From Thermoanaerobaculia bacterium (lineage in GTDB: Bacteria > Acidobacteriota > Thermoanaerobaculia > Multivoradales > JAIOJS01), in NCBI GenBank assembly GCA_030429235.1, contig JAUIDB010000002.1, positions 1-64,000 on the forward strand: a DNA stretch of 64,000 bases. The letters are read 5' to 3'. The number at the start of each line of letters is the position of its first letter. Position 1 is the first letter of the stretch. The notes under the pieces were generated by a model. It saw only the letters and a list, made by a program, of their open reading frames with translations. It had not been told where the DNA came from and did not search any database. Shown here in pieces: positions 1-64,000 of this stretch. The position numbers and the translations under genes are program-made.

Positions 1-1101
1 GTCAGCTCCCGCCCCACCGCTCGGGGTGGCGAGAGTGGTGCGGAAGGGCGCTTCCTCGAGCCGCATCTGCAGGTCCTGGTTCCAGTAGAACTCGACATGG
101 TCCAGGGTGGCGCCGGGGGGAATCTGTACTTCGGCCTCGACCTCGGTGGTCGTCGAATCGAGGCGGTCGATCCGAACGAACGAGACCGCGGGGAGGGCGA
201 GGGCTGAATTGACCTCGATCTCGTCAGCTCCCAGCGGCGTGCCGTCGGAGGCCAGGGCCACCGCCCGGATGCTGTGGGCCTGTACTTGAGGGCCGAGATC
301 GAGACGGGCGGAGAAGGGAGCCCGTCGGGCGACCGAGATCAACTCGCCGTCGAGGTGGAACTCGACTCGCTCGACCGCGGCACTGGTGACGACCGTGCGG
401 AAGCGGGTCGTGCCTCGAAGCTCCCCGGCCGGGGGAAGGATACGGATCAACTGGGAGCGATTGGCATCCCGATCAGGCGTCGCATTCGAGGAGACGGAGG
501 AGGCCGAGGGCGCCGACGAAGTGGCACCAGAGCCTCGCGGGCTCGAGGGTTCGGGCCGGTTCGTCGTGCTCGAGGCAGAGCCGCTGCGATGAAGCGGAGG
601 GCACGACTCGTCCGGTCCTTCGCCACCCTCGACCACGGGAGTGGCTCCCCACCCGGCCTCCGACTCGAAGACGATGGCGATCTCCCGGAGATCCTCCGGC
701 AGGGGCACCACCCAACGAATCCGGTGGCAGCCATCCAGGCCCTCACCCAGGTCGACATCCAGGACCTGCTGGCTCGCTGCCTCGTCGAACCGGTCGACTA
801 CGGCGGTCATCCGGGCCGCGCCGGACCCCCCGACCTCGAGCAGGAACACCGTGACCAGTGCTTCGGTGAGGTCGGTATCGAGAGGCTCGAGCGTAGCGGA
901 CAGTCGGAGTGCCCCGCTCGCTGCACCCGCGGCCAGGGTGTCGAGGCCGAGGGCGGTGGTGGCCGCGGCCGGGAGAAACGGCGTCTGAGCGCCGCTAGGA
1001 TGAGGCAGTAGTCCGAGCGCCAAGCTCAGTACGACCGCCGAGCTCAGCACGACCGCCGACACCCCGCGTCGTCGGTGGCTGGTGCCAGGGGCGCGGCGCA
1101 C
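1..1101 (-). CDS. Secreted VWFA-neighbour protein, 3' end outside window (partial)
   Basis: The minus-strand frame is open without a stop from a GTG at 1101 to the window edge (367 codons), so the C-terminus is missing. The start follows the TGA of the upstream VWFA-related gene by 2 nt, which suggests translational coupling. Residues 13-38 form a hydrophobic signal segment ending near PSGAQ. A Ser/Thr/Pro-rich linker lies around residues 165-205, followed by beta-rich segments. The segment VEFYWNQDLQMRLEEAPF near the edge resembles LDYYWRNELIATSREAPH in the upstream protein, so the two are probably tandem paralogues. In VWFA-related proteins this region precedes the VWA domain, so a VWA domain may follow outside the window; that is inference. 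Confidence 0.75.
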   Translation of the reverse strand, partial: MRRAPGTSHRRRGVSAVVLSSAVVLSLALGLLPHPSGAQTPFLPAAATTALGLDTLAAGAASGALRLSATLEPLDTDLTEALVTVFLLEVGGSGAARMTAVVDRFDEAASQQVLDVDLGEGLDGCHRIRWVVPLPEDLREIAIVFESEAGWGATPVVEGGEGPDESCPPLHRSGSASSTTNRPEPSSPRGSGATSSAPSASSVSSNATPDRDANRSQLIRILPPAGELRGTTRFRTVVTSAAVERVEFHLDGELISVARRAPFSARLDLGPQVQAHSIRAVALASDGTPLGADEIEVNSALALPAVSFVRIDRLDSTTTEVEAEVQIPPGATLDHVEFYWNQDLQMRLEEAPFRTTLATPSGGAGAD

Positions 1102-1103
1102 CT

Positions 1104-4100
1104 TCAGTCCTGACCTCGCGGCTGGATCAGATCGAGACCGCTGGCGTAGCCCGACAGGGTGCGGGCCTCGAGCCCTCGACCCTTGACCTTGACCTCGACC
1201 GTGCGCCAGACGCTGTCGTCGGGCGTAGCTTCGGGAGTGTAGGTCAGGAGGTAGTGGCTGCGCAGTTCCTCACTGATCGATCCGTAGATGTCGTCGAGGT
1301 TGGCGTCGGTCGCGACGTAGTAGACCCGACCTCCACCGGCGGCGGCCATGCGCTCGAGTTTGCCGGTGAACGAACGCGTGCGGAATCCCTTGCCGTTGGT
1401 CCGGGCCGCGGTGTTGTTCATGACGATCAGGTAGATCGGCACCCCGGTTTCTCGCGCCATCTGCAAGGCCTGACGATAGGAGAAGTCCTCGTCTTCGTCG
1501 TCGCCGTCGTAGAACACGACCAGAGCCTTGCGGCCGTCGATCTCCTCCAACTGTAGGAGCGATAGGACGACGGCTTCCCACACGGCGGTGCGGCCACCGG
1601 CAGACAGATCGGAGATGCCGCGCGAGACGCGCCCCAGGTTGCGGGTGGACGACTGGACGACCCGGGGTCGGTTGCCGAAGCCGACGAGGAAGGCTTCGTC
1701 GCGTCCCGCTTCGAGGCCCGAGACGAAGTTGGCGGCCGCGGCCTGCACCCGAGGCAGTTTGGCGAACAGGCTCCCTGAGGAGTCGATGGCGAGCCCCACC
1801 GTGAGTGGCAGATCGTCGGCGAGGCGAAGGCTGTCGACGCCCTGGGGTACCCCCGAGTCGATCACTTCGAAGGCCTCGGCACTCAGATCGCGCACCGGTT
1901 TGCCGTCCCGGTCGGTGACCACGACGAACAGCTCGACCACCTCGACCTCGACCTGCGCCCCGAACCGCGCGCTGTTCATCAGGACGACGTCTTCGGTCGT
2001 CCGTCCCGAGGCGAGGGTGGCTTCGACGCGGATGAAACCGGAGGAGTCGGAGTAGGGGATCAGGATGCGCCGCTGGTGGGGCGCCTCGCGGCTGGTGGCG
2101 ATCAGTTCGTTGCGCCAGTAGTAGTCGAGCCGCTCCAAGCGCTCGTCGGCGGGGATCCGCAATTCGGCTTGCACCGTGACGGGGCCGACGTGGTCTCCGG
2201 ACTCGGGAGAGGTGATGCGGACCCAGAAGGTCTCGGCCGACTCGTTGAGTACCAGGAAGTCGCGCCCGATCTCCTCGTCGGAGTGGTCGTAGGCGATCGC
2301 TTCGACGATGTGTCGCTCTCCACCGCGACCCAGACGGACGCGGGTACGAAAGGGCGGCTCGGTCAATTCGGCGTGGCGCTCGCCGTCGAAGAGGAAGAGA
2401 AGCCGCGCTACCGCGTCGCTGGCCTCGGCGGTGACCTCGACCCGTCCTTCGATCGCTCCCGCCAGGGGTAGGGGCAGAATCCGCACGGTTCGTTCGGTGA
2501 CCGCGGTCGCTTCGAGGCGTTGCCACCAGTCGACTGGCTCCCCCGCCGTCGAGTCGATCAGGTCACGGCGGACGAATTGGGCGTAGCCGCCTCCCCAGAT
2601 GCCGTGGTCGAGGGCCTCGACCGCGACCAGAGCATCGGACGTGGCCCCGGGAAGCTGCAACGGCAGGCGGACTTCGAAGTCACCTCCCGCCAGAGGAGCC
2701 GGGGCGACGACGTGGTGACGGTACACCCGGGCCCCGTCTTCCAAGGTGAGGCCGGTGGTCAGCCGCACCAGTCCGGGCTCGTCTTGTTCGACGAGCGACC
2801 ACTCGGCTCGCGTCAAGAGTTCGGGCGGTGCGTCGTCGGTACCGGTAGCGACGGCCGCCTCCACCGGCAGGTCGCCCGTCGCGTCCTCCTGGGCCAGTCG
2901 CCGCAGGCGAGCCTCGGTCAAGGAGGGAGCTGGATCGGGAGCCGCCCAGGCCGGGGCAGCGAGCGGCGAGCCGTTGGCTCGACGGGCGCGCAGCGGCAGG
3001 ACCTTGCCTCGGAGGGCGTCGGGCCAGGTCAGTTCGAAAGCACGACGTTTGGCGAGTTGGTCCAACAGGGAGCGCAGGGACTGCCCATCGGTCACCACCC
3101 GGCCCAGCGTCTGCTCGGCGACTTCGGTGGCCGCGGGGCGCAGGCTCGGCTCCAGGCCAATCTCGGAGTCCTCGGCCAGGTCGGGCACCGCCGGGCTGTC
3201 CGCTCCGCGACCCAGGCCTACCCGAAAACCGACCGGTGTCTCCTCGGTCGCGCGGTACTCGATCGCTCCTTTCGCCTCGACACTGGTGACCACCGGGGCG
3301 ACGACCCAGCCGAGGCTGGTGGCCGCCTGGGCGAGTTCGGAGGCATTCGGAGGGTTCAGGGCGCCGGTCGGGAGCTGATCCGGTCGGTAGTACTGGATCG
3401 ACTGGAGTCCGATCCCTTCGTCGAGGAGCAGGAGGAGCCGGGGGGCTTCCGAAGGCCCCTCCTCGGCCAACCAGGCCAGCAGGGTGTCGCGACGATCGCG
3501 CAGGAGGCGGGCCTCCTGGTCGGCTTGCTGCCTTCGACGGTCGGGGATCGGTTCGCGCCACCACTGGGTCCGTCGTTGGCGGATGCGATCGCTAGCCCCG
3601 GGTTCGAAGTAGAGCTCGTACAGGCTGCGCTCCAGGAGAGCCTTGTCCGCCGCGGGCACGACCGCCGAGCGCGGCTCGGGCGCCGCCCGGACCACACGCA
3701 GGGAGCCGAAGCGGGTCAGTGAATCGAGCTGCGCGATCAGCAGGTCGGCGAGCCGCCGCACCGCTCCCGGGGAGCTGACCTCGGCTTCGATGAACACCGT
3801 GACCTCCCAGGAAGGGGCGTCCACCGCCCGCACTGGGAGGGCGAGGTCTCCCTCCTGGGTGCTTACTTCGAAATCGGGAACTCGGTCACCGCGTGGCGAT
3901 GCCTCGACCCAGAGTCGGCTCGTTGCGGCCGGCGCGGCGACCAACGCCGAGGCAATCAGCGACAGGCTGCCGGCCACGAGCAGGGCTCGGGCCAGGTGGC
4001 CTGTTGCTCTCGGCGCACGTGCAGGTGAGCGGCTCGAGGAACGGCGGGAGTCGGATGAGGTCGGCTGGGTCAAGAACTGGTCCTCGAGTTGGGGGCGGCG

Positions 4101-4151
4101 GAACGGGTCTGCTGGAGGCAACCGTTCGATCGACGACGGTATTCCAACCAT
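1104..4151 (-). CDS. VWFA-related domain protein, secreted, 1015 aa
   Basis: This large exported protein has a VWA domain in its C-terminal third. An N-terminal hydrophobic segment (about residues 53-75) follows an unusually long Arg/Ser-rich leader, so the true start could lie further in. Around residue 745 is the segment ELFVVVTDRDGKPVRDL, typical of the acidobacterial VWFA-related family (TIGR03436-like). The MIDAS motif DSSGS lies near residue 788 and a second metal-site-like loop, FYDGDDEDED, about 100 residues later. The N-terminal 700 residues are beta-rich and contain repeated EAPH/EPPF-type turns seen also in the next gene. VWA domains bind ligands through a divalent metal, but the ligand here is unknown. 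The next minus-strand gene starts 2 nt after its stop. Confidence 0.85.
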   Translation of the reverse strand: MVGIPSSIERLPPADPFRRPQLEDQFLTQPTSSDSRRSSSRSPARAPRATGHLARALLVAGSLSLIASALVAAPAATSRLWVEASPRGDRVPDFEVSTQEGDLALPVRAVDAPSWEVTVFIEAEVSSPGAVRRLADLLIAQLDSLTRFGSLRVVRAAPEPRSAVVPAADKALLERSLYELYFEPGASDRIRQRRTQWWREPIPDRRRQQADQEARLLRDRRDTLLAWLAEEGPSEAPRLLLLLDEGIGLQSIQYYRPDQLPTGALNPPNASELAQAATSLGWVVAPVVTSVEAKGAIEYRATEETPVGFRVGLGRGADSPAVPDLAEDSEIGLEPSLRPAATEVAEQTLGRVVTDGQSLRSLLDQLAKRRAFELTWPDALRGKVLPLRARRANGSPLAAPAWAAPDPAPSLTEARLRRLAQEDATGDLPVEAAVATGTDDAPPELLTRAEWSLVEQDEPGLVRLTTGLTLEDGARVYRHHVVAPAPLAGGDFEVRLPLQLPGATSDALVAVEALDHGIWGGGYAQFVRRDLIDSTAGEPVDWWQRLEATAVTERTVRILPLPLAGAIEGRVEVTAEASDAVARLLFLFDGERHAELTEPPFRTRVRLGRGGERHIVEAIAYDHSDEEIGRDFLVLNESAETFWVRITSPESGDHVGPVTVQAELRIPADERLERLDYYWRNELIATSREAPHQRRILIPYSDSSGFIRVEATLASGRTTEDVVLMNSARFGAQVEVEVVELFVVVTDRDGKPVRDLSAEAFEVIDSGVPQGVDSLRLADDLPLTVGLAIDSSGSLFAKLPRVQAAAANFVSGLEAGRDEAFLVGFGNRPRVVQSSTRNLGRVSRGISDLSAGGRTAVWEAVVLSLLQLEEIDGRKALVVFYDGDDEDEDFSYRQALQMARETGVPIYLIVMNNTAARTNGKGFRTRSFTGKLERMAAAGGGRVYYVATDANLDDIYGSISEELRSHYLLTYTPEATPDDSVWRTVEVKVKGRGLEARTLSGYASGLDLIQPRGQD

Positions 4152-4203
4152 CGCGCGACCGGCCTGAGCCTCGCGAAGCTACCGCGGTCGAACGAAGTCC
4201 GGC

Positions 4204-6048
4204 TCACTCGCCGAGAGCGGCGTAGCGAACGCGCCGGAAGCGATACTGCTGGGCCTCGCGGAGTCGTTGCGCCAGGACTCCATGCTGCGCCTCGTCCCAG
4301 CTGCCCCAACGCTCGACGAAGTCGGCGGCGGCTTGGGCATCCCCGGCGTATTGAATCGCCAGGACCTCCTCGAGCAGGGCCGCGACCACGGGAGTGTAGC
4401 GATCGTAGTCGATGCGGAGGCGCGACTCCTCGTCGAAGGTCAACAGCCCGCCAGCGAGAAAGTAGTTCATCTGCATGAGCTGCATGGTCTGGTAGGGCTG
4501 AGACCGCCGCGGCTTGACCGCCTGCAGGGTGCGAAGGACGCCGCTGGCTTGCACCGAACGAAGCTGGGTGGCATCGAGATGACCGGCCTCCGCCAGCCGG
4601 GGCGCGGTGAACAGCGAGACCAGATCCGACTTCATCTCCTCCAGCAGGTTGCCGTTGGCGCCGAGTCCTTCACCGGCTGGCCGACCGTGTTGATCGAAGG
4701 AGACGCCGAGGTAGTGCCCGACTTCGTGCCAGAGCGTACGTTGGAAGTTGCCGTCGAGGGTCAAGTCGCCCGCCTGGGTCGGCACCACGGCCGCTTCGAA
4801 CCGAGCGGCGGAGCCAGCGAAGAGCTCGGGGTGGGTCATGATGTTGTGCCGTAGCAGAATGGTCCGACCGTACTTGCGGGCGTGATTCGGGTCATTGGGG
4901 AGGATGGTCGCCGTGTTGGTCCCCCGCGCCTGGCCGAAGTCGGCGATCACCCGATAGATGCTCACGGGGATGTCACTGCGGACCTTCTTGTGCTGTTCGT
5001 AGGGCAGGGCGTTCTCGATCTCTTGGAGCTCGCCGATGGCGGCCGCGAGCTGCCGACTGCGTTCGGCGTCCCGAACCAACAGGCTGGTGGAGAAGAAGGT
5101 CTTGCTGCCCGTCAGCTGGTCGTCGTAGGTCTCGTAGCTGCCGATCTGGGCGTTGAGATTGCCGAACGATCCCGTCACCCAGGAGGCGTCGCCGCTCTCG
5201 TAGTCATCGGACAGCAGATCGCGCGCTCGGTTGGCCAGGTAGGCCGAGAAATCGGGGTCCTCGTGGCGTAGGAGAGTAGCCGCAGCGCGGAGCTCGTGGT
5301 AGGCCGGTATCAGCCACTCTGCATAAGCGAGGGAGTAAGGGACGGCGTAGTAGGCGGGTGGACTCTCGGCGGCGGCCAGTTCGTCGAGCGACTCCTGCAG
5401 ACCGGGATGGAGCAGGCCGAGAGCCGAGTGTTTCGCCAGCCGAGCCCGGTCCGCCGCGATCGAATCCGCAGTGGCCGCCCGAACCACCGCGCGGGGAGCG
5501 AGGAGCTGATCGCGCAGGCCGGGATGAGCCTGCAAGAACTCTTCCAAGGTGTCCTCCTCGAGCCCCGGTGGATAGACGTTCTTGCCCGGCCTCTCTTCGG
5601 CGACGGGCAGGAAGGGCTCCCGCTGGTTGTCCAGCGTGGTCGCAATCGGTCCGTTGAAGGTCCGAAAGAGAGCCTCCAACTCGCGTGCCGTGGCGTCGCG
5701 GCCGTCGGTCCGCGGCCACTCGCGAATCCGTTCGCGGGCCGCGAGTCCTTGCTCGTGGCGGGACTCCAGGTAGGCGTCGTGCAACAGGTTTCCGACCTTG
5801 ATCAGATGTTCGAGGGCCTCGCTTTCCGCCGGACTGAGCGCGCTGAGGTCGGGATCCAACCGGATCTCGAGGGTGCGATCGAGTACCTCGGACCGCTGCT
5901 CGGAGCTCCAGGCTTCGCGCGGTGTCTCCGGCGGTGCGGCGGTCAGTGGACTCGACGCCAGGCCGGCCAGGAGCACTGCGAGGCCGAGTGGGCCAGCCGA
6001 GGAAAGGCGACGTCGGTCGGAGCGGCGGGGAGAGCTGGTTCTTGACAT
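4204..6048 (-). CDS. Secreted zinc metallopeptidase, M49 (dipeptidyl peptidase III)-like
   Basis: The predicted product is a 614-aa exported metallohydrolase. The start ATG at 6048 gives an Arg-rich n-region followed by a hydrophobic stretch and an A-P-rich cleavage region, a good signal peptide; an upstream in-frame ATG at 6252 would put this signal in the middle and cross a likely promoter. A zinc motif HEVGHYLG lies near residue 440 and EEMKSDL about 32 residues later. DPP III enzymes pair HExxGH with EECRAE, so the spacing and the second Glu fit an M49-like gluzincin, but the first motif here is HExxH rather than HExxxH. Much of the protein is helical, as in that family. No gene partner is obvious; it is monocistronic or last behind the ncRNA region. 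Family assignment is moderate. Confidence 0.7.
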   Translation of the reverse strand: MSRTSSPRRSDRRRLSSAGPLGLAVLLAGLASSPLTAAPPETPREAWSSEQRSEVLDRTLEIRLDPDLSALSPAESEALEHLIKVGNLLHDAYLESRHEQGLAARERIREWPRTDGRDATARELEALFRTFNGPIATTLDNQREPFLPVAEERPGKNVYPPGLEEDTLEEFLQAHPGLRDQLLAPRAVVRAATADSIAADRARLAKHSALGLLHPGLQESLDELAAAESPPAYYAVPYSLAYAEWLIPAYHELRAAATLLRHEDPDFSAYLANRARDLLSDDYESGDASWVTGSFGNLNAQIGSYETYDDQLTGSKTFFSTSLLVRDAERSRQLAAAIGELQEIENALPYEQHKKVRSDIPVSIYRVIADFGQARGTNTATILPNDPNHARKYGRTILLRHNIMTHPELFAGSAARFEAAVVPTQAGDLTLDGNFQRTLWHEVGHYLGVSFDQHGRPAGEGLGANGNLLEEMKSDLVSLFTAPRLAEAGHLDATQLRSVQASGVLRTLQAVKPRRSQPYQTMQLMQMNYFLAGGLLTFDEESRLRIDYDRYTPVVAALLEEVLAIQYAGDAQAAADFVERWGSWDEAQHGVLAQRLREAQQYRFRRVRYAALGE

Positions 6049-6118
6049 GCCGGGGAGTCTAACTCGCCCCGAGTCGCCGGGTCGTTGCCTCGATGCGGGC
6101 GGTATTCCGTTCTCCCAT

Positions 6119-6147
6119 TTGACAGCCACGAGGGTGGGTGTTAGCTT
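6119..6147 (+). promoter_or_regulatory. Sigma-70-type promoter of orphan RNA
   Basis: A perfect -35 TTGACA at 6119-6124 is followed by a 17-nt spacer and TAGCTT at 6142-6147, with an extended -10 TG at 6139-6140. The predicted transcription start is about 6154. It points into a region with no convincing protein gene but with a terminator 200 nt downstream. Confidence 0.6.
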
Positions 6148-6153
6148 GAGGCA

Positions 6154-6376
6154 ACAACCGAAATGGAGCCTGGGATGACCGAACCACCTGACCAACGAGA
6201 GCCCTCGGGGGACACCTCGAGGGAAGCCGGGGTCGGACTGGGAGGAACCCAATGGCCCGCAGGAGCCGCCCTAGCTTCGAGCTAGCTGCTCTCCTCGGGG
6301 ACCGAGCTTAGAAGTTCCTGACTCCCAGGGCGATCCGAAGAGTAGGGGAGCCCTTCGCTGGCTCCCCTCTTTTCTT
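6154..6376 (+). ncRNA. Candidate structured small RNA (6S-like?)
   Basis: This plus-strand unit of about 220 nt is bounded by a strong promoter and an intrinsic terminator. A long-range closing helix is visible: CCTGGGA (6169-6175) pairs with TCCCAGG (6323-6329), then a symmetric 5/5 internal loop, then GAAC (6181-6184) with GTTC (6314-6317). Inside are local hairpins: CCCTCG/CGAGGG (6202-6223), CTAGCT/AGCTAG (6271-6285) and CTCGG/CCGAG (6294-6306). A rod with a closed terminal stem, an inner bubble and about 160-190 nt overall is the shape of 6S RNA, the RNA polymerase-binding regulator, but I cannot confirm the family. A 36-codon reading frame at 6175 has a GGAG 6 nt upstream, yet its third-position GC (about 60%) is below that of nearby genes. 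RNA is the better reading. Confidence 0.42.
6344..6376 (+). terminator. Intrinsic terminator of the small RNA
   Basis: A 9-bp stem AGGGGAGCC/GGCTCCCCT (6344-6368) with a 7-nt loop is followed by CTTTTCTT on the plus strand. The T-run is on the plus side only, so it terminates plus-strand transcription rather than the opposing gene ending at 6389. Confidence 0.8.
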
Positions 6377-6388
6377 GCTCCTGGGTCT

Positions 6389-6742
6389 CTAGCTCGAGTC
6401 TTCGAAGCCGGTCTCGCCGCCGGACGTCGTTTCGCCGCCATCGTCAAGGATCGCGTCAGTCCCGCGCTCCACCCAGTGATGAGGTGGCACGACCAGCGCT
6501 GGGTACTCGCGCCGGAGGTCCTCGAGTTGGCGCCGATAGGTGTCGAGAGGTTGGGGACCCAACTCGCGTTCGAGTTCCCGTCGCAGCAGCTTGAGTTCGC
6601 GGATCCGAAAGCAGTACAGGCTCTTCAGGTGTTCGTACACCAGGTCTGGAGGCGTCGTACCTCGGGGCTGGATGCCGTGTACAGACAGCTGAGCCAGGAT
6701 TCCCTCTCGGTAGCGGTAGCGCGTTGGCGAAGTCTCGGCCAT
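6389..6742 (-). CDS. Conserved-looking hypothetical protein, 117 aa
   Basis: I do not recognise this family. The product is soluble, with no signal or membrane segment. The centre (residues 30-85) is a charged helix-rich region with LKLLRRELEREL and RRQLEDLRREYP, suggesting a short helical hairpin or coiled coil; the last 25 residues are acidic and Gly/Thr-rich and probably disordered. The start ATG at 6742 has AGGA 7 nt upstream. It is divergent from the PP2C phosphatase gene with only 75 bp between the two starts, so they may share a control region. Confidence 0.6.
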   Translation of the reverse strand: MAETSPTRYRYREGILAQLSVHGIQPRGTTPPDLVYEHLKSLYCFRIRELKLLRRELERELGPQPLDTYRRQLEDLRREYPALVVPPHHWVERGTDAILDDGGETTSGGETGFEDSS

Positions 6743-6817
6743 GAGGGAATCCTAACCAGGATCTTCACTGCGCGAGATTGTCGGGATCGAGTCGGGCGTG
6801 ACAACATTCGAGTCAAC

Positions 6818-7654
6818 ATGTTTTCCAAGGTGAAACTGGAAGCGGCCGGACGGACCGATCAGGGACTCGTACGGACGACCAACCAGGATCAGTTCATCGT
6901 GGCGCAGATCCGGCGGATCCTCGAGGTCTCCCAGTCGAGCTTGCCGAGCGAACCGTCGAGGCCTCACTTCGGTGGTCCCGTCGGTCATCTGCTGGTGGTA
7001 GCCGACGGCGTCGGTGGTGGCGCGGCGGGCGATCGCGCCAGCGCGCTGGCGCTTCAGTCCTTTCTCCAGTTCGTGTCGGAGTCGATGCAGATCGGTCAGG
7101 TCGGTGGATCGCTCGAGGACGACCTCTTGGCCCAGTTCTCTCAGGCTATCGGAACGGCCCATGCCCGGGTGCGACGCGAGATCGAACAACGGCCCGAACT
7201 CTCGGGCATGGCCACGACCCTCACCATGGCGTACGTCCTCGGCCTGCGGGCTTACATTAGCCACGTTGGGGATAGCCGTTGCTACCTGCTGCGCGACGGG
7301 GAGGCTCTGCGGCTGACTCGCGACCAGACCTACGCTCAGGAACTGGTAGACCAGGGTGTGCTGCTCCCGAGTGAGGTCGACGAGTCGCGTTGGAGTCACG
7401 TGCTGGCCAGTGCGGTGGGCGGACAGAGTCAAGAGCAGCCCGAGATCCTGACCTACCGCTGCCTGCTCGAGCCGGGCGACGCGTTGCTGCTCTGCACCGA
7501 CGGTCTGACCAAGCACGTCGACGAGGCCGAGCTGGCGGAGAGTCTCTCCGGCCGATCGGCCAACGAGGCCTGTGACCATCTGGTGACTCGAGCCCTCGAG
7601 GCAGGTGGCACGGATAACGTAACCGTCGTCCTGGCCCGCGTCCTAGCCGACTGA
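6818..7654 (+). CDS. PP2C-family protein serine/threonine phosphatase
   Basis: This 278-aa cytosolic phosphatase would remove phosphate from Ser/Thr residues using two Mn/Mg ions. The family motifs are in order: RTTNQDQF near residue 25 (first metal Asp), VVADGVGGG near 60, SHVGDSRCYLLRDG near 150, LTRDQTYAQELVDQG, LLCTDGLTKHV near 225 and the C-terminal GGTDNVTVV. No regulatory or membrane domain is attached. I chose the ATG at 6818, giving MFSKVKLEAAGRTDQG; a GTG at 6830 is another in-frame option. It is a plausible partner for Hanks-type kinases such as the one at 33.9-37.1 kb, but no kinase is adjacent. Confidence 0.93.
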   Translation: MFSKVKLEAAGRTDQGLVRTTNQDQFIVAQIRRILEVSQSSLPSEPSRPHFGGPVGHLLVVADGVGGGAAGDRASALALQSFLQFVSESMQIGQVGGSLEDDLLAQFSQAIGTAHARVRREIEQRPELSGMATTLTMAYVLGLRAYISHVGDSRCYLLRDGEALRLTRDQTYAQELVDQGVLLPSEVDESRWSHVLASAVGGQSQEQPEILTYRCLLEPGDALLLCTDGLTKHVDEAELAESLSGRSANEACDHLVTRALEAGGTDNVTVVLARVLAD

Positions 7655-7673
7655 CGCGGACCAGGAACAACAG

Positions 7674-8192
7674 CTACTTACGACGGTAGGTGCCGTCGAA
7701 CAGGGTCTTCCAGCTCGTACCTCCATCCTCGCTGACTTCCCAGTGCTGCCGCACTGTCTTCTTGGACTCCGGAGTCCAGGTGATGCGATTGATCTTGCCG
7801 TCGGTTCCTTCATCGGCCAAGACCATGGCACCGTTCTCGAAGTGGCCTCTGAGTTGGAGTGAACCACCCTGGTTGTCGATCCAGGTCTGGTTCCAGGTGC
7901 CGGTGGTCCGATCGTAGTAGTTGAGGCTGCTGCCGGTGTAGCCACCTGGGGTCGAATACTCCTCCAGCAGAGCGCAGCCTCCGTGGATCGCCGAGATTCG
8001 GTTGGCACTCGGAGGGCGCCCCTGCGGGGCGTTCTTGGCGGTGACCGACCACTCGCCCAACCAGAAGTCGAACTGGCGGTGTTCCTCGCTGGAGCAAGGT
8101 TTCGCGGCTGGTGCCGTGTCTTGGGCTGCGAGGCAACAGGCTGCGGCGCCGAGGACAAGGAAGAGGATCAATGGGATCGATTGTCGGTTCAT
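7674..8192 (-). CDS. Secreted DUF1579-like protein, 172 aa
   Basis: An N-terminal signal peptide (residues 1-23, ending CCLAAQ) is followed by a single small beta-rich domain. The motif QFDFWLGEWSV at about residue 40 is the hallmark of DUF1579-like and related lipocalin-like proteins, whose function is unknown. The rest alternates strands with W, Y and G residues (for example NYYDRTTGTWNQTWID). The Cys pair at the end of the signal does not form a clear lipobox, so I do not call it a lipoprotein. It is divergent from the AraC-type regulator gene, which could control it. Confidence 0.75.
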   Translation of the reverse strand: MNRQSIPLILFLVLGAAACCLAAQDTAPAAKPCSSEEHRQFDFWLGEWSVTAKNAPQGRPPSANRISAIHGGCALLEEYSTPGGYTGSSLNYYDRTTGTWNQTWIDNQGGSLQLRGHFENGAMVLADEGTDGKINRITWTPESKKTVRQHWEVSEDGGTSWKTLFDGTYRRK

Positions 8193-8353
8193 GGTCTATT
8201 GTCTCCTTGCAGCTCGTTCCGGATTCTCGATGCCGGCAGTCTGGCATGAACCCAGGTTGGCGTCTGTCGGATTCTTGACTGAAGAAACTCTGTCCGACGC
8301 ACTCCGTACAGCAAAGAAGAGCGACGACAGCGAGGGAGGAGTTCGGCCGGACG

Positions 8354-9232
8354 ATGAGCAGACCATCACCATGCGTGGCGGAGAACGAACCGACGGACCG
8401 GATCCTGTACCAGAGTTCTCGCCTCACGATCGCGAACTTCCGTGTCGCGCCCCCCAGCCCTCGGTTTCGGCGGCCCGATCCGATCTCCAACCAGATCGTG
8501 GTGTTCCCGCGGGCGGCGGTGCGTCTGGCTCCCGCTTCGGAAGGCACCACCGAAGAGGTCGTCGATCCGACGGTTGTAACCCTCTATCGGCAGGGTCAAA
8601 GCTACCGACGCCGACCGATCGATGAGTCTCCCGACCGTTGCGATTGGTTCTCACTGCCGCCGGAAGCCTTCCGCGAGTTGTTGGGAGGCCACATGGAATC
8701 GACCTTCGATCGGTTCGTGCTCTCCTGCCCGATCAGCGTCTATACGGCCCAGCGCCGAATCGTGCGCTACCTGGAGGAGACTCCCAGCTCCCAGGTGGAT
8801 CCACGGGAGGTCGAAGAGGCGACGCTGGCCACGCTGCGACGCCTTTTTGCGGGCGCCATCTCAGGGCGCGCCGGGGTCGCGGCGGGGGCGGCGTGGTTGG
8901 TGCGTAAGGCCAAGGGGCGTCTCGCCGAAGCGACGGCCCCCCGCGGTCTCGAGGAACTGGCGCTCGAACTCGGCTGCTCCGTGGGGTACCTGTGCCGGGC
9001 CTTCCGCTCGGTGACCGGAGAGACCCTGCATGCCTGGCGCACCCGGCGGCGGCTCGCTCTCGCCCTGGAAGCGCTGGAGACGAGTTCGCTCTCTGGCGTG
9101 GCCCTGGACCATGGGTTCAGCAGCCACAGCCATTTCACCGAGGTGTTTCATCGGTGGGTGGGGACCACTCCCTCGGCGTATCGTCAGTCCGTGACGCGTC
9201 TACCGCGACTCCAGGGAGCCGCGGTGCTCTGA
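8354..9232 (+). CDS. AraC-family transcriptional regulator
   Basis: This 292-aa protein has a C-terminal double helix-turn-helix (residues about 190-285). It includes GLEELALELGCSVGYLCRAF (first HTH) and VALDHGFSSHSHFTEVFHRW (second HTH, with the family F-S-x-x-S-H-F-T-x-x-F-x-x-x-x-G-x-x-P-S signature ending VGTTPSAYRQ). The N-terminal half resembles a cupin-like sensing domain but has no residues I can assign to a ligand. The intergenic space to the divergent DUF1579-like gene is 161 bp, so that gene is the likeliest target; this is inference from position. Confidence 0.9.
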   Translation: MSRPSPCVAENEPTDRILYQSSRLTIANFRVAPPSPRFRRPDPISNQIVVFPRAAVRLAPASEGTTEEVVDPTVVTLYRQGQSYRRRPIDESPDRCDWFSLPPEAFRELLGGHMESTFDRFVLSCPISVYTAQRRIVRYLEETPSSQVDPREVEEATLATLRRLFAGAISGRAGVAAGAAWLVRKAKGRLAEATAPRGLEELALELGCSVGYLCRAFRSVTGETLHAWRTRRRLALALEALETSSLSGVALDHGFSSHSHFTEVFHRWVGTTPSAYRQSVTRLPRLQGAAVL

Positions 9233-9300
9233 CGGCAGGAGTACAATGGGCGCACAGATCGCACGTCGAACCGGCAAGGAAGGATGGCAGGAGGATGCAG

Positions 9301-9912
9301 ATGCGACGACTGGTTGAAGTGCTGAGTTTGATCGTAGTTTTTGCACTCGGTGGCTCGACGGCGTCGGCCGAGGGCGGATTCTCGGCCGGACTCCGGGTCG
9401 GTCAGTTCGAGGGAACGGGTTCCCCCGACACCTTCGACGCGGTGTACGGAGGCGATCGCATGACCCAGATCGGGCTCGATCTTCGCTATCGCACGGCAGG
9501 GTCGTTCATGCTGCAGTTGGCCGCCGATCACGGGACCCTCGACGGCGAGTACGTCGTGATCGGCCCGGGAGGTGCGCAGCCCACCGGGACGACCAGTGAG
9601 CTGACCATGACGCCGATCCACTGTACGTTCGCTTGGACGTTCGGCGGTCCTGGACTCGGCTTCTATCTTGGGGCCGGACCCACCTACCTCGATTGGGAAG
9701 ATACCAGCAGTTTCGAGACTGTTTCGGGCAGCGAGGTCGGCTACCACGCCGTACTCGGGGTGGAACACCACTTCCGACGCTCCTTCGTCGGGGGTGAGGT
9801 GCGCTACTCGTCGATCGGCGACGCCATTGGGCAGGGGGGAGCGTCCGCCTTCTTCGGCGAGGACGATCTCGGAGGCCTGGGGCTGCACTTGGTTCTCGGC
9901 TACGGATTTTAG
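9301..9912 (+). CDS. Small outer-membrane beta-barrel protein
   Basis: The 203-aa product has a signal peptide (MRRLVEVLSL through STASAEGG) and alternating aromatic/hydrophobic strands (GLDLRYRTAG, LGFYLGAGPTYLDW, GLHLVLGYGF). It ends in Phe, as is usual for barrels recognised by the BAM complex. This resembles OmpX/OmpA-type 8-strand barrels in length. The start is set by GGAGG exactly 6 nt before the ATG at 9301; the ATG at 9295 overlaps that ribosome-binding site and is less likely. A TACAAT at 9242-9247 is a possible -10. Function beyond the fold is unknown. Confidence 0.8.
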   Translation: MRRLVEVLSLIVVFALGGSTASAEGGFSAGLRVGQFEGTGSPDTFDAVYGGDRMTQIGLDLRYRTAGSFMLQLAADHGTLDGEYVVIGPGGAQPTGTTSELTMTPIHCTFAWTFGGPGLGFYLGAGPTYLDWEDTSSFETVSGSEVGYHAVLGVEHHFRRSFVGGEVRYSSIGDAIGQGGASAFFGEDDLGGLGLHLVLGYGF

Positions 9913-10131
9913 ATCTGGCCGGACCCTGGGTGGCCTCGGTAGGGTGAGGAGGCTGAGAGCGCGAGTCGCCCCAGCCGACGGAACGGATTGGTTTGGCCGA
10001 GGAAGAGCGGCTCGCGTGAGAGGTGCCCTCGTGGTCAGCGACTTCGAGGGGCGGAGAGGCGGGAAATGCGCCGGCAGCCAATCGCCACCGGCGGTTCCCG
10101 GGCTCCTGAAATGGGAGGGGGCAGGCCACAC

Positions 10132-10170
10132 CTAAGGCGTGGCGGCAAACCCTCCGAGGGGTCGCCTTAG
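10132..10170 (-). other. Stem-loop at the end of the HU gene
   Basis: CTAAGGCG (10132-10139) and CGCCTTAG (10163-10170) can pair, with a small inner ACCC/GGGT helix. The arm includes the HU stop codon. There is no T-run on either strand, so it may be a termination or RNA-stability element. Confidence 0.35.
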
Positions 10171-10460
10171 TCGGCGACGCGGTCCTTGAGACCCTTACCG
10201 GCCTTGAAGAAGGGGTACTTCTTGGCCGCGATGGTGATGGTCTCACCGGTAGCGGGGTTGCGACCCTGGCGGGCGGCACGATCCTTGGTACCGAAGGTAC
10301 CGAAGCCAGGAATCTGGACCTTACGGCCAGCGTCGAGCTCGATGGCGATGATGCCGGTGCCCGGGGCGGTGTCGAAGATGCAGGAGATGATCTCCTGGGC
10401 CTTCGCCTTCGGCAGGTCGCACTTGTGAGCGAGCTTCTCGGCCATTTCGGTCTTGTTCAT
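10167..10460 (-). CDS. hup: HU/IHF-family nucleoid DNA-binding protein
   Basis: This 97-aa protein is the length of HU. The N-terminal dimerisation helices (MNKTEMAEKLAHKC...) are followed by the family signature IPGFGTFGTKDRAARQGRNP around residues 50-70, with Pro in RNPATGE at the tip of the DNA-bending arm. It would bend and compact DNA as a homodimer. The ATG at 10460 has a GAGGAG ribosome-binding site 7-8 nt upstream. It is divergent from pfkA with 205 bp between the starts. A Cys at about position 14 and another near 27 are unusual for HU but outside the arm. Confidence 0.95.
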   Translation of the reverse strand: MNKTEMAEKLAHKCDLPKAKAQEIISCIFDTAPGTGIIAIELDAGRKVQIPGFGTFGTKDRAARQGRNPATGETITIAAKKYPFFKAGKGLKDRVAD

Positions 10461-10665
10461 GGATGTCTCCTCTAGTGATGGGTGGAAGTGAAGCGGGAGT
10501 GGATTAGAAGTACCCCTCCGCGAAGAGCTACTGTAGCAGCAAAGGACCCCCGTGGGGCAAGGTTTTTCTTGGGTTTTCGCGGTTTTGGGGACCACCGGGA
10601 CCGATTTCCCGAGATCGGAGTGTCGCGGATCTCGATCTGCTTGTGGAACGGGTAACATTGGGGTC

Positions 10666-11760
10666 ATGGATGCCGAGATTCGTCGTATCGCAATCAATAC
10701 CGGAGGAGGGGATGCTCCGGGTCTCAACGCTGTCATTCGGGCGACAGTTCTAGCGGCTCGGCGTCGGGGCTGGGAGGTCGTGGGCATCCGCAAGGGGTAC
10801 CACGGTTTGCTCCAAGGCGACGGCGTCATTCCGCTGCGGCGAGCCGACGTCCGCGGCATCGCCCACCAGGGCGGCACGATTCTCGGCACCACCAACCGTG
10901 GCAACCCCTTCGAATGGCCGATGCGTGAGTCGGACGGTAGCACCACTCTCTACGACCGCTCCGGCGAGGTCATGGAACGATTTCGCAACCTCGGCCTCGA
11001 CGCCCTGGTCGCCATCGGTGGTGACGGATCGATGAAGATCGCCAGCCGCTTCGCCGAACTGGGCATGCCGGTGGTGGGCGTCCCCAAGACGATCGACAAC
11101 GATCTGGAAGGGACGGTGACCACCTTTGGCTTCCACACCGCGGTGTCGATCGCCTCGGATGCCGTCGGTCGTCTGCACTCGACGGCCGAGGCCCACGATC
11201 GGGTCTTCGTCATCGAGGTGATGGGGCGCTACGCCGGCTGGATCGCATTGCATGCTGGGATCGCCGGCGGTGCGGACGCGATCCTGATCCCCGAGATTCC
11301 CTACTCGATCGAGTCGGTGTGCGAGAAGGTCCGTCAGCGCGAGATGCGCGGCCGCCACTTCTCCGTCGTGGTGATCGCCGAGGGAGCGAGGGAATCAGAG
11401 GGTGAGATCTCGACCCTGGGAGCCGCGGCGCCGGGAGAGGCGGTCCGCCTGGGAGGCGCCGGGCACAAGCTGGCGCAGGAGATCGGCCAACGCACGGGGA
11501 AGGAGACCCGCACGGTGGTTCTGGGCCACCTGCAACGCGCGGGTGGGCCCGTGGCCTACGACCGGGTCATCGCGCAGCGCTTCGGTGCCGCGGCCGTCAA
11601 GGTGATCGCTCGTCGAGAGTTCTCGGTCATGGTAGCCCTGGATCCTCCGGATATTCTCACCGTTCCCCTGTCGGAGGTGAGTGGCCGCATGAAGTGCGTA
11701 CCCCTGGACTCGGATACGGTCGAATCGGTGCGTGAGATGGGCATCTGCCTCGGCGATTGA
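10666..11760 (+). CDS. pfkA: 6-phosphofructokinase
   Basis: This glycolytic enzyme phosphorylates fructose 6-phosphate to fructose 1,6-bisphosphate. The 364-aa protein shows GGGDAPGLNAVIR at residues 13-25, AIGGDGSMKIA near 115, VPKTIDNDLEGT near 140 with the catalytic TIDND, and MGRYAGWIAL near 186. Gly at the GGDG position favours ATP as donor, whereas PPi-dependent enzymes carry Asp there; the Lys of PKTIDND is shared by PPi enzymes and by actinobacterial ATP-PFKs. So an ATP-dependent group III-type enzyme is the best reading. The start ATG at 10666 follows a TAACAT-like -10 by only a few bases, so the leader would be very short. Confidence 0.95.
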   Translation: MDAEIRRIAINTGGGDAPGLNAVIRATVLAARRRGWEVVGIRKGYHGLLQGDGVIPLRRADVRGIAHQGGTILGTTNRGNPFEWPMRESDGSTTLYDRSGEVMERFRNLGLDALVAIGGDGSMKIASRFAELGMPVVGVPKTIDNDLEGTVTTFGFHTAVSIASDAVGRLHSTAEAHDRVFVIEVMGRYAGWIALHAGIAGGADAILIPEIPYSIESVCEKVRQREMRGRHFSVVVIAEGARESEGEISTLGAAAPGEAVRLGGAGHKLAQEIGQRTGKETRTVVLGHLQRAGGPVAYDRVIAQRFGAAAVKVIARREFSVMVALDPPDILTVPLSEVSGRMKCVPLDSDTVESVREMGICLGD

Positions 11761-11773
11761 TCGGCGAAGGGAC

Positions 11774-12811
11774 TCAGTCGGTTGTCGCGGCTCCGCGCGA
11801 TCGGGCGGCAATCCGTTCCACCGCTTCCGCGTGTTCACGCGCCCAAGTGGAGGGGCCGAGGATGTCTCCATCCTCGATCATGGCCTGGGCGTGGCAGCGG
11901 CCGCAGTACGACAGCTTCTCGCAGCTGCGGCAGGTATGAAGATCGCGGGCTCGAATGTTGCGCACGAAGTTCAGCCACTTCGACTCGCGCCAGATCTCAC
12001 CGAACGATTTCTCGAGGACGCTGCCACCTGATCCGGGCAAGATATTGCAGGCCTGGACTTCGCCGGCGGAGTTGATCGAGGCGAAACGACTGCCGGCAGC
12101 GCAGAGCGGTCCGTCGCTGACCACTCCGTCGATCGAACAGCCCGAGTGGGGGCCGCCGTAGTACGTTTCGAGGTCCCGCTCCGGGACCCGCACTCCCAAT
12201 GGCGTGAGATCCCCGTCTTTGCGGGGCACGATCTTGCCGAACGAGAGGAAGCCGGCGCCGATCGACGCGGCGTAGGCGGCGACCTCGTCGACCTGCCGGT
12301 AGTTGTGGGTCATGAGCGGCATCTTGAGAATCGTCTCGATTCCACGACTTCGTACCCGCTCGATGCCGGCGATCGTGCGCTCGAAGGAGCCCGGACGTCG
12401 GGTGACCGCTTCGAAGGTCTCGGCGCGGACGGAGTACAAGCTGATCTCCATCGTGCAGTGGAGACTGGCGATCTGGTCGGCGATGGCCTCGTCGATCCGA
12501 TAGCCGTTGGAGAACAGCCGAAGGCTGAAACCCAGCTGACGGGCGCGTTGTGCGATGGGGTACCAATCGCGCCGCAAAAAGATCTCGCCCCCGGTGAGCG
12601 TCAGGTAGAAGGTACCGGTGTCGGCCAGTTCTTCGAGCAGAGTCATCACCCGGGCGGTCGGCATCCGGTCTGGGGCCTGGAAGTCCGGGATGTAGCAGTG
12701 TTCGCACCGGTAGTTGCAGTGGTGCGTGAGCTCGAGCGAGACCTCGATCGGGATCGAGTTGCGGCTCGCCTCGACCAGCATGCGGGTGGCGGCCGGCATC
12801 GGGAAGCTCAT
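11774..12811 (-). CDS. Radical SAM/SPASM peptide-modifying enzyme
   Basis: The 345-aa protein has the radical SAM cluster motif CNYRCEHC (C32, C36, C39), GGE at about residue 75 for SAM binding, and a C-terminal SPASM region with CAAGSRF, CNILPGSG and CRSCEKLSYCGRC ligating auxiliary Fe-S clusters. PqqE, anSME and sactipeptide/ranthipeptide synthases share this layout. The start ATG at 12811 overlaps the stop of the upstream HprK-like gene by 4 nt (ATGA). It is the last gene of a five-gene minus operon with a PqqD-like gene two positions upstream. PqqD proteins hand peptide substrates to radical SAM enzymes, so this enzyme probably installs a crosslink or epimerisation on a ribosomal peptide. 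The chemistry cannot be predicted from sequence alone. Confidence 0.93.
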   Translation of the reverse strand: MSFPMPAATRMLVEASRNSIPIEVSLELTHHCNYRCEHCYIPDFQAPDRMPTARVMTLLEELADTGTFYLTLTGGEIFLRRDWYPIAQRARQLGFSLRLFSNGYRIDEAIADQIASLHCTMEISLYSVRAETFEAVTRRPGSFERTIAGIERVRSRGIETILKMPLMTHNYRQVDEVAAYAASIGAGFLSFGKIVPRKDGDLTPLGVRVPERDLETYYGGPHSGCSIDGVVSDGPLCAAGSRFASINSAGEVQACNILPGSGGSVLEKSFGEIWRESKWLNFVRNIRARDLHTCRSCEKLSYCGRCHAQAMIEDGDILGPSTWAREHAEAVERIAARSRGAATTD

Positions 12812-13686
12812 GCCGCGACCTTGGTCGACCGAGTGAGAAAGCTCCAGATGTCGGGGGTCGGAGCGAAGGAGAGTTCCCAACTCGGTACGCGGGTGACGAG
12901 ATCGCTCAGTTGGTCGAAGAGACGCCGGTGGCTCGCTGGGTTCGGAGGGGGCCACAGAACCTCACGGGCCAGCCGCCGGAGGGCTTGCGATGCCGCGAGG
13001 CGCCGGGTTCGGTGGTGCGGCGCCTGTCGCAGGAGGTGGATCCCGACGAGCGGCGCCTGGGCCGGCCGCGAGGCGGAGTAGGGCAGACTGTGGACGATCG
13101 GTACCTCGGGCCGCAGGTCGATCGCCACGACCTCGTCGGCGATGGCGTGGTCTCCACAGAGACGGGCCAGCGTCGACTTGCCGATGCCCGAGGGACCACT
13201 GGCGATCCAGGCGCTCGGTGGGGGAGCTTCACGGACCAGCGCCGCCGCGTGCAGCAGGGGGCCATGGCACCAGGCCGCGGGGAGGAGAATCTCGAGCAGA
13301 TGGTCGATCGGGTAGAGCGCGGCCGGGCCGTAGACGCGAACCGAAGTCTCAGGCGCATCCGCTTGAGGTGTAGCTAGTTCGATCCGGAAGCTCTTCCCGA
13401 TGAGTTCGTCCACCGCTTCCGCGCCTGCGGAGTCGCCGGACGTCGGTCTCCACTGCGTGGGCTCGCGGACCACCGCCAATGGTGACCCGAGTTCGTTCGG
13501 GATGCCACCGGTTTCGATCCAGCGGACCCGCGCCGTGGCCGCGACGGGATCGGCCAACCGATCGTGGTAGCGACACCGCAGGAGTTCGAGACAGGCCTGC
13601 GGGCCCTCGAAGGCGACGCAGACGGGGCCAAAGGCGACGGCTACCGAGTCCGAAGCGACCGTCACTGGAAGGGAAAACCGACGCAT
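12808..13686 (-). CDS. HprK-like P-loop protein of a peptide-modification operon
   Basis: The 292-aa protein has a Walker A motif SGPSGIGKSTLARL near residue 167 and an acidic strand DEVVAIDL about 20 residues later, as in the C-terminal domain of HPr kinase/phosphorylase. It lacks the N-terminal HPrK domain and no HPr gene is nearby. HprK-like proteins recur in RiPP clusters with PqqD-type proteins; in some lasso clusters they phosphorylate the peptide, elsewhere their role is open. The ATG at 13686 has AGGG 6 nt upstream and overlaps the PqqD-like gene by 25 nt. A GTG at 13665 would give a 4-nt GTGA overlap but has no ribosome-binding site. The radical SAM gene follows by ATGA overlap. Confidence 0.78.
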   Translation of the reverse strand: MRRFSLPVTVASDSVAVAFGPVCVAFEGPQACLELLRCRYHDRLADPVAATARVRWIETGGIPNELGSPLAVVREPTQWRPTSGDSAGAEAVDELIGKSFRIELATPQADAPETSVRVYGPAALYPIDHLLEILLPAAWCHGPLLHAAALVREAPPPSAWIASGPSGIGKSTLARLCGDHAIADEVVAIDLRPEVPIVHSLPYSASRPAQAPLVGIHLLRQAPHHRTRRLAASQALRRLAREVLWPPPNPASHRRLFDQLSDLVTRVPSWELSFAPTPDIWSFLTRSTKVAA

Positions 13687-14123
13687 TGATCGCCCTGACC
13701 AGGCATGAAGCCGCAGCTCCTCCCCGGTTGGGCCACGGCCTCCAGGCCCTCCTCCCAGACGAGTCGCGGTGGAAACTCCGACTCGGCGGGGAACTCCGGT
13801 AGCGGAATCGGTTCGACCTCGGTTTCGGATGGGCCGGCCGCGACCAGGTCACGTGCCGCGAGAACGACCAGAAACTCCGAGATCGAGGCGCTACGCCGCT
13901 CGACGTCGCCGCCGGCCTCGGAGGCGCAGAGCACTAGATCGTCAGCCGTGCGTCGACCGTCGAGCAGGTGCCAGAGGTAACCCGCCAGAGGGTCGAGACC
14001 GTAGAACGCCTTGCTGCGTAGGTCGACGAGCACGGTCTCTCCGGCGACCGCCCTCCAGGCGACGTGCTCGGCGCGGCGCCAAGCTCCGGTCGGGGGTGCG
14101 GTCGTCTCCGGCGAGGCACTCAA
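13662..14123 (-). CDS. PqqD-like peptide-binding protein with Cys-containing C-terminal tail
   Basis: Residues about 18-95 form a PqqD-type RiPP recognition element: ETVLVDLRSKAFYGLDPLAGYLWHLLDG is its usual beta-strand, turn and helix core (seen at residues 28-55), followed by a second helix pair ending RDLVAAG. After a Glu/Pro linker comes a tail FPPRLVWEEGLEAVAQ, then SCGFMPGQGDQC and VGFPFQ, with two Cys spaced C-x9-C. PqqD proteins normally end after the RRE, so this tail looks like a leader-plus-core peptide fused to its own recognition domain. That is inference. The start is a TTG at 14123 overlapping the upstream stop (TTGA), so translation is coupled to the secreted protein gene. The stop lies 25 nt inside the HprK-like gene. 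Confidence 0.8.
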   Translation of the reverse strand: MSASPETTAPPTGAWRRAEHVAWRAVAGETVLVDLRSKAFYGLDPLAGYLWHLLDGRRTADDLVLCASEAGGDVERRSASISEFLVVLAARDLVAAGPSETEVEPIPLPEFPAESEFPPRLVWEEGLEAVAQPGRSCGFMPGQGDQCVGFPFQ

Positions 14124-14791
14124 GGCAGACTCCAGGCGCCGGTATCTCCGGACTCGAAGTCGTCAGCGAAGAGTGGGATCGAGCTGGTGGGGAGGGCGAC
14201 CAAGACGAACGACTCCGCCGGGCCGCAGGGAGTCGTCGCCTGGTCCAGGTAGGGCGTGACGGTCCAGGTCCCGTAGAGGGAGCTGTGGACGATCGCGGTA
14301 CCGGCGACCGGCAGGGTCGCCGTGGCAGTGGGTGGACCCTCCGCGGCCAAGGTCTGGACCGGGAGGGCTCGCGGGTACCCCGCGACGGCGCGGGCCGTAG
14401 GCGCTGGTTGGCTACTGATCGGAAGGTCGATCCACTGGTACAGGTGGCCGCTCGGTGTTTCGAATCGGAGGCGGAGTAGATGGTCGCCGACCCTCTGGGC
14501 GGAGCTCAGTGTCGTCTCGACGTGCAAATCCAGAATCTCCGTCACCAGATACTCTCCATTCGGTCCCGGACTTCCTTGCGGTGAACTCACCGTTGTCGAG
14601 GGACAGGCCGTACCTCCGGCCGCGTTGGGTTGCGGGGTGCTTTCGACGGTGAACACCCGGTTGAGGCTCATAGGGTCGAGGTTCGGGGTGAGCTGCGGCT
14701 TGTCCTGGGCGTGGGTGGCGGCCGCGGTGCTCACCATCAACAAGCTCAACAGGATGGTGTTCCAGAAGGGGGTCGTGTCGTATCGCTTCAT
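14120..14791 (-). CDS. Secreted protein with C-terminal FESGDTGAWS motif
   Basis: The 223-aa protein has a signal peptide (residues 1-28, ending THAQD) and an otherwise beta-rich, low-charge body with a Cys pair (TACPST and TPCGPAES). Its last 17 residues carry LFADDFESGDTGAWS. Very similar DxFESGxTxxWS endings occur on many exported proteins of Acidobacteria and some Proteobacteria, where they behave like a C-terminal tag of unknown purpose; this rests on memory of the pattern, not a search. The gene starts 10 nt after the giant protease stop, with a GAGG ribosome-binding site, and its TGA overlaps the TTG of the PqqD-like gene. Its place between protease and peptide-modification genes suggests one functional unit. 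Confidence 0.72.
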   Translation of the reverse strand: MKRYDTTPFWNTILLSLLMVSTAAATHAQDKPQLTPNLDPMSLNRVFTVESTPQPNAAGGTACPSTTVSSPQGSPGPNGEYLVTEILDLHVETTLSSAQRVGDHLLRLRFETPSGHLYQWIDLPISSQPAPTARAVAGYPRALPVQTLAAEGPPTATATLPVAGTAIVHSSLYGTWTVTPYLDQATTPCGPAESFVLVALPTSSIPLFADDFESGDTGAWSLP

Positions 14792-14801
14792 GTCGGTCGC
14801 C

Positions 14802-17800
14802 TCAGAGTGGGGGGGTCACGCTGTACACCGCGCCGGAATCGCTCCCGGCGTAGAGCGTCGTGCCGTCGAAGGAGGGGCGACCGATCACGGCGGTGCCGTC
14901 TCCGAGTTGTACCGAGGTCGATCCGCCGGTCGCGAGGTCGACTTCGTAGAAACGACCGTTGTTGGCGCCGACGTAGAGGAAAGCCCCCGGGGGAAGCACC
15001 GGGCTCGAGGGGCCGGGTACTGCCGTCGTGGACCAAAGCAGCGTATCTGTATCGCCGGCGAAGCCCAGACCCCAGACCCGGTTGGTGGTACTGAAGAAGA
15101 GGCGTTGGCCTGGCCGGTCGATGACCATTCCGTTCTTGACCGGTCCGTCGCCGGTGTCGAAGTTCCACAACAACGCCCCATTGGCCTCGTCTCGACCCTG
15201 GACCCCACCTTCGTTGTTCCCGATGTAGACCCGGCCGTTCCATAGGCTGACGTTGCCGTCGATCTCGCCGGCGTCGACGCTCCAGTGGGACGCCGCAGAG
15301 GCACCGGTGAAGTTGATCGCCCACAGAGTGTTGGGACTACCTCCCGCCCGGCGGCGGCTGGTGAAGTAGAGCCGCGTGTTGGCGTAGTCGACCCAGGCGG
15401 CACCGCTGATGATGCCGATCGCGCTGGCCCCTCCTCCGTTGTCGAAGGTCCAGGCAATCGAACCGTCGTTGAGGTTGAGGGCGTGCACGGCGCTGGCCCC
15501 GCCGGCGTTCCGAGTCCCGGCAAAGACCAGGTCGAAGGCCCCGCCGTAGACCGTCAACATCGCCGTCGGTGAACCCTGAATCATGCCTCCGAGATCGGGG
15601 CTGGCCCAGATCTGTTGACCGGTCTCGGCGTTGACCGCGTAGACCCGCTGATCCTGCGAACCGAGCAGGGCGATCTTGGTGGCTCCGCCCGGTCCCGGTG
15701 CTGGCAAGGGGAGAATCGTCGGGCGTCCCTGGGACGGAGCTCCCATGGTGAGAGGCTGCCACTGCGGGGCCGGTCCGGGCCAGTCACCGCCACCGGTTCC
15801 CGGATTCATCGAATGCAAGGTGCGATCGTTGCTCGCCACGTACACCGAGCCGATCCCCGGACCGCTCGTCGCCGAGGCAGCGGTGGCGTAGGCCCACTTC
15901 GTTTCGGCCGTGTTGTCGAAGGGCAGCGCTTCCACGACTCGTCGGGCGGAGGAGTTGCCATCGGCATCGACCAGGAAGGCGGAGTAGAAGTAGTCGTCGT
16001 CGTTGGTCAGACCGCCGTGGGTCCAGGTACCGTAGCTACCGTCGACACAAGCCGTGGTCGTGCCAGCGTTGCCTCCGGTATGGCTGGTCGGGAAACTCGC
16101 CGGGTCCCACCGAACGACCACGTTGACCGGACCATTGAGGGAGCCCCCCAGGTCGCAGTCCAAGGGGTTCTGCCACTCGAGTTTGACCTGCTGGTCGGTG
16201 GACAGAGCGGTAAAGGCCGGGAGTTGAGCGGGGTCGTTGGTGCAGGCAGCGCCGGGTACATCGGCAGTCACCACAACATCGTCCAGGAACCAACCGTCAG
16301 CCGTGACAGTGCAGTCGGCGATGGTGGTGAAAGCGATTCGCAGGTCTTCACCCTGGCAGCCGTCACTGCCGGCGTCGATGGCGTCGCACACCGCGTCGAG
16401 ATCGACCTCGGTTGGGGTAAAGGAGGTGTCCGTGCCGGTGAAGATAGGAAGGCCGTTGGGGCCCAGCGTCACGGAGCATCCGGCCCATTGCGTCAGGTTG
16501 CCGTTGTAGGTCGTTCCCGAAATGATCATCGAAGGAGGCACGAAGGTGTAACTCGACCCGTCCAACGACACCGCTACGGCCGCGCCGTCCCAGTTGGTTT
16601 CGAACTGCCTTCGGTGCTCGAATTCGAGTCGAGTCGTCGTCGCTCCTGGGGGCACGGAGATGCCGGTCGTGCCGGCCGGTTGGGCGAAGTAGTACTGGTC
16701 CGTGTTGTAGTCGTCTGTACACGCGGTTCCGCCGAAACGGAAGATGTTGGTTCCGCTGTTGGCGGTGCAGGTCTGGACCCCGAGCCAACTCGTCGGCTGG
16801 ATGGCTGGAGGCGGCTGATAGAAACTACCGAGAACCCAATCGTCGATCGTGGGCGGAGTCGCGGCATCGAAGTTGTTCTCGTAGAGTGTCTGGACTCCGC
16901 CACCGGCACTCGGGAGGGCGCTGAGGTCGGTCGTGTTCGATTCCTCGAAGCCGTCAGCGCAGGCGCCACCTCCACCGAGGAGACTGTCCTCGGCGCGCAC
17001 CATGTATCGGTAGGTGGTGCCGCCGGTGACGTTGGTGTCTTCGTAGAAGAGGTTGGTGACGCAGGTCTGGTAGAGATCTCCCGCGTCGGGAGCACTTCCA
17101 TCGTCGGTACGGTAGACGTTGTAGACCGGCGTTCCCCCGCAGCTCGAACTGGCGGGATTCCACTCGACCCGCGCCTTGCATTCTGTTCCCAAGGCTCCGG
17201 CGAAGGTGACTCCGCCGAAGGTCGGGGGCACTGGATTGACGACATCGGTACCCGGCAGGGTGATGGTGCTACCGGCCGAGCAGGTCGGGTTGTTGGCTCG
17301 AACGTGGTACGTCTCGGCCACCCCTGGTGCCCCGCCGGCGTCGGTGTACGACAGTGTGGTCATGGGCAGGGTAGCGATCGGCGTGGCTCCGCGGTAAATC
17401 GTGAAGGTGCAGTCGTTGCCGGCGCAAGGGTTCTGCCAGTTCGACGGCGCGTTCCAGCTCAAAGCCACTCCGGTTTCGCGGCACGAATCCACGTCGGTGG
17501 CGCTCTGGATTCCACCGAAGACCGGTCCGTTGGCGACGTCGGTGATGGTAGTGGGGCTGCTGACGATCTCGGCCGTGGCCAGGCACCCGTTGGTCGCGAG
17601 GACGCGGTAGTGGTAGGGCTGGCCAGGGGTGGCTCCCGTGTCGACGAAGGGGGAGACACCGTCGGGGTCCACACCGGCCGAGGTCCAGGAGATGCCGTCG
17701 ACGGAGCGGAACACCTCGATCGTACCGGTGGGAGCTCCATCGCCCCAGTCGGATACGTCGGTCCAGGAGACCTGAATACCGACGTCGCAGGCGTCTAGAT

Positions 17801-20800
17801 CGACGAGGCCCACGGCACCCGCGAGGTCCGGATTGTTGCAGACACAACTGTCAGACTGTACGTCGCACACCGTGGTCTGGACGTCGGTCCAACGGACGTT
17901 ATCGAACCAGAGACCGGTACCGGTGGCAGCGGGGTCGGTATTGTAGTTGACTTCGAGGTAGTACGACTCGCCGGTCGAGAGGCCTGAGAGATCGAAGACG
18001 GCGTCTCCCCAGGTGAGGTCGGCACCGGTCCAACCCGCATCGTTCGTAATGTGGCAGAGGGAGGCCTGGGAGGCTCCGACCGAATCGTAGGTCTCACCGG
18101 TTGGGGTGAGAAGGGTGTGGGTTCCGCTGCCGATATGGACAGCGTGGACGTTGCCTTTGTCCCACGGGCCCGAGGCTGGGTCCTCGATGTCGTAACGAAC
18201 CGCCAGGGTCACGGAGGGACTCCCCGCCTGGGGTACGAAGAAGGGAGACTGTGCCACATCGCAGGTGTTGTCGATTCCAGAGGTCGAGTGGATCGACCAG
18301 CTGCCGAGCGACGCCTGCGAGTTGTCGCGGGTGAAGCCGCTGGCCAGCGTCCATTGCTCCTCGTCCACCTCGAAGGAGTTCGGGGTTGGCATGGCCGCCA
18401 AGTCCTGTTCGGTCGCTCCCAGACTGAAGCCGCTCTGGGTCGTCAGAGGGGGCATCTGCGCTTGCATCTCGTCGGCGGTGACGGCGATCGAGAAGCTGGG
18501 TTGGTGGCCACAGGTGGCACCCGAGAGGTTGAAGTCGAAGGTGCTCGCCGCCTGGACCGTTTCAGCGAGACTCGCCGCCATGGCGATCGGCATGGGCGTC
18601 GTCACGGTCACGGCGGGATCAGCGGTTGCGATCGTAGCCACGACGTTGCTGAGGGAACCTACGCCATTGTTGACTACCGAGAAACCAACGCGCCCGGTTT
18701 CACAGTTGTCGAGAATGCCGTCACTGTCGCCATCGCCGAGCACTAGGTTCAAGGTCGCCGAGTCGTTGACGTAGATGGCACTCGGGCCCGCGTTGGGAGT
18801 GACTGAGATGCAGGATGATGGAACCGAACCACAGGATTCGGATCCCACCGGGTGACGCACGATCTGGTAGTAGTAAGTGGTGCCGTTGGCGACCGCAGTG
18901 TCGTTGTAGCCGGTTCCAGAAGCATCGTTCGCGATCCGCGTGAAGCCAGCGTTGCATCCGATGTCGTTGCGGTAGATGTCGATCAAGTCGGCGCCGGGGT
19001 TTGGCGTCCAGGAGAGGGCGACGGAGTTGTTGCTGCCGCTACCCGCCAGGGTAGGCGCCGCGGGAGGCGTGCAGGCTTGGTTGCAGACGTTCCACATGGC
19101 GTCACTGGTGCATGCGATCTCGTGTCGGTCGAAGGCCGCCGCGAGTTGGCAGGAGTGAGGGGTTCCGTTGGCCAGGTTACCGTCGTCGTCGTCGACGAAC
19201 CGCATGGTGCGCCAGTTAGAACCGGAGTTGCACCCGTTCGAGGTCCAAGTCGCACCTCCCGTGTTGCAGGTGAAGGCCTGGTTGGCCTGACTGCGGGAGA
19301 GATACCAAAGGCGGTCGGTGATCGACCAGGCCGCCCCGGCTCCGTACGGACCTCCGGCCCCGGGGCAGTTCCAATCGGGGTAGGTTCCGTTGCGCCCCGA
19401 ACAACCCGTTTGCAGGTCATAGGCAGCGAAGTCGAACAGGGCGCCCGACGAGACGTACGACTCGCAGTGTCCTTCCTTGTTGTCGGCCCCGTTGGGGATA
19501 TTGAAGCCGCAGGGGCCGTTGTAGCTGCCGTTGCAGGCCGGAGAGTTCGAACAGGGGCAGATGTTGTCGGTGAACCAATCGACCGTCCATGGACGGTTGT
19601 TGGCATGGTTGCCCCAGTCGATGTCGCGAACGCCGTCGCAGGGAGCAGCGGCCGTGGGATGGCTAACACAAGGGTCACCGTACCCCCCGCAGGCGCCACC
19701 GCTGAAGAAGAACCCCCAGCCCACGCACGAGTCGAGGGTCTGCAGGGCGGCGGTGAAGTCACCGTAGGTCTCACCGGTTCCGTTTTCGGCCGTGGCGGCG
19801 CTCCCGTCGTTGGAGTCGAAGCCGTGGCCCCACTCATGCATGGCGATGCCCACATCTTCACCGGTGTTGCCACAGGTAAGGCTGCCCACGGTTCCGCTGG
19901 TGTAGAAGTTGAGGCTTGCGCCGTTCCAGAAGGCATTGCAGCTATCGTTGATGTTGACGTTGACGGGCAGTTGTGAGCTGAGCCAGGCCGTGGCCGGATA
20001 GTAGGACCGAGCCTTCTCGGCGATCTTGTTGACGTGGACGAATTGCTGGCGCGCCGCCGCCGTGTTGTCGTTGATACCAAGCTGATTGGCACAGTCGTTG
20101 GGAGCAGTAGGGGCCGAGCTGAAGTCGATGTCACCAACGCCGTCAGACGGTGCGCTACCGGGACCGCCGGCACAGTTGTCGTTCACAGAGACGTACGGAC
20201 CGATGTGGCGAGCGGTCTGTGCGTTCGAGTCCCAGGTGTAGACACCCGACGAGTTGGTCGCCACTCCGAGCGGGGTCACGTTGGCAAAAGGCCAGCCGAC
20301 CGTCACCTGCGGTTGGACCACCCCTCCGACCCGCCATGAGATTGGCCAGTAGCCACCTCGGACCTGCGAGAACTCTCGAGTGTCTCGCATCTCGAGGACC
20401 TCGCCCGTCGTGGCGTCGACGCGCAGGCGCCAGACGGCCTGATCTCCCGCCCGGGCAATGTGGTACTCCCACACCGGGCGTAGGCCGTACCCTTGGCCAT
20501 CGACATAGTCGCCCCGTTCGTCGGCGGAGGTACGGGTGGGAATGAGGTAAAGCTGCGACTTGCCGTGCTGGAAGTCTCGACCCTCGACGAAACCGCCGAG
20601 GTACTCGGAGCCCTGTTCTCGGGCGTCGATCTCGTCGAGTTCGACCGAGGCGAACGAAGTGTTCGGCGCTGGCACCAGACGGGCCCCCCACTGCACGAGG
20701 TTTCCGTGGTTGACTCGAAAGAAAACGCGTGCATCCTCGATGCGGAGGCCGTCCTGCCAGACCTCGAACTCCACGTTCCACAGGTAGTCACTCAGGGGAC

Positions 20801-21299
20801 CAGAGGCCGCGGTGGCGACTCGGAGTTCTCGGCCTGCAGTACCGAGGAGGTCGCCGTGCTGGGCGATGAAGTCACGAGCGAGGCTCTCGAGGGTGGTGAG
20901 ATCGACGTCTTGCTGACCGCCCAGCCGAGCCCCGAGATCCGCTAGCGTGAGCCGGTTGCCTCGTCCTGGGATCCACGGGATTCCAGCTCCTTCGGCCACT
21001 TCGACCAACCCGCTGCGACGGTCGATGTAGGCCCGCCAGTCGCCGCGCGCGATCTGCGCCTGTCGGAAACTCACCCAGTCGTCTTCCTGTTCGGGGCCCA
21101 GCGTCACAGCTTCGATCGGTTCGATATCGACGGTGGGACGCAGGAGGATGTCGACTTTGGCTTTCGAGGCCCATTCCGAGGCTGGGCCGTCGTCGACGCG
21201 TTGAGCCGGTAGCACCGTGGAAGCGAGGCAGAGCGTCAGAGCCAGTGGTAGTGATCGCTTCCACATAGGCGAGCCGAACGAGAATGGCAAAGGATCCAT
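14802..21299 (-). CDS. Giant secreted multidomain metalloprotease, 2165 aa
   Basis: A signal peptide (hydrophobic WKRSLPLALTLCLAS, then VLPAQ) precedes an FTP/PepSY-like propeptide with EYHIARAGDQAVWRLRVDATTGE around residue 265. The catalytic domain has GIAMHEWGHGFDSND near residue 486 with a downstream Glu in GETYGDF, a gluzincin HExxH...E site. Many Cys pairs suggest disulfides. After it come fibronectin-III-like domains (for example VALSWTPNPGADLIDIYRND), beta-sandwich CUB/MAM-like regions, and a C-terminal PQQ-type beta-propeller (residues about 1830-2165; repeats such as VYAVNAETGQQIWASP and GALLWNFDTGDG). The ATG at 21299 has GGAG 6 nt upstream; a TTG at 21311 overlaps that site. It is the first gene of the five-gene operon. 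Confidence 0.88.
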   Translation of the reverse strand: MDPLPFSFGSPMWKRSLPLALTLCLASTVLPAQRVDDGPASEWASKAKVDILLRPTVDIEPIEAVTLGPEQEDDWVSFRQAQIARGDWRAYIDRRSGLVEVAEGAGIPWIPGRGNRLTLADLGARLGGQQDVDLTTLESLARDFIAQHGDLLGTAGRELRVATAASGPLSDYLWNVEFEVWQDGLRIEDARVFFRVNHGNLVQWGARLVPAPNTSFASVELDEIDAREQGSEYLGGFVEGRDFQHGKSQLYLIPTRTSADERGDYVDGQGYGLRPVWEYHIARAGDQAVWRLRVDATTGEVLEMRDTREFSQVRGGYWPISWRVGGVVQPQVTVGWPFANVTPLGVATNSSGVYTWDSNAQTARHIGPYVSVNDNCAGGPGSAPSDGVGDIDFSSAPTAPNDCANQLGINDNTAAARQQFVHVNKIAEKARSYYPATAWLSSQLPVNVNINDSCNAFWNGASLNFYTSGTVGSLTCGNTGEDVGIAMHEWGHGFDSNDGSAATAENGTGETYGDFTAALQTLDSCVGWGFFFSGGACGGYGDPCVSHPTAAAPCDGVRDIDWGNHANNRPWTVDWFTDNICPCSNSPACNGSYNGPCGFNIPNGADNKEGHCESYVSSGALFDFAAYDLQTGCSGRNGTYPDWNCPGAGGPYGAGAAWSITDRLWYLSRSQANQAFTCNTGGATWTSNGCNSGSNWRTMRFVDDDDGNLANGTPHSCQLAAAFDRHEIACTSDAMWNVCNQACTPPAAPTLAGSGSNNSVALSWTPNPGADLIDIYRNDIGCNAGFTRIANDASGTGYNDTAVANGTTYYYQIVRHPVGSESCGSVPSSCISVTPNAGPSAIYVNDSATLNLVLGDGDSDGILDNCETGRVGFSVVNNGVGSLSNVVATIATADPAVTVTTPMPIAMAASLAETVQAASTFDFNLSGATCGHQPSFSIAVTADEMQAQMPPLTTQSGFSLGATEQDLAAMPTPNSFEVDEEQWTLASGFTRDNSQASLGSWSIHSTSGIDNTCDVAQSPFFVPQAGSPSVTLAVRYDIEDPASGPWDKGNVHAVHIGSGTHTLLTPTGETYDSVGASQASLCHITNDAGWTGADLTWGDAVFDLSGLSTGESYYLEVNYNTDPAATGTGLWFDNVRWTDVQTTVCDVQSDSCVCNNPDLAGAVGLVDLDACDVGIQVSWTDVSDWGDGAPTGTIEVFRSVDGISWTSAGVDPDGVSPFVDTGATPGQPYHYRVLATNGCLATAEIVSSPTTITDVANGPVFGGIQSATDVDSCRETGVALSWNAPSNWQNPCAGNDCTFTIYRGATPIATLPMTTLSYTDAGGAPGVAETYHVRANNPTCSAGSTITLPGTDVVNPVPPTFGGVTFAGALGTECKARVEWNPASSSCGGTPVYNVYRTDDGSAPDAGDLYQTCVTNLFYEDTNVTGGTTYRYMVRAEDSLLGGGGACADGFEESNTTDLSALPSAGGGVQTLYENNFDAATPPTIDDWVLGSFYQPPPAIQPTSWLGVQTCTANSGTNIFRFGGTACTDDYNTDQYYFAQPAGTTGISVPPGATTTRLEFEHRRQFETNWDGAAVAVSLDGSSYTFVPPSMIISGTTYNGNLTQWAGCSVTLGPNGLPIFTGTDTSFTPTEVDLDAVCDAIDAGSDGCQGEDLRIAFTTIADCTVTADGWFLDDVVVTADVPGAACTNDPAQLPAFTALSTDQQVKLEWQNPLDCDLGGSLNGPVNVVVRWDPASFPTSHTGGNAGTTTACVDGSYGTWTHGGLTNDDDYFYSAFLVDADGNSSARRVVEALPFDNTAETKWAYATAASATSGPGIGSVYVASNDRTLHSMNPGTGGGDWPGPAPQWQPLTMGAPSQGRPTILPLPAPGPGGATKIALLGSQDQRVYAVNAETGQQIWASPDLGGMIQGSPTAMLTVYGGAFDLVFAGTRNAGGASAVHALNLNDGSIAWTFDNGGGASAIGIISGAAWVDYANTRLYFTSRRRAGGSPNTLWAINFTGASAASHWSVDAGEIDGNVSLWNGRVYIGNNEGGVQGRDEANGALLWNFDTGDGPVKNGMVIDRPGQRLFFSTTNRVWGLGFAGDTDTLLWSTTAVPGPSSPVLPPGAFLYVGANNGRFYEVDLATGGSTSVQLGDGTAVIGRPSFDGTTLYAGSDSGAVYSVTPPL

Positions 21300-21357
21300 C
21301 GGGTTCTCCAAGAAGAGGCGTCGGTCCGGGAACCGATTGAGCTGGCGTTGTTCTTCG

Positions 21358-21385
21358 ATTATAGGTTTCGCAATCCAGAACGCAA
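21358..21385 (-). promoter_or_regulatory. Promoter of the protease/peptide-modification operon
   Basis: On the minus strand TTGCGT (21380-21385) is followed 16 nt later by a perfect TATAAT (21358-21363). Transcription would begin near 21351, about 50 nt before the protease ATG. A divergent -10 for the SLOG-like gene lies close by. Confidence 0.55.
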
Positions 21386-21414
21386 GAACGGTCTCGAACC
21401 AGGGTGGACGCTGC

Positions 21415-21420
21415 TACAAT
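21415..21420 (+). promoter_or_regulatory. -10 element of the SLOG-like gene
   Basis: GCTACAAT ending at 21420 is a good extended -10-like box (TACAAT), 35 nt before the ATG at 21455. The -35 is weak. The two divergent promoters lie within about 60 bp and could be co-regulated. Confidence 0.4.
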
Positions 21421-21454
21421 CGGCCGAATCACAGATACCGAGGAGTTGAGGACA

Positions 21455-22015
21455 ATGCCATATCAAGAGGGAGCAGTACTGCACAGTGGAGGTCACAAAG
21501 GGACCGAAGCAGAGTTCGGGCGACAGGCCGAACGTTGGGGCCTGCGCGAGGTGACCTACACCTTCGACGGACACGTTTCCGAGCGCGAGCGAGGACTGGT
21601 GCACCTGGACGACGCCGCACTGGCCCAGGGAGACGTCTCGATGGAGATCGTGTCGCGCCACATGGGACGGACCTACCACAGCGCCGAACGGATCCGTCGC
21701 GTGATCCAGTCGATCTTCCACATGGTGGTCAACTCGCACCACGTGCTGGCGGTCGGCTGGTTGCTGCCCAGTGGATTGGTCAAGGGCGGGACCGGTTGGG
21801 GAGTCGAACTCGCCAAGTTCTTCAACCGCCCCGTCTCGGTCTTCGATCAGGAGCGCAACAGCTGGTTCACCTGGCGCGAGCACTCGTGGCACCCGGAGAC
21901 GCCGGTACTCGAGGACCGACCCTTTGCCGCCACGGGGACCCGCAACCTCACCGAGGCCGGGAAGGCGGCCATCGTCGATCTCTTCGAGCGCTCGTTCGGT
22001 CCTGCTCCCGAGTAG
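21455..22015 (+). CDS. SLOG-superfamily-like nucleotide-binding protein, 186 aa
   Basis: The N-terminus VLHSGGHKGTEAEFGRQAE and the later GGTGWGVELAKFFNRPVSVFDQ look like the two glycine-rich loops of SLOG/Rossmann-like folds (DprA, lysine-decarboxylase-like and YpsA-type proteins), where they bind nucleotides or nucleotide-derived ligands. The middle is helical with several His (SIFHMVVNSHHVLAVGW). No signal or membrane segment is present. The ATG at 21455 gives the GG motif at the expected distance from the N-terminus and has GGAG/GAGG upstream; an earlier ATG at 21404 precedes the -10 box and is unlikely. It is divergent from the protease operon. Family placement is tentative and the function unknown. 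Confidence 0.65.
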   Translation: MPYQEGAVLHSGGHKGTEAEFGRQAERWGLREVTYTFDGHVSERERGLVHLDDAALAQGDVSMEIVSRHMGRTYHSAERIRRVIQSIFHMVVNSHHVLAVGWLLPSGLVKGGTGWGVELAKFFNRPVSVFDQERNSWFTWREHSWHPETPVLEDRPFAATGTRNLTEAGKAAIVDLFERSFGPAPE

Positions 22016-22170
22016 ACGAGTCGGCTCAGCCCACTGCCAGAAGGGCTCCGGGCTCGGCAAGGTCGGAAGCGGGGGGAGCGAATCGGTTGTGCTGGGAATC
22101 GGCTGAGACTTCGAAGAGGGGGCGTGGGGTGGCAGCTTCGACGGACCACCGAACGAGCAAGGAGACAGGC

Positions 22171-22956
22171 TTGGCGTCCTCCCGATTCATCGCTCTGACC
22201 CGCGGGATCAGTTCGACCCTGGCTCGGTGCGAGTTGACCCATCTCGAACGCGAGCCGATCGACGTCGACCGGGCCCGACTGCAGCATGGGGTCTACGAGC
22301 GGGCCCTGGAGGCGGCCGGCTGTCGGCTCGAACGCGTGCCGGCGGCCGACGAACTGCCAGACTGCACCTTCGTCGAGGATACCGCCGTCGTCGTGGATGA
22401 GCTCGCGGTGGTCTGTCGCCCCGGCGCGGAGTCTCGACGGACCGAGGCTGCGGCCGTCGCCCAAATCCTCGAGCGTTATCGTCCTCTGGTCTTCATCGAA
22501 ACGCCGGGTACGGTCGATGGGGGAGATGTCCTGCGGGTGGGGCGTCAGGTGTTCGTGGGGATGTCCACGCGGACCAATCGGTCCGGTCTCGAGCAGCTGC
22601 AGGCGTCCCTGGTTCCTCTCGGGTACGTGGTGACCCCAGTTCTCGTGTCTCATTGCCTGCATCTCAAGACTGCCGCTACGGGCCTCGACGACGAGACGGT
22701 CCTGGTTCAGCGGGCCTGGCTGCCGCAGTTCGAACCCTCGGGGCTTCGCGTCGTCGCCAGCCATCCAGAGGAACCCTTCGCCGCCAATGCCCTGGCGATC
22801 GGAGCGGTGGTGCTCTATCCCCAGCGTTTCCCCCGGACGCTGGAGCGGCTCCTGGCCGAGGGTTACGACGTGCGCACGGTGCCCGCGGACGAACTCGGCC
22901 GCGCCGAGGCGGGACTCACGTGCTGCAGCGTGGTGTTCGAGGCGAACCGTTCCTAG
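22171..22956 (+). CDS. Dimethylarginine dimethylaminohydrolase-like amidinohydrolase
   Basis: The 261-aa protein fits DDAH in length and motifs: FVEDTAVVVDE near residue 70, ETPGTVDGGDVL near 110, CLHLKTAATGLDD with the catalytic His near 160, and the C-terminal LTCCSVVFEAN with the nucleophilic Cys. DDAH converts N-methylated arginines to citrulline; close relatives act on other guanidino compounds, so the substrate is uncertain. The start is a TTG at 22171 with AAGGAG 6 nt upstream, giving ASSRFIALTRGIS, the expected DDAH N-terminus. Its TAG shares the CTAG at 22953-22956 with the stop of the convergent gene. Confidence 0.88.
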   Translation: MASSRFIALTRGISSTLARCELTHLEREPIDVDRARLQHGVYERALEAAGCRLERVPAADELPDCTFVEDTAVVVDELAVVCRPGAESRRTEAAAVAQILERYRPLVFIETPGTVDGGDVLRVGRQVFVGMSTRTNRSGLEQLQASLVPLGYVVTPVLVSHCLHLKTAATGLDDETVLVQRAWLPQFEPSGLRVVASHPEEPFAANALAIGAVVLYPQRFPRTLERLLAEGYDVRTVPADELGRAEAGLTCCSVVFEANRS

Positions 22957-23903
22957 AGTTCGGTCCACAGCAGGTAGGGGAGACCACCTCGACGCCCCTG
23001 GACCACGGCGTGCTGGCCAAACCGGCGCGCGTAGGTCAGAGCTGCCGCCGGGCCGAGGTCGAGCACGAAGACCGAGGGCTCGGGGCTCCAATCGGGGTGG
23101 TCGGGATTTCCCGTACCGGCGACGAATGAGTAGCGGTCAGCCGACAGCCTCTCCTGCAGTCTCTTCATCGCTTCTAGGTTGGCGGTGGCAGCCGTGGGAA
23201 CCGACTTCGGATTCCAGGCGGTGAGGAAGCTCCAGTCCCACGCCCCGGCCTGCGCGAGCCAGCGATCGAGTTCTTCGTGGCGCCGCCCGATCCTGAGGGT
23301 GAGCGGCCCTTCGGGGCGATCGACCTGGTAGCTGGTGTGGCGGTAGGCGGCCTCGAGTGGGCGTGGCTCCACGCGGAACCGTTCCGCCGGTGGGTAGTGG
23401 GCCGGTTGGTGGAAGTCGGGCGTTCCGCCCGGGAGCGGGTGGGAGACCAGGTAGCGTCTCCTCGAGGATGCGCCGTCGACCGCCGCGGCGAACAGCGACC
23501 AGGGAGGTTCCGGCAGCGCGTCGAGATCCAGTCGCGCCCGACCGTGCCACCGGTCTCGGTCCCGGTGTGCCTCGAATTCGAGGTCGGGGTCGTCTCCGGA
23601 ACGCTGCCGCGGGCCGCAGAAGGTCCACGCCAACCAGTGTCCGTGGGGCGAGAACTCGAGCTCGGTGTAGTGCACGGCGGCGGTGGGAAAACGCTCGGCG
23701 ACGAACAGCTCGACGACCTCGTAGTTCCACAGTCCTTCGAGGGCGCGAGCCGGACCGGGAGGCGGCGGATCCCGGCGCCAGGGGGCCTGGATCTGGATCT
23801 CCACCCGGGATTCTCGGACCTCGAGTTGCAGGCTCGGGGTATCTTCGAGGACCGCTTGGTCACCGCTCCAGGTGTGGCCGACGTCCAGGCGCCACTGGAC
23901 CAA
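22953..23903 (-). CDS. DOMON-like domain fused to DUF3293
   Basis: The 316-aa cytoplasmic protein has two parts. Residues 1-185 resemble DOMON/CBM9-like beta-sandwiches: GLWNYEVVELFVAE and YTELEFSPHGHWLAWTF match the W-x-x-x-x-x-E-L-F and E-x-x-x-SP-x-x-x-W signatures. Residues about 210-316 match DUF3293: SFLTAWNPKS, then an Asn/Leu-rich helix, PDWSPEPSVFVLDL, and AAALTYARRFGQHAVV. I know these as separate proteins, so the fusion is noteworthy. No signal peptide is present. The gene lies 7 nt after the M1 peptidase stop and is the last of a three-gene operon. Confidence 0.75.
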   Translation of the reverse strand: MVQWRLDVGHTWSGDQAVLEDTPSLQLEVRESRVEIQIQAPWRRDPPPPGPARALEGLWNYEVVELFVAERFPTAAVHYTELEFSPHGHWLAWTFCGPRQRSGDDPDLEFEAHRDRDRWHGRARLDLDALPEPPWSLFAAAVDGASSRRRYLVSHPLPGGTPDFHQPAHYPPAERFRVEPRPLEAAYRHTSYQVDRPEGPLTLRIGRRHEELDRWLAQAGAWDWSFLTAWNPKSVPTAATANLEAMKRLQERLSADRYSFVAGTGNPDHPDWSPEPSVFVLDLGPAAALTYARRFGQHAVVQGRRGGLPYLLWTEL

Positions 23904-23910
23904 GACGGGA

Positions 23911-25551
23911 CTACTCCTCGCGATCCGAGGCTTCGAGGACCCAGCCGTCGGGGTCGACGAGAATCACCGCTTCCGGGGCGGCCGTGAACACGCTCTGGCC
24001 GCCTTCCATCGAGAGGTGTCGATCCCGGCCGTCGACGCGGATCGGCAACGGCATGGCGAAAGCGGTGTCCTGCCAGGCCAGGGTCACCTGGTCACCCTGC
24101 CGCGAGAGTTCCCAACTCGGGAGGTCGGCGGTGTAGATGTAGCGCTGCCAGAACCACTGCAGGTCGCGACCGGTGGCCTCCTCCACGTAGGCCGTCCAGT
24201 TCTCCATCGAGACCAGCCGGTAGGCGAAGCGAGGGTCGGTGGAGAAGCCGTGCAGCAGCTCGAAGAAGGCCTGGTCGCCCAGGAGGTAGCGCAGAGTGTG
24301 CAGGACGGCAGCGCCCTTGACGTAGATGTCCCCCTGGTAGGCCTGCGAGGCGGTGTAGTTCTCTCCCTGGATGATCGGCTTCTTGTTGCGCGTGCCACGG
24401 ATGAAGCGGGCCATGTAGTCAAGGTAGTCATCGACCCCGCGGGTGTCGTTGACGTAGACCGCCTCGGCGTAGGTGGTGAAGCCCTCCTGAATCCAGAAGT
24501 CGCTCCAATCGTCGACCGAGATCTTGTTGCCCCACCATTCGTGCGCGGTCTCGTGCAGCAACAGATCCTCGAACCCCCACCGGTTGTTGGCGTAGTTGCC
24601 ACCGTAGGCGATCAGTGTCTGGTGCTCCATTCCTTTGTACGGCGAATCGACGACCCAGAACTTGTCGTCGAGGAAGGGGTACTCGCCGAAGCGGCGACCG
24701 AGGACCTTCAGGATTCTTGGGGCCTGCGTCCACATGGCTCGGGCCTTGGCCTCGTGCTCGGGAATGGTCCAGTACAGGATCGGCACGTCCAGGGTGCCGT
24801 CGACCCCGTGGTAGCGCTCCTCGATCGATCGGTAGGGTCCGATCGCGAGGGAGACGCCGTAGTTGTTGATCGGATAGTGCACGCGCCAGCGTGTAGTGGT
24901 CGTGCCGTCGGGGTTCTCGGTTTCCGACAGCCGCCGACCGTTGGTCAGGCCAACGAGCGAGGAGGGCACGGTGAGCGCGATCGACATCCCCTCGTCCGGT
25001 TCGTCGGAGGGGTGGTCCTTGCAGGGCCACCAGCTATCGCCGCCGCTACCCTGGCTCGTCACGCCGATCCAGTGCTCTCCGGAGGGGGTCTTCTCCCAGA
25101 CGAAGCCGTCGATCCAGGGGGGCTGCAGAGCGACCTTCGGCTCGCCGCGGTAGCTGATACCGACCACGGCGCGGTGGCCGGTACGCCAGCCGCCGTCCAG
25201 GACGACCCGAATCAGCCCTCGGCGGTGCTTCCAAGCCGCGGATCTACCGTCGACGGTCACGCTGCCGACCTCGAGCCGATCGTCCAGGTGGATCACGAAC
25301 TCATCGAGGGGCGACAGGGCTTCGACCGTGGCGAGGTTGCGACCTTCGATGCTCTGGGTCTCGGGGTCGATCTTCAGTTCGAGGTCGTAGTGCCGCACGT
25401 CGTAGGCGGCCTGCTCGGGCAGGAGCACCCCGCCGCTGTCGAGCATCTGGTTCTTGACGTACCAGACGAAGCCGATCAGGCCGGCGACCGCGAGGCCGCC
25501 GAGGAGGAGGGTGCCGAAGCAACCGAGCTTGACCCAGCGAGGGATCTTCAT
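23911..25551 (-). CDS. Membrane-anchored M1-family aminopeptidase
   Basis: The 546-aa protein has one N-terminal transmembrane helix (residues about 5-30) with a large periplasmic part. The M1 signature is complete: GMEHQTLIAYG substitutes for the exopeptidase GxMEN motif, and HETAHEWWGN (near residue 330) with the third zinc ligand in WIQEGFTTYAEA. The N-terminal domain shows the usual beta-rich saddle (EPKVALQPPW, WWPCKDHPSDEP). It probably releases N-terminal amino acids from peptides outside the cytoplasm. The length is short for M1 and lacks the long C-terminal helical domain. The ATG at 25551 begins 1 nt after the fabH-like stop, so the two are co-translated. Confidence 0.9.
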   Translation of the reverse strand: MKIPRWVKLGCFGTLLLGGLAVAGLIGFVWYVKNQMLDSGGVLLPEQAAYDVRHYDLELKIDPETQSIEGRNLATVEALSPLDEFVIHLDDRLEVGSVTVDGRSAAWKHRRGLIRVVLDGGWRTGHRAVVGISYRGEPKVALQPPWIDGFVWEKTPSGEHWIGVTSQGSGGDSWWPCKDHPSDEPDEGMSIALTVPSSLVGLTNGRRLSETENPDGTTTTRWRVHYPINNYGVSLAIGPYRSIEERYHGVDGTLDVPILYWTIPEHEAKARAMWTQAPRILKVLGRRFGEYPFLDDKFWVVDSPYKGMEHQTLIAYGGNYANNRWGFEDLLLHETAHEWWGNKISVDDWSDFWIQEGFTTYAEAVYVNDTRGVDDYLDYMARFIRGTRNKKPIIQGENYTASQAYQGDIYVKGAAVLHTLRYLLGDQAFFELLHGFSTDPRFAYRLVSMENWTAYVEEATGRDLQWFWQRYIYTADLPSWELSRQGDQVTLAWQDTAFAMPLPIRVDGRDRHLSMEGGQSVFTAAPEAVILVDPDGWVLEASDREE

Positions 25552-25552
25552 C

Positions 25553-26542
25553 TCAGAACTGAATGACCAGGGCGGCCCAGTGGAATCCGGCGCCGAACGA
25601 GGTGAGGAGCACACGATCGCCGGCTCGCACGCGCCCGGCATCGCGCGCCTGGGCCAGAGCCAGCGGCACCGACGCCGAACCGGTGTTGCCGTACTCCTGG
25701 ACGTTGGTATACACCTTGGCGGGATCCGCCCCCAGGGCCCGGGTCACGGCATCGATGATGCGTAGATTGGCTTGGTGGGGGACGACCAGGTCGATGTCGT
25801 CGACCCCGAGCCCGAGATCGGCCAGCAGTCGGCTCGAGGCGCCGCTCATTCTCTGCACCGCGGCGCGGAAGACCTCACGACCGTGCATGGTGACGTCGCG
25901 GTGTTCCCGATTCTGCGCCCGTTCGAGGGTGAACGGGTAGCGGGTTCCCCCCACCCTGAGGCAGAGGATGTCCCACTTCGAGCCGTCGGTTCCGGCGGTC
26001 GCTCCGAGAATCTCTCCGGCACCGTCGACTTCACCGATGACCACGGCTCCGGCCCCGTCGCCGAAGAGCACGGCGGTGGAGCGATCCTGCCAGTCCATCA
26101 GTCGAGTGAGGAGTTCGGCTCCCACCACCAGGATCCTCTGCTTCCCGAAGTGCACTCGGGCTCGAGCGACATCGATCGCCTGCAAGAAGCCGGCGCAGCC
26201 GCTGCCGCCGAGGTCGTAGGCTGGGATCTCCCGCGCGCCCAGCTGGTGCTGCACGAAGGAGGCGGTGTCGGGAGTGTAGACCTCCGGCGTATCGGTGGCG
26301 ACGATGATCTCGTCGAGGTCGGTGGCTTCGAGGCCGGCATCCCGCAGTGCCGCTCGAGCGGCGTGACAGGCCAGGTCCGCGGTCGTTTCGTCTTCGGCCG
26401 CCAGGCGCCGCCGCTCGATGCCGGTGCGGGTCCGGATCCACTCGTCCGAGGTATCCAGATACTCAGCCCACTCGGAATTCTCCATGACCCGCGCGGGTGC
26501 GTAGGCCCCGAGGCCGAGGATTCCGATCTTCTGCTTGGGCAT
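25553..26542 (-). CDS. fabH: Beta-ketoacyl-ACP synthase III
   Basis: The 329-aa enzyme condenses an acyl-CoA primer with malonyl-ACP to start fatty acid synthesis. The Cys nucleophile lies in GGSGCAGFLQAI near residue 115, the His in VPHQANLRI near 255 and the Asn in YGNTGSASVPLA near 285, the Cys-His-Asn triad of KAS III. Its length matches FabH. No other fab gene is adjacent, which suggests a starter-unit or specialised KAS III rather than a full fab operon. The ATG at 26542 is the only one that gives the expected MPKQKIGILGLGAYAP start. It is first of an operon with the M1 peptidase and the DOMON-DUF3293 gene. Confidence 0.93.
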   Translation of the reverse strand: MPKQKIGILGLGAYAPARVMENSEWAEYLDTSDEWIRTRTGIERRRLAAEDETTADLACHAARAALRDAGLEATDLDEIIVATDTPEVYTPDTASFVQHQLGAREIPAYDLGGSGCAGFLQAIDVARARVHFGKQRILVVGAELLTRLMDWQDRSTAVLFGDGAGAVVIGEVDGAGEILGATAGTDGSKWDILCLRVGGTRYPFTLERAQNREHRDVTMHGREVFRAAVQRMSGASSRLLADLGLGVDDIDLVVPHQANLRIIDAVTRALGADPAKVYTNVQEYGNTGSASVPLALAQARDAGRVRAGDRVLLTSFGAGFHWAALVIQF

Positions 26543-26609
26543 GGTTGGCTCCGCGAGGTTCGAAGGCACGAGGGGAAGCGAGGCAGGGGAATTGTACTTC
26601 CCCGGGGAG

Positions 26610-27245
26610 CTAGCTGGACTCGTCAGCGGGCAGCTCGATCGGCTCGGTGGGATGCAGCAGCCAGTGAGTGATCTTCTCGGCCCAGCGCTTCTGCTGCTTC
26701 TTGCGGGTGCCGTGGTACGTCTCGCGATCGTACAGGGCCTGGAGTTCGTTGAGCTTGGCCATCGTGTCCCGCTGCGCCTGTTCGGCTCGAGACCGGAGGT
26801 CGATCTCGGCCGACCGCTGGGTGGCGCCAAACCCTTCGAGTTCTCGCAGTGCCAGAGTCAGGCGACGGGCTTCGGCTTCGGCCAGATCGAAGTGGAGTTG
26901 CTCGTGGGCCAGCACCTTCGCTTCCTTGGCCACCGAAGCGGCGCCGGACAGCATCTTGTCCATCACCGCATAGGCCTCGGCGGTGGGGGCACGAGCGATC
27001 CACTCGTCGTCAGCCGTCTGGGTGGTCTCGACACCGAAGCGCGTCAATCGGACCGTCGTCACGATATGGGCCGCAAATCCGGGTGTCCACCGGCCTGGCT
27101 TTCGTGGCTGCCCCTGGAAGTCGTCCCAGGTCAACCGCTTGTGAGTACACTCGGTCCGAGTGTCGAAGGGCGTGTAGCTCGTGGCCGGGGTCGCGATCCC
27201 CAGGAGGACAGCGAGGGCTAGGGTGGTGGAGCTGAAGGCGCGCAT
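26610..27245 (-). CDS. Secreted DUF922-like putative Zn-dependent protease
   Basis: A signal peptide (MRAFSSTTLALAVLLG...ATSY) is followed by RLTWDDFQGQP near residue 45, a DUF922 signature, and VLAHEQLHFDLAEAEAR near residue 120, an HExxH site with a following acidic position. DUF922 proteins are described as predicted secreted zinc proteases. The C-terminus (residues 150-211) is helical and Gln/Lys/Arg-rich. The ATG at 27245 has AGGAG 4-8 nt upstream and is preferred over one at 27266 because it gives a clean signal peptide. It is divergent from the next gene. Confidence 0.8.
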   Translation of the reverse strand: MRAFSSTTLALAVLLGIATPATSYTPFDTRTECTHKRLTWDDFQGQPRKPGRWTPGFAAHIVTTVRLTRFGVETTQTADDEWIARAPTAEAYAVMDKMLSGAASVAKEAKVLAHEQLHFDLAEAEARRLTLALRELEGFGATQRSAEIDLRSRAEQAQRDTMAKLNELQALYDRETYHGTRKKQQKRWAEKITHWLLHPTEPIELPADESS

Positions 27246-27356
27246 GGTTCTCCTACGATAAACCAAGCGAGTTGGTTCGGTGTTCCGCGGTGGAGTCGTC
27301 GGGTCCTCGATATACTGCCCAAAGATCGGCCACCATCTGCGTTAGAGGGAGAAACA

Positions 27357-28163
27357 ATGATCGAGAGTCCATCACGAGGTTTCTGTGAGCGCGGGACCAC
27401 CCTGCTCGTCACCGCTCTGTTCGGTATCTTGAGCACCGGAGCCGTTCTGGCCGAACTGCCGCTCCAGGTCGTGGGGGTTCAGGTGGTTCCGGACAATCCC
27501 CTCGACAGTACGGTGTTCGGCACGACCGGGGGAACCAAGTTGGCCCTGCTGGTCAGTCGGCCGAACGGTGGAATCACCTCGTTCGTGGAAGAGGAGAGTG
27601 AACTGACCCTGTTCGCCGACGACCAGGGCAACTCGATCCTGGGGGAGGGCTCCTTCCACAACGGTTTCGGGAGTTTCCCTTCCCTGGAGGACGATGGGGC
27701 GCGTCTCCTCGTCGAGCTGACGGCGAGTGGGACGCCCGCACCGGGAAGCCGTACCCTGAAAGCCAAGGGCAAGCTGGTCGTGGCGGTGTCGGAGATGACC
27801 GAAACCTACCGCTCGCCGCGGATCGACATCCAGGAAGGGGCCGAAGTCAAGGCCGGGTCGATTCCGTTTCGCATCACTGCCGTCGGCCCTCCCGAGTGGG
27901 GGGATGATGCCCAGGCGATCACCTTGGTGGCCGACCAGAACATCGACGAGGTCAAGTCGATTCGGATCCTCGGTGGCAACGGGGATCCGATCGAGTTCTC
28001 CCGAGGGTCCAGTGGCTCGATGACGGTCATGGGAAGTGTCACGGTCAGTCGACAGTTCACCTTTCCGGAGGAGCAGACGGCGATCGTGGTGGAGATCGAA
28101 TACTGGGGTGGCTTGCGCCGCATCGAGGTGCCCTTCGACCTGGAGGTTGGAATCGGCCTCTGA
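27357..28163 (+). CDS. Secreted protein of unknown function, 268 aa
   Basis: I do not recognise this family. A signal peptide (residues 12-32, GILSTGAVLAE) precedes an all-beta protein with few Cys and many Gly/Val strands. The sequence appears to contain two similar halves: LQVVGVQVVPDNPLD... and PFRITAVGPPEWGDD... each start a domain of about 110 residues with a middle strand pair. This suggests two immunoglobulin-like beta-sandwiches. A GAGGGAGA ribosome-binding site lies before the ATG, and TATACT at 27311-27316 is a possible -10. It is alone on its strand. Confidence 0.7.
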   Translation: MIESPSRGFCERGTTLLVTALFGILSTGAVLAELPLQVVGVQVVPDNPLDSTVFGTTGGTKLALLVSRPNGGITSFVEEESELTLFADDQGNSILGEGSFHNGFGSFPSLEDDGARLLVELTASGTPAPGSRTLKAKGKLVVAVSEMTETYRSPRIDIQEGAEVKAGSIPFRITAVGPPEWGDDAQAITLVADQNIDEVKSIRILGGNGDPIEFSRGSSGSMTVMGSVTVSRQFTFPEEQTAIVVEIEYWGGLRRIEVPFDLEVGIGL

Positions 28164-28274
28164 TCGCCGTCGGCAGATCGCGGCGGGGTCCCCCACTGGG
28201 TGGCCCGAGGGATGTGCTGCACTTTTTCGAACGAACCCAGCGGACCTCCCGACCGTAGAGAGGCTGGGGGCGGT

Positions 28275-28303
28275 TTGGGCGCTCCTCGACTTCCGTGCAT
28301 AAT
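28275..28303 (+). promoter_or_regulatory. Promoter of thioredoxin-fold lipoprotein gene
   Basis: TTGGGC (28275-28280), a 17-nt spacer and CATAAT (28298-28303) form a sigma-70-type promoter. The start would be near 28310, about 24 nt before the ATG at 28334; this supports 28334 over an upstream GTG at 28295 that overlaps the -10. Confidence 0.55.
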
Positions 28304-28333
28304 GTCGCTTCTTCAAACCGCGAGGGTCTCGCC

Positions 28334-30007
28334 ATGCTGTCCACGACCGTTTCGACCATCTCTCGTCTTCACCACCGTCGGTGGGTGGGGCTCGGTCTTC
28401 TTGCGTTCACTCTGCTGGCGGTCGGTTGTCAATCGCCGTCCGAGGACGCGGGTGCGTCCGTAGCCGAGAATCAAGCCCAGCCTGAAATCGATTGGTTCGA
28501 TGGAACGGTCGAGGAGGCCTTCGCCACCGCGGCGCTCGAAGAGAAGCCGCTGTTTCTGTACTGGGGAGCGGTCTGGTGCCCACCGTGCCACTATCTAAAG
28601 GACAAGATCTTCACGCGTCCCGAGTTCATCGCGCAAAGCCGCAAGTTCATCGCGGTCTACCTCGACGGGGACACCGACCAGGCCCAGGCCTGGGGCGAGA
28701 AGCTCGAGATCTCGGGGTATCCCACCGTTCTGATTCTCGATCCGCAGGGGGAAGAGGTGACCCGCCTGTCGATCGGGATTCCGGTCGAGGAGTACGGCGG
28801 AGTCTTGGACGCAGCGCTGGCGCTGATGCGACCGATCCAGCAGGTCCTCGACGAGGTCCTGGCTGCCGGAGCCCAGAACGCCGACTCCGACGCTCTCTCC
28901 CTTCTGGCGAACTACTCCTGGGGTCAGGACCGTGTTCTCGAGCTGTCGACCGAAGAGCGCTTCGGGGTGTTCCAGCAGCTCTACACCGGGACTCCGGCCG
29001 AGCTACGAGTCATCCGTTCCCACTTCCTGCGGCATCTACTCGGGGCGGGGGCTCAGTTGGCGGGAGATGACGAGCGGACCGCTCCGGTCCTGACCCCCGA
29101 AGAGATCGCCGCCCACCGTGCCGCAGTGTTGGAGATCCTGGGCGACGAGGAACTGCGACGCTCGAACTCGGACCTGGTTTCCTTCGCCAGTGCGGACGTC
29201 GTTGGGCTGTTGGAGCCCGAACCCGGTCCGGGACGAGAGGAACTGGCGGATGCCTTTCTGGCGGCCGGAGCGGCCCTCGAAGCCGACGAGTCACTGGGGA
29301 TCATGGATCGCTTGTACGCGATCTACACGCGCCTCGAAATCGTCGAGATGCGGTTGGAGGAGGCCGGTCAGGTCGACGAGGACGGGAACGTCCTGTGGCC
29401 CGCGGCCGACCTCGATCATCTGCGGTCGCGCATCGCTTGGGCCAACGGGATGGTGACCGACGAAGGGGAACTGCAGGGGGTGATGAATCTGATGGCCAAC
29501 CTGCTCACCGCGGTCGACCTGGGGGCCGAAGCCAAGGAGCTGATCGCTTCTCGCCTCGAAGAGACGGAGGCGCCCCACTACTACATGGGCTGGCTGTCGA
29601 GCCTGGAAGAGGACGCCGGCAACCACGAGGCGGCTCTCGACTGGTCCCGGCGATCGTGGGAGGCCGCCGAGGGACCCTACACTCGGTTCCAATGGGGCTC
29701 GGGGTACCTTCGTGACCTGATGCGCCTCGCGCCCGACGAGGCAGCGACACTCGAGTCGAACGCCGTCGCCGTGTTCGACGAACTGCTCGCCAATGCCGAT
29801 GCCTTCGCCAACCGCAACTACTCTCGGCTAGGCAGTGTCGATACCGAGCTGCGGCAGTGGGGGGCCGAATCGGCGGAACGAGCCGCCGTCGAGGACCGCA
29901 TCCGCCAGCACGTCGGAGCTCGATGCGACGACTTCGAGGCCGGAGACGAGGAGTCCCCGCAATCGCGCTGTCGGGCCTTCGGCGATCCGGACCGCGACGC
30001 CAGCTAG
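28334..30007 (+). CDS. Lipoprotein with thioredoxin fold and TPR-like tail
   Basis: The 557-aa protein has a lipobox LLAVGCQS near residue 32, so it is membrane-anchored outside the cytoplasm. A thioredoxin domain follows with the redox motif WCPPC (in YWGAVWCPPCHYLKD, near residue 80) and the cis-Pro in GYPTVLIL. The rest, about 390 residues, is helical and looks TPR/HEAT-like (for example LDWSRRSWEAAEGP). It probably acts as a thiol-disulfide reductase or a redox-linked scaffold. A GAGGG ribosome-binding site precedes the ATG by about 8 nt. The DUF2911 gene follows after 49 bp. Confidence 0.85.
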   Translation: MLSTTVSTISRLHHRRWVGLGLLAFTLLAVGCQSPSEDAGASVAENQAQPEIDWFDGTVEEAFATAALEEKPLFLYWGAVWCPPCHYLKDKIFTRPEFIAQSRKFIAVYLDGDTDQAQAWGEKLEISGYPTVLILDPQGEEVTRLSIGIPVEEYGGVLDAALALMRPIQQVLDEVLAAGAQNADSDALSLLANYSWGQDRVLELSTEERFGVFQQLYTGTPAELRVIRSHFLRHLLGAGAQLAGDDERTAPVLTPEEIAAHRAAVLEILGDEELRRSNSDLVSFASADVVGLLEPEPGPGREELADAFLAAGAALEADESLGIMDRLYAIYTRLEIVEMRLEEAGQVDEDGNVLWPAADLDHLRSRIAWANGMVTDEGELQGVMNLMANLLTAVDLGAEAKELIASRLEETEAPHYYMGWLSSLEEDAGNHEAALDWSRRSWEAAEGPYTRFQWGSGYLRDLMRLAPDEAATLESNAVAVFDELLANADAFANRNYSRLGSVDTELRQWGAESAERAAVEDRIRQHVGARCDDFEAGDEESPQSRCRAFGDPDRDAS

Positions 30008-30056
30008 TTCCCGAACAAGATCGACCACTCACTCATCGAAGACAAAGGAGCACACG

Positions 30057-30596
30057 ATGCAACGATCGATTTCCCGACGACTGGTGGCCCTGGCCGTGGG
30101 CATGTTGATGGCAGGCTTTTCCCTCCCGGCGGTCGCCGAGCGGGGCGACGATGCCGAACGCAAGAGCAAGAATGGCCATGCCGAAGGAACGATCGGCGAG
30201 GTGATGGTGGCGGTCGAGTACGGCCGGCCCGAGATGCGCGGTCGGGACATCTTCGGCGCGCTCGTTCCGTGGGGCAAGGTATGGCGCACCGGAGCCGACG
30301 AAGCGACGACGGTCACCTTCGGTGGCGATGTCATGGTCGGTGGGGAGAAGCTCGCCGGTGGCACCTACGGACTGTTCACCGTCCCGGGCGAGAAGGAGTG
30401 GACGGTGATCTTCAACCGTGTCGCCAACCAGTGGGGTGCGTACGAGTACTCGGAGGCTGAGGATGCGCTCCGCGTGACGGTGCCGTCTGAGGCGGCCGAG
30501 TCGACCGAGGCGCTGACCTTCGAGGTGACCGACTCGGGGATCTCCCTGCGCTGGGCCGAGGTCCAGGTCAACGTTCCGGTCACCGCGGGCAGCTGA
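30057..30596 (+). CDS. DUF2911 secreted protein
   Basis: The 179-aa protein has a signal peptide (ending SLPAVAE). It then carries VAVEYGRPEMRGRDIFG and VWRTGADEATTVTF, the characteristic DUF2911 signatures, and GTYGLFTVPGEKEWTVIFN. DUF2911 proteins are common in Bacteroidetes and Acidobacteria; their role is unknown. AAGGAG lies 6 nt before the ATG at 30057. The next gene (secreted PfpI-like) begins 3 nt after the stop, indicating one transcript. Confidence 0.9.
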   Translation: MQRSISRRLVALAVGMLMAGFSLPAVAERGDDAERKSKNGHAEGTIGEVMVAVEYGRPEMRGRDIFGALVPWGKVWRTGADEATTVTFGGDVMVGGEKLAGGTYGLFTVPGEKEWTVIFNRVANQWGAYEYSEAEDALRVTVPSEAAESTEALTFEVTDSGISLRWAEVQVNVPVTAGS

Positions 30597-30599
30597 TCG

Positions 30600-31382
30600 G
30601 TGCCGTGGCGTAGTCGGCTGGTCGGTGGGTTCCTGACCTGTCTCCTAGTCTTCGTTTTCGGGTTGGGAGACAGTGCGCTGGTGGCGCAGGCGCCGGCCGG
30701 CGGCGTGGTGCTGCCGCGGGTGCCTCCGGCCAAGGGATTGCCGACCGATCGGCCGCTGCGGGCCGGACTGTTGGTCGTCGACGGCGTGTACAACACCGAA
30801 CTGACGGCGCCGATGGACATCCTGCACCACACGGTCTTCCACACCAAGCCGGGGATCGAGGTGTTCCTCGTGTCGCCGGATGGTGCGCCCGTACGTTCCT
30901 TCGAGGGTCTCCGGATCACCCCAGACTACAGCTTCGCGAATGCCCCCGAGATCGATGTCCTGGTGGTTCCCAGCGCCGAGCACAGCATGGACTCCGATCT
31001 CGGCAACGACGCCCTAATCCGTTGGGTCCGCGAGACGGGCAAGAAGGCGCACTACGTCATGTCGTTGTGCGACGGGGCCTTTGTGCTGGCCAAGGCGGGG
31101 TTGCTCGATCGGAAACGGGTCACGACCTTTCCGGGGGACCAGGACGCCTTTGCGGCCATGTTTCCCAAGCTCGACCTAGAGCGCGAAGTCACGTTCGTCC
31201 ACGACGGCAAGGCTCTCACCTCGCAGGGTGGCGCCCGGAGCTTCGACGTCGCCCTCTACTTCGTCGACCACCTGTACGGCGAGGACGTGGCTCGGGGCGT
31301 GGCCCAGGGGATGGTCCTGCCCTGGCCGCCGACGTCCGAGCCGTTCCGCGCCCTGATCGTCGAGCGCAAGTGGAAGTTCTGA
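30600..31382 (+). CDS. Secreted DJ-1/PfpI-family protein
   Basis: The start is a GTG at 30600, 3 nt after the DUF2911 stop. A signal peptide (residues 1-29, ending VAQAP) is unusual because DJ-1/PfpI proteins are mainly cytosolic. The core has LRAGLLVVDGVYNTELTAPMD, and the nucleophile elbow MSLCDGAFVLAKAGLLD with Cys near residue 158, typical of the glutamine amidotransferase-like ThiJ/PfpI branch found in AraC-type regulators. No AraC HTH is attached. Possible roles are hydrolase, deglycase or chaperone; none can be chosen from sequence. Confidence 0.85.
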   Translation: MPWRSRLVGGFLTCLLVFVFGLGDSALVAQAPAGGVVLPRVPPAKGLPTDRPLRAGLLVVDGVYNTELTAPMDILHHTVFHTKPGIEVFLVSPDGAPVRSFEGLRITPDYSFANAPEIDVLVVPSAEHSMDSDLGNDALIRWVRETGKKAHYVMSLCDGAFVLAKAGLLDRKRVTTFPGDQDAFAAMFPKLDLEREVTFVHDGKALTSQGGARSFDVALYFVDHLYGEDVARGVAQGMVLPWPPTSEPFRALIVERKWKF

Positions 31383-31386
31383 ACCG

Positions 31387-31902
31387 TTGAAGCCAGGTAG
31401 GTCCGAAGGTGCGCCGAGCCTGGTGCGGGTGGTTCTCGCGTCGTTCGCTGGTTACGTCGTGCTGGCAGTCGGTGTCCTGCTCGGGGTCTGGCTCGCTTGG
31501 ACTCTGCTGGGCACCGAAGGCGCCTTCGAAGAAGGAGGGAGCCGGGTCTCCACGACCTGGTCGTTCACTGTCCTGCTGCTCGGTCTCCCCGCCGCAAGTC
31601 TGGGCGGTGGTGTGGCCGCGATCCTCGGTCGCCCAGCGGGACGTGGTGCCGCCGTCAACGCCGTGCGGCTGTTGGCAGGTCTGGTACTGGTCCTGGGTAT
31701 CGCCAGCGGGGTCTGGCAGCTGAAACGGTCGGTTCCGACCGCCGAGCCTGCGACCCCCGTTTCCCGCGAGATGACCTTGGCCGAAGCGGGACAGCACGCC
31801 GCGCAACCGACCTGGTACGCAATGCTCTTACCCTGGACCGGCGCTCTGGGAGTTCTCTTCGGAGGAGCGGTGGTCACGCGACGATTGGAACCCACCTCAT
31901 GA
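31387..31902 (+). CDS. Small membrane protein, 4 TM segments
   Basis: The 171-aa product begins with a TTG at 31387, 4 nt after the PfpI stop, and has four hydrophobic segments ([52 protein letters not shown] and [18 protein letters not shown]). Its TGA overlaps the ATG of the aminotransferase gene by 4 nt. No family is recognised. A short charged segment with EMTLAEAG lies before the last helix. The coupling to the neighbours is clear; the function is not. Confidence 0.65.
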
Positions 31903-33032
31903 ACGAGTCTCGACCCCCCGTCTCCTTTCAGCCTCCTTCCCGCGTGTTGCTCGGCCCTGGACCCTCGGATGTGTCGCCGAGAGTGCTCCAAGCGATGGGG
32001 CGCCCTACGATCGGCCATCTCGATCCGGAGTACCTCCGCCTGATGGACGAGAGCCGGCGGCTCCTGCAGCAGCTGTTTCGGACCGAGAACGAGATGACCA
32101 TCGCGGTCTCTGGCACCGGCTCCGCAGGCATGGAAGCGTGTGTGGTCAACCTGATCGAGCCCGGCGACCGCATGGTGGTCTGTGTCAACGGCGTGTTCGG
32201 AGGGCGGATGAAGGAGGTCGCGGAGCGGGCCGGGGCCCGGGTCGTTACCCTCGAGGCTCCCTGGGGTGAGACGATCGATCCGCAGCAGGTGGCCGCGGCC
32301 CTCGAGTCGTATGACGACGTGAAGGTCCTGGGGATCGTCCACGCCGAGACCTCGACTGGCGCTCACCAGCCGCTGGAGGAGATCTCCCGCTTGGTCCACG
32401 ATGCCGGTGCCTTCCTCCTGGTCGATGCGGTGACGTCGCTGGGAGGCATGGAACTCGAGGTCGACGCCTGGGGAATCGACGCTTGCTACAGCGGAACTCA
32501 GAAGTGCCTCTCCTGTCCTCCCGGCCTGGCGCCAGTGAGCTTTTCGGCCCGCGCGGTCGAACGGATCCTCGGTCGGACCACGCCGGTGCAGAGCTGGTAT
32601 CTCGACGTCACCTTGCTGGCTCGCTACTGGGGAAGTGAGCGGGTGTACCACCACACGGCACCGATCAACATGAGCTATGCCCTCCACGAAGCACTGACCC
32701 TGGTAGCCGAGGAGGGGCTGGCGGCCCGCATCGCACGCCACACCGAGAACCATCGGCGTTTGCGCGTAGGACTCGAGGACCTCGGCTTGGAGTACATTCC
32801 GAGCCGATCGTTGACGACCCTCAATGCCGTGCGGGTTCCTGATGGCGTCGACGACGCGCGGGTTCGCCGCCGGCTCCTCGAGGAATTTGGTATCGAGATC
32901 GGGGCCGGCCTCGGTCCCTTCCGGGGACAGGCCTGGCGGATCGGGCTGATGGGTGCGTCGAGTCGCCGGTCCCACGTGACGCTCTTCCTGGCTGCGCTGT
33001 CCCAACTGCTCGCCGACGAGCGGGCTCACTGA
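31899..33032 (+). CDS. Class V aminotransferase, alanine/serine-glyoxylate type
   Basis: The 377-aa PLP enzyme begins [18 protein letters not shown], a typical AGT/SGAT N-terminus, and has the catalytic Lys in [13 protein letters not shown] near residue 202, TGSAGMEA near 70 for cofactor phosphate binding, and [11 protein letters not shown] near 180. It would transfer an amino group from alanine or serine to glyoxylate, giving glycine. The ATG at 31899 forms an ATGA overlap with the upstream membrane-protein gene. The length is near the family's usual 380-400. It is last in the DUF2911/PfpI/membrane protein transcript. Confidence 0.9.
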
Positions 33033-33054
33033 GGCGGAGCGGAGAGTCCGCCTC
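33031..33054. terminator. Hairpin between convergent genes
   Basis: GAGGCGGA (33031-33038) and TCCGCCTC (33047-33054) form an 8-bp stem directly at the aminotransferase stop, and a second CGGCCC/GGGCCG stem follows. No T-run is present, so it is only a candidate terminator for either strand. Confidence 0.4.
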
Positions 33055-33080
33055 CGCGGCCCCTCGGTCCGGGCCGTGGC

Positions 33081-33962
33081 CTAGTCTCGGGTCAAGAATT
33101 CGAGCGCCGGGGGCAGTCTTCGGGCCCAGGCCGACTCGTGGTGTACGGCGCGAACGGCCCGCACGAACCTCAGGTTCTGGCCGTCGCGGTAGCCCTTGCG
33201 ACGCAGTAGGTTGCGCATTGCGGTCACGTTGGCACCGTAGTGGCGCGAGTTGAAGTGCCGGCGGGGGCGACTGACTTCGCGGGTTCCCACGTCGAGGTAG
33301 ATGCGGCCGAGCTGGTCCGTCGGTCGTGGCGAAAGCTCGACGTAGGGGAAGAAACGGTCCGCAGCCACCTGCAGGGAGGGGCTGAAGGCTCCGCAGAGCC
33401 CGAAGAGGTCAGGCCGGCTGAAGAACGCGTAGAGGCTGAACAACCCACCGAGGGACGAACCGAAGACTCCTCGGTGTCGGGGATCCGTTTGCAGACCGAA
33501 GCCTGCCTCGACCGTGTCGAGGACCTGGTCGGCGACGAAGTGCAGGTATCGATCTGCACCGGGAGGACCGTCGGGCCGTGGTACGAGCGGCGTGTACTCG
33601 AAGAACCGCTGCCGACCGCCGTGCGCGATTCCGACCAGGGCGAGTTGCCGCTTGCGGCCACTCACACGAAACGCCGCTTCGGCGGCTCGCCAGGAACCGG
33701 CGTAGCTGGTGGCTTCGTCGAACAGATTCTGACCATCCTGTCCGTAGAGGATCGTGATGGGCTGCTGGCGATCGACCCCGGGGGCCAGGTAGAGGACGAG
33801 GTTGCGGTGGTTGGCGAGCTGCGGGCTGTAGAGATCGCGAAAGAGCCAGAGTTCACCTGGGGTCGAGATGGGCGTGGGGTAGGGCACCCATTGACCAACC
33901 GGCGCGTCGGTGTGCAACCTGACTCCTCTGGGCTTCCGTCGAGCCGCGGGGCGCTGTGTCAT
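33081..33962 (-). CDS. Esterase-family alpha/beta hydrolase
   Basis: The 293-aa protein resembles the enterochelin esterase/esterase D-like group. It has an early LYGQDGQNLFDEA loop near residue 70, the nucleophile elbow GVFGSSLGGLFSLYAFF with Ser near residue 175, YLDVGTRE near 230 for the acid, and a C-terminal HHESAWARRLPPAL region with the His. No signal peptide is visible. The ATG at 33962 overlaps the stop of the Ser/Thr kinase gene by 4 nt (ATGA), so it is translated with the kinase. Substrate unknown. Confidence 0.88.
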   Translation of the reverse strand: MTQRPAARRKPRGVRLHTDAPVGQWVPYPTPISTPGELWLFRDLYSPQLANHRNLVLYLAPGVDRQQPITILYGQDGQNLFDEATSYAGSWRAAEAAFRVSGRKRQLALVGIAHGGRQRFFEYTPLVPRPDGPPGADRYLHFVADQVLDTVEAGFGLQTDPRHRGVFGSSLGGLFSLYAFFSRPDLFGLCGAFSPSLQVAADRFFPYVELSPRPTDQLGRIYLDVGTREVSRPRRHFNSRHYGANVTAMRNLLRRKGYRDGQNLRFVRAVRAVHHESAWARRLPPALEFLTRD

Positions 33963-36900
33963 CGGTCGGTCAGTTCCTCCGGTTCGAGGGCCGGAGAGGG
34001 TCGAAGCGGAGGTGTGCGGGCATGTTCGGTCGCCCGGGCGGCGAGCTGCCGCAGATCCGGGCGTTGTTCTGGGAAGGCCTGCGCCGCCTGGGAGTAGATC
34101 CGCGCCGCGAGCTCCCAATTGCTGGCCAGGTCCGGGCGGACTTCGAGCGCTTTCTCGATACTCCGGCGAGCGGCCTCGAGCTCGGAAGGGTCTCGATGGA
34201 GCTGGCTGAGTCGGAGATGGAGGTCCGCCAGTCCTCGCCAGGCTCGCTCGAAGCGATCGTTGGCGTCGACGATCTCTCGCAAGACTCGCAGGCTCCGTCG
34301 CTGCAACTCGGGGTCGTGGGGCCATTCCGGTGACAGCGCCAGGGCTTCCCCCAGGACGACGAGGCCCTCGGCCGACTCGGGGTTCAGAGCTACGAAGGTC
34401 TCGATCGCCTGGTGACAGCGATCGAGTGCCTCCTGGAGGTCGGCTCCCTCCTGGGCAACGCTCTTCTGGGCCTGTTGTAGCCACAGTTCGGCTCGTTCCA
34501 GGGCGGCATGTGGATTCCCGGGGTGGAGACCCTCGGCGCGGTCGAGACCCTGCAGGGTCGCCTCGAAGTGGCGCTTCGCCTCCTCGTTGTCGGCGGTGGC
34601 GCCGTGCAGACGGCGGTGCATCTCCGATTGGATTCGCAGCGAGAAGGCGTCGCGAGGATTCAGGCTCAGGGCTCGATCGAGCGCTGCGAAGGCGTCGTCC
34701 GCCTGGCCCGTGGGATCGCCGCCGTGTTCGATGGCGTGGATCGCCTCGAGCAAGCGGAAGATCCCGATATCCATATGAAGGCGCGACTCCGAAGGGTTGC
34801 GCTCGATCGCCTGTTCGATGGCCGCCAGGCCTGCCTGATACCGTTCGCGGGGGTCGATCCCAGAGATCGCGTAGCTGATGCCCCAGTCCATCAGCAGCAG
34901 ACCGAGGCTGGTGTGGAACTCGTCGTTGCTGGGGTCGGCGGCGATCGCAGCCCGCGCCAGCTGGTAGCCCTGCCGAAAGCTCGCTTCAGAGTTCTGTCCC
35001 CGCTCCATCTCGAAGGCGGCCCGCCGCCAGTAGGAGCGGACCCAGGGCACGTAGGGTTCCGGATTGTAGGGGTCGAGTCGGTGGGCGCGTTCGGCGATGG
35101 TGGCCGCGCGCTCGAAGTCCGGCCGAGGGTCGTCGCCGTGGATGAAGCGGTGTTCGCCGGCGAAGAAATGGGCTTCGGCCAACCAGCGGTGCGCGGCCGG
35201 GTGGTCGCCATCGGCCTCGAGGGCTCGCCGGCACTCTTCGATCCCCTGGTTGGCTTCGCTCAGGGCGTCGCCGCCGACCCAGTAGCGTCGGAGTCGAGCG
35301 CGCCGGGTAGCACCCTGGCAGCGCCCCACATAGCCGGCGGGATCGCTCTCGCCGATTCGGATCGCTTCTGCGAAGGCCTGGTCGGCCAAGAGGAAGTGCT
35401 CCATGGCCGCCTCGTTCTCTCCCGCTCTTCTCGCCTCCTCGGCGCGGTCGACCTTCGATTGGCCGATCAAGATCCAGGCTTCGTAAAGCCAGGGGGACCC
35501 TTCGAGCGACTGCTGGGCGAGACGTTCCGCGGTGTCGCGATCGCCCTCCAGGTAGGCGAGCCAGCCTCGGGTGTAGAGGGAGTTGTCGGCTTCGGCTCCC
35601 GCGACGTCCAACAGCTGAATCGCCGGTTCCCTCAGCTCCTGGCGGAGTTGGTCGATCCGTTGCTCTCGCAGAGGATCGGATCCGAGTCGCTGGGCTGCGG
35701 CGAGTTCGCGGGCGTAGATCTGGCCCATCGCGAGTCCCAGGGCCGCGGCCACCCGGGCGCTCCGGTCGCCTCCTTGCCAAGCCTTGTCGAGCTCGTGGCG
35801 GGCTGCGTCGGGATCGCCGAGTAGGAGAGCCCCCTTGCCCACGGCATAGTGTCCAGGGACCCTGGCCGCTCGCCCGAGTTCATCCCGACGCTCCCTGATC
35901 CTCTGCAGCCGAGACCGCGCGGAGTCCTTGGCGGGTCGGATGTCGTGCAGAGGCAGGGTGTGGGAGACGCGAAGGTCGTACTCGATCTCGGTGATGGTAC
36001 GAGCGAATTCCTCGACGGCAGCAGCTCGGATGTTCGATTGGTATCGGGTCCAAAGGGCCACGCCCGCCGCGGCCAGAATCGCGGCGAGAGCGAGGGCGCC
36101 GACCGTGACCAGGGCTCGGTGGCGGCGGCGCCACTTGCGGAACCGGTACAGCGCACCGGCCCGACGGGCGAGAACCGGTTCACCGTCGAGGAAGCGATCG
36201 AGATCTTCCGCCAGCGCCCGGGCGCTCTGGTAGCGCAGGGGCGGGTCCTTCTCGAGACACTTGGCCACGATGCTCTCGAGGTCACGGGGAAGCGTCGGAT
36301 TGACTCGGGTGAGGGTCGGTGGATCTTCCTGGAGCACCTTGACCAGCACCTCGGGTGTGCTTTCGCCGTCGAAGGGATGTTGATCGGTGAGCACTCGGAA
36401 CAGGGTCGCCCCAAGGGCGAAGACGTCGGTCCGTGCATCGAGGGCGCGCGCCTCGCCCCGGACCTGCTCTGGCGCCATGTAGTGAGGAGTGCCCAGGGTG
36501 GTGCCGTCGGCCGTGAGCCCTGGCGCGCCGACTTCGCGGGCGAGCCCGAAGTCGACCACCGAGGGACTCACGCGGCCCCGGTTGGTCGTATCGATGAGGA
36601 TATTGCGCGGTTTCAGATCACGGTGGACCAGACCCTTGCGATGGGCCTGATGGACGGCACGAGCGACCTCCGCCAGGAGGGCTACCCGCTCTTCGAGGTT
36701 CAGCTCGTCACCGACGTCCTCCAGGGAGCCGCCGGCGACGTAGCGCATCGCGATGAACGGCCGACCCTGCCAGTCACCGACCTCTCGTGGATGGGACAGA
36801 CCGATGGATGATCTACCGCCGCCTGCGCCCGAGCTTCGGCCAGGAACCGTCGGGCCGCCCCTTCACTGGTGCTCAGCAGCAGCTTGAGAGCGACCCTGCG

Positions 36901-37113
36901 GTCCAGTTGGGGATCGTGGGCCAAGTAGACCCGTCCCATGCCTCCTTCGCCGAGCAGCGCTTCGACTCGATAGCGGCCCCAGGTTTCGCCGGCTACAGGA
37001 CCGCCGAAGGCGGAGGCTGGCGATCGTTGCTGATCACCGGCATCGGTTCGTTCCTGGTCCTCCGGCCACGACGGCCGTTCGAGGCCGCCACCGGGGGGCT
37101 GATCGCGGGGCAT
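33959..37113 (-). CDS. Hanks-type Ser/Thr protein kinase with TPR-like tail, frameshifted
   Basis: The gene reads in two frames. The first runs from the ATG at 37113 through GEGGMGRVYLAHDP and VALKLLLS to IHE. The second continues FIAMRYVAGGSLEDV through HRDLKPRNIL, DFGLAREV and YMAPEQV, then one transmembrane helix near the kinase end (VTVGALALAAILAAAGVALW), then about 650 residues of TPR-like helices. The break is at plus 36782-36786 (CTCTC, so GAGAG on the coding strand): removing one AG gives IHEVGDWQGRPFIAMRYV, the expected kinase sequence. The total of 3155 nt is 2 nt over a multiple of 3. It could be a sequencing or assembly error, a pseudogene or a programmed shift. If intact it would be a 1050-aa membrane kinase with a periplasmic TPR tail. 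Confidence 0.88.
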
Positions 37114-37160
37114 CGACCCCTATTCTAGAACAGCTCGGGAGCGAAGAATCCCGGGCCGGT

Positions 37161-37664
37161 CTAGCGGTCGAGCTCTCGTCGCAGCTTCTCGAGTTCGCGC
37201 TCGACCTCGCGCAGAGCGCGCTCGAGCTCACGACGGCTCTGACGTTCGAAGTCGACGTCGCGGTGCACGGTGGCAATGTGCTGCCAGTCGATGCTTTCGA
37301 GGGCACGGGTTGCAGCGCGCAGAGATCCGTGGACCGACGCCTCGATGGCGTGCTCGACGGCGTGCTCCAGCTCATTTTCGAATTCGTCGCTCCACTCGAT
37401 CTCATGGATCGCGTCTTCGACCGCTTCGGCGATTTCCAGTCCAAGGTCGGCGAAGTCCTCGCCCACGAATTCGAGTTCCTCGGCGAGATTTTCCATCTCC
37501 TCGGCGAACTCCTCCATCGCGGCTTCGAACTCCTCCTCGTCCCAGTCGAGGTCGATCGAAATCCGCGTGCGGTGCCGATGGTCGTCGGGAGTGGCGGCGA
37601 CCTCCGCGGTGGGCAAGAGCAACAGGGCCGGGAGAGCGAGCAGACTGAGGGCAGGACGGCGCAT
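37161..37664 (-). CDS. Secreted acidic coiled-coil protein, 167 aa
   Basis: A signal peptide (MRRPALSLLALPALLLL ending EVAAT) is followed by an almost entirely helical, Glu-rich body with heptad-like repeats (EEFEAAMEEFAEEMENLAEEL; FENELEHAVEHAIEASVHG) and a basic/acidic C-terminal coiled coil ending REVERELEKLRRELDR. It is probably a periplasmic helical-bundle or coiled-coil protein. I recognise no family. GGAGG lies 7 nt before the ATG at 37664, which sets the start. It sits 47 bp upstream of the kinase gene on the same strand. Confidence 0.75.
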   Translation of the reverse strand: MRRPALSLLALPALLLLPTAEVAATPDDHRHRTRISIDLDWDEEEFEAAMEEFAEEMENLAEELEFVGEDFADLGLEIAEAVEDAIHEIEWSDEFENELEHAVEHAIEASVHGSLRAATRALESIDWQHIATVHRDVDFERQSRRELERALREVERELEKLRRELDR

Positions 37665-37782
37665 CGAGTTTCCTCCGAAGGTGGTGGCAGTCGGTAGTGA
37701 CTCCTGAGACAACTACTGCCGGGACGGGCCAGAGGTTTCAGGCAGATCGATCAGCTCGTCGATTGCCGCCGAGTCCGGCGAC

Positions 37783-38295
37783 CTAGTAGTCGTCGCTCGA
37801 GGCCCCCAGTTGCTCCTTCTCCATCTCGTCGGCAAGTTCGGCAACCGTGAGCAGGATCGTCTTCAGGACGTCACTGCTCAGTCCGTCGACTGGCAGGTTG
37901 TGGTAAGCGAAGACCGTGGCTTGCGTTCGTTCGGCCTCGGCGTCGCCCATTTCGACTTCCTCGATTCCGTAGTAGCCGATCTTCTGGTTGCCTGTGGCGG
38001 TGAGAAGCCGTCGCGACAGTCGTTCCTCCAGCGGAAAATCGACCTGCATGACGGGAGAGTAGACCTCGATCAGCTGGTGCCCCTCTAGGGGCTCCATCGG
38101 GGTTACGAAGATCAGCTGGCTGCGCCCATCCGTGAACTCGATCTCCATGCGGCAGGCACCGCTCTCCAGGACCTGGTACTCGAATTGAGCCCCGTTCAGT
38201 AGTCGGTGGATCGTGCTGTTGGTATCAGCGGCCACGGGACCGGAAAGGAGACCGGTCGCGAGAGCCAGGGCCAGGCAGAGCAGTGATCGTTGCAT
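37783..38295 (-). CDS. Secreted YbjN-like protein, 170 aa
   Basis: The signal peptide (MQRSLLCLALALATGLLSGPVAAD) is followed by a mixed alpha/beta domain: FEYQVLESGACRMEIEFTDGRSQLIFVT, then a helical C-terminal part ending EKEQLGASSDDY. The strand pattern is reminiscent of YbjN/CesT-type chaperone-fold proteins, which is only an impression. AGGA lies about 7 nt before the ATG at 38295. It is one of three consecutive small minus-strand envelope genes. Confidence 0.7.
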   Translation of the reverse strand: MQRSLLCLALALATGLLSGPVAADTNSTIHRLLNGAQFEYQVLESGACRMEIEFTDGRSQLIFVTPMEPLEGHQLIEVYSPVMQVDFPLEERLSRRLLTATGNQKIGYYGIEEVEMGDAEAERTQATVFAYHNLPVDGLSSDVLKTILLTVAELADEMEKEQLGASSDDY

Positions 38296-38341
38296 GACGA
38301 TTCCTCGTTGGGTCGTGTGACTGGGAAGTACAGAAGAAGAG

Positions 38342-38779
38342 CTACACCCGGTTGTGGTCGGCCTTCCACTGCTGAATTGCTTGCTTGATGTCGTCGGGGG
38401 AGAGTCGCTCTTCGGCGGCCCGGTCGGCGAGAGAGAGGAACTCGTCGTCCGGGGCAAAGCGCAGGGCGATGATCTGTCGAAGGCGAAGGCGGGAATCCAG
38501 GGGAGAGCCGGTCAGGACGAAGTGGCGCAGGTTCTCCTCGGCGCGAATGGCCCGGTCCTGGGCCTTGAGGGCGAAGACGCGGCTATACCAGAAGAGCAGC
38601 AGTGCGGAGAGCGTCAACAACACCAACGCGATTCCGGCCAGACGACCACCGCCCCGTTCCCAGGCTCGCCACAGGTTCCATCCCGAGGCCCCCAACGAAC
38701 CGAGGAGGAGCAGGCTGAGACCATAGTGGTAGAGCGGGACGATGCGGGCATGGTTCTCGTAGTTCTGCTCGGGGAGCAT
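38342..38779 (-). CDS. DUF6526 two-helix membrane protein
   Basis: The 145-aa protein begins MLPEQNYENHARIVPLYHYG, a signature of DUF6526 (xEQNYxNHxRxVPxxHY). Two transmembrane helices follow (LSLLLLGSLGASGWNLW and LAGIALVLLTLSALLLFWY), then a soluble C-terminal helical domain ending IQQWKADHNRV. The ATG at 38779 has AGGAGG upstream. It is divergent from nth (76 bp between starts). Function of the family is unknown. Confidence 0.85.
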   Translation of the reverse strand: MLPEQNYENHARIVPLYHYGLSLLLLGSLGASGWNLWRAWERGGGRLAGIALVLLTLSALLLFWYSRVFALKAQDRAIRAEENLRHFVLTGSPLDSRLRLRQIIALRFAPDDEFLSLADRAAEERLSPDDIKQAIQQWKADHNRV

Positions 38780-38855
38780 GGGATTCCTCCTGAGACTTCG
38801 GTGGCCGAACGTGCCAACCGATGATATCCGAACTCGCTGGAGTAGGATCCGGCCC

Positions 38856-39542
<687 letters not shown>

Positions 39543-39576
39543 ATCTCTCCGACAACCGGGGTAGACTCCCGATTCG

Positions 39577-40515
39577 ATGAGCGAGTCCCTTCCCCTGATC
39601 ATTCTCGCCGGTGGCATCAAGGAGCCGCCGGTCCTGCCGGAGAGTGGCGCTGACAAGAAACCGCTGTCTGGGGCCAAGGGGATCGACATCGAGATCGGCG
39701 GCCGCCCCCTGATCGATCATCTCCTGGAGCGCTTGCTCGAATGCGGCGCGTTCGGTCCGATTTGGATTGCCGGCCCGGTAGCGGCCTACGGCGAGAGTCG
39801 ACTGGGCTGCGAAGTCATCGACACCAACGAGAGCCTGGGGCGCAACACCGAAGTCGCGATGCGGCACGCGACTCCCTACCTCGACGGGGGGCCCCTGGCC
39901 ATCACCACCTGCGACATCCTGCCGGAAGTCTCCGACCTGCGCACGCTGATCGCGGACTACCGAGCGCAGGCCCCCAGCGATTTCTGGTTTCCCCTGATCC
40001 GGGTTCCCGAGGACCCGGAGGTGTTGGGGGCCTCGGCCTGGAAACCGCAGTACTCGCTGCGCGAGGCCGCGACCGGGGAGATGCAGAAGGTGCTGCCCGG
40101 ACATCTGCTGGTGCTGGACCCCAGTGTGATCCACCGTCGGCTCTGCTTCAACTGTTTCGAGGTCGCCTACCGCTCGCGGAACCGACGCGTCCTCTACCGT
40201 CTGCTGGTGATGATCCAACAGGTGCTCTTTCTCCTCCTGCGCCAAGACTTGCAGAACCTGGCTCGCTTTCGCCTACCGCGTCGGATGATTACGGCGCTGG
40301 GTAACGGCATTCTCCTCGGGGTCGGTCTCCGCAACGAGACCATCTCGGAGGAGATGATCGCCGAGCGGTTGCGTCGAATCTACATTCGGCGCGACCACCG
40401 GCTCGCTCATCCGGAACGTCGAGCTCGGATGCCGATGGTCGAGGGTTTCTCTCTCGCCAAGGATATCGACACCCGAGAGGAAGCTGACGAGGTGGCGCGA
40501 GACCTCAGTCGCTGA
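39577..40515 (+). CDS. MobA-like NTP-transferase domain protein
   Basis: The 312-aa protein begins LPLIILAGGIKEPP, resembling the NTP-binding loop LAGGxxxR of nucleotidyltransferases but with Ile-Lys-Glu replacing the usual S-R-M. A second signature KGIDIEIGGRPLIDHLLERL near residue 36 and ITTCDILPEVSDL near 110 (metal-binding Asp) support the fold. It would transfer a nucleotide to a sugar phosphate or cofactor; substrate unknown. The final 11 nt overlap the 3' end of the convergent gene at 40505. Confidence 0.8.
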   Translation: MSESLPLIILAGGIKEPPVLPESGADKKPLSGAKGIDIEIGGRPLIDHLLERLLECGAFGPIWIAGPVAAYGESRLGCEVIDTNESLGRNTEVAMRHATPYLDGGPLAITTCDILPEVSDLRTLIADYRAQAPSDFWFPLIRVPEDPEVLGASAWKPQYSLREAATGEMQKVLPGHLLVLDPSVIHRRLCFNCFEVAYRSRNRRVLYRLLVMIQQVLFLLLRQDLQNLARFRLPRRMITALGNGILLGVGLRNETISEEMIAERLRRIYIRRDHRLAHPERRARMPMVEGFSLAKDIDTREEADEVARDLSR

Positions 40516-42205
40516 GTGATAGGCGGCGATGGAGTTCCAGGAGCAGAGGCTGGTCGGGAGCCAACTCGAGACCGGCTTCCACGGCCCGGAGGGCTTCTTC
40601 CGAGGGGACGCGGCGAAGTAGAGCCGCCGTTCCCGCGCGGGCACGCGACAGGTCTGGGGCCGCCGCCAGCGCCCGACAGAGATCACGCAGAGCCGCGGCG
40701 GGTCGCCCTAGATCGTCGAGCAGGGAGGCTCGATTGACGAGGATTTCTGGGTTGTCGGGATCGGTGGTGAGTGCCCGTTCGTACGCGGCGAGCGCTTCGC
40801 GCAGTTGCTCGGTCGAGTGGAGAGCCGAAGCCAGGTTGTTCCACGCATCCGGCCGGTCGGGGTCGAGGGCGATCGCGGATCGGTAGGACGCCGCCGCCGT
40901 CGTATGCTCGCCGCGCTCCGAGTAGCCGCGGCCGAGGTTCAGGTGAGTCGTATAGCTGGGACCAGCCGCCGCCAGGGCTTGTTGGAAGAGGGTCACCGAG
41001 TCGTGCCAGGTCGTGGTTTGGCGTTGCGTGCACCAGGCGCTGGGCAGGGCCACCAGCGCTACCAGACCGATCCCGACGCGTCGTGCCCAGGACGGTCCCA
41101 GCGATCGGTTCAGCCACGTCCAGGAACCGAAGACGACCAACCACCAGAATCCGATCGAAGGCAGGTAGGTGTAGCGGTCGGCTCGGGCTTGCCCGCCGAC
41201 TTGAATCAGCCCCAGGACCGGGAGCAGGGCAACCAGAAACCAGCCCCATCCGACCAGGACGAAACGGTGCGACCTCCGGATGGCGAAAGCCAGAATCGTG
41301 ATGCCCAACACCAGGAGGAAGCCGGTGATCCACCGGGCGGGAGTGAGGACCGAGGGATCGAGCGGATAGAAGACCGCCAGGTTCGCCGGTGCCACCTGGT
41401 CCCAAAGGTAGTTGCGTATGGCGTCGGCGGCATTGGCCAGTCGAGTCGAGACGGGCAGTTGCTGTGCATCCGGCATCGCACCCGACTGCGCCAGGATGGC
41501 GACCGCGCTGCTGATCAGGCTGAGCGTCCAGAGGGGCCACTTCTCACGGCAGCAGCGGAGCCACTCCCGCCCGGTGGAACCGAGACGCTCCAGCGGCCAG
41601 TAGTCGAGGAGGAGAAGGAGCAGGGGCAGGGTGACCAGCATCGGCTTGGTCATCAGGCTTGCCGCCATCGCCGCCGCGGTCCACGCCATCCACCAACCTC
41701 GGCGGGTGGTGGTCGCGAAGCGGTGGTACGCCGCAATGGCAAGCAGACCGAAGAGCAGGCTCACCAGGTCCTTACGCTCCGAGATCCAGACCACGGACTC
41801 CACCCTCAGGGGATGGATTGCCCACAACAGAGACATAGCCAGCGCTCGCCCGGTGGCTCGGGTGAGGCGGCGCACCACCAGGAAGAGCAGCACCGCATTC
41901 AGCGCATGAAGAACCAGAGAAACCAGGTGGTAGCCCCGCGGATCGAGACCAAAGAGCTCGAAGTCGAGTTGGTAGCCGATCCAGGTCAGGGGGTGCCAGT
42001 TCGAGAAGTGCAGCGTGGTGAACGCCCACCGCAAGGAAGCGAGCGTCAAGCCCTGCTGGACCCAGTGGTTCTCGGTGACGTAGGTGTAGTCGTCGTAGTT
42101 GACGAAGCCGTGGTCGAGGGCGCCGAGGAAGGGGAGCAGGGCGCCGAGGAAGAGCCCGGCGGCGAGAATGAGGAGAAGCCGCGTGCGAGGGACGCGGGAA
42201 CTCAC
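40505..42205 (-). CDS. TMTC-like multipass membrane protein with TPR tail
   Basis: The 566-aa protein has about 10 transmembrane segments. It shows the loop HFSNWHPLTWIGYQLDFELFG and the helix start HPLRVESVVWISERKD, typical of the GT39-like/TMTC group of O-mannosyltransferase-related proteins. The last 170 residues form TPR repeats (AWNNLASALHSTEQLREALAAYERAL). It probably attaches lipid-linked sugar to proteins or acts as a scaffold in the periplasm. The GTG at 42205 forms a GTGA overlap with the M50-like gene stop. Its 3' end overlaps the nucleotidyltransferase gene by 11 nt. Confidence 0.82.
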   Translation of the reverse strand: MSSRVPRTRLLLILAAGLFLGALLPFLGALDHGFVNYDDYTYVTENHWVQQGLTLASLRWAFTTLHFSNWHPLTWIGYQLDFELFGLDPRGYHLVSLVLHALNAVLLFLVVRRLTRATGRALAMSLLWAIHPLRVESVVWISERKDLVSLLFGLLAIAAYHRFATTTRRGWWMAWTAAAMAASLMTKPMLVTLPLLLLLLDYWPLERLGSTGREWLRCCREKWPLWTLSLISSAVAILAQSGAMPDAQQLPVSTRLANAADAIRNYLWDQVAPANLAVFYPLDPSVLTPARWITGFLLVLGITILAFAIRRSHRFVLVGWGWFLVALLPVLGLIQVGGQARADRYTYLPSIGFWWLVVFGSWTWLNRSLGPSWARRVGIGLVALVALPSAWCTQRQTTTWHDSVTLFQQALAAAGPSYTTHLNLGRGYSERGEHTTAAASYRSAIALDPDRPDAWNNLASALHSTEQLREALAAYERALTTDPDNPEILVNRASLLDDLGRPAAALRDLCRALAAAPDLSRARAGTAALLRRVPSEEALRAVEAGLELAPDQPLLLELHRRLSLSD

Positions 42206-42918
42206 GATCGGGAGGTGTCCAGCGAGGCGAGTCCGATCCCGACCACCAGCAGCGAAAAGAGCCCGCACAACCCGCCCCAGAACCAGTAGGGCAGCCACAG
42301 TGCCTCGGCGATCTGGGCCACGTCGGAGGGCATTGGGCCGCGAGCGGTTTGCGCTACTTCGGTGAACAGATAGTCACCACGCGAGAACACTGACAACGCC
42401 AGCTGGACGCCGAGAAAAAGCAGCGTGAGCTGGGCCACGTCGCGGGAGGCGTAGAGTGCCAGTGTGCCCAGGCTCACCGCCAGGAGTCCGATGAAGACGA
42501 ACCCGAATAGATTCCTCACCACCAGGAGGTCGGCCAGCGCGAGTCCGACCGCGAGGGTCAGAAGCGCCATCGGGGCGGTGCGCTGGCTGCGGCCGGCCCA
42601 GAACGCCAACCCGGCCGCCATCGCCGGTCCTACGAGGCCACCGGCGGCCACGATACCCCGTCCGAGGGGACCGACACGCGCCGACCAGGTCGCCACCCCC
42701 GAGCCGTTCGGCCACATCTGGAGGGACTCGAAGCGTCCTCCGACCAGCAGGGCGGCCAGACCGTGGCCCATCTCGTGCGCGACGGTCGAGATCAGCATCA
42801 AGGGGTAGGCGACCCAGCGTCCTCCGGGAACGTAGAACAGAGCCAGGGTGAGAACCACGGCGACACCGAGGTAGGCCACGGTGCGCTGCGAGGCGCGGGA
42901 CCGTTTGGCGGCTGGCAC
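42202..42918 (-). CDS. M50-like membrane metalloprotease homologue
   Basis: The 238-aa protein has about 6 membrane segments and an HEMGH motif in MLISTVAHEMGHGLAALLVGG near residue 50. This HExxH placed inside a helix is typical of site-2 protease-like M50B proteins. The partner NPDG motif of classic M50 is not obvious, though a later conserved loop VRNLFGFVF is present, so it may be an inactive or divergent member. The GTG at 42918 follows the esterase stop by 26 bp; GAGGG precedes it closely. The TMTC-like gene overlaps its stop by 4 nt. Confidence 0.75.
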   Translation of the reverse strand: MPAAKRSRASQRTVAYLGVAVVLTLALFYVPGGRWVAYPLMLISTVAHEMGHGLAALLVGGRFESLQMWPNGSGVATWSARVGPLGRGIVAAGGLVGPAMAAGLAFWAGRSQRTAPMALLTLAVGLALADLLVVRNLFGFVFIGLLAVSLGTLALYASRDVAQLTLLFLGVQLALSVFSRGDYLFTEVAQTARGPMPSDVAQIAEALWLPYWFWGGLCGLFSLLVVGIGLASLDTSRS

Positions 42919-42944
42919 GACCCTCTCTTCCCCGGAACCGCGGT

Positions 42945-43694
42945 TTAGTGGCCGAAGGCGTGCTTGAGATGCATCGTGGCTTGCCGCTTCCACCATTCCC
43001 AGTTGTGCGACACCTCTCGGCCCCAGATGTCGCGGCGGTGGGGAATCTCCTGGGCGGCCAGGACATCGGCCAGCGCGATGGTCTCCTCGATACAACCCTC
43101 TTCCCAGGCTCCCTGGCCGCACACGAGGACCAGGTGCGTGTTCTTGCGGATGGTGTCGAGTTGCTCGCCCGAGAGCCGTGGCACGTACGCCAGTGGGTTG
43201 TTGAAGTAGATGTCGAGGTTCGAGAATCCGTCGGTGAAGTGGGTGACGTCGTAGCGGCCACTCATGCAGAGGGCCCAACGGAAGGTCTGCGGGTACTTGA
43301 GGGCGAAGTTGGCGGCGTAGAAACCACCCAGGCTGCAGCCGCTCGTCGCCATCGGTAGATCGTCGGTCTGGCAGTCCTTCCGGATGAAGGGTACGAGTTC
43401 GGAGAGCACGTAGCGCTCGAAGGCCTGGTGCTTCTTGACGCGGTCCGTGGGATGCTCCTCCTTGCGGGTCCAGGCCTGCGAGACGTTGCTCTCACTGCAG
43501 TAGAGCTTGATCTTGCCGGCGGCGAGCAGGGGAGCCAGGGTGTCCACCATGCCGTGCGCATCCCACTCGTGGGCAAATCCGGCCGCCGAGGGAAAGACGA
43601 TCACTGGTTGGCCGAACCAGCCGTAGCGCCAGAGGTGCATGCGCCGACCCATAGCCTGGCTGGGAATCAGTTCGTGTTTGCGCGGGATCTCCAT
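42945..43694 (-). CDS. Esterase-family alpha/beta hydrolase, 249 aa
   Basis: This enterochelin-esterase-like hydrolase has RRMHLWRYGWFGQPVIVFPS near residue 17, the elbow TSGCSLGGFYAANFAL with Ser near residue 120, and a C-terminal SHNWEWWKRQATMHLKHA region, where the HNW His is typical of the family. No signal peptide is present. It would hydrolyse an ester or lactone; the substrate is unknown. It heads a short minus-strand cluster with the M50-like and TMTC-like genes. The ATG at 43694 is the natural start. Confidence 0.88.
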   Translation of the reverse strand: MEIPRKHELIPSQAMGRRMHLWRYGWFGQPVIVFPSAAGFAHEWDAHGMVDTLAPLLAAGKIKLYCSESNVSQAWTRKEEHPTDRVKKHQAFERYVLSELVPFIRKDCQTDDLPMATSGCSLGGFYAANFALKYPQTFRWALCMSGRYDVTHFTDGFSNLDIYFNNPLAYVPRLSGEQLDTIRKNTHLVLVCGQGAWEEGCIEETIALADVLAAQEIPHRRDIWGREVSHNWEWWKRQATMHLKHAFGH

Positions 43695-43729
43695 GGCGGC
43701 AAGATAGTCGGATCCGCGGGGGGAATCAA

Positions 43730-45070
43730 CTAGGGATCGCGCCGCGCCGCTGGACCGAGCTCCGCCAGAGCGGTGGCGAGATGCCCGGCGGTCGGCGCCA
43801 GGGGACGTGCTTGGAGAGGGCGGTCGAGGGCCTTCGCGAGCCGTTCCGGTACCTCGAGCTCACGGCCGACCAGCGGCTCGACGGCTTCGTGGAACTTCAC
43901 CGGGTGAGCGGTCGACAGCACCACGGCGATCGCCTTGGGGTCCTGCTTGCGATACTCCTGTCGCGCCAACCAACCGACGGCGGTATGGGGGTCGAAGACC
44001 CGACCGTGACGGCGGTAGACGACCTCGATCGCCTCCCGAATCTCGGCGTCGGTGTGGGTGGAGGAAGCGATCCAGCGGCGAAGCTGGTCGATCTCGTCCC
44101 CGAGCAGGGAACGGATCCGCTCCAGATTGCTCGGGTCGCCGATGTCCATGGCGTTGGCGAGGGTGCGGAGAGAGGGGCGGGCTTCGAACCGGCCGCTGGT
44201 CAGGAAGTCTGGTACGACCCGGTTGGCGTTGACGGCCGCCACGAACCGACGGACCGGGAGGCCCTGCAACGCCGCCATCAGACCAGCGGTCAGATTGCCG
44301 AGGTTGCCAGACGGCACGACGAAGACCAACCGGTCGCGTAGGTCCAGGGGGAGCTGGCGGAACGCGTGCACGTAGTAGGTAGTCTGGGGAAGGAGTCGAC
44401 CGATGCTGATCGAGTTCGCCGAGGTCAGCTGGTGGCGGGAGACCAACTCTTCGTCGCCGAGCGCAGCCTTGACCATACGCTGGCAGTCGTCGAAGCTCCC
44501 CTGTACCGAGAAAGCGTGGACGTTGCCGCCGAGGGTCGCGAACTGGCGTTCCTGGCGCTCGCTGACCTGGCCTCGAGGGTAAAGGACGACGACGCGGGTT
44601 CCGGCGACTCCATGGAAGGCATCGGCGACGGCACCGCCGGTATCACCAGAGGTTGCGGTGAGGATGGTCAGCGTCTCGCTGGAGTGGTTGGTCGCGGCGA
44701 GCAGGCGGGCCAACATCCGGGCTCCGACGTCCTTGAAGGCGAGCGTCGGCCCATGAAACAGCTCGAGGATCAGGGTGTCGTCGTCGAGTCGGGTCAGCGG
44801 AACCGGGAAGTCCAAGGCATCGTCGATCGCCTCGGCGGCCTGGTCGAGGTCCAGGGTGGGGGTGAGGAACGGGGCCAGAACCTCTCGGGCCGTCGTCGAC
44901 AGCCGTCGCGGCGAACGGGCCGCGCTTTGAAACGGAGCGATGGTCAGCGGCGGCAGCCGCTCCGGGAGGTAGAGGCCCCCGTCGGGGGCGAGCCCGCGCC
45001 GCAGAGCGGTGGCGAGGTCGACCGTACGCGTGTCGGCTGTCGCCCGAGTGCTGCGGTAGCGGAGGTTCAT
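43730..45070 (-). CDS. thrC: Threonine synthase
   Basis: The 446-aa PLP enzyme converts O-phosphohomoserine to threonine. The PLP Lys sits in HGPTLAFKDVGARML near residue 112, and TATSGDTGGAVADAFH near 145 binds the cofactor phosphate. The start YRSTRATADTRTVDLATALRRGLAPDGGLY is typical of bacterial ThrC (seen at residues 4-33). The ATG at 45070 overlaps the thrB stop by 4 nt. It ends the threonine operon. Confidence 0.95.
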   Translation of the reverse strand: MNLRYRSTRATADTRTVDLATALRRGLAPDGGLYLPERLPPLTIAPFQSAARSPRRLSTTAREVLAPFLTPTLDLDQAAEAIDDALDFPVPLTRLDDDTLILELFHGPTLAFKDVGARMLARLLAATNHSSETLTILTATSGDTGGAVADAFHGVAGTRVVVLYPRGQVSERQERQFATLGGNVHAFSVQGSFDDCQRMVKAALGDEELVSRHQLTSANSISIGRLLPQTTYYVHAFRQLPLDLRDRLVFVVPSGNLGNLTAGLMAALQGLPVRRFVAAVNANRVVPDFLTSGRFEARPSLRTLANAMDIGDPSNLERIRSLLGDEIDQLRRWIASSTHTDAEIREAIEVVYRRHGRVFDPHTAVGWLARQEYRKQDPKAIAVVLSTAHPVKFHEAVEPLVGRELEVPERLAKALDRPLQARPLAPTAGHLATALAELGPAARRDP

Positions 45071-46014
45071 GAGGTCGCCGGGATGGCTGGTCCCAGGACG
45101 TGGGCACCGGGGGCAGGTAGGGGGGAGACGATCGAGTCGACCGGCTTGCCGCTGGCCGACTGGAGAGCGGTGACCAGTCCCTCTCGGACCTCCTCCCCGG
45201 CCTCGGTGGGAACCAGGGCGAAGAGCGAGGGTCCCGAACCGGACAGACCACAGCTCAGCGCTCCCCGCTCCAGGGCGACGCGGCGAGCTTCGGCGAAGCC
45301 GGGCACGTGGCCAGCGCGTCGGGGTTCGGCGAAAAAGTCCTTCATCGAACGACCCAGCAGCTCCAGATCGTCGGTGTGCAGGGCGTGAACCAGAGCGGCG
45401 AGATGGCTCCACTGGGCGCGGGCTTCGGCAAAGGGGATCGCGTCAGGGAGCAGCTCTCGCATAGAACGAGTCGATAGCTCGAGCTGCGGTCGAGCTACTG
45501 CAAAGGCCAGATGGTCTGGACAGGGCAGCGAGAGAACCTCGAAGGGGTGGTCGTGTCGGACCGCGACCCAGCCTCCCCAGAGGGCGGGGGCGGCGTTGTC
45601 GGGGTGGCGGGCGCCGCAGGTTGCCTCCTCGGCGGCGAGCGTCGCCTCCAGGAGGTCGGTCGGTGTTGCGCCGAGACCGAGCAGGGCGTCGACCGCGACC
45701 ACCGCGGCGGCGGCGCTGGCGGCGCTCGACCCGAGCCCGCTGGCCAGCGGCAAACCCTTGTCGAGTTCGAGCTCGACTCCCTGACGATTCCCGGCGGCCT
45801 GCAAGAGCGCCCGGGCCGCGATGCTGCAGGTGTTGCTCTCTGGGGCCGTGGGCAGCCTTCCGCCGTCACCCCGCACCGCAGCGAGATGGACCCCGGCAGC
45901 CGACGCGAGACGAGCGGTCACAGTATCCCCCCAGCCGGCGATGGCGACCCCGAGCACGTCGACGCCAGATCCCAGGTTGGAGAGACTCGCTGGGGCGAAG
46001 GCTCGAACGGTCAA
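45067..46014 (-). CDS. thrB: Homoserine kinase (GHMP family)
   Basis: The 315-aa enzyme phosphorylates homoserine. GHMP motifs are present: APASLSNLGSGVDVLG near residue 7, the ATP loop LPLASGLGSSAASAAAAV near 90 and CGLSGSGPSLFALVP near 255. The start is a TTG at 46014 overlapping the asd stop (TTGA); ATG starts further upstream would lie inside asd and are unlikely. Length matches ThrB. Confidence 0.93.
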   Translation of the reverse strand: MTVRAFAPASLSNLGSGVDVLGVAIAGWGDTVTARLASAAGVHLAAVRGDGGRLPTAPESNTCSIAARALLQAAGNRQGVELELDKGLPLASGLGSSAASAAAAVVAVDALLGLGATPTDLLEATLAAEEATCGARHPDNAAPALWGGWVAVRHDHPFEVLSLPCPDHLAFAVARPQLELSTRSMRELLPDAIPFAEARAQWSHLAALVHALHTDDLELLGRSMKDFFAEPRRAGHVPGFAEARRVALERGALSCGLSGSGPSLFALVPTEAGEEVREGLVTALQSASGKPVDSIVSPLPAPGAHVLGPAIPATS

Positions 46015-47093
46015 GGGGACCGCCTCAGGCCGGGTACCAGGCCTCGGGAGACGATCTGTTCGGCCACCAGGAGCGCACCCCCCGCGGCACCGCGGAGCGT
46101 GTTGTGGGACAGGAGAACGAACTTGATTCCCAAGATCGGACACCGTCGGATGCGACCTACAGTGATCGCCATGCCGGCGCCCCGATCGCGGTCGAGTCGG
46201 GGTTGCGGGCGATCGGGTTCCTCGGTCACGAGGATCGGAACTTCGGGAGCGGACGGAAGGCCGGCGGTATCGGCTGAGCGGAAGTCCATCAGGGCACGAC
46301 GAACCTCGGCGGGATCGGGATCCCCCTGCAGGCGCAGCGACACGCATTCGGTGTGGCCGTCGGTTACCGCGACCCGGTTGCACTGGGCACTGATCGGAAA
46401 CCCAGCGGCGACAACCCGGCCGGATGCCAGGGTCCCGAGGATCCGTTGCGGCTCGGTCTCGACCTTGTCTTCTTCGCCGCCGATGAACGGGACGACGTTG
46501 TCGAGGGCGACGAGACTCGGGACTCCGGGAATGCCGGCGCCGGAAAGCGCTTGCAGAGTCACCACCGAGGCAGCCTCGATGCCGAACGCACGGTGGAGCG
46601 GGGCGAGGGCCAGAGTCAGACCGATGGTCGAGCAGTTCGGGTTGGTCGCCAAGCCGCCCCCGGCGGGAACCGCCTGCCCCTCGAGGAGCGCCAGATGGTC
46701 GGCGTTGACCTCGGGGACGAGCAGCGGGACATCGGGATCCATGCGGTGGGTGGCGGCGTTCGAGACCACCAGGTGTCCGGCCTCGGCGCAAGGCCGTTCG
46801 ACGGTTTGAGCGACATCGCGGTTCAGGGCCGAAAAGAGGAGCTGAGGAGCCAGGCCGGGTTCCGAAGCCTCGACCGTGAGGTCGGCGATGGCGGGAGGGA
46901 TCGGCTGGGGGAGAGCCCAGCGGGCTGCTTCGCCGTAGCGGCGGCCGATCGACCGTTCCGAGCCCGTCACGCAGACCAGCTCGAACCAGGGGTGTTCGGC
47001 GAGCAGGGTGACGAAACGCTGGCCCACACTGCCCGTGGCTCCTAGCACCCCGACTGGAATCCGGCGGGCGGGAGAAGTAGCAGAGTCGTTCAT
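46011..47093 (-). CDS. asd: Aspartate-semialdehyde dehydrogenase
   Basis: The 360-aa enzyme reduces aspartyl phosphate to the semialdehyde, shared by Thr, Met, Lys and diaminopimelate synthesis. An NADP-binding GVLGATGSVGQRF lies near residue 14 and the active-site Cys in ATNPNCSTIGLTLALAP near 148. GGEEDKVETEPQRILG near 225 belongs to the family. The NCST form and the long C-terminal tail resemble the archaeal/fungal-type Asd rather than the E. coli type. The ATG at 47093 overlaps the AK-HSD stop by 4 nt (ATGA). Having asd inside a thr operon ties precursor supply to threonine synthesis. Confidence 0.92.
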   Translation of the reverse strand: MNDSATSPARRIPVGVLGATGSVGQRFVTLLAEHPWFELVCVTGSERSIGRRYGEAARWALPQPIPPAIADLTVEASEPGLAPQLLFSALNRDVAQTVERPCAEAGHLVVSNAATHRMDPDVPLLVPEVNADHLALLEGQAVPAGGGLATNPNCSTIGLTLALAPLHRAFGIEAASVVTLQALSGAGIPGVPSLVALDNVVPFIGGEEDKVETEPQRILGTLASGRVVAAGFPISAQCNRVAVTDGHTECVSLRLQGDPDPAEVRRALMDFRSADTAGLPSAPEVPILVTEEPDRPQPRLDRDRGAGMAITVGRIRRCPILGIKFVLLSHNTLRGAAGGALLVAEQIVSRGLVPGLRRSP

Positions 47094-49564
47094 GGCAGAT
47101 CCTCGCTGAGGTGAGGCCGGTCGGGGGCCAGGGTTTCGAGGCAGCGCACCACGTCGACCAGCACCCCAGAGGCGGTGACCGCTGGCCCTGCCCCCGGACC
47201 TCGCACGGTCAGGGGGAGGTCGCAATAGTGATCGGTCGTGAAGGCGACGAGGCTCTCGGGCCCCACGGTGTCGAAACAGGGGTGGTCGGGGCCGACTTCG
47301 CGCAGACCGGCCCGGGCCTTCTGGCCGTCAAACTCGATGACGTAGCGCCAGCGCAACCCGGCGGCCTCGAGGTCCTGGCGGCGTCGCTCGAAGTCGGCGT
47401 CCAGTTGGGGGACTCGGGCCCAGAACTCCTCCACGGCGAGGTCCGCCCAGGAGGGGTCGCCGAGAAACGACTCGACCTCGACCTCCTCCAGTTCGAGGGG
47501 CACACCGGCCAGTCGGGCCAGGATGCAGACCTTGCGTTGGGCGTCTCGGCCGCTGAGATCGTCCCAGGGGACGGGCTCGAGATAGCCCCGGCGGTTCGCT
47601 TCGTCCAGGGCCTCGGAGAACCGTCGGCCGCGGCGAAGTTCCTCGCACAGGAAATTGAGTGAGCCGGACACCACGCCGACCAGAGAACGCAGGGCATCGC
47701 CGGCGGCGAGCTGGTGGGTCAGGGTGGAGAGGACGGGAAGGCCGGCTCCGACCGTCGCCTCGTAGTAGAGTGGAGTTCGGTGTCGGCGCGCCAACGCGGT
47801 CCAGGACACGTACTCCGTCCAGGGCTCGCAGAACGGCTTCTTGTTGGCCGCCACCAGTCCGTAGCCGCGACTGAGCAGCGAGTGGTAGATCGATCCGATC
47901 TGGTCGCTGGCAGTGAGATCGAGAACCACGCCAGGAACCTCGCGGTGGTCCAGGTAGGTCAGGAGATCGTTCAGCGTGCCGGCAGGGGCGGTCCGGAGAC
48001 GCGATTCGGCCTCGTGGGGCGGGATGCCGTCGTCGTCGATCAGCAGTTGACGACTGTTGGCCAGGGCGACCCATCGGAGGTCCACGCCACGCTGCTCGCG
48101 CCAGCGCTCGAGCAGCCGCGACGACTGTTCGAGCACCGCACGGCCGACGTTGCCGCAACCCACCAAGATCAGATCGACGCGGGGAAGCGGGGTACCGAAG
48201 AAGGTCGAATGAATGGCTCGGAGGGCGGGAACCTCGTCGTCTGAGCTGACCACCAGGGAGATGTTGAGCTCGGAGGAACCCTGGGCCACGGCACGCACGT
48301 TGATCCGACGATCTCCCAAAGCGCCGAAGAGACGGGACGCGATTCCGGGACGTTCGCGCATCTCTTCTCCGACCACCGCGACGACGGAGAGTTCCCGGTC
48401 GATGATCAAAGGATCGACGGCGCCGACCCTGAGTTCGAGCTCGAACTCGGAGTGGATCGCCTGGGCGGCTGCTTCGGTGCTCTCGGGGGCGACGGCGAAG
48501 CAGATCGAGTGCTCTGACGACGCCTGGGAGATCAGGATGACGCTGACATCAGCTCGCGCCAGACAGCCGAAGAGCCGATTGGCGATTCCGGGCACTCCCA
48601 CCATGCCGTCGCCCTCGAGACGGAGCAGGTCGACGGCGGGGATCGAAGTGATGCCCCGCACAGCGAAGCGATTGGCACTCGATGCGTCGGTGATCAAGGT
48701 CCCGGCGGCGTCGGGGTCCAAGGTGTTGCGGATCGCGAGCGGCACTCTGCCGCGACGTGCAGGATGAACACTTGGCGGGTGGACGACCTTGGCTCCGAAG
48801 TGGGAAAGCTCCATCAACTCGTCGTAGCTGATTCGAGGTAGGGGAAACGCCTCGGGGACCTTGCGCGGGTCGGCGGACAGCACCCCCGAGACGTCGGTCC
48901 ACAACTCGATGACCTCGGCTTCCAACGCCTCTCCCAGGAGGGACGCGGTGAGGTCGGAACCTCCACGACCGAGCGTCGTGGTTTCGCCGCGTGAAGTCGC
49001 CGCCACGAAACCGGTCACCACGGGCAGCGACGACCGACCCAGGAGCTGCGATCGGATCGAAGACCGGGTCGCCTCGGCCTCGACCCGGGCCTGGCCGAAG
49101 GTGGCGTCGGTCACGATCAGCTGCCGAGCGTCGATCGCTTCCGCCGCGATCCCGAGTGGCTCGAGGCAGAAGGCCAACAGGGGAGCCGACAGTCGTTCTC
49201 CGAAGGAGACGATACTGTCGCGGGTCCGCGGACTGCATTCGCGGAGCAGGAAGACGCCGTGCAGAAGGTCCTCGAGATCGGCGAACCTCTCGCGGAGCCA
49301 GGTGGCCAGCTCCTCGTGGCCAGCGCCGAGAGACTGCGCCGCATCGAGGTGCCGTTCGTAGAGCGCCTGCCAGCGCCGCTTCCAAGCTGCATCCCGCTGG
49401 CTCGCTTCGTCGGCGGCTCGGAGGAGTTCGTTGGTGACTCCGCCCATGGCCGAGACCACGACGACGACAGAGCCGCCACTTCGGGCTCCTGCTACCAGCC
49501 GCGCCACGTGCCCCATGCGTTCGGGTGTAGCGAGCGAAGTACCGCCGAACTTGAGGATCCTCAT
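47090..49564 (-). CDS. thrA: Bifunctional aspartate kinase/homoserine dehydrogenase
   Basis: The 824-aa fusion catalyses the first and third steps toward threonine. The N-terminal kinase starts MRILKFGGTSLA, includes VVTGFVAATSRGETTTLGRGGSD near 200 and two ACT-like regulatory stretches near 330-450 that could bind threonine. The dehydrogenase half begins with VDLILVGCGNVGRAVLEQ near residue 460. The length is close to the 820 aa of E. coli ThrA. The ATG at 49564 begins with the KFGGTS motif at the normal place; an in-frame ATG at 49606 would add 14 residues. A terminator lies about 70 bp upstream. The downstream asd overlaps by ATGA. Confidence 0.95.
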   Translation of the reverse strand: MRILKFGGTSLATPERMGHVARLVAGARSGGSVVVVVSAMGGVTNELLRAADEASQRDAAWKRRWQALYERHLDAAQSLGAGHEELATWLRERFADLEDLLHGVFLLRECSPRTRDSIVSFGERLSAPLLAFCLEPLGIAAEAIDARQLIVTDATFGQARVEAEATRSSIRSQLLGRSSLPVVTGFVAATSRGETTTLGRGGSDLTASLLGEALEAEVIELWTDVSGVLSADPRKVPEAFPLPRISYDELMELSHFGAKVVHPPSVHPARRGRVPLAIRNTLDPDAAGTLITDASSANRFAVRGITSIPAVDLLRLEGDGMVGVPGIANRLFGCLARADVSVILISQASSEHSICFAVAPESTEAAAQAIHSEFELELRVGAVDPLIIDRELSVVAVVGEEMRERPGIASRLFGALGDRRINVRAVAQGSSELNISLVVSSDDEVPALRAIHSTFFGTPLPRVDLILVGCGNVGRAVLEQSSRLLERWREQRGVDLRWVALANSRQLLIDDDGIPPHEAESRLRTAPAGTLNDLLTYLDHREVPGVVLDLTASDQIGSIYHSLLSRGYGLVAANKKPFCEPWTEYVSWTALARRHRTPLYYEATVGAGLPVLSTLTHQLAAGDALRSLVGVVSGSLNFLCEELRRGRRFSEALDEANRRGYLEPVPWDDLSGRDAQRKVCILARLAGVPLELEEVEVESFLGDPSWADLAVEEFWARVPQLDADFERRRQDLEAAGLRWRYVIEFDGQKARAGLREVGPDHPCFDTVGPESLVAFTTDHYCDLPLTVRGPGAGPAVTASGVLVDVVRCLETLAPDRPHLSEDLP

Positions 49565-49622
49565 GGTGGGCCGGAACCCTAGCAGGTCGATGGCTCGACT
49601 GGCCATAGCCAGCTCGCGGATG

Positions 49623-49660
49623 GGAAAAGAAAAGGCCCGCTGCGCGAGCGCAGCGGGCCT
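49623..49660 (-). terminator. Intrinsic terminator of the M4 protease gene
   Basis: AGGCCCGCTGCGC (49633-49645) and GCGCAGCGGGCCT (49648-49660) form a long GC stem with a tight loop, followed on the minus strand by TTTTCTTTTCCC (49623-49632). It lies about 20 nt after the protease stop and before thrA. Confidence 0.85.
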
Positions 49661-49680
49661 CGAGAACGAGAGCCGTGGGC

Positions 49681-52074
49681 CTACGGCGTGTCGAGGCAGA
49701 GCGTGTAGCTGCCGGAACCGCTGTAGGAGTCGACCTTCCACAGGTAGTAGCCGGAGCTACCGCTGTAGGTGACCTCTTCGTGGGAGTTCGAGGAGGTACC
49801 GCTATCGACCTGCCGCCAGCGGCCTCCGCTCCACTTGTAGAGGTAGAGGTCGAAGTCGGCACTGCCTGGGCCATCCAGCGTCCCCTCGTGGGTACCGGAG
49901 CCACTGTAGTAGTAGGTGCCGTTCGGCTCGTAGGCATAGCCGCCGTTGGACAGCGAGCCGGTGTAGGTATCACCAGAGCATCCGCCGCCCGGTGGAGCGG
50001 TCACCGTCACGCTCTTGGTGATGCTGTCGGTGGCGCCGTCGTCGTCGGTCACGGTCAGCGTCACGCTGTAGGTCCCAGCGCTGCCGTAGGTGTGGCTTGG
50101 GTTGGTGGCGGACGAGCTACCACCATCACCGAAGTTCCAGCTGCGCGAGGCGATGCTGCCATCCGGATCCGAGCTGCTGTCGCTGAAGTTCGCCACCAGA
50201 TCGTTGGTGGTGAAGCTGAAGTTGGCCGTCGGGTCCTGGTTCGGAGTCGTCGTCGAGTAGCTTCCCACCAGCGTGACACCGGAGTAGTTGCTGTAAGCCC
50301 GGACCATGACGTGGTACGTGCCGGTCGATGGGCTCGCGAAGTCGCAGGTCTCGTTGTTGCCGTTCAGCCACGGCCGGCAGTCGTAGGACGACGTCGTGGG
50401 GGCCGAACCGAAACGGACGTAAAGGTCGGCGTCGCCGCTACCGCCCGAAATCTGGAAGCTGAGGTCGCTGGCGCCGGCGGGGACCGCCATCGTCCAGCGC
50501 TGCTCGTTGCCCTGGGAGCCGGACAGTCCAGTCACCGGGACGTTGTTCTCGAGAGTACCGGTGCCGGGGTTGGTGCCGCCACCGCCGGGGACACCCACCG
50601 CATCCCAGGCGAGATGGACGGCGTCGACTTCGGTTTGTCCGTAGAGATCCTCGGCTGCCTGCGCGGTGGCGTTGCGGGCATCTTCGAACTGGCTTTGCGT
50701 GCCCAGGTAGTTGGCCAGCGCGTGGTAGAAGATCCGCTCGGCCTTGCTGATGCCGATTCCCGGGACGTTGACCGAGGTCTTGCCACGCGGGTGGCTTCCG
50801 CCCTCGACGAGCAGGACGTAGGCGAGGTTGGCGATCCCCGAGTTCCCGTGCACGCCACACTGATCGTTGGAGTTGCTCGGGAAGCAGGTTCCAGCGTAGA
50901 GACGCTCCGGATAGTAGTCGGGCGAGTAGTTGTCCTGCGTGGGGTTGGCCATGTAGCGCAAGGCGTCGTTGTTGCCGTTGCCCGGGGTGTAGATGTCTTC
51001 GCCCAACAGCCAGGTAGCGCTGGTGACGGAGCCGTCGTACCAAGCCTCGACCGAGGCGCCCATGATGTCCGACCACGCTTCGTTCAGCGCTCCGGGCTCT
51101 TTCTGGTACACCATGTTGCCGGTGTACTCGGTCACGGCGTGCGTCAACTCGTGGGCGTCGACGTCGAGGGACTTCGACAGCTCGGTGAAGGTCGTACCGT
51201 CACCGTCACCGTAGACCATCTGAGAGCCGTTCCAGAAGGCGTTGTTGTAGTTGCTGCTGTAGTGCACGGTGGAGTGCAGGGTGGCACCGTTGTCGTCGTA
51301 GGAGTCTCGGCCGTGACGGCTGTTGTAGTAGTCGTAGGTGACGCCCGCGTAGGTGTGGGCAGCCTGGGCGGCGCTGTCGCTGCTCGAACCACCCTCGGTG
51401 ATCAAGAGCGAGCCGGGAAGGCTGGTGCCGTTGTTGGCAGTGTAGGTGCGACGGTTGCGGGCGTACTTGTGGCGCGCATCCTTCATGACCAGGTCGCCGG
51501 TGTTCGCATCGGCGAAGATGCGGTCGACCTGTGGGTCGCCGTCGCTGTCGGTGTACTGAGCCCAGATCGACCAGGTCAGTCGCAGATCGCCCTGGTCCAG
51601 GACGTAGATGAGTTCGGCATCACTCTGCGGCTCCCACTTCATGATTCCCACCTGGGCGGCAGCACGGACGACGGCACGGTCGGCGTTCATCCGCGGCTTC
51701 AGGTTCTGAGCGTTGGGGGCCATGCGGCCGTTGATTGCGTAGACAGTGCCGTTGCGATCGGAGTGCACCATCATCTCGGCACCGAAGACGGGGATGCCGT
51801 TGACGGTTTGCCGCACGCGTACGTGACTGTTGCCGCGGGCGTCGCGGGACTCGTTCAGGGTCACGAACGTCTCGTTGCCGCTGGCTCCGAAAAGCGTATG
51901 GTTGGCGCGGATGGCCTCGATGGCTCCACCCCGCTTGCCAGAAACTCCCAGGTCACCCTTGACGAAGGTAGGGACACCGACCGCGTCGGCGCTCCGAATG
52001 TCGGCCTTCTCGGCCCACGCTACCCCGCAGGCCGCGAAGCCGAACAGCACGGCTGTCGTCAGAACTCTCTTCAT
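49681..52074 (-). CDS. M4-family (thermolysin-like) secreted metalloprotease
   Basis: The 797-aa preproprotein has a signal peptide (MKRVLTTAVLFGFAACGVAWAE), an FTP/PepSY propeptide (VNGIPVFGAEMMVHSD; WSIWAQYTDSDGD) and a thermolysin-type catalytic domain with DVDAHELTHAVTEYTGN near residue 307 and NEAWSDIMGASVE about 25 residues later, the third zinc ligand. IHGNSGIANLAY-type VHGNSGIANLAYVLLV lies near 420. C-terminal to it are a PPC domain (ADLYVRFGSAPTTSSYDCRP), a PKD domain (GSIASRSWNFGDGGSSSATN) and a second PPC-like module (DFDLYLYKWSGGRWRQV). AAGGAG lies 7 nt before the ATG. A terminator follows. Confidence 0.95.
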   Translation of the reverse strand: MKRVLTTAVLFGFAACGVAWAEKADIRSADAVGVPTFVKGDLGVSGKRGGAIEAIRANHTLFGASGNETFVTLNESRDARGNSHVRVRQTVNGIPVFGAEMMVHSDRNGTVYAINGRMAPNAQNLKPRMNADRAVVRAAAQVGIMKWEPQSDAELIYVLDQGDLRLTWSIWAQYTDSDGDPQVDRIFADANTGDLVMKDARHKYARNRRTYTANNGTSLPGSLLITEGGSSSDSAAQAAHTYAGVTYDYYNSRHGRDSYDDNGATLHSTVHYSSNYNNAFWNGSQMVYGDGDGTTFTELSKSLDVDAHELTHAVTEYTGNMVYQKEPGALNEAWSDIMGASVEAWYDGSVTSATWLLGEDIYTPGNGNNDALRYMANPTQDNYSPDYYPERLYAGTCFPSNSNDQCGVHGNSGIANLAYVLLVEGGSHPRGKTSVNVPGIGISKAERIFYHALANYLGTQSQFEDARNATAQAAEDLYGQTEVDAVHLAWDAVGVPGGGGTNPGTGTLENNVPVTGLSGSQGNEQRWTMAVPAGASDLSFQISGGSGDADLYVRFGSAPTTSSYDCRPWLNGNNETCDFASPSTGTYHVMVRAYSNYSGVTLVGSYSTTTPNQDPTANFSFTTNDLVANFSDSSSDPDGSIASRSWNFGDGGSSSATNPSHTYGSAGTYSVTLTVTDDDGATDSITKSVTVTAPPGGGCSGDTYTGSLSNGGYAYEPNGTYYYSGSGTHEGTLDGPGSADFDLYLYKWSGGRWRQVDSGTSSNSHEEVTYSGSSGYYLWKVDSYSGSGSYTLCLDTP

Positions 52075-52307
52075 TCTCGATCTCCTTCAGTGTTTGAGGA
52101 TTGCATTGAACGGACTTGGATTGGGATGCATGGCCGACCTTGTGCATCGAGCGTGCCAGGTTTTGCGAAGTCAAGAAAAGTCATTGCGGGTCAATGGCTT
52201 AGGTCGCGGGTCAGGGTTGGGCTCTCTCGCGTCGGGTCAAGTTGGGACCCGTCAGGGTGGCCTGGGTTCGTATCTAACCCCTGGCAAAAGGGTCTGTTGG
52301 TGACCCT

Positions 52308-52601
52308 TTACTCGAGCTTCAGGCGGACGAGAGTTGCTCCCCAGCCACCGGCTCCCATCGGAGCGTCTCCGAAGGCCTCGACGAGGGGGCTGCGTTGGAG
52401 GATCTTGCGCACTCGTTGGCGTTGTACGCCAATTCCCCGACCGTGAATCAGGCGTACCTGGTCGAATCCAGCCTGGTAGGCGAGGTCCAGGTAGTCCTCG
52501 ACGATCTCACCGATTTGCGCCGGAGGAAAGCTGTGAAGGTCGAGAACATCCGCGATCTCGATCTCGATCGGAGGCGGTTCGGAAGGAGGGTCGTGGGTCA
52601 A
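52308..52601 (-). CDS. Smr-domain protein
   Basis: The 97-aa protein is a stand-alone Smr domain: VLDLHSFPPAQIGEIVEDYLD (LDLH motif at about residue 19), QVRLIHGRGIGVQRQRVRKIL (HGRG near residue 53) and GGWGATLVRLKLE. Smr domains nick or cleave nucleic acids or bind stalled ribosomes. The ATG at 52601 overlaps the stop of the outer membrane protein gene by 4 nt (ATGA). The 233 bp between its stop and the M4 protease's start hold the protease promoter region. Confidence 0.88.
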   Translation of the reverse strand: MTHDPPSEPPPIEIEIADVLDLHSFPPAQIGEIVEDYLDLAYQAGFDQVRLIHGRGIGVQRQRVRKILQRSPLVEAFGDAPMGAGGWGATLVRLKLE

Positions 52602-55540
52602 CGGAACAGCTTGAGAAAGAGGAGTTCGATTCCGAACCCGTCGTCGGGTCCGGCCACGGCCACCCCGGCGTCGACGCGCATCAGGGTTCCCCAGGGTCCG
52701 AGGAACCCGCCCGAGAGTCCCACCCCGGCGAGAAACTCCTGGTCCAGGCCGGTGGCATCGTTGCTGGCCAGCGCCATGTCGAGGAGACCCTCCAGACGGA
52801 ACACGTCGCCTACATTGAGTCCGTAGGACAGGTGGCCCAGGGCTGCCTCTTCGGCTCGCACCGAACTCGACTGGTAGCCGTGGATTCGAGTATCCGAGAA
52901 GGAGCCGAACTCGTAGCGGGTGAAACGGTCGAGGTTCTCACCGCCGACCCATGCGACTTCCGCTCCGATCTTCTGGAACTTCGGAAGGAACCAGTTTTTC
53001 GCCAGCTGTACCCGGTAGCGGTAGAACTGGTCGGTCTCGGGGTCGAACGACGCCACCTGGTCCGGGGTGCCCCAGGCATCCCATTCGTCCCGCTGGTTGT
53101 AGCTGCCGGCCAGCGTTAGTCGGTAGCCGTTGCGGCTGTACCGCCCGAGAAGCTCGACCGAGTGGATCAGGTGATCGCTGGGTAGGGTGAAATCGTCGGC
53201 CGTGTCGTCGGCTCGTGAGTAGTCGAGGCGGGTGATCTGATACTCGAACCCGAGGCGGAAGTGGCTTCCGATCGCCCGCCCGCCTTCGAACTCGATCGAG
53301 GCGGGTCGAAACTCGACATCCTGGCTAGGGGCCTCTTCGCCGTCGACGAAGGTCTCGTCGGTGAGGCCGATCCCCAGGGCGAAAGCGCCTACGCCGGCGT
53401 CGAATCGGCTTCCGAAGAGGCTCGGTTCCGAGATGCTGGCCTGGAGGAGGACACCCGCGAAGAAGACGTTGAGTTGGCGGCCACTGTCGCGGAAGTCCAG
53501 GTCCAGGTAATCGACGCCGGCGAGTGGCAGAGGAAAGTCCGCGGCGTCGTCGTAGAACACGCCGCCGACGAGGAAGAGCTTGCTGGTATCGAACTCCTCC
53601 TGGACCTCTCGTTCTCCCGACTCGCGGTTCTTGGTGAGGTAGCGAAGCCCCTGCTCGGTATCCCGCACCATGGTGACTTCGGAGTCGAGGACCTGGCGGC
53701 GCGCGGTCTCGAAGTCCTCGGCGTTGATGCGAAGTTCTCGGAAGTGCCCTTCGCGCTCTACGACCAGAGACTCGTTGAGGATGGTGAAGATCTGCTGACC
53801 CTCGGTGTGCAGCGGGAGCCAGAAGGCGTCGGGAGTCCACGGCTGTTCGGCGCCCTGAGCGTCGACCGGCCGGAAGTTGACCGTCTCTTCGTTGGACAGG
53901 ACGTCTCCGGTGAGTCCGAGTTGGACGGTGCGCATCCGGACCCGACCGAAGTGCTCGCGGTCGACCCATACCGTGCCCCGTTGGAGCTTGCGCTCAGTGG
54001 CTGCCGAATCTTCGCCGGGTTCGAAATCGATCACCCAACAGTCCCGCTCTCCCACCGGCTCGGTACCTCGGAGTCGGTAGCGGAACTCTGGCGTGAAGTG
54101 GATCTCCAGCGGCGCGGCGGCCGCCTTCTCGGGCTGCAGAATGGGGATCTCCGGCAGCCGGTCCCGTTTCCAACGGACGCCGTTGATGAAGAGGTCGCGC
54201 CAAGCCCAGTCGAAGCCGACGTCTCGGCGATAGAAGTAGGGTCCCTCGTACGCCACCTCCAACGCCCCTTCGCCGCCGGCTTGAAACCTCAGGTGGTTGG
54301 TGTGGATTGCCTGGTAGTGCTTCAGGCGTCGGTTCTGTGCGTCTTCGAAGGCCTGGAGGCGCCGCAGGATCTCTTCGACCGGAACGACCTTGTCGCCGCT
54401 CACGTCGACCTGCTCCGCCAGACCTTCGAGTTCCTCGACCGAAGGTCGCTCGAGGCTCAAGACGGAGATCGGAGCACTGTCGTCGAGCCGTACCCCGAGG
54501 CGACCGGTCTCGCGCGTCAGGCCGAACAGGCTGCTACGGGTTCCGGTGGTCAGGTCGAAGGACTCGGGATTCCGCAAAGTCGGATCCGCGAACCAGAGTT
54601 GGGCCGGCTCGGTGGTTTCGGACCGCACCACGACGCGGGCCTGCAGGTCCTCACCCCGCACGAAGGACCACGCCTCGACGCCGGATCCGGTCGGCGACGA
54701 GGCTGCGTCGTACGACAGGTCCCCCTGGAATTCGTTGGCGAGCACGATCAAGGGGGCCAGGGCCTCGGCCGTCGGCTGGGGCTGGTCGAACAGGGCGATA
54801 GAGATGCCAGCCGCGGCCTGGCGGGCGGCGACAGCCAATGCACCCGCGGGAGGATTCGGAGTCTCGAGGCCGACGGCGACGAGCGGCCGCCCGGGGTCGA
54901 GAGCAGCGAGTGCCGTGGCGAGAGGCTCCAAAGGCGGCGACCCCGGTGCGAGGACGATCCCGTCCAAGTAGGCGCCGCTGCCCAGCGCGTAGAAGGCATC
55001 GATCGCCTCGGCGTCTCGAGGTAACGGACGGGGCAGGATCCGTGCTCCGGGAGTTGCCCCCTGCAGGGCCACCGAGGCCTGCTTGAAGAGAAAGGCGTAG
55101 TCCTCCTCCTGGCTCTCCGCTCGAGATCCGTCGATGGGGAGCCAGCGAACGTCGAAGTGTCGCAAAGAAGGATTCGCTCGCGCGAACTCGGTCGCGGCTG
55201 CGAGCTCTGCTTCCAAAGCGGTGATGTTCTCCAGGAGCGGGGGCGGGGTGTGGAAGGCGACGCTCAGCCAGGGCGTGGCGCCGGTCGCATCCAGGGCGGC
55301 CACGGACCCAGCATCGGCCGCCAGTTTCGTGGCATCGCGTTCCCATCGCACGTAGAAGCGGGCATCGCCCGCGAGGGCCGGCGCCCGGTGCAGAAGCTCG
55401 GCTACCCGTCCGGGATCGTCGACCGTCCAACCGGCGCATGGCGTACAGGGAGGACGACCACCGGTCGCACTCAGCGGAGCCGAGAGAGCCGCAGCGAGCA
55501 GGGAGAGGAGGAGGAGGGAGTGGAGGGTAGGCCGCTTCAT
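52598..55540 (-). CDS. Large outer-membrane protein with N-terminal periplasmic domains, 980 aa
   Basis: A signal peptide (MKRPTLHSLLLLSLLAAALSAPLSA) is followed by about 330 residues of an alpha/beta region containing LSVAFHTPPPLLENITALEA and VWVDREHFGRVRMRTVQLG further along. Residues about 440-640 resemble an outer-membrane lipoprotein-sorting (LolA-like) beta half-barrel (ERDCWVIDFEPGED). The C-terminal 330 residues alternate aromatic strands (LGRYSRNGYRLTLAGSYNQ; YRYRVQLAKNWFLPKF) and end FGIELLFLKLFR, a beta-barrel. No exact family is recognised; similar proteins are common in Acidobacteria. The ATG at 55540 is set by the signal peptide; the Smr gene overlaps its stop. Confidence 0.75.
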   Translation of the reverse strand: MKRPTLHSLLLLSLLAAALSAPLSATGGRPPCTPCAGWTVDDPGRVAELLHRAPALAGDARFYVRWERDATKLAADAGSVAALDATGATPWLSVAFHTPPPLLENITALEAELAAATEFARANPSLRHFDVRWLPIDGSRAESQEEDYAFLFKQASVALQGATPGARILPRPLPRDAEAIDAFYALGSGAYLDGIVLAPGSPPLEPLATALAALDPGRPLVAVGLETPNPPAGALAVAARQAAAGISIALFDQPQPTAEALAPLIVLANEFQGDLSYDAASSPTGSGVEAWSFVRGEDLQARVVVRSETTEPAQLWFADPTLRNPESFDLTTGTRSSLFGLTRETGRLGVRLDDSAPISVLSLERPSVEELEGLAEQVDVSGDKVVPVEEILRRLQAFEDAQNRRLKHYQAIHTNHLRFQAGGEGALEVAYEGPYFYRRDVGFDWAWRDLFINGVRWKRDRLPEIPILQPEKAAAAPLEIHFTPEFRYRLRGTEPVGERDCWVIDFEPGEDSAATERKLQRGTVWVDREHFGRVRMRTVQLGLTGDVLSNEETVNFRPVDAQGAEQPWTPDAFWLPLHTEGQQIFTILNESLVVEREGHFRELRINAEDFETARRQVLDSEVTMVRDTEQGLRYLTKNRESGEREVQEEFDTSKLFLVGGVFYDDAADFPLPLAGVDYLDLDFRDSGRQLNVFFAGVLLQASISEPSLFGSRFDAGVGAFALGIGLTDETFVDGEEAPSQDVEFRPASIEFEGGRAIGSHFRLGFEYQITRLDYSRADDTADDFTLPSDHLIHSVELLGRYSRNGYRLTLAGSYNQRDEWDAWGTPDQVASFDPETDQFYRYRVQLAKNWFLPKFQKIGAEVAWVGGENLDRFTRYEFGSFSDTRIHGYQSSSVRAEEAALGHLSYGLNVGDVFRLEGLLDMALASNDATGLDQEFLAGVGLSGGFLGPWGTLMRVDAGVAVAGPDDGFGIELLFLKLFR

Positions 55541-55639
55541 GGCGCCAAGAATAGCTGTCCTTCTCGGTCGATTGCCATCTCGTCGTGGCCGCGGAGGTAG
55601 GAGCCACGGTGGGGTCACGGCTGCTATCATCCAGACGGT

Positions 55640-56737
55640 ATGGAATTCTCGGGTCGACTCGCATCGGTTCCTCTTTCGGACCTGCTTCAGTGGGCGAGTC
55701 ACGACCGGCGCACGGGCTGTCTAGTGGTTCGCACCACGCACCGCCAGAAGCGGGTCTTCTTTCAGCGCGGAGAGATCGTGGGCTGCTATTCCGACGACCC
55801 GGCCGAGTACTTCGGCCAGTTTCTCCTGCTCGAGGGCTACATGGACGCCGACGGAGTCATGTCGGCGTTGACCTGGTGTCGGGAGAATCGGAAACGGCTG
55901 GGGGCAGCGCTGGTCGAGTTGGGCATGCTGACGGCCGATACCGTGCAGACGGCCCTGCGGCGGCAGATCGAGGACACGGTGTGCGACCTTTTCCTCTGGC
56001 AGCACGGCGTGTTCTTCTTCGAGCACAGCATCCCGGGCGAGGAGGAACTGCTTCCTGAACCGGTCAGCACCATGGGTCTGATGATGGAGGGCAGCCGCTG
56101 GATCGACGAGCACGACCGGATCCGACGGGTGTTCGTGCACGACAACATCGTGTTCCGGCGGGGAAGCCAGTGGCCCGGCCAGGACCTGACCGTACGGCAA
56201 GAGCGCCTGCTCGAGCTGTTCCAGGAAGGCATGACCCTGGCAGACAGCTATGCCGCTACCAAGGGTTCGAAGTTCCGATTCCTCGAGGCGCTCTTCGCGC
56301 TGACGATCCGCGAGGTTCTCGATATCGATCGCGTCGGAGACGAGATCCACGGTCGAACCAGCACCGAGATTCGGATCCTCGATCTTCTGATGGAACAGGC
56401 GGCGGAAGAGGAGGTGCTTTTCTCGGGCCGGCACCTGTCACTACCTCTCCAGGCCTTCGACCGTTTCTACCCGGTCTGGCTCGAGGTCGAGAGCGAGTTG
56501 AGCGAGATGAGTCCCGAGGCTCTCCAGCTCTGTCGACGGATGGATGGCTCGAACTCGATCCACACCCTCGTCATCTCCGCCGGTCGCCAGCGTGAGGAGC
56601 GCATGGAGACGGTGTTGGTCGAACTGCGCAAGGGCAACCTCGTGCTGCTGCCGAGACCGCTCGACGAGATGACCTCGATGCGCGACCAGAAGCGGGGCGC
56701 CTGGTTGCGCCGTCTCTTTCAGCCCGTACGGGGTTAG
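55640..56737 (+). CDS. DUF4388 (PatA-N-like) regulator protein
   Basis: The 365-aa protein begins MEFSGRLASVPLSDLLQWAS and LVVRTTHRQKRVFFQRGEIVGC, the DUF4388/PatA N-terminal signature (residues 1-55). The rest is soluble and mostly helical with a central region TADTVQTALRRQIEDTVCDLF near 110. These proteins often act in signalling linked to gliding or development. It is divergent from the outer membrane gene. Its TAG at 56735-56737 overlaps the TAA of the convergent gene by sharing TTAG. Confidence 0.85.
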   Translation: MEFSGRLASVPLSDLLQWASHDRRTGCLVVRTTHRQKRVFFQRGEIVGCYSDDPAEYFGQFLLLEGYMDADGVMSALTWCRENRKRLGAALVELGMLTADTVQTALRRQIEDTVCDLFLWQHGVFFFEHSIPGEEELLPEPVSTMGLMMEGSRWIDEHDRIRRVFVHDNIVFRRGSQWPGQDLTVRQERLLELFQEGMTLADSYAATKGSKFRFLEALFALTIREVLDIDRVGDEIHGRTSTEIRILDLLMEQAAEEEVLFSGRHLSLPLQAFDRFYPVWLEVESELSEMSPEALQLCRRMDGSNSIHTLVISAGRQREERMETVLVELRKGNLVLLPRPLDEMTSMRDQKRGAWLRRLFQPVRG

Positions 56738-58323
56738 TTCCCCGAGGTCGCGGCCGGCTCGGCGGTGTCGAGTCTCCAGCTCTGGAAGCCGGTGAGCACC
56801 GCTCGGTCGGTGTAGGGGTTGACGCCGGGAAGGGGCTGCAGTTCCAGGCGCACGAGCCAGACCTCCGGACGGTCGGCTTGGGCGATGAGCTGAGGGCGGA
56901 CGGCCGGCAGGTCGCGAAGGTAGATTCGATCTCCGGCGAAGGGGTCGAGCGCGTTCTCCAGCAGGATCGAGCCGAAGGCGGCGCGGTCACCGCCGAGGAG
57001 CACGACGGCTCGTGGCCCCACGCCGGCCGCATCGATACGGCGGAGCAGCTCTCCCGATTGTCCGTGGTACCAGCTGAAGTGGTAGTCGACGAGGAGCGGG
57101 AGGCGCGTGGAGAGGGGGAGCACGAGCAGCACCGCCAGGCCCAGGGTTGCCACGACCGAGCGCCAAAGTCTGGGCAGGGGGCTCGCCACCAGCTGGTCGT
57201 ACAGCAGCGTCAAACCGCGAGCGGCGAGGAGTGCCATCGGTACCAGCGCCTCGAACGCAAAGCGGGGTCCACCGTGCGTGACGTCGCGGTAGTAGTAGAA
57301 CGAATACACCACCACGAGGGAGGCAGCGCTCACGGTGAGGAACAGATCGGCTCGGCGGTCCTGGCGGCGCCAGGCTGGGGCCAGCGGTGCCAGGATTCCG
57401 ATGAGAGGGAGAGTGAGGTCACCCCAGGGGAGCCCCCAGACCGAACCACCGAGTTGACCGACGAACCAGAGGAAGCGCCGGCTGACCAGTTCGCCGGCCT
57501 CACCCAGCCCAGCTGGCAGGGCGAAGGGGCGAAGCTCGGGGGCATAGATGGAGTATCCAGCCGTGAAGGCGCTGCCGAACGTATGGTGCTGGATCAGCAG
57601 CAGGCCGATCAGCGGTCCGGCCGAGCCGACGATCGCCCAACCCGCCAAGCGGGAGACCTTCGCTCGTCGCTCGGTAGAGGACAAAGCTGACAGGCCGTAG
57701 ATCAACACCACGGGGATCAGCATGGCGGTAGCAGTGAGCGGACGGGTCGAGAAGGCCGCGGCGGCCAGCAAGCCACTGGCAAGCCCAGCCCTTCGCGAAT
57801 TGGTCTGGTGCGCTCGGGCCCAGAACACGGCGCACCAGGTGAGCAGGGCGAGGGTCGGAGTGTGGGCCATGAAACCCGCACTCATGAACAGCGCGAACGG
57901 AGAGACGCCGAGGAGCGCGGCGGCCAACAGGCCAGTTCGGTGGTCGAACAGGAGAACGCCGAGCCGGAAGGCTCCCACGATCGCCACGGCCAGGAGCAGG
58001 GGTGTGATCCAGACCGTGGAGCCGACCAGCCAGCCGATCGACAACATCAGCGGCCAGCCTGGTGGGTACATCGAACACCAGAGACCCGGTTGCAGAATGA
58101 TGTTCTCGACTCCGAAGGCCGCCGGCCAGGGCGGGGGCGCGAGCTTCAGTTTGCCGGCGGCGAAGATCTTCCCCTGCAAGCTGTACGAAATGCCGTCGGC
58201 GACGTGAGGGATGCCGTCGAGGACCCCCAGGGCCAGGGTGAGGCTCGCCAGTCCTGCCAGGAGCGCGACGAGGACCGCGGCTGCGGTGGCCTGGTCAGCG
58301 CGTCGGTTCGACTCAGGCGGCAC
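56734..58323 (-). CDS. GT39/ArnT-like multipass glycosyltransferase
   Basis: The 529-aa membrane protein has about 10 helices. Near the N-terminus is the loop GVLDGIPHVADGISYSLQGK, with the Asp-rich loop expected of GT-C enzymes, and later AFLFS-type helices such as GVSPFALFMSAGFMAH. The last 110 residues are extracytoplasmic. GT-C members transfer sugars from a polyprenyl lipid to protein or lipid A. The GTG at 58323 overlaps the end of nhaC by 11 nt; no ATG fits. The convergent DUF4388 gene shares its stop. Confidence 0.78.
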   Translation of the reverse strand: MPPESNRRADQATAAAVLVALLAGLASLTLALGVLDGIPHVADGISYSLQGKIFAAGKLKLAPPPWPAAFGVENIILQPGLWCSMYPPGWPLMLSIGWLVGSTVWITPLLLAVAIVGAFRLGVLLFDHRTGLLAAALLGVSPFALFMSAGFMAHTPTLALLTWCAVFWARAHQTNSRRAGLASGLLAAAAFSTRPLTATAMLIPVVLIYGLSALSSTERRAKVSRLAGWAIVGSAGPLIGLLLIQHHTFGSAFTAGYSIYAPELRPFALPAGLGEAGELVSRRFLWFVGQLGGSVWGLPWGDLTLPLIGILAPLAPAWRRQDRRADLFLTVSAASLVVVYSFYYYRDVTHGGPRFAFEALVPMALLAARGLTLLYDQLVASPLPRLWRSVVATLGLAVLLVLPLSTRLPLLVDYHFSWYHGQSGELLRRIDAAGVGPRAVVLLGGDRAAFGSILLENALDPFAGDRIYLRDLPAVRPQLIAQADRPEVWLVRLELQPLPGVNPYTDRAVLTGFQSWRLDTAEPAATSGN

Positions 58324-60238
58324 CGGGGTCGACTCGCTGGCCGAGCCAACGAACTCCCAGGAGAATCACTGCGGTTCCGATCAGCAGGGAGATCCACGGG
58401 GAAAGGCCGTACGCCGTGGGGACGTCTCCCACCAGCATGCCGAGGAACCCGAGCCCGAGCGCGTACGGCATCTGGGTCCGGACGTGGGCGATGTGGTCGC
58501 ATCCAGTAGCCAGGCTGCTCAGGATGGTGGTATCGGAAATCGGAGAACAGTGGTCTCCCCAGACGCTGCCCGCCAGGACCGAGGAGATGGCCCCGAGGAG
58601 TAGAGTGTGGTGGGTGGCGCTACCGATTCCGTGGCCGGCTTCGAGAGCCAGTCGGTGGACGACGGGTACGACCAGTGGAATCAAGATCGCCATGGTCGCC
58701 CAGGAGGTGCCGGTCGCAAAGGCGATGGCCGCGCCGAGTACGAAGACGATCATCGGCACGAGGAAGGGCGACAGGACGCTGCTCGTCACGTTGACGATGT
58801 AGTCGGCGGTGTGGAGCTCCGCGGTGACGGAACCCAGAGACCAGGCGAGGACCAGTACCGTCAAGGCGAGGAGCATCGACTTGAAGCCTTCGACCAACGC
58901 TTCCATGGTGGGCTTCAGTCCGATCTCGGATTGGGACGCGCAAAGCACCGAGGCGACCAGCAAGCCTGCTCCACTGGCCCAGATCAGGGCTGAGTAGCTG
59001 TCGGCGCCGGACAAGATCTCGCGCCATCGTGCGAATCCCTCGAGGCCGGGGTCGATGCCCCCCGAGCCGCTGAGATAGAGGCCGAGCAGGGTGATACCGA
59101 GGACCGTGGCGATCGGAAGCACGGCGTTGCGCGCTTTTGGAATCAGGCCGGAGGGCGGATCGAGGACGGGGTTCGAGAAGTCGGACAGCGGTACGTCCCC
59201 CTCGGCCAGGACCGCTCCGTCGTGCAGCGCTCGTCGTTCCGCCTTGAGCATCGGACCCAGGTCGCGGCCGAAGAAGCCGACCGCGAAGGTCATGACCAGG
59301 GCGAAGATCGGATAGAAGCGGTAGGGAATGGTCTCGACGAACACGAGGTACGGATTCAATTCGACACCGATTCCCACCAGGGCCGCGCCGATCAACCCAA
59401 CCTCGTAACCGACCCAGGTGGAGATCGGCACGAGACTGGCCACTGGCGCCGCCGTACTGTCGACGAGGTAGGCGAGCTTTTCGCGGCTGATCCGGAGTTT
59501 GTCGGTGATCGGCCGCATGGTCGGACCCACGATCAAGGTATTGGCGTAGTCGTCGAAGAACACGACCAGTCCCATGGCCCAGGTGGCGAGCTGACCTCGT
59601 CTCAGGTTGGTGGCGAACTGCGTCATTCGCGCCACGATTCCCAGCGTCCCGCCGCTCTTGGTGATCACCCCGACCATACCGCCGAGAAAGAGGGTGAAGA
59701 CCAGGATCGACGCGTGATCGCCGTCGGCGATGGCGTTGCGCACGAAATAGTCGGTGGTGCGACCGAATGCCGTGAAGGGGTTCCAGTGGAAGAGAATCAG
59801 TGCGCCGCTGAAGACCCCGAGGACGAGCGAGACGAGCACGTCCTTGAACAGCAGGGCCAGGCCGATCGCGAGCAGGGGAGGCACGATCGAGAGCCAGCCG
59901 GGGAGGGCCGTGACCTGGACCTGGGACGGGACGCCGCCCTCCGCTTGGTAGCTCAGCGTCGAGGTGCCACGCGCCGGCCGCAGTACTTCCAGTCGGATGG
60001 AGTTCTCACCCGGCTCGATCGAGACGGTCTGTGACTTCGCCCCCAGGGTGAACACGATGCTGGTGGTCGAGCCGTCGCCGTCGGGAGCGACCACTCGGAG
60101 CTTCAGTGGGGTCTTGGCGATCTGTACGCCGTCCTGGGTAACGTCGATCGGTGCGGAAGCTCGACCCAGGGCCGGAGCGGAACCGACCAGAGACAGGGCA
60201 GCCACGAGGACGATGAGGGTCAGCAGAGTCTTGCGCAC
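58313..60238 (-). CDS. NhaC-family Na+/H+ antiporter with N-terminal secreted domain
   Basis: The 641-aa protein has a signal peptide (VRKTLLTLIVLVAALSL, ending APALGRA) and about 90 residues of beta-rich periplasmic sequence (LRVVAPDGDGSTTSIVFTLG). It then carries about 13 transmembrane helices with the NhaC signature VVFFDDYANTLIVGPTMRP near residue 220 and SVWGDHCSPISDTTILSS near 570. The antiporter exchanges Na+ for H+ across the cytoplasmic membrane. An N-terminal exported domain is unusual for NhaC. The GTG at 60238 has GGAG 5-6 nt upstream. It follows recA by 76 bp, with a strong hairpin between. Confidence 0.88.
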   Translation of the reverse strand: MRKTLLTLIVLVAALSLVGSAPALGRASAPIDVTQDGVQIAKTPLKLRVVAPDGDGSTTSIVFTLGAKSQTVSIEPGENSIRLEVLRPARGTSTLSYQAEGGVPSQVQVTALPGWLSIVPPLLAIGLALLFKDVLVSLVLGVFSGALILFHWNPFTAFGRTTDYFVRNAIADGDHASILVFTLFLGGMVGVITKSGGTLGIVARMTQFATNLRRGQLATWAMGLVVFFDDYANTLIVGPTMRPITDKLRISREKLAYLVDSTAAPVASLVPISTWVGYEVGLIGAALVGIGVELNPYLVFVETIPYRFYPIFALVMTFAVGFFGRDLGPMLKAERRALHDGAVLAEGDVPLSDFSNPVLDPPSGLIPKARNAVLPIATVLGITLLGLYLSGSGGIDPGLEGFARWREILSGADSYSALIWASGAGLLVASVLCASQSEIGLKPTMEALVEGFKSMLLALTVLVLAWSLGSVTAELHTADYIVNVTSSVLSPFLVPMIVFVLGAAIAFATGTSWATMAILIPLVVPVVHRLALEAGHGIGSATHHTLLLGAISSVLAGSVWGDHCSPISDTTILSSLATGCDHIAHVRTQMPYALGLGFLGMLVGDVPTAYGLSPWISLLIGTAVILLGVRWLGQRVDPGAA

Positions 60239-60269
60239 TTGGGCTCCTGTCGTGGGAAGAGGGTCCGGT

Positions 60270-60298
60270 CCGGGAGAGCACGGGCAGTGCTCTCCCGG
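60270..60298. terminator. Strong hairpin between recA and the antiporter gene
   Basis: CCGGGAGAGCAC (60270-60281) and GTGCTCTCCCGG (60287-60298) form a perfect 12-bp stem with a 5-nt loop. There is no T-run on the minus strand, so termination after recA is possible but partial read-through is likely. Confidence 0.5.
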
Positions 60299-60314
60299 CT
60301 CGCGAGAGGGTCGG

Positions 60315-61352
60315 TCAGACCGGTGACTCGGCGATTTCGGGTTCGATGTCCTTGACGAGTCCCATCGCGATCCGGAGCTTCTTCTCCAACTCGTCGGCCA
60401 ACTCGGAGTTGTCACGCAGGAACTGCTTGGCGTTCTCGCGGCCCTGGCCCAGGCGGATCTCACCGCTCGAGAACCAGGCACCGCTCTTCTGCACGAGGTC
60501 GTGTTCGATTCCGAGATCGATGAGTTCTCCTACCCTCGAGATTCCCTCCTGGTAGTCGATGTCGAACTCGGCGATGCGGAACGGGGCGGCGACCTTGTTC
60601 TTGACCACCTTGACCTTCGCCCGGCTGCCGACCACGGTGTCGCGGTCCTTCAGGGTTCCGATCCGTCGGATGTCGAGCCGCACCGAACTGTAGAACTTGA
60701 GGGCGCGGCCGCCGGTCGTGGTCTCGGGGCTACCGAACATCACCCCGATCTTCTCTCGGATCTGGTTGATGAAGATCAAGCAGGTCTTCGATTTGGCGAC
60801 GATCGCGGTGAGCTTTCGCAGCGCTTGTGACATCAGCCGCGCTTGGAGGCCGACATGGGAGTCGCCCATCTCGCCCTCGAGTTCGGCCCGGGGCACCAGG
60901 GCGGCCACCGAGTCGATGACCACGACATCGAGGGCGTTGCTGCGGACCAGCATCTCCGCGATCTCCAACGCTTGCTCGCCGCTGTCGGGCTGCGAGACCA
61001 GAAGGTCGTCGAGACTGACGCCCAACTTCTGGGCGTACTCCGGATCGAGCGCGTGCTCGGCGTCGATGAAGGCGGCCACGCCTCCCGCCTGCTGGGCGCG
61101 TCCTACCACCGAAAGGGCCAGGGTCGTCTTTCCGGAAGACTCCGGCCCGTAGACCTCGACCACCCGGCCGCGTGGGACACCACCGATTCCGATGGCCGCG
61201 TCGACCGCGATCGAGCCTGTCGAAATCGCCGCGACCCCGAGCCCGTCCATCTTGCCGAGCCGCATGATTGCGCCCTTTCCGAACTGGCGTTCGATCTGTC
61301 CCAGGGCACTGTCGATCGCCTTCAGGCGCTCATCCTTCTTACCGTTGCTCAT
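60315..61352 (-). CDS. recA: Recombinase RecA
   Basis: The 345-aa protein binds single-stranded DNA, promotes strand exchange and triggers LexA-type self-cleavage. Walker [13 protein letters not shown] lies near residue 69, Walker [11 protein letters not shown] near 140, and the L2 loop [22 protein letters not shown] near 198 is fully standard. The N-terminal helix region ([16 protein letters not shown]) and the acidic C-terminus are present. AGGAG lies 7 nt before the ATG. I see no recognisable LexA box in the upstream region. Confidence 0.98.
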
Positions 61353-61745
61353 CTATCGTCTCCTCGATCCACACCGTCATTGCGGCGGATCCTCATGTGT
61401 GGTTGCGTTGGTTCACCGGCCTCCCATCGAGGCTGAGGTCGGTGCTCCGAGTTTACTCCTTGCTGTGAGCCCGAGGGCACGGTGATTCACCGAACCTGCC
61501 TCTTGCCGGACACGTCGTACTCGTGACGTGGGCGGAGTTGCCCACTGTCCGCCGAGAGGTCCCTGGGAAGGGGACGAAACCGAAGGATCTAGCCACCGGT
61601 GGTAGGAAGTGGGGCAGATGGTACCGCGGCTCCCGCCTGCCCGCAACACGCGTCGGGCCTGGGGTTCTCTATAATCGAGCGCCTGAGGGACTCGTATCGA
61701 TCGCGAGTCGACACCGAATCTAGAATCTCGAATCGGAGGATCGTC
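61353..61745. other. Intergenic region between recA and the lipoprotein gene
   Basis: This 393-bp stretch between divergent genes contains no convincing gene. It holds the leader and presumed promoter of recA on the minus strand and, on the plus strand, a perfect TATAAT at 61670-61675 about 71 nt before the lipoprotein ATG. I saw no RNA gene, repeat or clear operator. Confidence 0.6.
61670..61675 (+). promoter_or_regulatory. -10 element of the lipoprotein/MoxR transcript
   Basis: A perfect TATAAT lies 71 nt upstream of the ATG at 61746. No good -35 sits at 16-18 nt, so it may need an activator or an alternative contact. Confidence 0.5.
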
Positions 61746-62309
61746 ATGACCGCACCCCGAAACTCGGTTACGTTGCGCGGAGTTCTCGTACTCCTGGTCG
61801 CGCTGGTTCTGGCCGCGGGATGCGCCCAGAAGACCCCGGAGCAGAAACTGATCGAACTCCGCTCGTACTACACGGCGGAGCTCAACAGCATCGTCACCCG
61901 CGCGCAGGAGGTGCCCTTGCCCGAGCCGATGGCCGAGGAAGAGGAAGCGGCGGCCGACGAGACCGACGAGTCCTCGGCCGAAGACGAGATGGGTATCGAG
62001 GAAGAGGAACTCCCCGTGGGGCCGCTGCTGTCGACGGTGCTCCTGGATGTCGTCGTGCGTCATGAGGCCAAAGAGAACCTGCCGGGCGTGACGCTCGACG
62101 TGACCCACGCCGATCCCGAAGGCAACGAAAAGGCGCACTATCGCTTCTGGGTGGACACCTCCAACCTGGTGCGCGGCCAGCACATTCAGATCACCCACCA
62201 GTTGGAGGACGTCGACTACGTCGAGGGCGATGGCTTCTTCGTGGAGGTGCGCAACCCGGTCCCGGAGGCTGAGCGCTCCGAGTACCGCGAGTTCGATCTC
62301 GATTCCTAG
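61746..62309 (+). CDS. Lipoprotein of unknown function, 187 aa
   Basis: The lipobox VLAAGCAQ lies near residue 26. A very acidic segment (EEEEAAADETDESSAEDE) follows at about residue 65 and the C-terminal half is a small beta-rich domain (LDVTHADPEGNEKAHYRFWVD, residues about 115-135). GGAGG precedes the ATG at 61746 by 6 nt. I recognise no family. It begins the transcript that leads into MoxR and DUF58. Confidence 0.75.
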   Translation: MTAPRNSVTLRGVLVLLVALVLAAGCAQKTPEQKLIELRSYYTAELNSIVTRAQEVPLPEPMAEEEEAAADETDESSAEDEMGIEEEELPVGPLLSTVLLDVVVRHEAKENLPGVTLDVTHADPEGNEKAHYRFWVDTSNLVRGQHIQITHQLEDVDYVEGDGFFVEVRNPVPEAERSEYREFDLDS

Positions 62310-62351
62310 GGTGCGACGCAACACCGCGTGGCCGTGGATCGTAGACCCAGC

Positions 62352-63326
62352 ATGAACGTCGAGAGCCTGTCGCCGATCCCTGCCGATCAACTCGCCGAGA
62401 GTCTGGCTGCGATCGGCCGACTGGAGAGCAACGTCGCCCAGGTGGTACGGGGCAAGGAGTCGGTGATCCGGCTCGCTGTCGTCAGTCTGCTCGCGCGCGG
62501 CCACGTCCTGATCGAAGACGTACCGGGGGTGGGCAAGACGACCCTGGCTCAGGCACTCGCCGTCTCGTTGGGCCTGTCGTTCCAGCGCATCCAGTTCACC
62601 AGCGACCTGCTACCGAGCGACATCCTCGGTGTTTCGGTGTTCAAGCAGGATGTCCAGGAGTTTCAGTTCGTCCCGGGACCGATCTTCGCCAACGTGATTC
62701 TGGCCGACGAGATCAACCGGGCCACGCCCAAGAGCCAGTCGGCGCTCTTGGAAGGGATGAGTGAAGGCACCGTTTCGATCGAGCGGCGGCGTCTTCGTTT
62801 GCCGACTCCGTTCCTGGTCCTGGCGACGCAGAATCCTCTCGAACACCAGGGGACTTTTCCTCTGCCGGAGTCCCAGCTCGATCGGTTCATGATGTCGTTG
62901 GCCATCGGCTATCCCCCTCCGGAGGCGGAGCGGGAACTGCTGCTGAGTGGCGGAGTCGAGCAGATTTTGGGGCAGCTCAAGCCCGTGCTCGGCAAAGACG
63001 ATCTGGCCAATCTCCAGAGGACTGCGGCGTCGGTCCACGTCGACCCCAAGGTGGCGGACTACCTACTGGCGATCGCCCAGACCACTCGAGACGAGCCGGA
63101 GTTTGCCATGGGAGTGTCGACGCGGGGAGCTCAGAGTCTGTTCCGGGCCGCCCAGGCGATGGCGCTCTGCGACGGTCGAGAGTTCGTCGTGCCGGACGAC
63201 GTGCAGCGAGCCGCGATTCCGGTGCTGTCCCATCGCGTGCTCCTGCGGCAGAGCGTCGGCGGCGGGATCGAGGGCGGGCGACAGGCGATCGAACGCGTCG
63301 TGGCGTCGGTTCCGGTTCCGATCTAG
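62352..63326 (+). CDS. MoxR-family AAA+ ATPase
   Basis: The 324-aa AAA+ protein has Walker A IEDVPGVGKTTLAQAL near residue 55, Walker B VILADEINRATPKSQSALLE near 120 and the sensor ATQNPLEHQGTFPLPESQLDRF near 155, all MoxR-type. MoxR ATPases act as chaperones that mature or assemble partner complexes, often with DUF58/VWA proteins encoded next door. A GTG at 62328 is an alternative start, but ATG 62352 gives the usual short N-terminus. The DUF58 gene begins directly at its stop. Confidence 0.95.
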   Translation: MNVESLSPIPADQLAESLAAIGRLESNVAQVVRGKESVIRLAVVSLLARGHVLIEDVPGVGKTTLAQALAVSLGLSFQRIQFTSDLLPSDILGVSVFKQDVQEFQFVPGPIFANVILADEINRATPKSQSALLEGMSEGTVSIERRRLRLPTPFLVLATQNPLEHQGTFPLPESQLDRFMMSLAIGYPPPEAERELLLSGGVEQILGQLKPVLGKDDLANLQRTAASVHVDPKVADYLLAIAQTTRDEPEFAMGVSTRGAQSLFRAAQAMALCDGREFVVPDDVQRAAIPVLSHRVLLRQSVGGGIEGGRQAIERVVASVPVPI

Positions 63327-64000
63327 ATGCCTTCTGCAACCCGCCAGCCGCGGGGGAGCGGGCGACGAAGTCGCCAGCGACGTCGACGCTGGCCGGTCCC
63401 CGAGAGGATCCGTCCAACTCGCGTCGGATTCTGGTTCATCCTATGCACCCTCGTAGTCGGTGTGGCCGCGACCAATACTGGAAACAACGCCCTCTACATC
63501 GTCCTGGCTTCGATGCTGGCCCTGCTGGTGATCTCCGGCTTGGCCTCCCGATTCAACCTCGAGCGCCTCGCCTTTGCGGCCGATGCGCCCGAGGAGGTTT
63601 TTGCCAAGCGACCGTTCCATCTCGCCCTCGAGGTCGAGAATCGCAGCCGGTGGTTGCCGCGATGGCTCCTCGTTCTATCGATGGCGGACGAGGGGCAGCC
63701 CCTCCTCATCCCGTATCTGCCGCGCCATGGTCGAGGCAAGGGGTTCATGGAGATGCTGTTGCCGCAACGGGGCTTTCAACGATTCACCTGGATGCACGTT
63801 GGCAGCATCTTTCCCCTGGGCTTCTTCCACAAGGGGTTGCGGTACTCGACCGAGGTCGAGATCTTGGTGTACCCGGAGATCTACCCGGCCTCGGCCGGGG
63901 CTCCCGTACAGTCGGGGCGACGGGGAGATGGTTTCACCCAGAAGGTCGGGTGGGGACATGACCTGCACTCTCTTCGCCCTTTCCAGACCGGTGACGATCC
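63327..64000 (+). CDS. DUF58-domain protein, 3' end outside window (partial)
   Basis: The frame is open from the ATG at 63327 to the window end (224 codons plus 2 nt). Residues 36-75 hold two transmembrane helices (GFWFILCTLVVGVAAT and ALYIVLASMLALLVISGLA). The segment HDLHSLRPFQTGDD at the window edge is the start of the DUF58 signature. It begins 0 nt after the MoxR stop, the usual MoxR-DUF58 pair; such loci commonly continue with VWA/transglutaminase proteins. What follows is outside the window. Confidence 0.9.
   Translation, partial: MPSATRQPRGSGRRSRQRRRRWPVPERIRPTRVGFWFILCTLVVGVAATNTGNNALYIVLASMLALLVISGLASRFNLERLAFAADAPEEVFAKRPFHLALEVENRSRWLPRWLLVLSMADEGQPLLIPYLPRHGRGKGFMEMLLPQRGFQRFTWMHVGSIFPLGFFHKGLRYSTEVEILVYPEIYPASAGAPVQSGRRGDGFTQKVGWGHDLHSLRPFQTGDD

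Follow-up and report, generated by a model that had tools for sequence, protein, structure and literature searches.

We propose that a five-gene operon on the minus strand of the window (the whole 64,000-nucleotide stretch of DNA analysed here, lying on contig C86 of the 4.8 Mb, 92-contig genome G000) probably produces a RiPP that is modified by a radical SAM enzyme and whose precursor is joined in one protein to the domain that recognizes it. The original prediction of a RiPP-type modification operon is borne out to the extent that an RRE is encoded beside modifying enzymes, together with a putative precursor bearing a leader and a core. The closest named relative of the window genome is a Thermoanaerobaculia metagenome-assembled genome (JAIOJS010000226, hereafter L035). 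The features of the locus are as follows:

14802..21299, minus strand: giant secreted protein (P0001) with an M36-like domain, an FnIII/jelly-roll region and a C-terminal PQQ_2/BamB-type beta-propeller
14120..14791, minus strand: small secreted protein of the P0002 family, with a signal peptide, a beta-rich domain and two conserved Cys
13662..14123, minus strand: PqqD-type RRE with a putative fused precursor peptide (Pfam, alignment, TbiB1 profile match)
13830..14081, minus strand: RRE (PqqD) domain, residues 15-98 (PF05402 over residues 29-94; alignment A2)
13719..13772, minus strand: leader-like segment PPRLVWEEGLEAVAQPGR, residues 118-135 (P119 and W123 invariant in A2)
13665..13718, minus strand: core-like segment SCGFMPGQGDQCVGFPFQ, residues 136-153 (identical in L035; C147 invariant in A2)
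12808..13686, minus strand: candidate HprK-like peptide kinase (H146, GxxGxGK and D184-E185 invariant in 18 homologues)
11774..12811, minus strand: radical SAM/SPASM enzyme of 345 aa (18 homologues all keep CxxxCxxC and six SPASM Cys)
21358..21385, minus strand: candidate promoter, TATAAT with a weak -35 box TTGCGT at a spacing of 16 (read from the sequence; a consensus scan reports none)

All five open reading frames and the junctions by which they had been described as linked are present in the sequence. The protease gene (stop codon at 14802-14804) is separated from the P0002 start at 14791 by 10 nt, P0002 and the PqqD-like gene share a TTGA overlap at 14120-14123, the PqqD-like and HprK-like genes overlap by 25 nt (13662-13686), and the HprK-like and radical SAM genes meet in an ATGA overlap at 12808-12811. 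With its start inside this overlap, the radical SAM protein has 345 aa; the longest open reading frame would give 393 aa. The true start of the giant protein may be M12 (21266; entered as likely in our parts list), where the signal peptide begins. The promoter, previously called good, has a perfect TATAAT at 21358-21363, but its -35 box matches at three of six positions and a promoter scan finds no site. The pairing of a PqqD domain with a SPASM radical SAM enzyme was confirmed by Pfam (PF05402, E = 1e-8; PF04055, E = 1e-22; PF13186, E = 5e-7). The HprK-like gene is also present and retains most residues of the lasso-kinase motif, but at the Pfam level only a P-loop is recognized.

A protein search was run in 59 relatives, and profiles were searched against 149 class genomes, 396 genomes from the phylum and 93 belonging to a second class; all genome searches were made within the Acidobacteriota, and the phylum-wide first look scored ten candidates per genome. 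A PqqD-like protein with the full tail was found in 21 Acidobacteriota genomes, 19 of them in the class of the window (two in family f1, three in f6, three in f9, ten in f13 and one in f14) and two in another class (f78). Families f1, f9, f13 and f14 share the order giant secreted protein, P0002-like protein, PqqD-tail, HprK-like protein and radical SAM enzyme as far as the contigs reach (that of L085 begins inside P0002 and that of L041 stops in HprK). The secreted gene pair of f6 is located away from the enzymes, with propeller and P0002 forming one gene in L171 and L173 and neighbouring genes in L172, and in f78 the propeller-P0002 pair is divergent from a PqqD-HprK-radical SAM-B2 set. The link between the propeller/P0002 pair and the peptide enzymes thus survives three gene arrangements. 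The neighbourhood might have proved unconserved, or the tail missing from homologues of the PqqD-like protein; instead, the same gene order recurs in many genomes, a conservation far beyond chance, and the tail is found on aligning the homologues. The predicted five-gene set is therefore real and conserved, but it is too small: a lasso-type B2 leader peptidase, encoded in trans in the genome of the window, belongs to it.

Two further features were observed in f6. In L036 and L038 a PMT-like membrane glycosyltransferase gene upstream of the PqqD-tail gene replaces the secreted genes, with a similar open reading frame in L037; glycosylation of the peptide by this enzyme is conceivable, as is the lack of any connection. 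Long tandem NPWTDA repeats occur near the C-termini of large open reading frames adjoining the fused propeller-P0002 genes of L171 and L173.

The RRE profile matched the lasso B1 RRE TbiB1 (E = 1.5e-11). In alignment A2 (19 sequences) P119, W123 and C147 are invariant, and the tail consists of an invariant P-x3-W leader-like motif followed by a short core containing between one and three Cys. The three residues are also shared when the tails of f78 are added, and the leader-like consensus reads P-R-[IL]-x-W-x-E-E; the core-like consensus of most tails is C-x-F-x-P-x-x-x-x-x-C-x-x-x-P, while the cores of f9 are shorter, with one Cys (NQISPPQ...NP.C). At least one Ser or Thr lies within the last 20 residues of every tail (21/21), and 14 of the 21 end in Ser, the window core not being among them. 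Between the window and L035, two species of one genus, identity is 54% in the RRE, 37% in the linker, 78% in the leader-like segment and 100% in the core-like segment; the last 18 residues differ by nine synonymous and no nonsynonymous codon changes (Fisher p ~1e-5 against the rest), the mark of a core under purifying selection. The tail, conserved in 21 genomes, is accordingly proposed, as before, as the likely substrate of the modifying enzymes, but the earlier remark that no separate precursor is encoded needs rewording, since the tail itself would be the precursor. AlphaFold models of the PqqD-tail protein and P0002 reached a pLDDT of 43-44, too poor for leader docking; they are uninformative because the input consisted of the window and L035 sequences alone. 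A window open reading frame at 2561-2758 that resembled the tail (profile E = 0.07) was rejected as a chance match.

Free-standing relatives of the tail come from the two genomes, G073 and G144, that have P0002 without a fused tail; in both, PqqD is tail-less. G144 carries in a row the propeller protein, P0002, a small open reading frame (...RRYDPPAVAWEEPIEVRAALTLACTKTDFICSIDSAAS), tail-less PqqD, the radical SAM enzyme and HprK. In G073 a small open reading frame (...RAYEKPAISWQEMLEVRKTLAVACAKVAGRSAICTQFPTS) ends just before tail-less PqqD, radical SAM and HprK, with the propeller and P0002 genes on a separate contig. A profile of the 21 tails run against 12,515 open reading frame fragments from all loci retrieved the G073 peptide at E = 5.9e-6, the next match, an unrelated one, standing at 0.07. 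The G144 peptide is recognized by its leader motif and its position between P0002 and tail-less PqqD, its E-value with the extended profile being 0.46. These free-standing sister precursors carry a YxxPxL-like leader, and the sequences are most simply read as the outcome of a fusion between an ordinary precursor and its RRE, or of the reverse event.

Other loci of the lineage hold further precursor candidates. A second locus of the window genome (L047, on contig C13) encodes PqqD, an HprK-like protein and a different radical SAM enzyme, and its peptides at 3267-3488 and 8846-9049 are two-Cys precursor candidates, each following a giant open reading frame, the second of which has a confirmed C25 peptidase domain. 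The pair ends in ...YEKPRLLFEEPLELFATVCNPPAKSTVAxCSSGPISS, and similar peptides follow C25 open reading frames in L043 and L048. In L044 the candidate at 3686-3892 (MKNSRRPGG...CPSGPIAS) has an ATG overlapping the stop codon of a giant open reading frame, an arrangement of translational coupling, and that frame ends like the C25 ones; the idea that this precursor (genome G024) is fused to a C25 protease was rejected, since the peptide is separate, with an ATG start of its own that overlaps the stop of the protease. In G144 a small peptide that contains Cys and has a YVPPSL leader (L174, 6189-6389), another RiPP candidate, lies between PqqD/radical SAM genes and HprK-like/C25 peptidase genes. 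Pairing of a secreted protease with a RiPP is thereby suggested to recur in this lineage.

The giant protein contains HEWGH...ENGTGETYGDF, which we take to be an M36-type HExxH zinc site with its downstream Glu motif. Against the NCBIfam M36 models it scored below the cut-offs (47 against 1500 and 45 against 1700 bits). Among its relatives the C-terminal ~950 aa are kept and the N-terminal protease domain varies: it is of the M36 type in L041 and L172 and of the subtilisin/S8 type in L040 (by sequence), L081 and L089 (by Pfam), and relatives in L080, L083 and L087 have no recognized catalytic domain. A secreted 2165-aa metalloprotease had been put forward as a defining part of the system; the M36-like zinc site agrees with this description, but the conserved features are the C-terminal propeller and P0002.

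P0002 had no Pfam or NCBIfam match, and its profile search against solved structures came back empty. It occurs in 21 of the 149 class genomes, namely in all 19 with a fused tail and in two of the 130 others (G073 and G144), and both of these carry the propeller/P0002 pair along with the PqqD-radical SAM-HprK set. The co-occurrence gives a Fisher p of 4e-22, which overstates independence since the genomes are related. Wherever examined, P0002 adjoins the propeller protein or is fused with it, the L085 contig ending inside P0002. The FESGDTGAWS tail, previously counted as part of the system, was dropped: it recurs throughout the genome, and relatives outside the genus lack it at their C-terminus. 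As a substrate or sorting tag it was rejected, G000 holding 75 copies against none of the reversed pattern. FESGDxxxW at 14132-14158 recurs at 74 other places in G000 and inside other secreted proteins of the relatives, and on these sequences we regard it as a lineage-wide secreted-protein motif.

The tight linkage of P0002 and the propeller protein to the enzymes would also fit a reading in which the tail serves the RRE as a structural or regulatory arm and is not a substrate, the target of the radical SAM enzyme being some other protein such as P0002 or the giant protein. P0002 does have conserved Cys, and the fused-tail loci show no separate precursor gene, but we hold this reading to be unlikely: where PqqD is tail-less, a peptide of this type is encoded on its own immediately upstream, the B2 peptidase belongs to the family of leader-peptide proteases, and f6 has the enzymes in the operon with P0002 outside it.

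Returning to the tail as the probable substrate, the radical SAM family is 44-85% identical to the window copy across its 18 homologues, and many of these have a seventh Cys near the C-terminus that is Arg in the window copy. SkfB and PqqE were the closest solved structures to its profile, which makes thioether or C-C crosslinking a plausible chemistry, and the invariance of C147 together with the kinship to SkfB hints, suggestively only, at a Cys thioether of the sactipeptide or ranthipeptide kind. None of the NCBIfam equivalog cut-offs was passed (PqqE, 75 against 381 bits; mycofactocin, 101 against 265 bits). A PqqD-type RRE, a PqqE-related SPASM enzyme and a PQQ_2-family propeller encoded together could also mean that a PQQ-like cofactor is made for the propeller, with the tail as the source of its atoms. 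We consider this improbable: a PqqA-like Glu/Tyr pair is not conserved, the cores being rich in Cys and Pro and otherwise variable; the PQQ_2 match is to a BamB-type family that, by its Pfam description, has structural members; no PQQ biosynthesis equivalog cut-off was reached; and PQQ synthesis has no role for a kinase or B2.

Reported lasso kinases have H, P-loop and D-D motifs; the residue they phosphorylate is the C-terminal Ser or, in the case of BsfA, Ser3 (PMC10368454). Set against the H-GxxGxGKS-DD pattern of BsfK (PMC10368454), the HprK-like family keeps H, G, G, G, K and D invariant, with the second Asp replaced by Glu in 18 of 18. The window copy falls below the NCBIfam cut-off for HprK-related kinase A (11 against 200 bits), the profile found P-loop matches only among solved structures, and no relative was found in viral contigs.

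A Transglut_core3 protein (B2) follows the radical SAM gene directly in 14 of the 21 genomes, and in two of two relatives tested it scored above the NCBIfam lasso_biosyn_B2 cut-off. B2 is absent from the operon in the remaining 7/21; orphan relatives are present in trans in f1, including the genome of the window, and in f9, and only distant B2-type proteins were found in G029 and G102, which have no operon B2. In an unrooted tree that held two of the three f9 sequences, the orphans fell among the operon copies and three unrelated B2-type proteins formed their own long branch. That no lasso cyclase is encoded, as originally noted, was upheld: tblastn for Asn synthase was negative in every operon locus and found its positive control. 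With a lasso-like RRE and B2 and a putative lasso-type kinase but no Asn synthase, the operon has lasso-type handling parts, but the features tested do not identify it as a lasso cluster. No dedicated exporter was identified.

The same parts might be remnants of a decaying lasso cluster with the radical SAM gene as an unrelated neighbour, a notion encouraged by the lasso-like locus with Asn synthase in G122. It is highly improbable, in that 21 genomes keep the order and the reading frames, the core is under purifying selection, the radical SAM enzyme is conserved at 44-85%, and Asn synthase was found in no operon locus. The G122 locus (L146, contig C50) has its lasso-like set (Asn synthase, HprK-like protein and PqqD) beside a C25 peptidase, and also holds an orphan operon-type B2 and a radical SAM remnant.

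Under the preferred reading of a fused RiPP precursor, the fusion, the conservation of the tail, its free-standing homologue, the gene linkage, the B2 and kinase motifs and the co-occurrence are features of the sequences themselves; the reactions, release, export and function that we infer would run as follows. Leader and core would be contained in the final ~36 residues of the PqqD-like protein. The RRE would bind the leader segment with its P-x3-W motif, either in the same chain or across a dimer, and offer the Cys-containing core to the radical SAM/SPASM enzyme for crosslinking or some other modification. The HprK-like enzyme would phosphorylate a core Ser or Thr, as lasso kinases do, and the lasso-type B2, whose gene is part of the operon in most relatives but lies elsewhere in this genome, would free the modified peptide. 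The product could then act with P0002 and the secreted propeller protein, often a protease, equally conceivably as ligand, regulator or inhibitor. More tentatively, the system may represent a new RiPP family in which RRE, leader and core form one polypeptide, a radical SAM enzyme works with a lasso-type kinase and peptidase, and the product is devoted to the giant secreted protein as its ligand, inhibitor or activator, the C25 loci with free-standing precursors forming a second branch.

The operon resembles lasso systems with discrete B1, B2 and HprK (the paeninodin type and the Bradymonas bsf cluster, PMC10368454) in its B1-type RRE, its B2 and the YxxPxL-like leader of its free-standing sister precursors, with a kinase motif (H/P-loop/D-D(E)) that agrees in part, but here a radical SAM/SPASM enzyme replaces the Asn-synthase-like cyclase and the precursor is fused to the RRE (21 genomes). 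With RRE-dependent radical SAM/SPASM RiPPs (PQQ, SkfA sactipeptides and the streptide type) it shares a PqqD-type RRE and a SkfB/PqqE-related SPASM enzyme; unlike them, it adds a kinase and B2, the precursor-RRE fusion and a giant secreted protein, and reaches no equivalog cut-off. HprK-related kinases A and B (TIGR04352, TIGR04355) are both matched weakly by the kinase family, far below the cut-offs. In borosins (PMC7878506) a larger biosynthetic protein likewise ends in the core peptide, but that core is fused to the modifying methyltransferase, whereas here it would be fused to a recognition domain with the enzyme in trans. The excerpts of PMC7470986 and PMC12710340 describe RREs either as discrete proteins or in fusion with enzymes or other domains; fusion with a core does not feature there. 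In the open-licence papers searched, no description of a link between a modified peptide and a secreted protease was found. The precursor-on-RRE layout beside a giant secreted protein gene is undescribed in that literature, which is weak evidence of novelty.

Genome mining seeks small precursor genes near RREs, so a precursor lying inside the RRE protein would lead miners to call such a cluster precursor-less. The fusion makes cis recognition of a substrate testable in one polypeptide, and lasso-type kinase and peptidase parts would here be used without a lasso cyclase. The system also points to a tie between modified peptides and secreted proteases.
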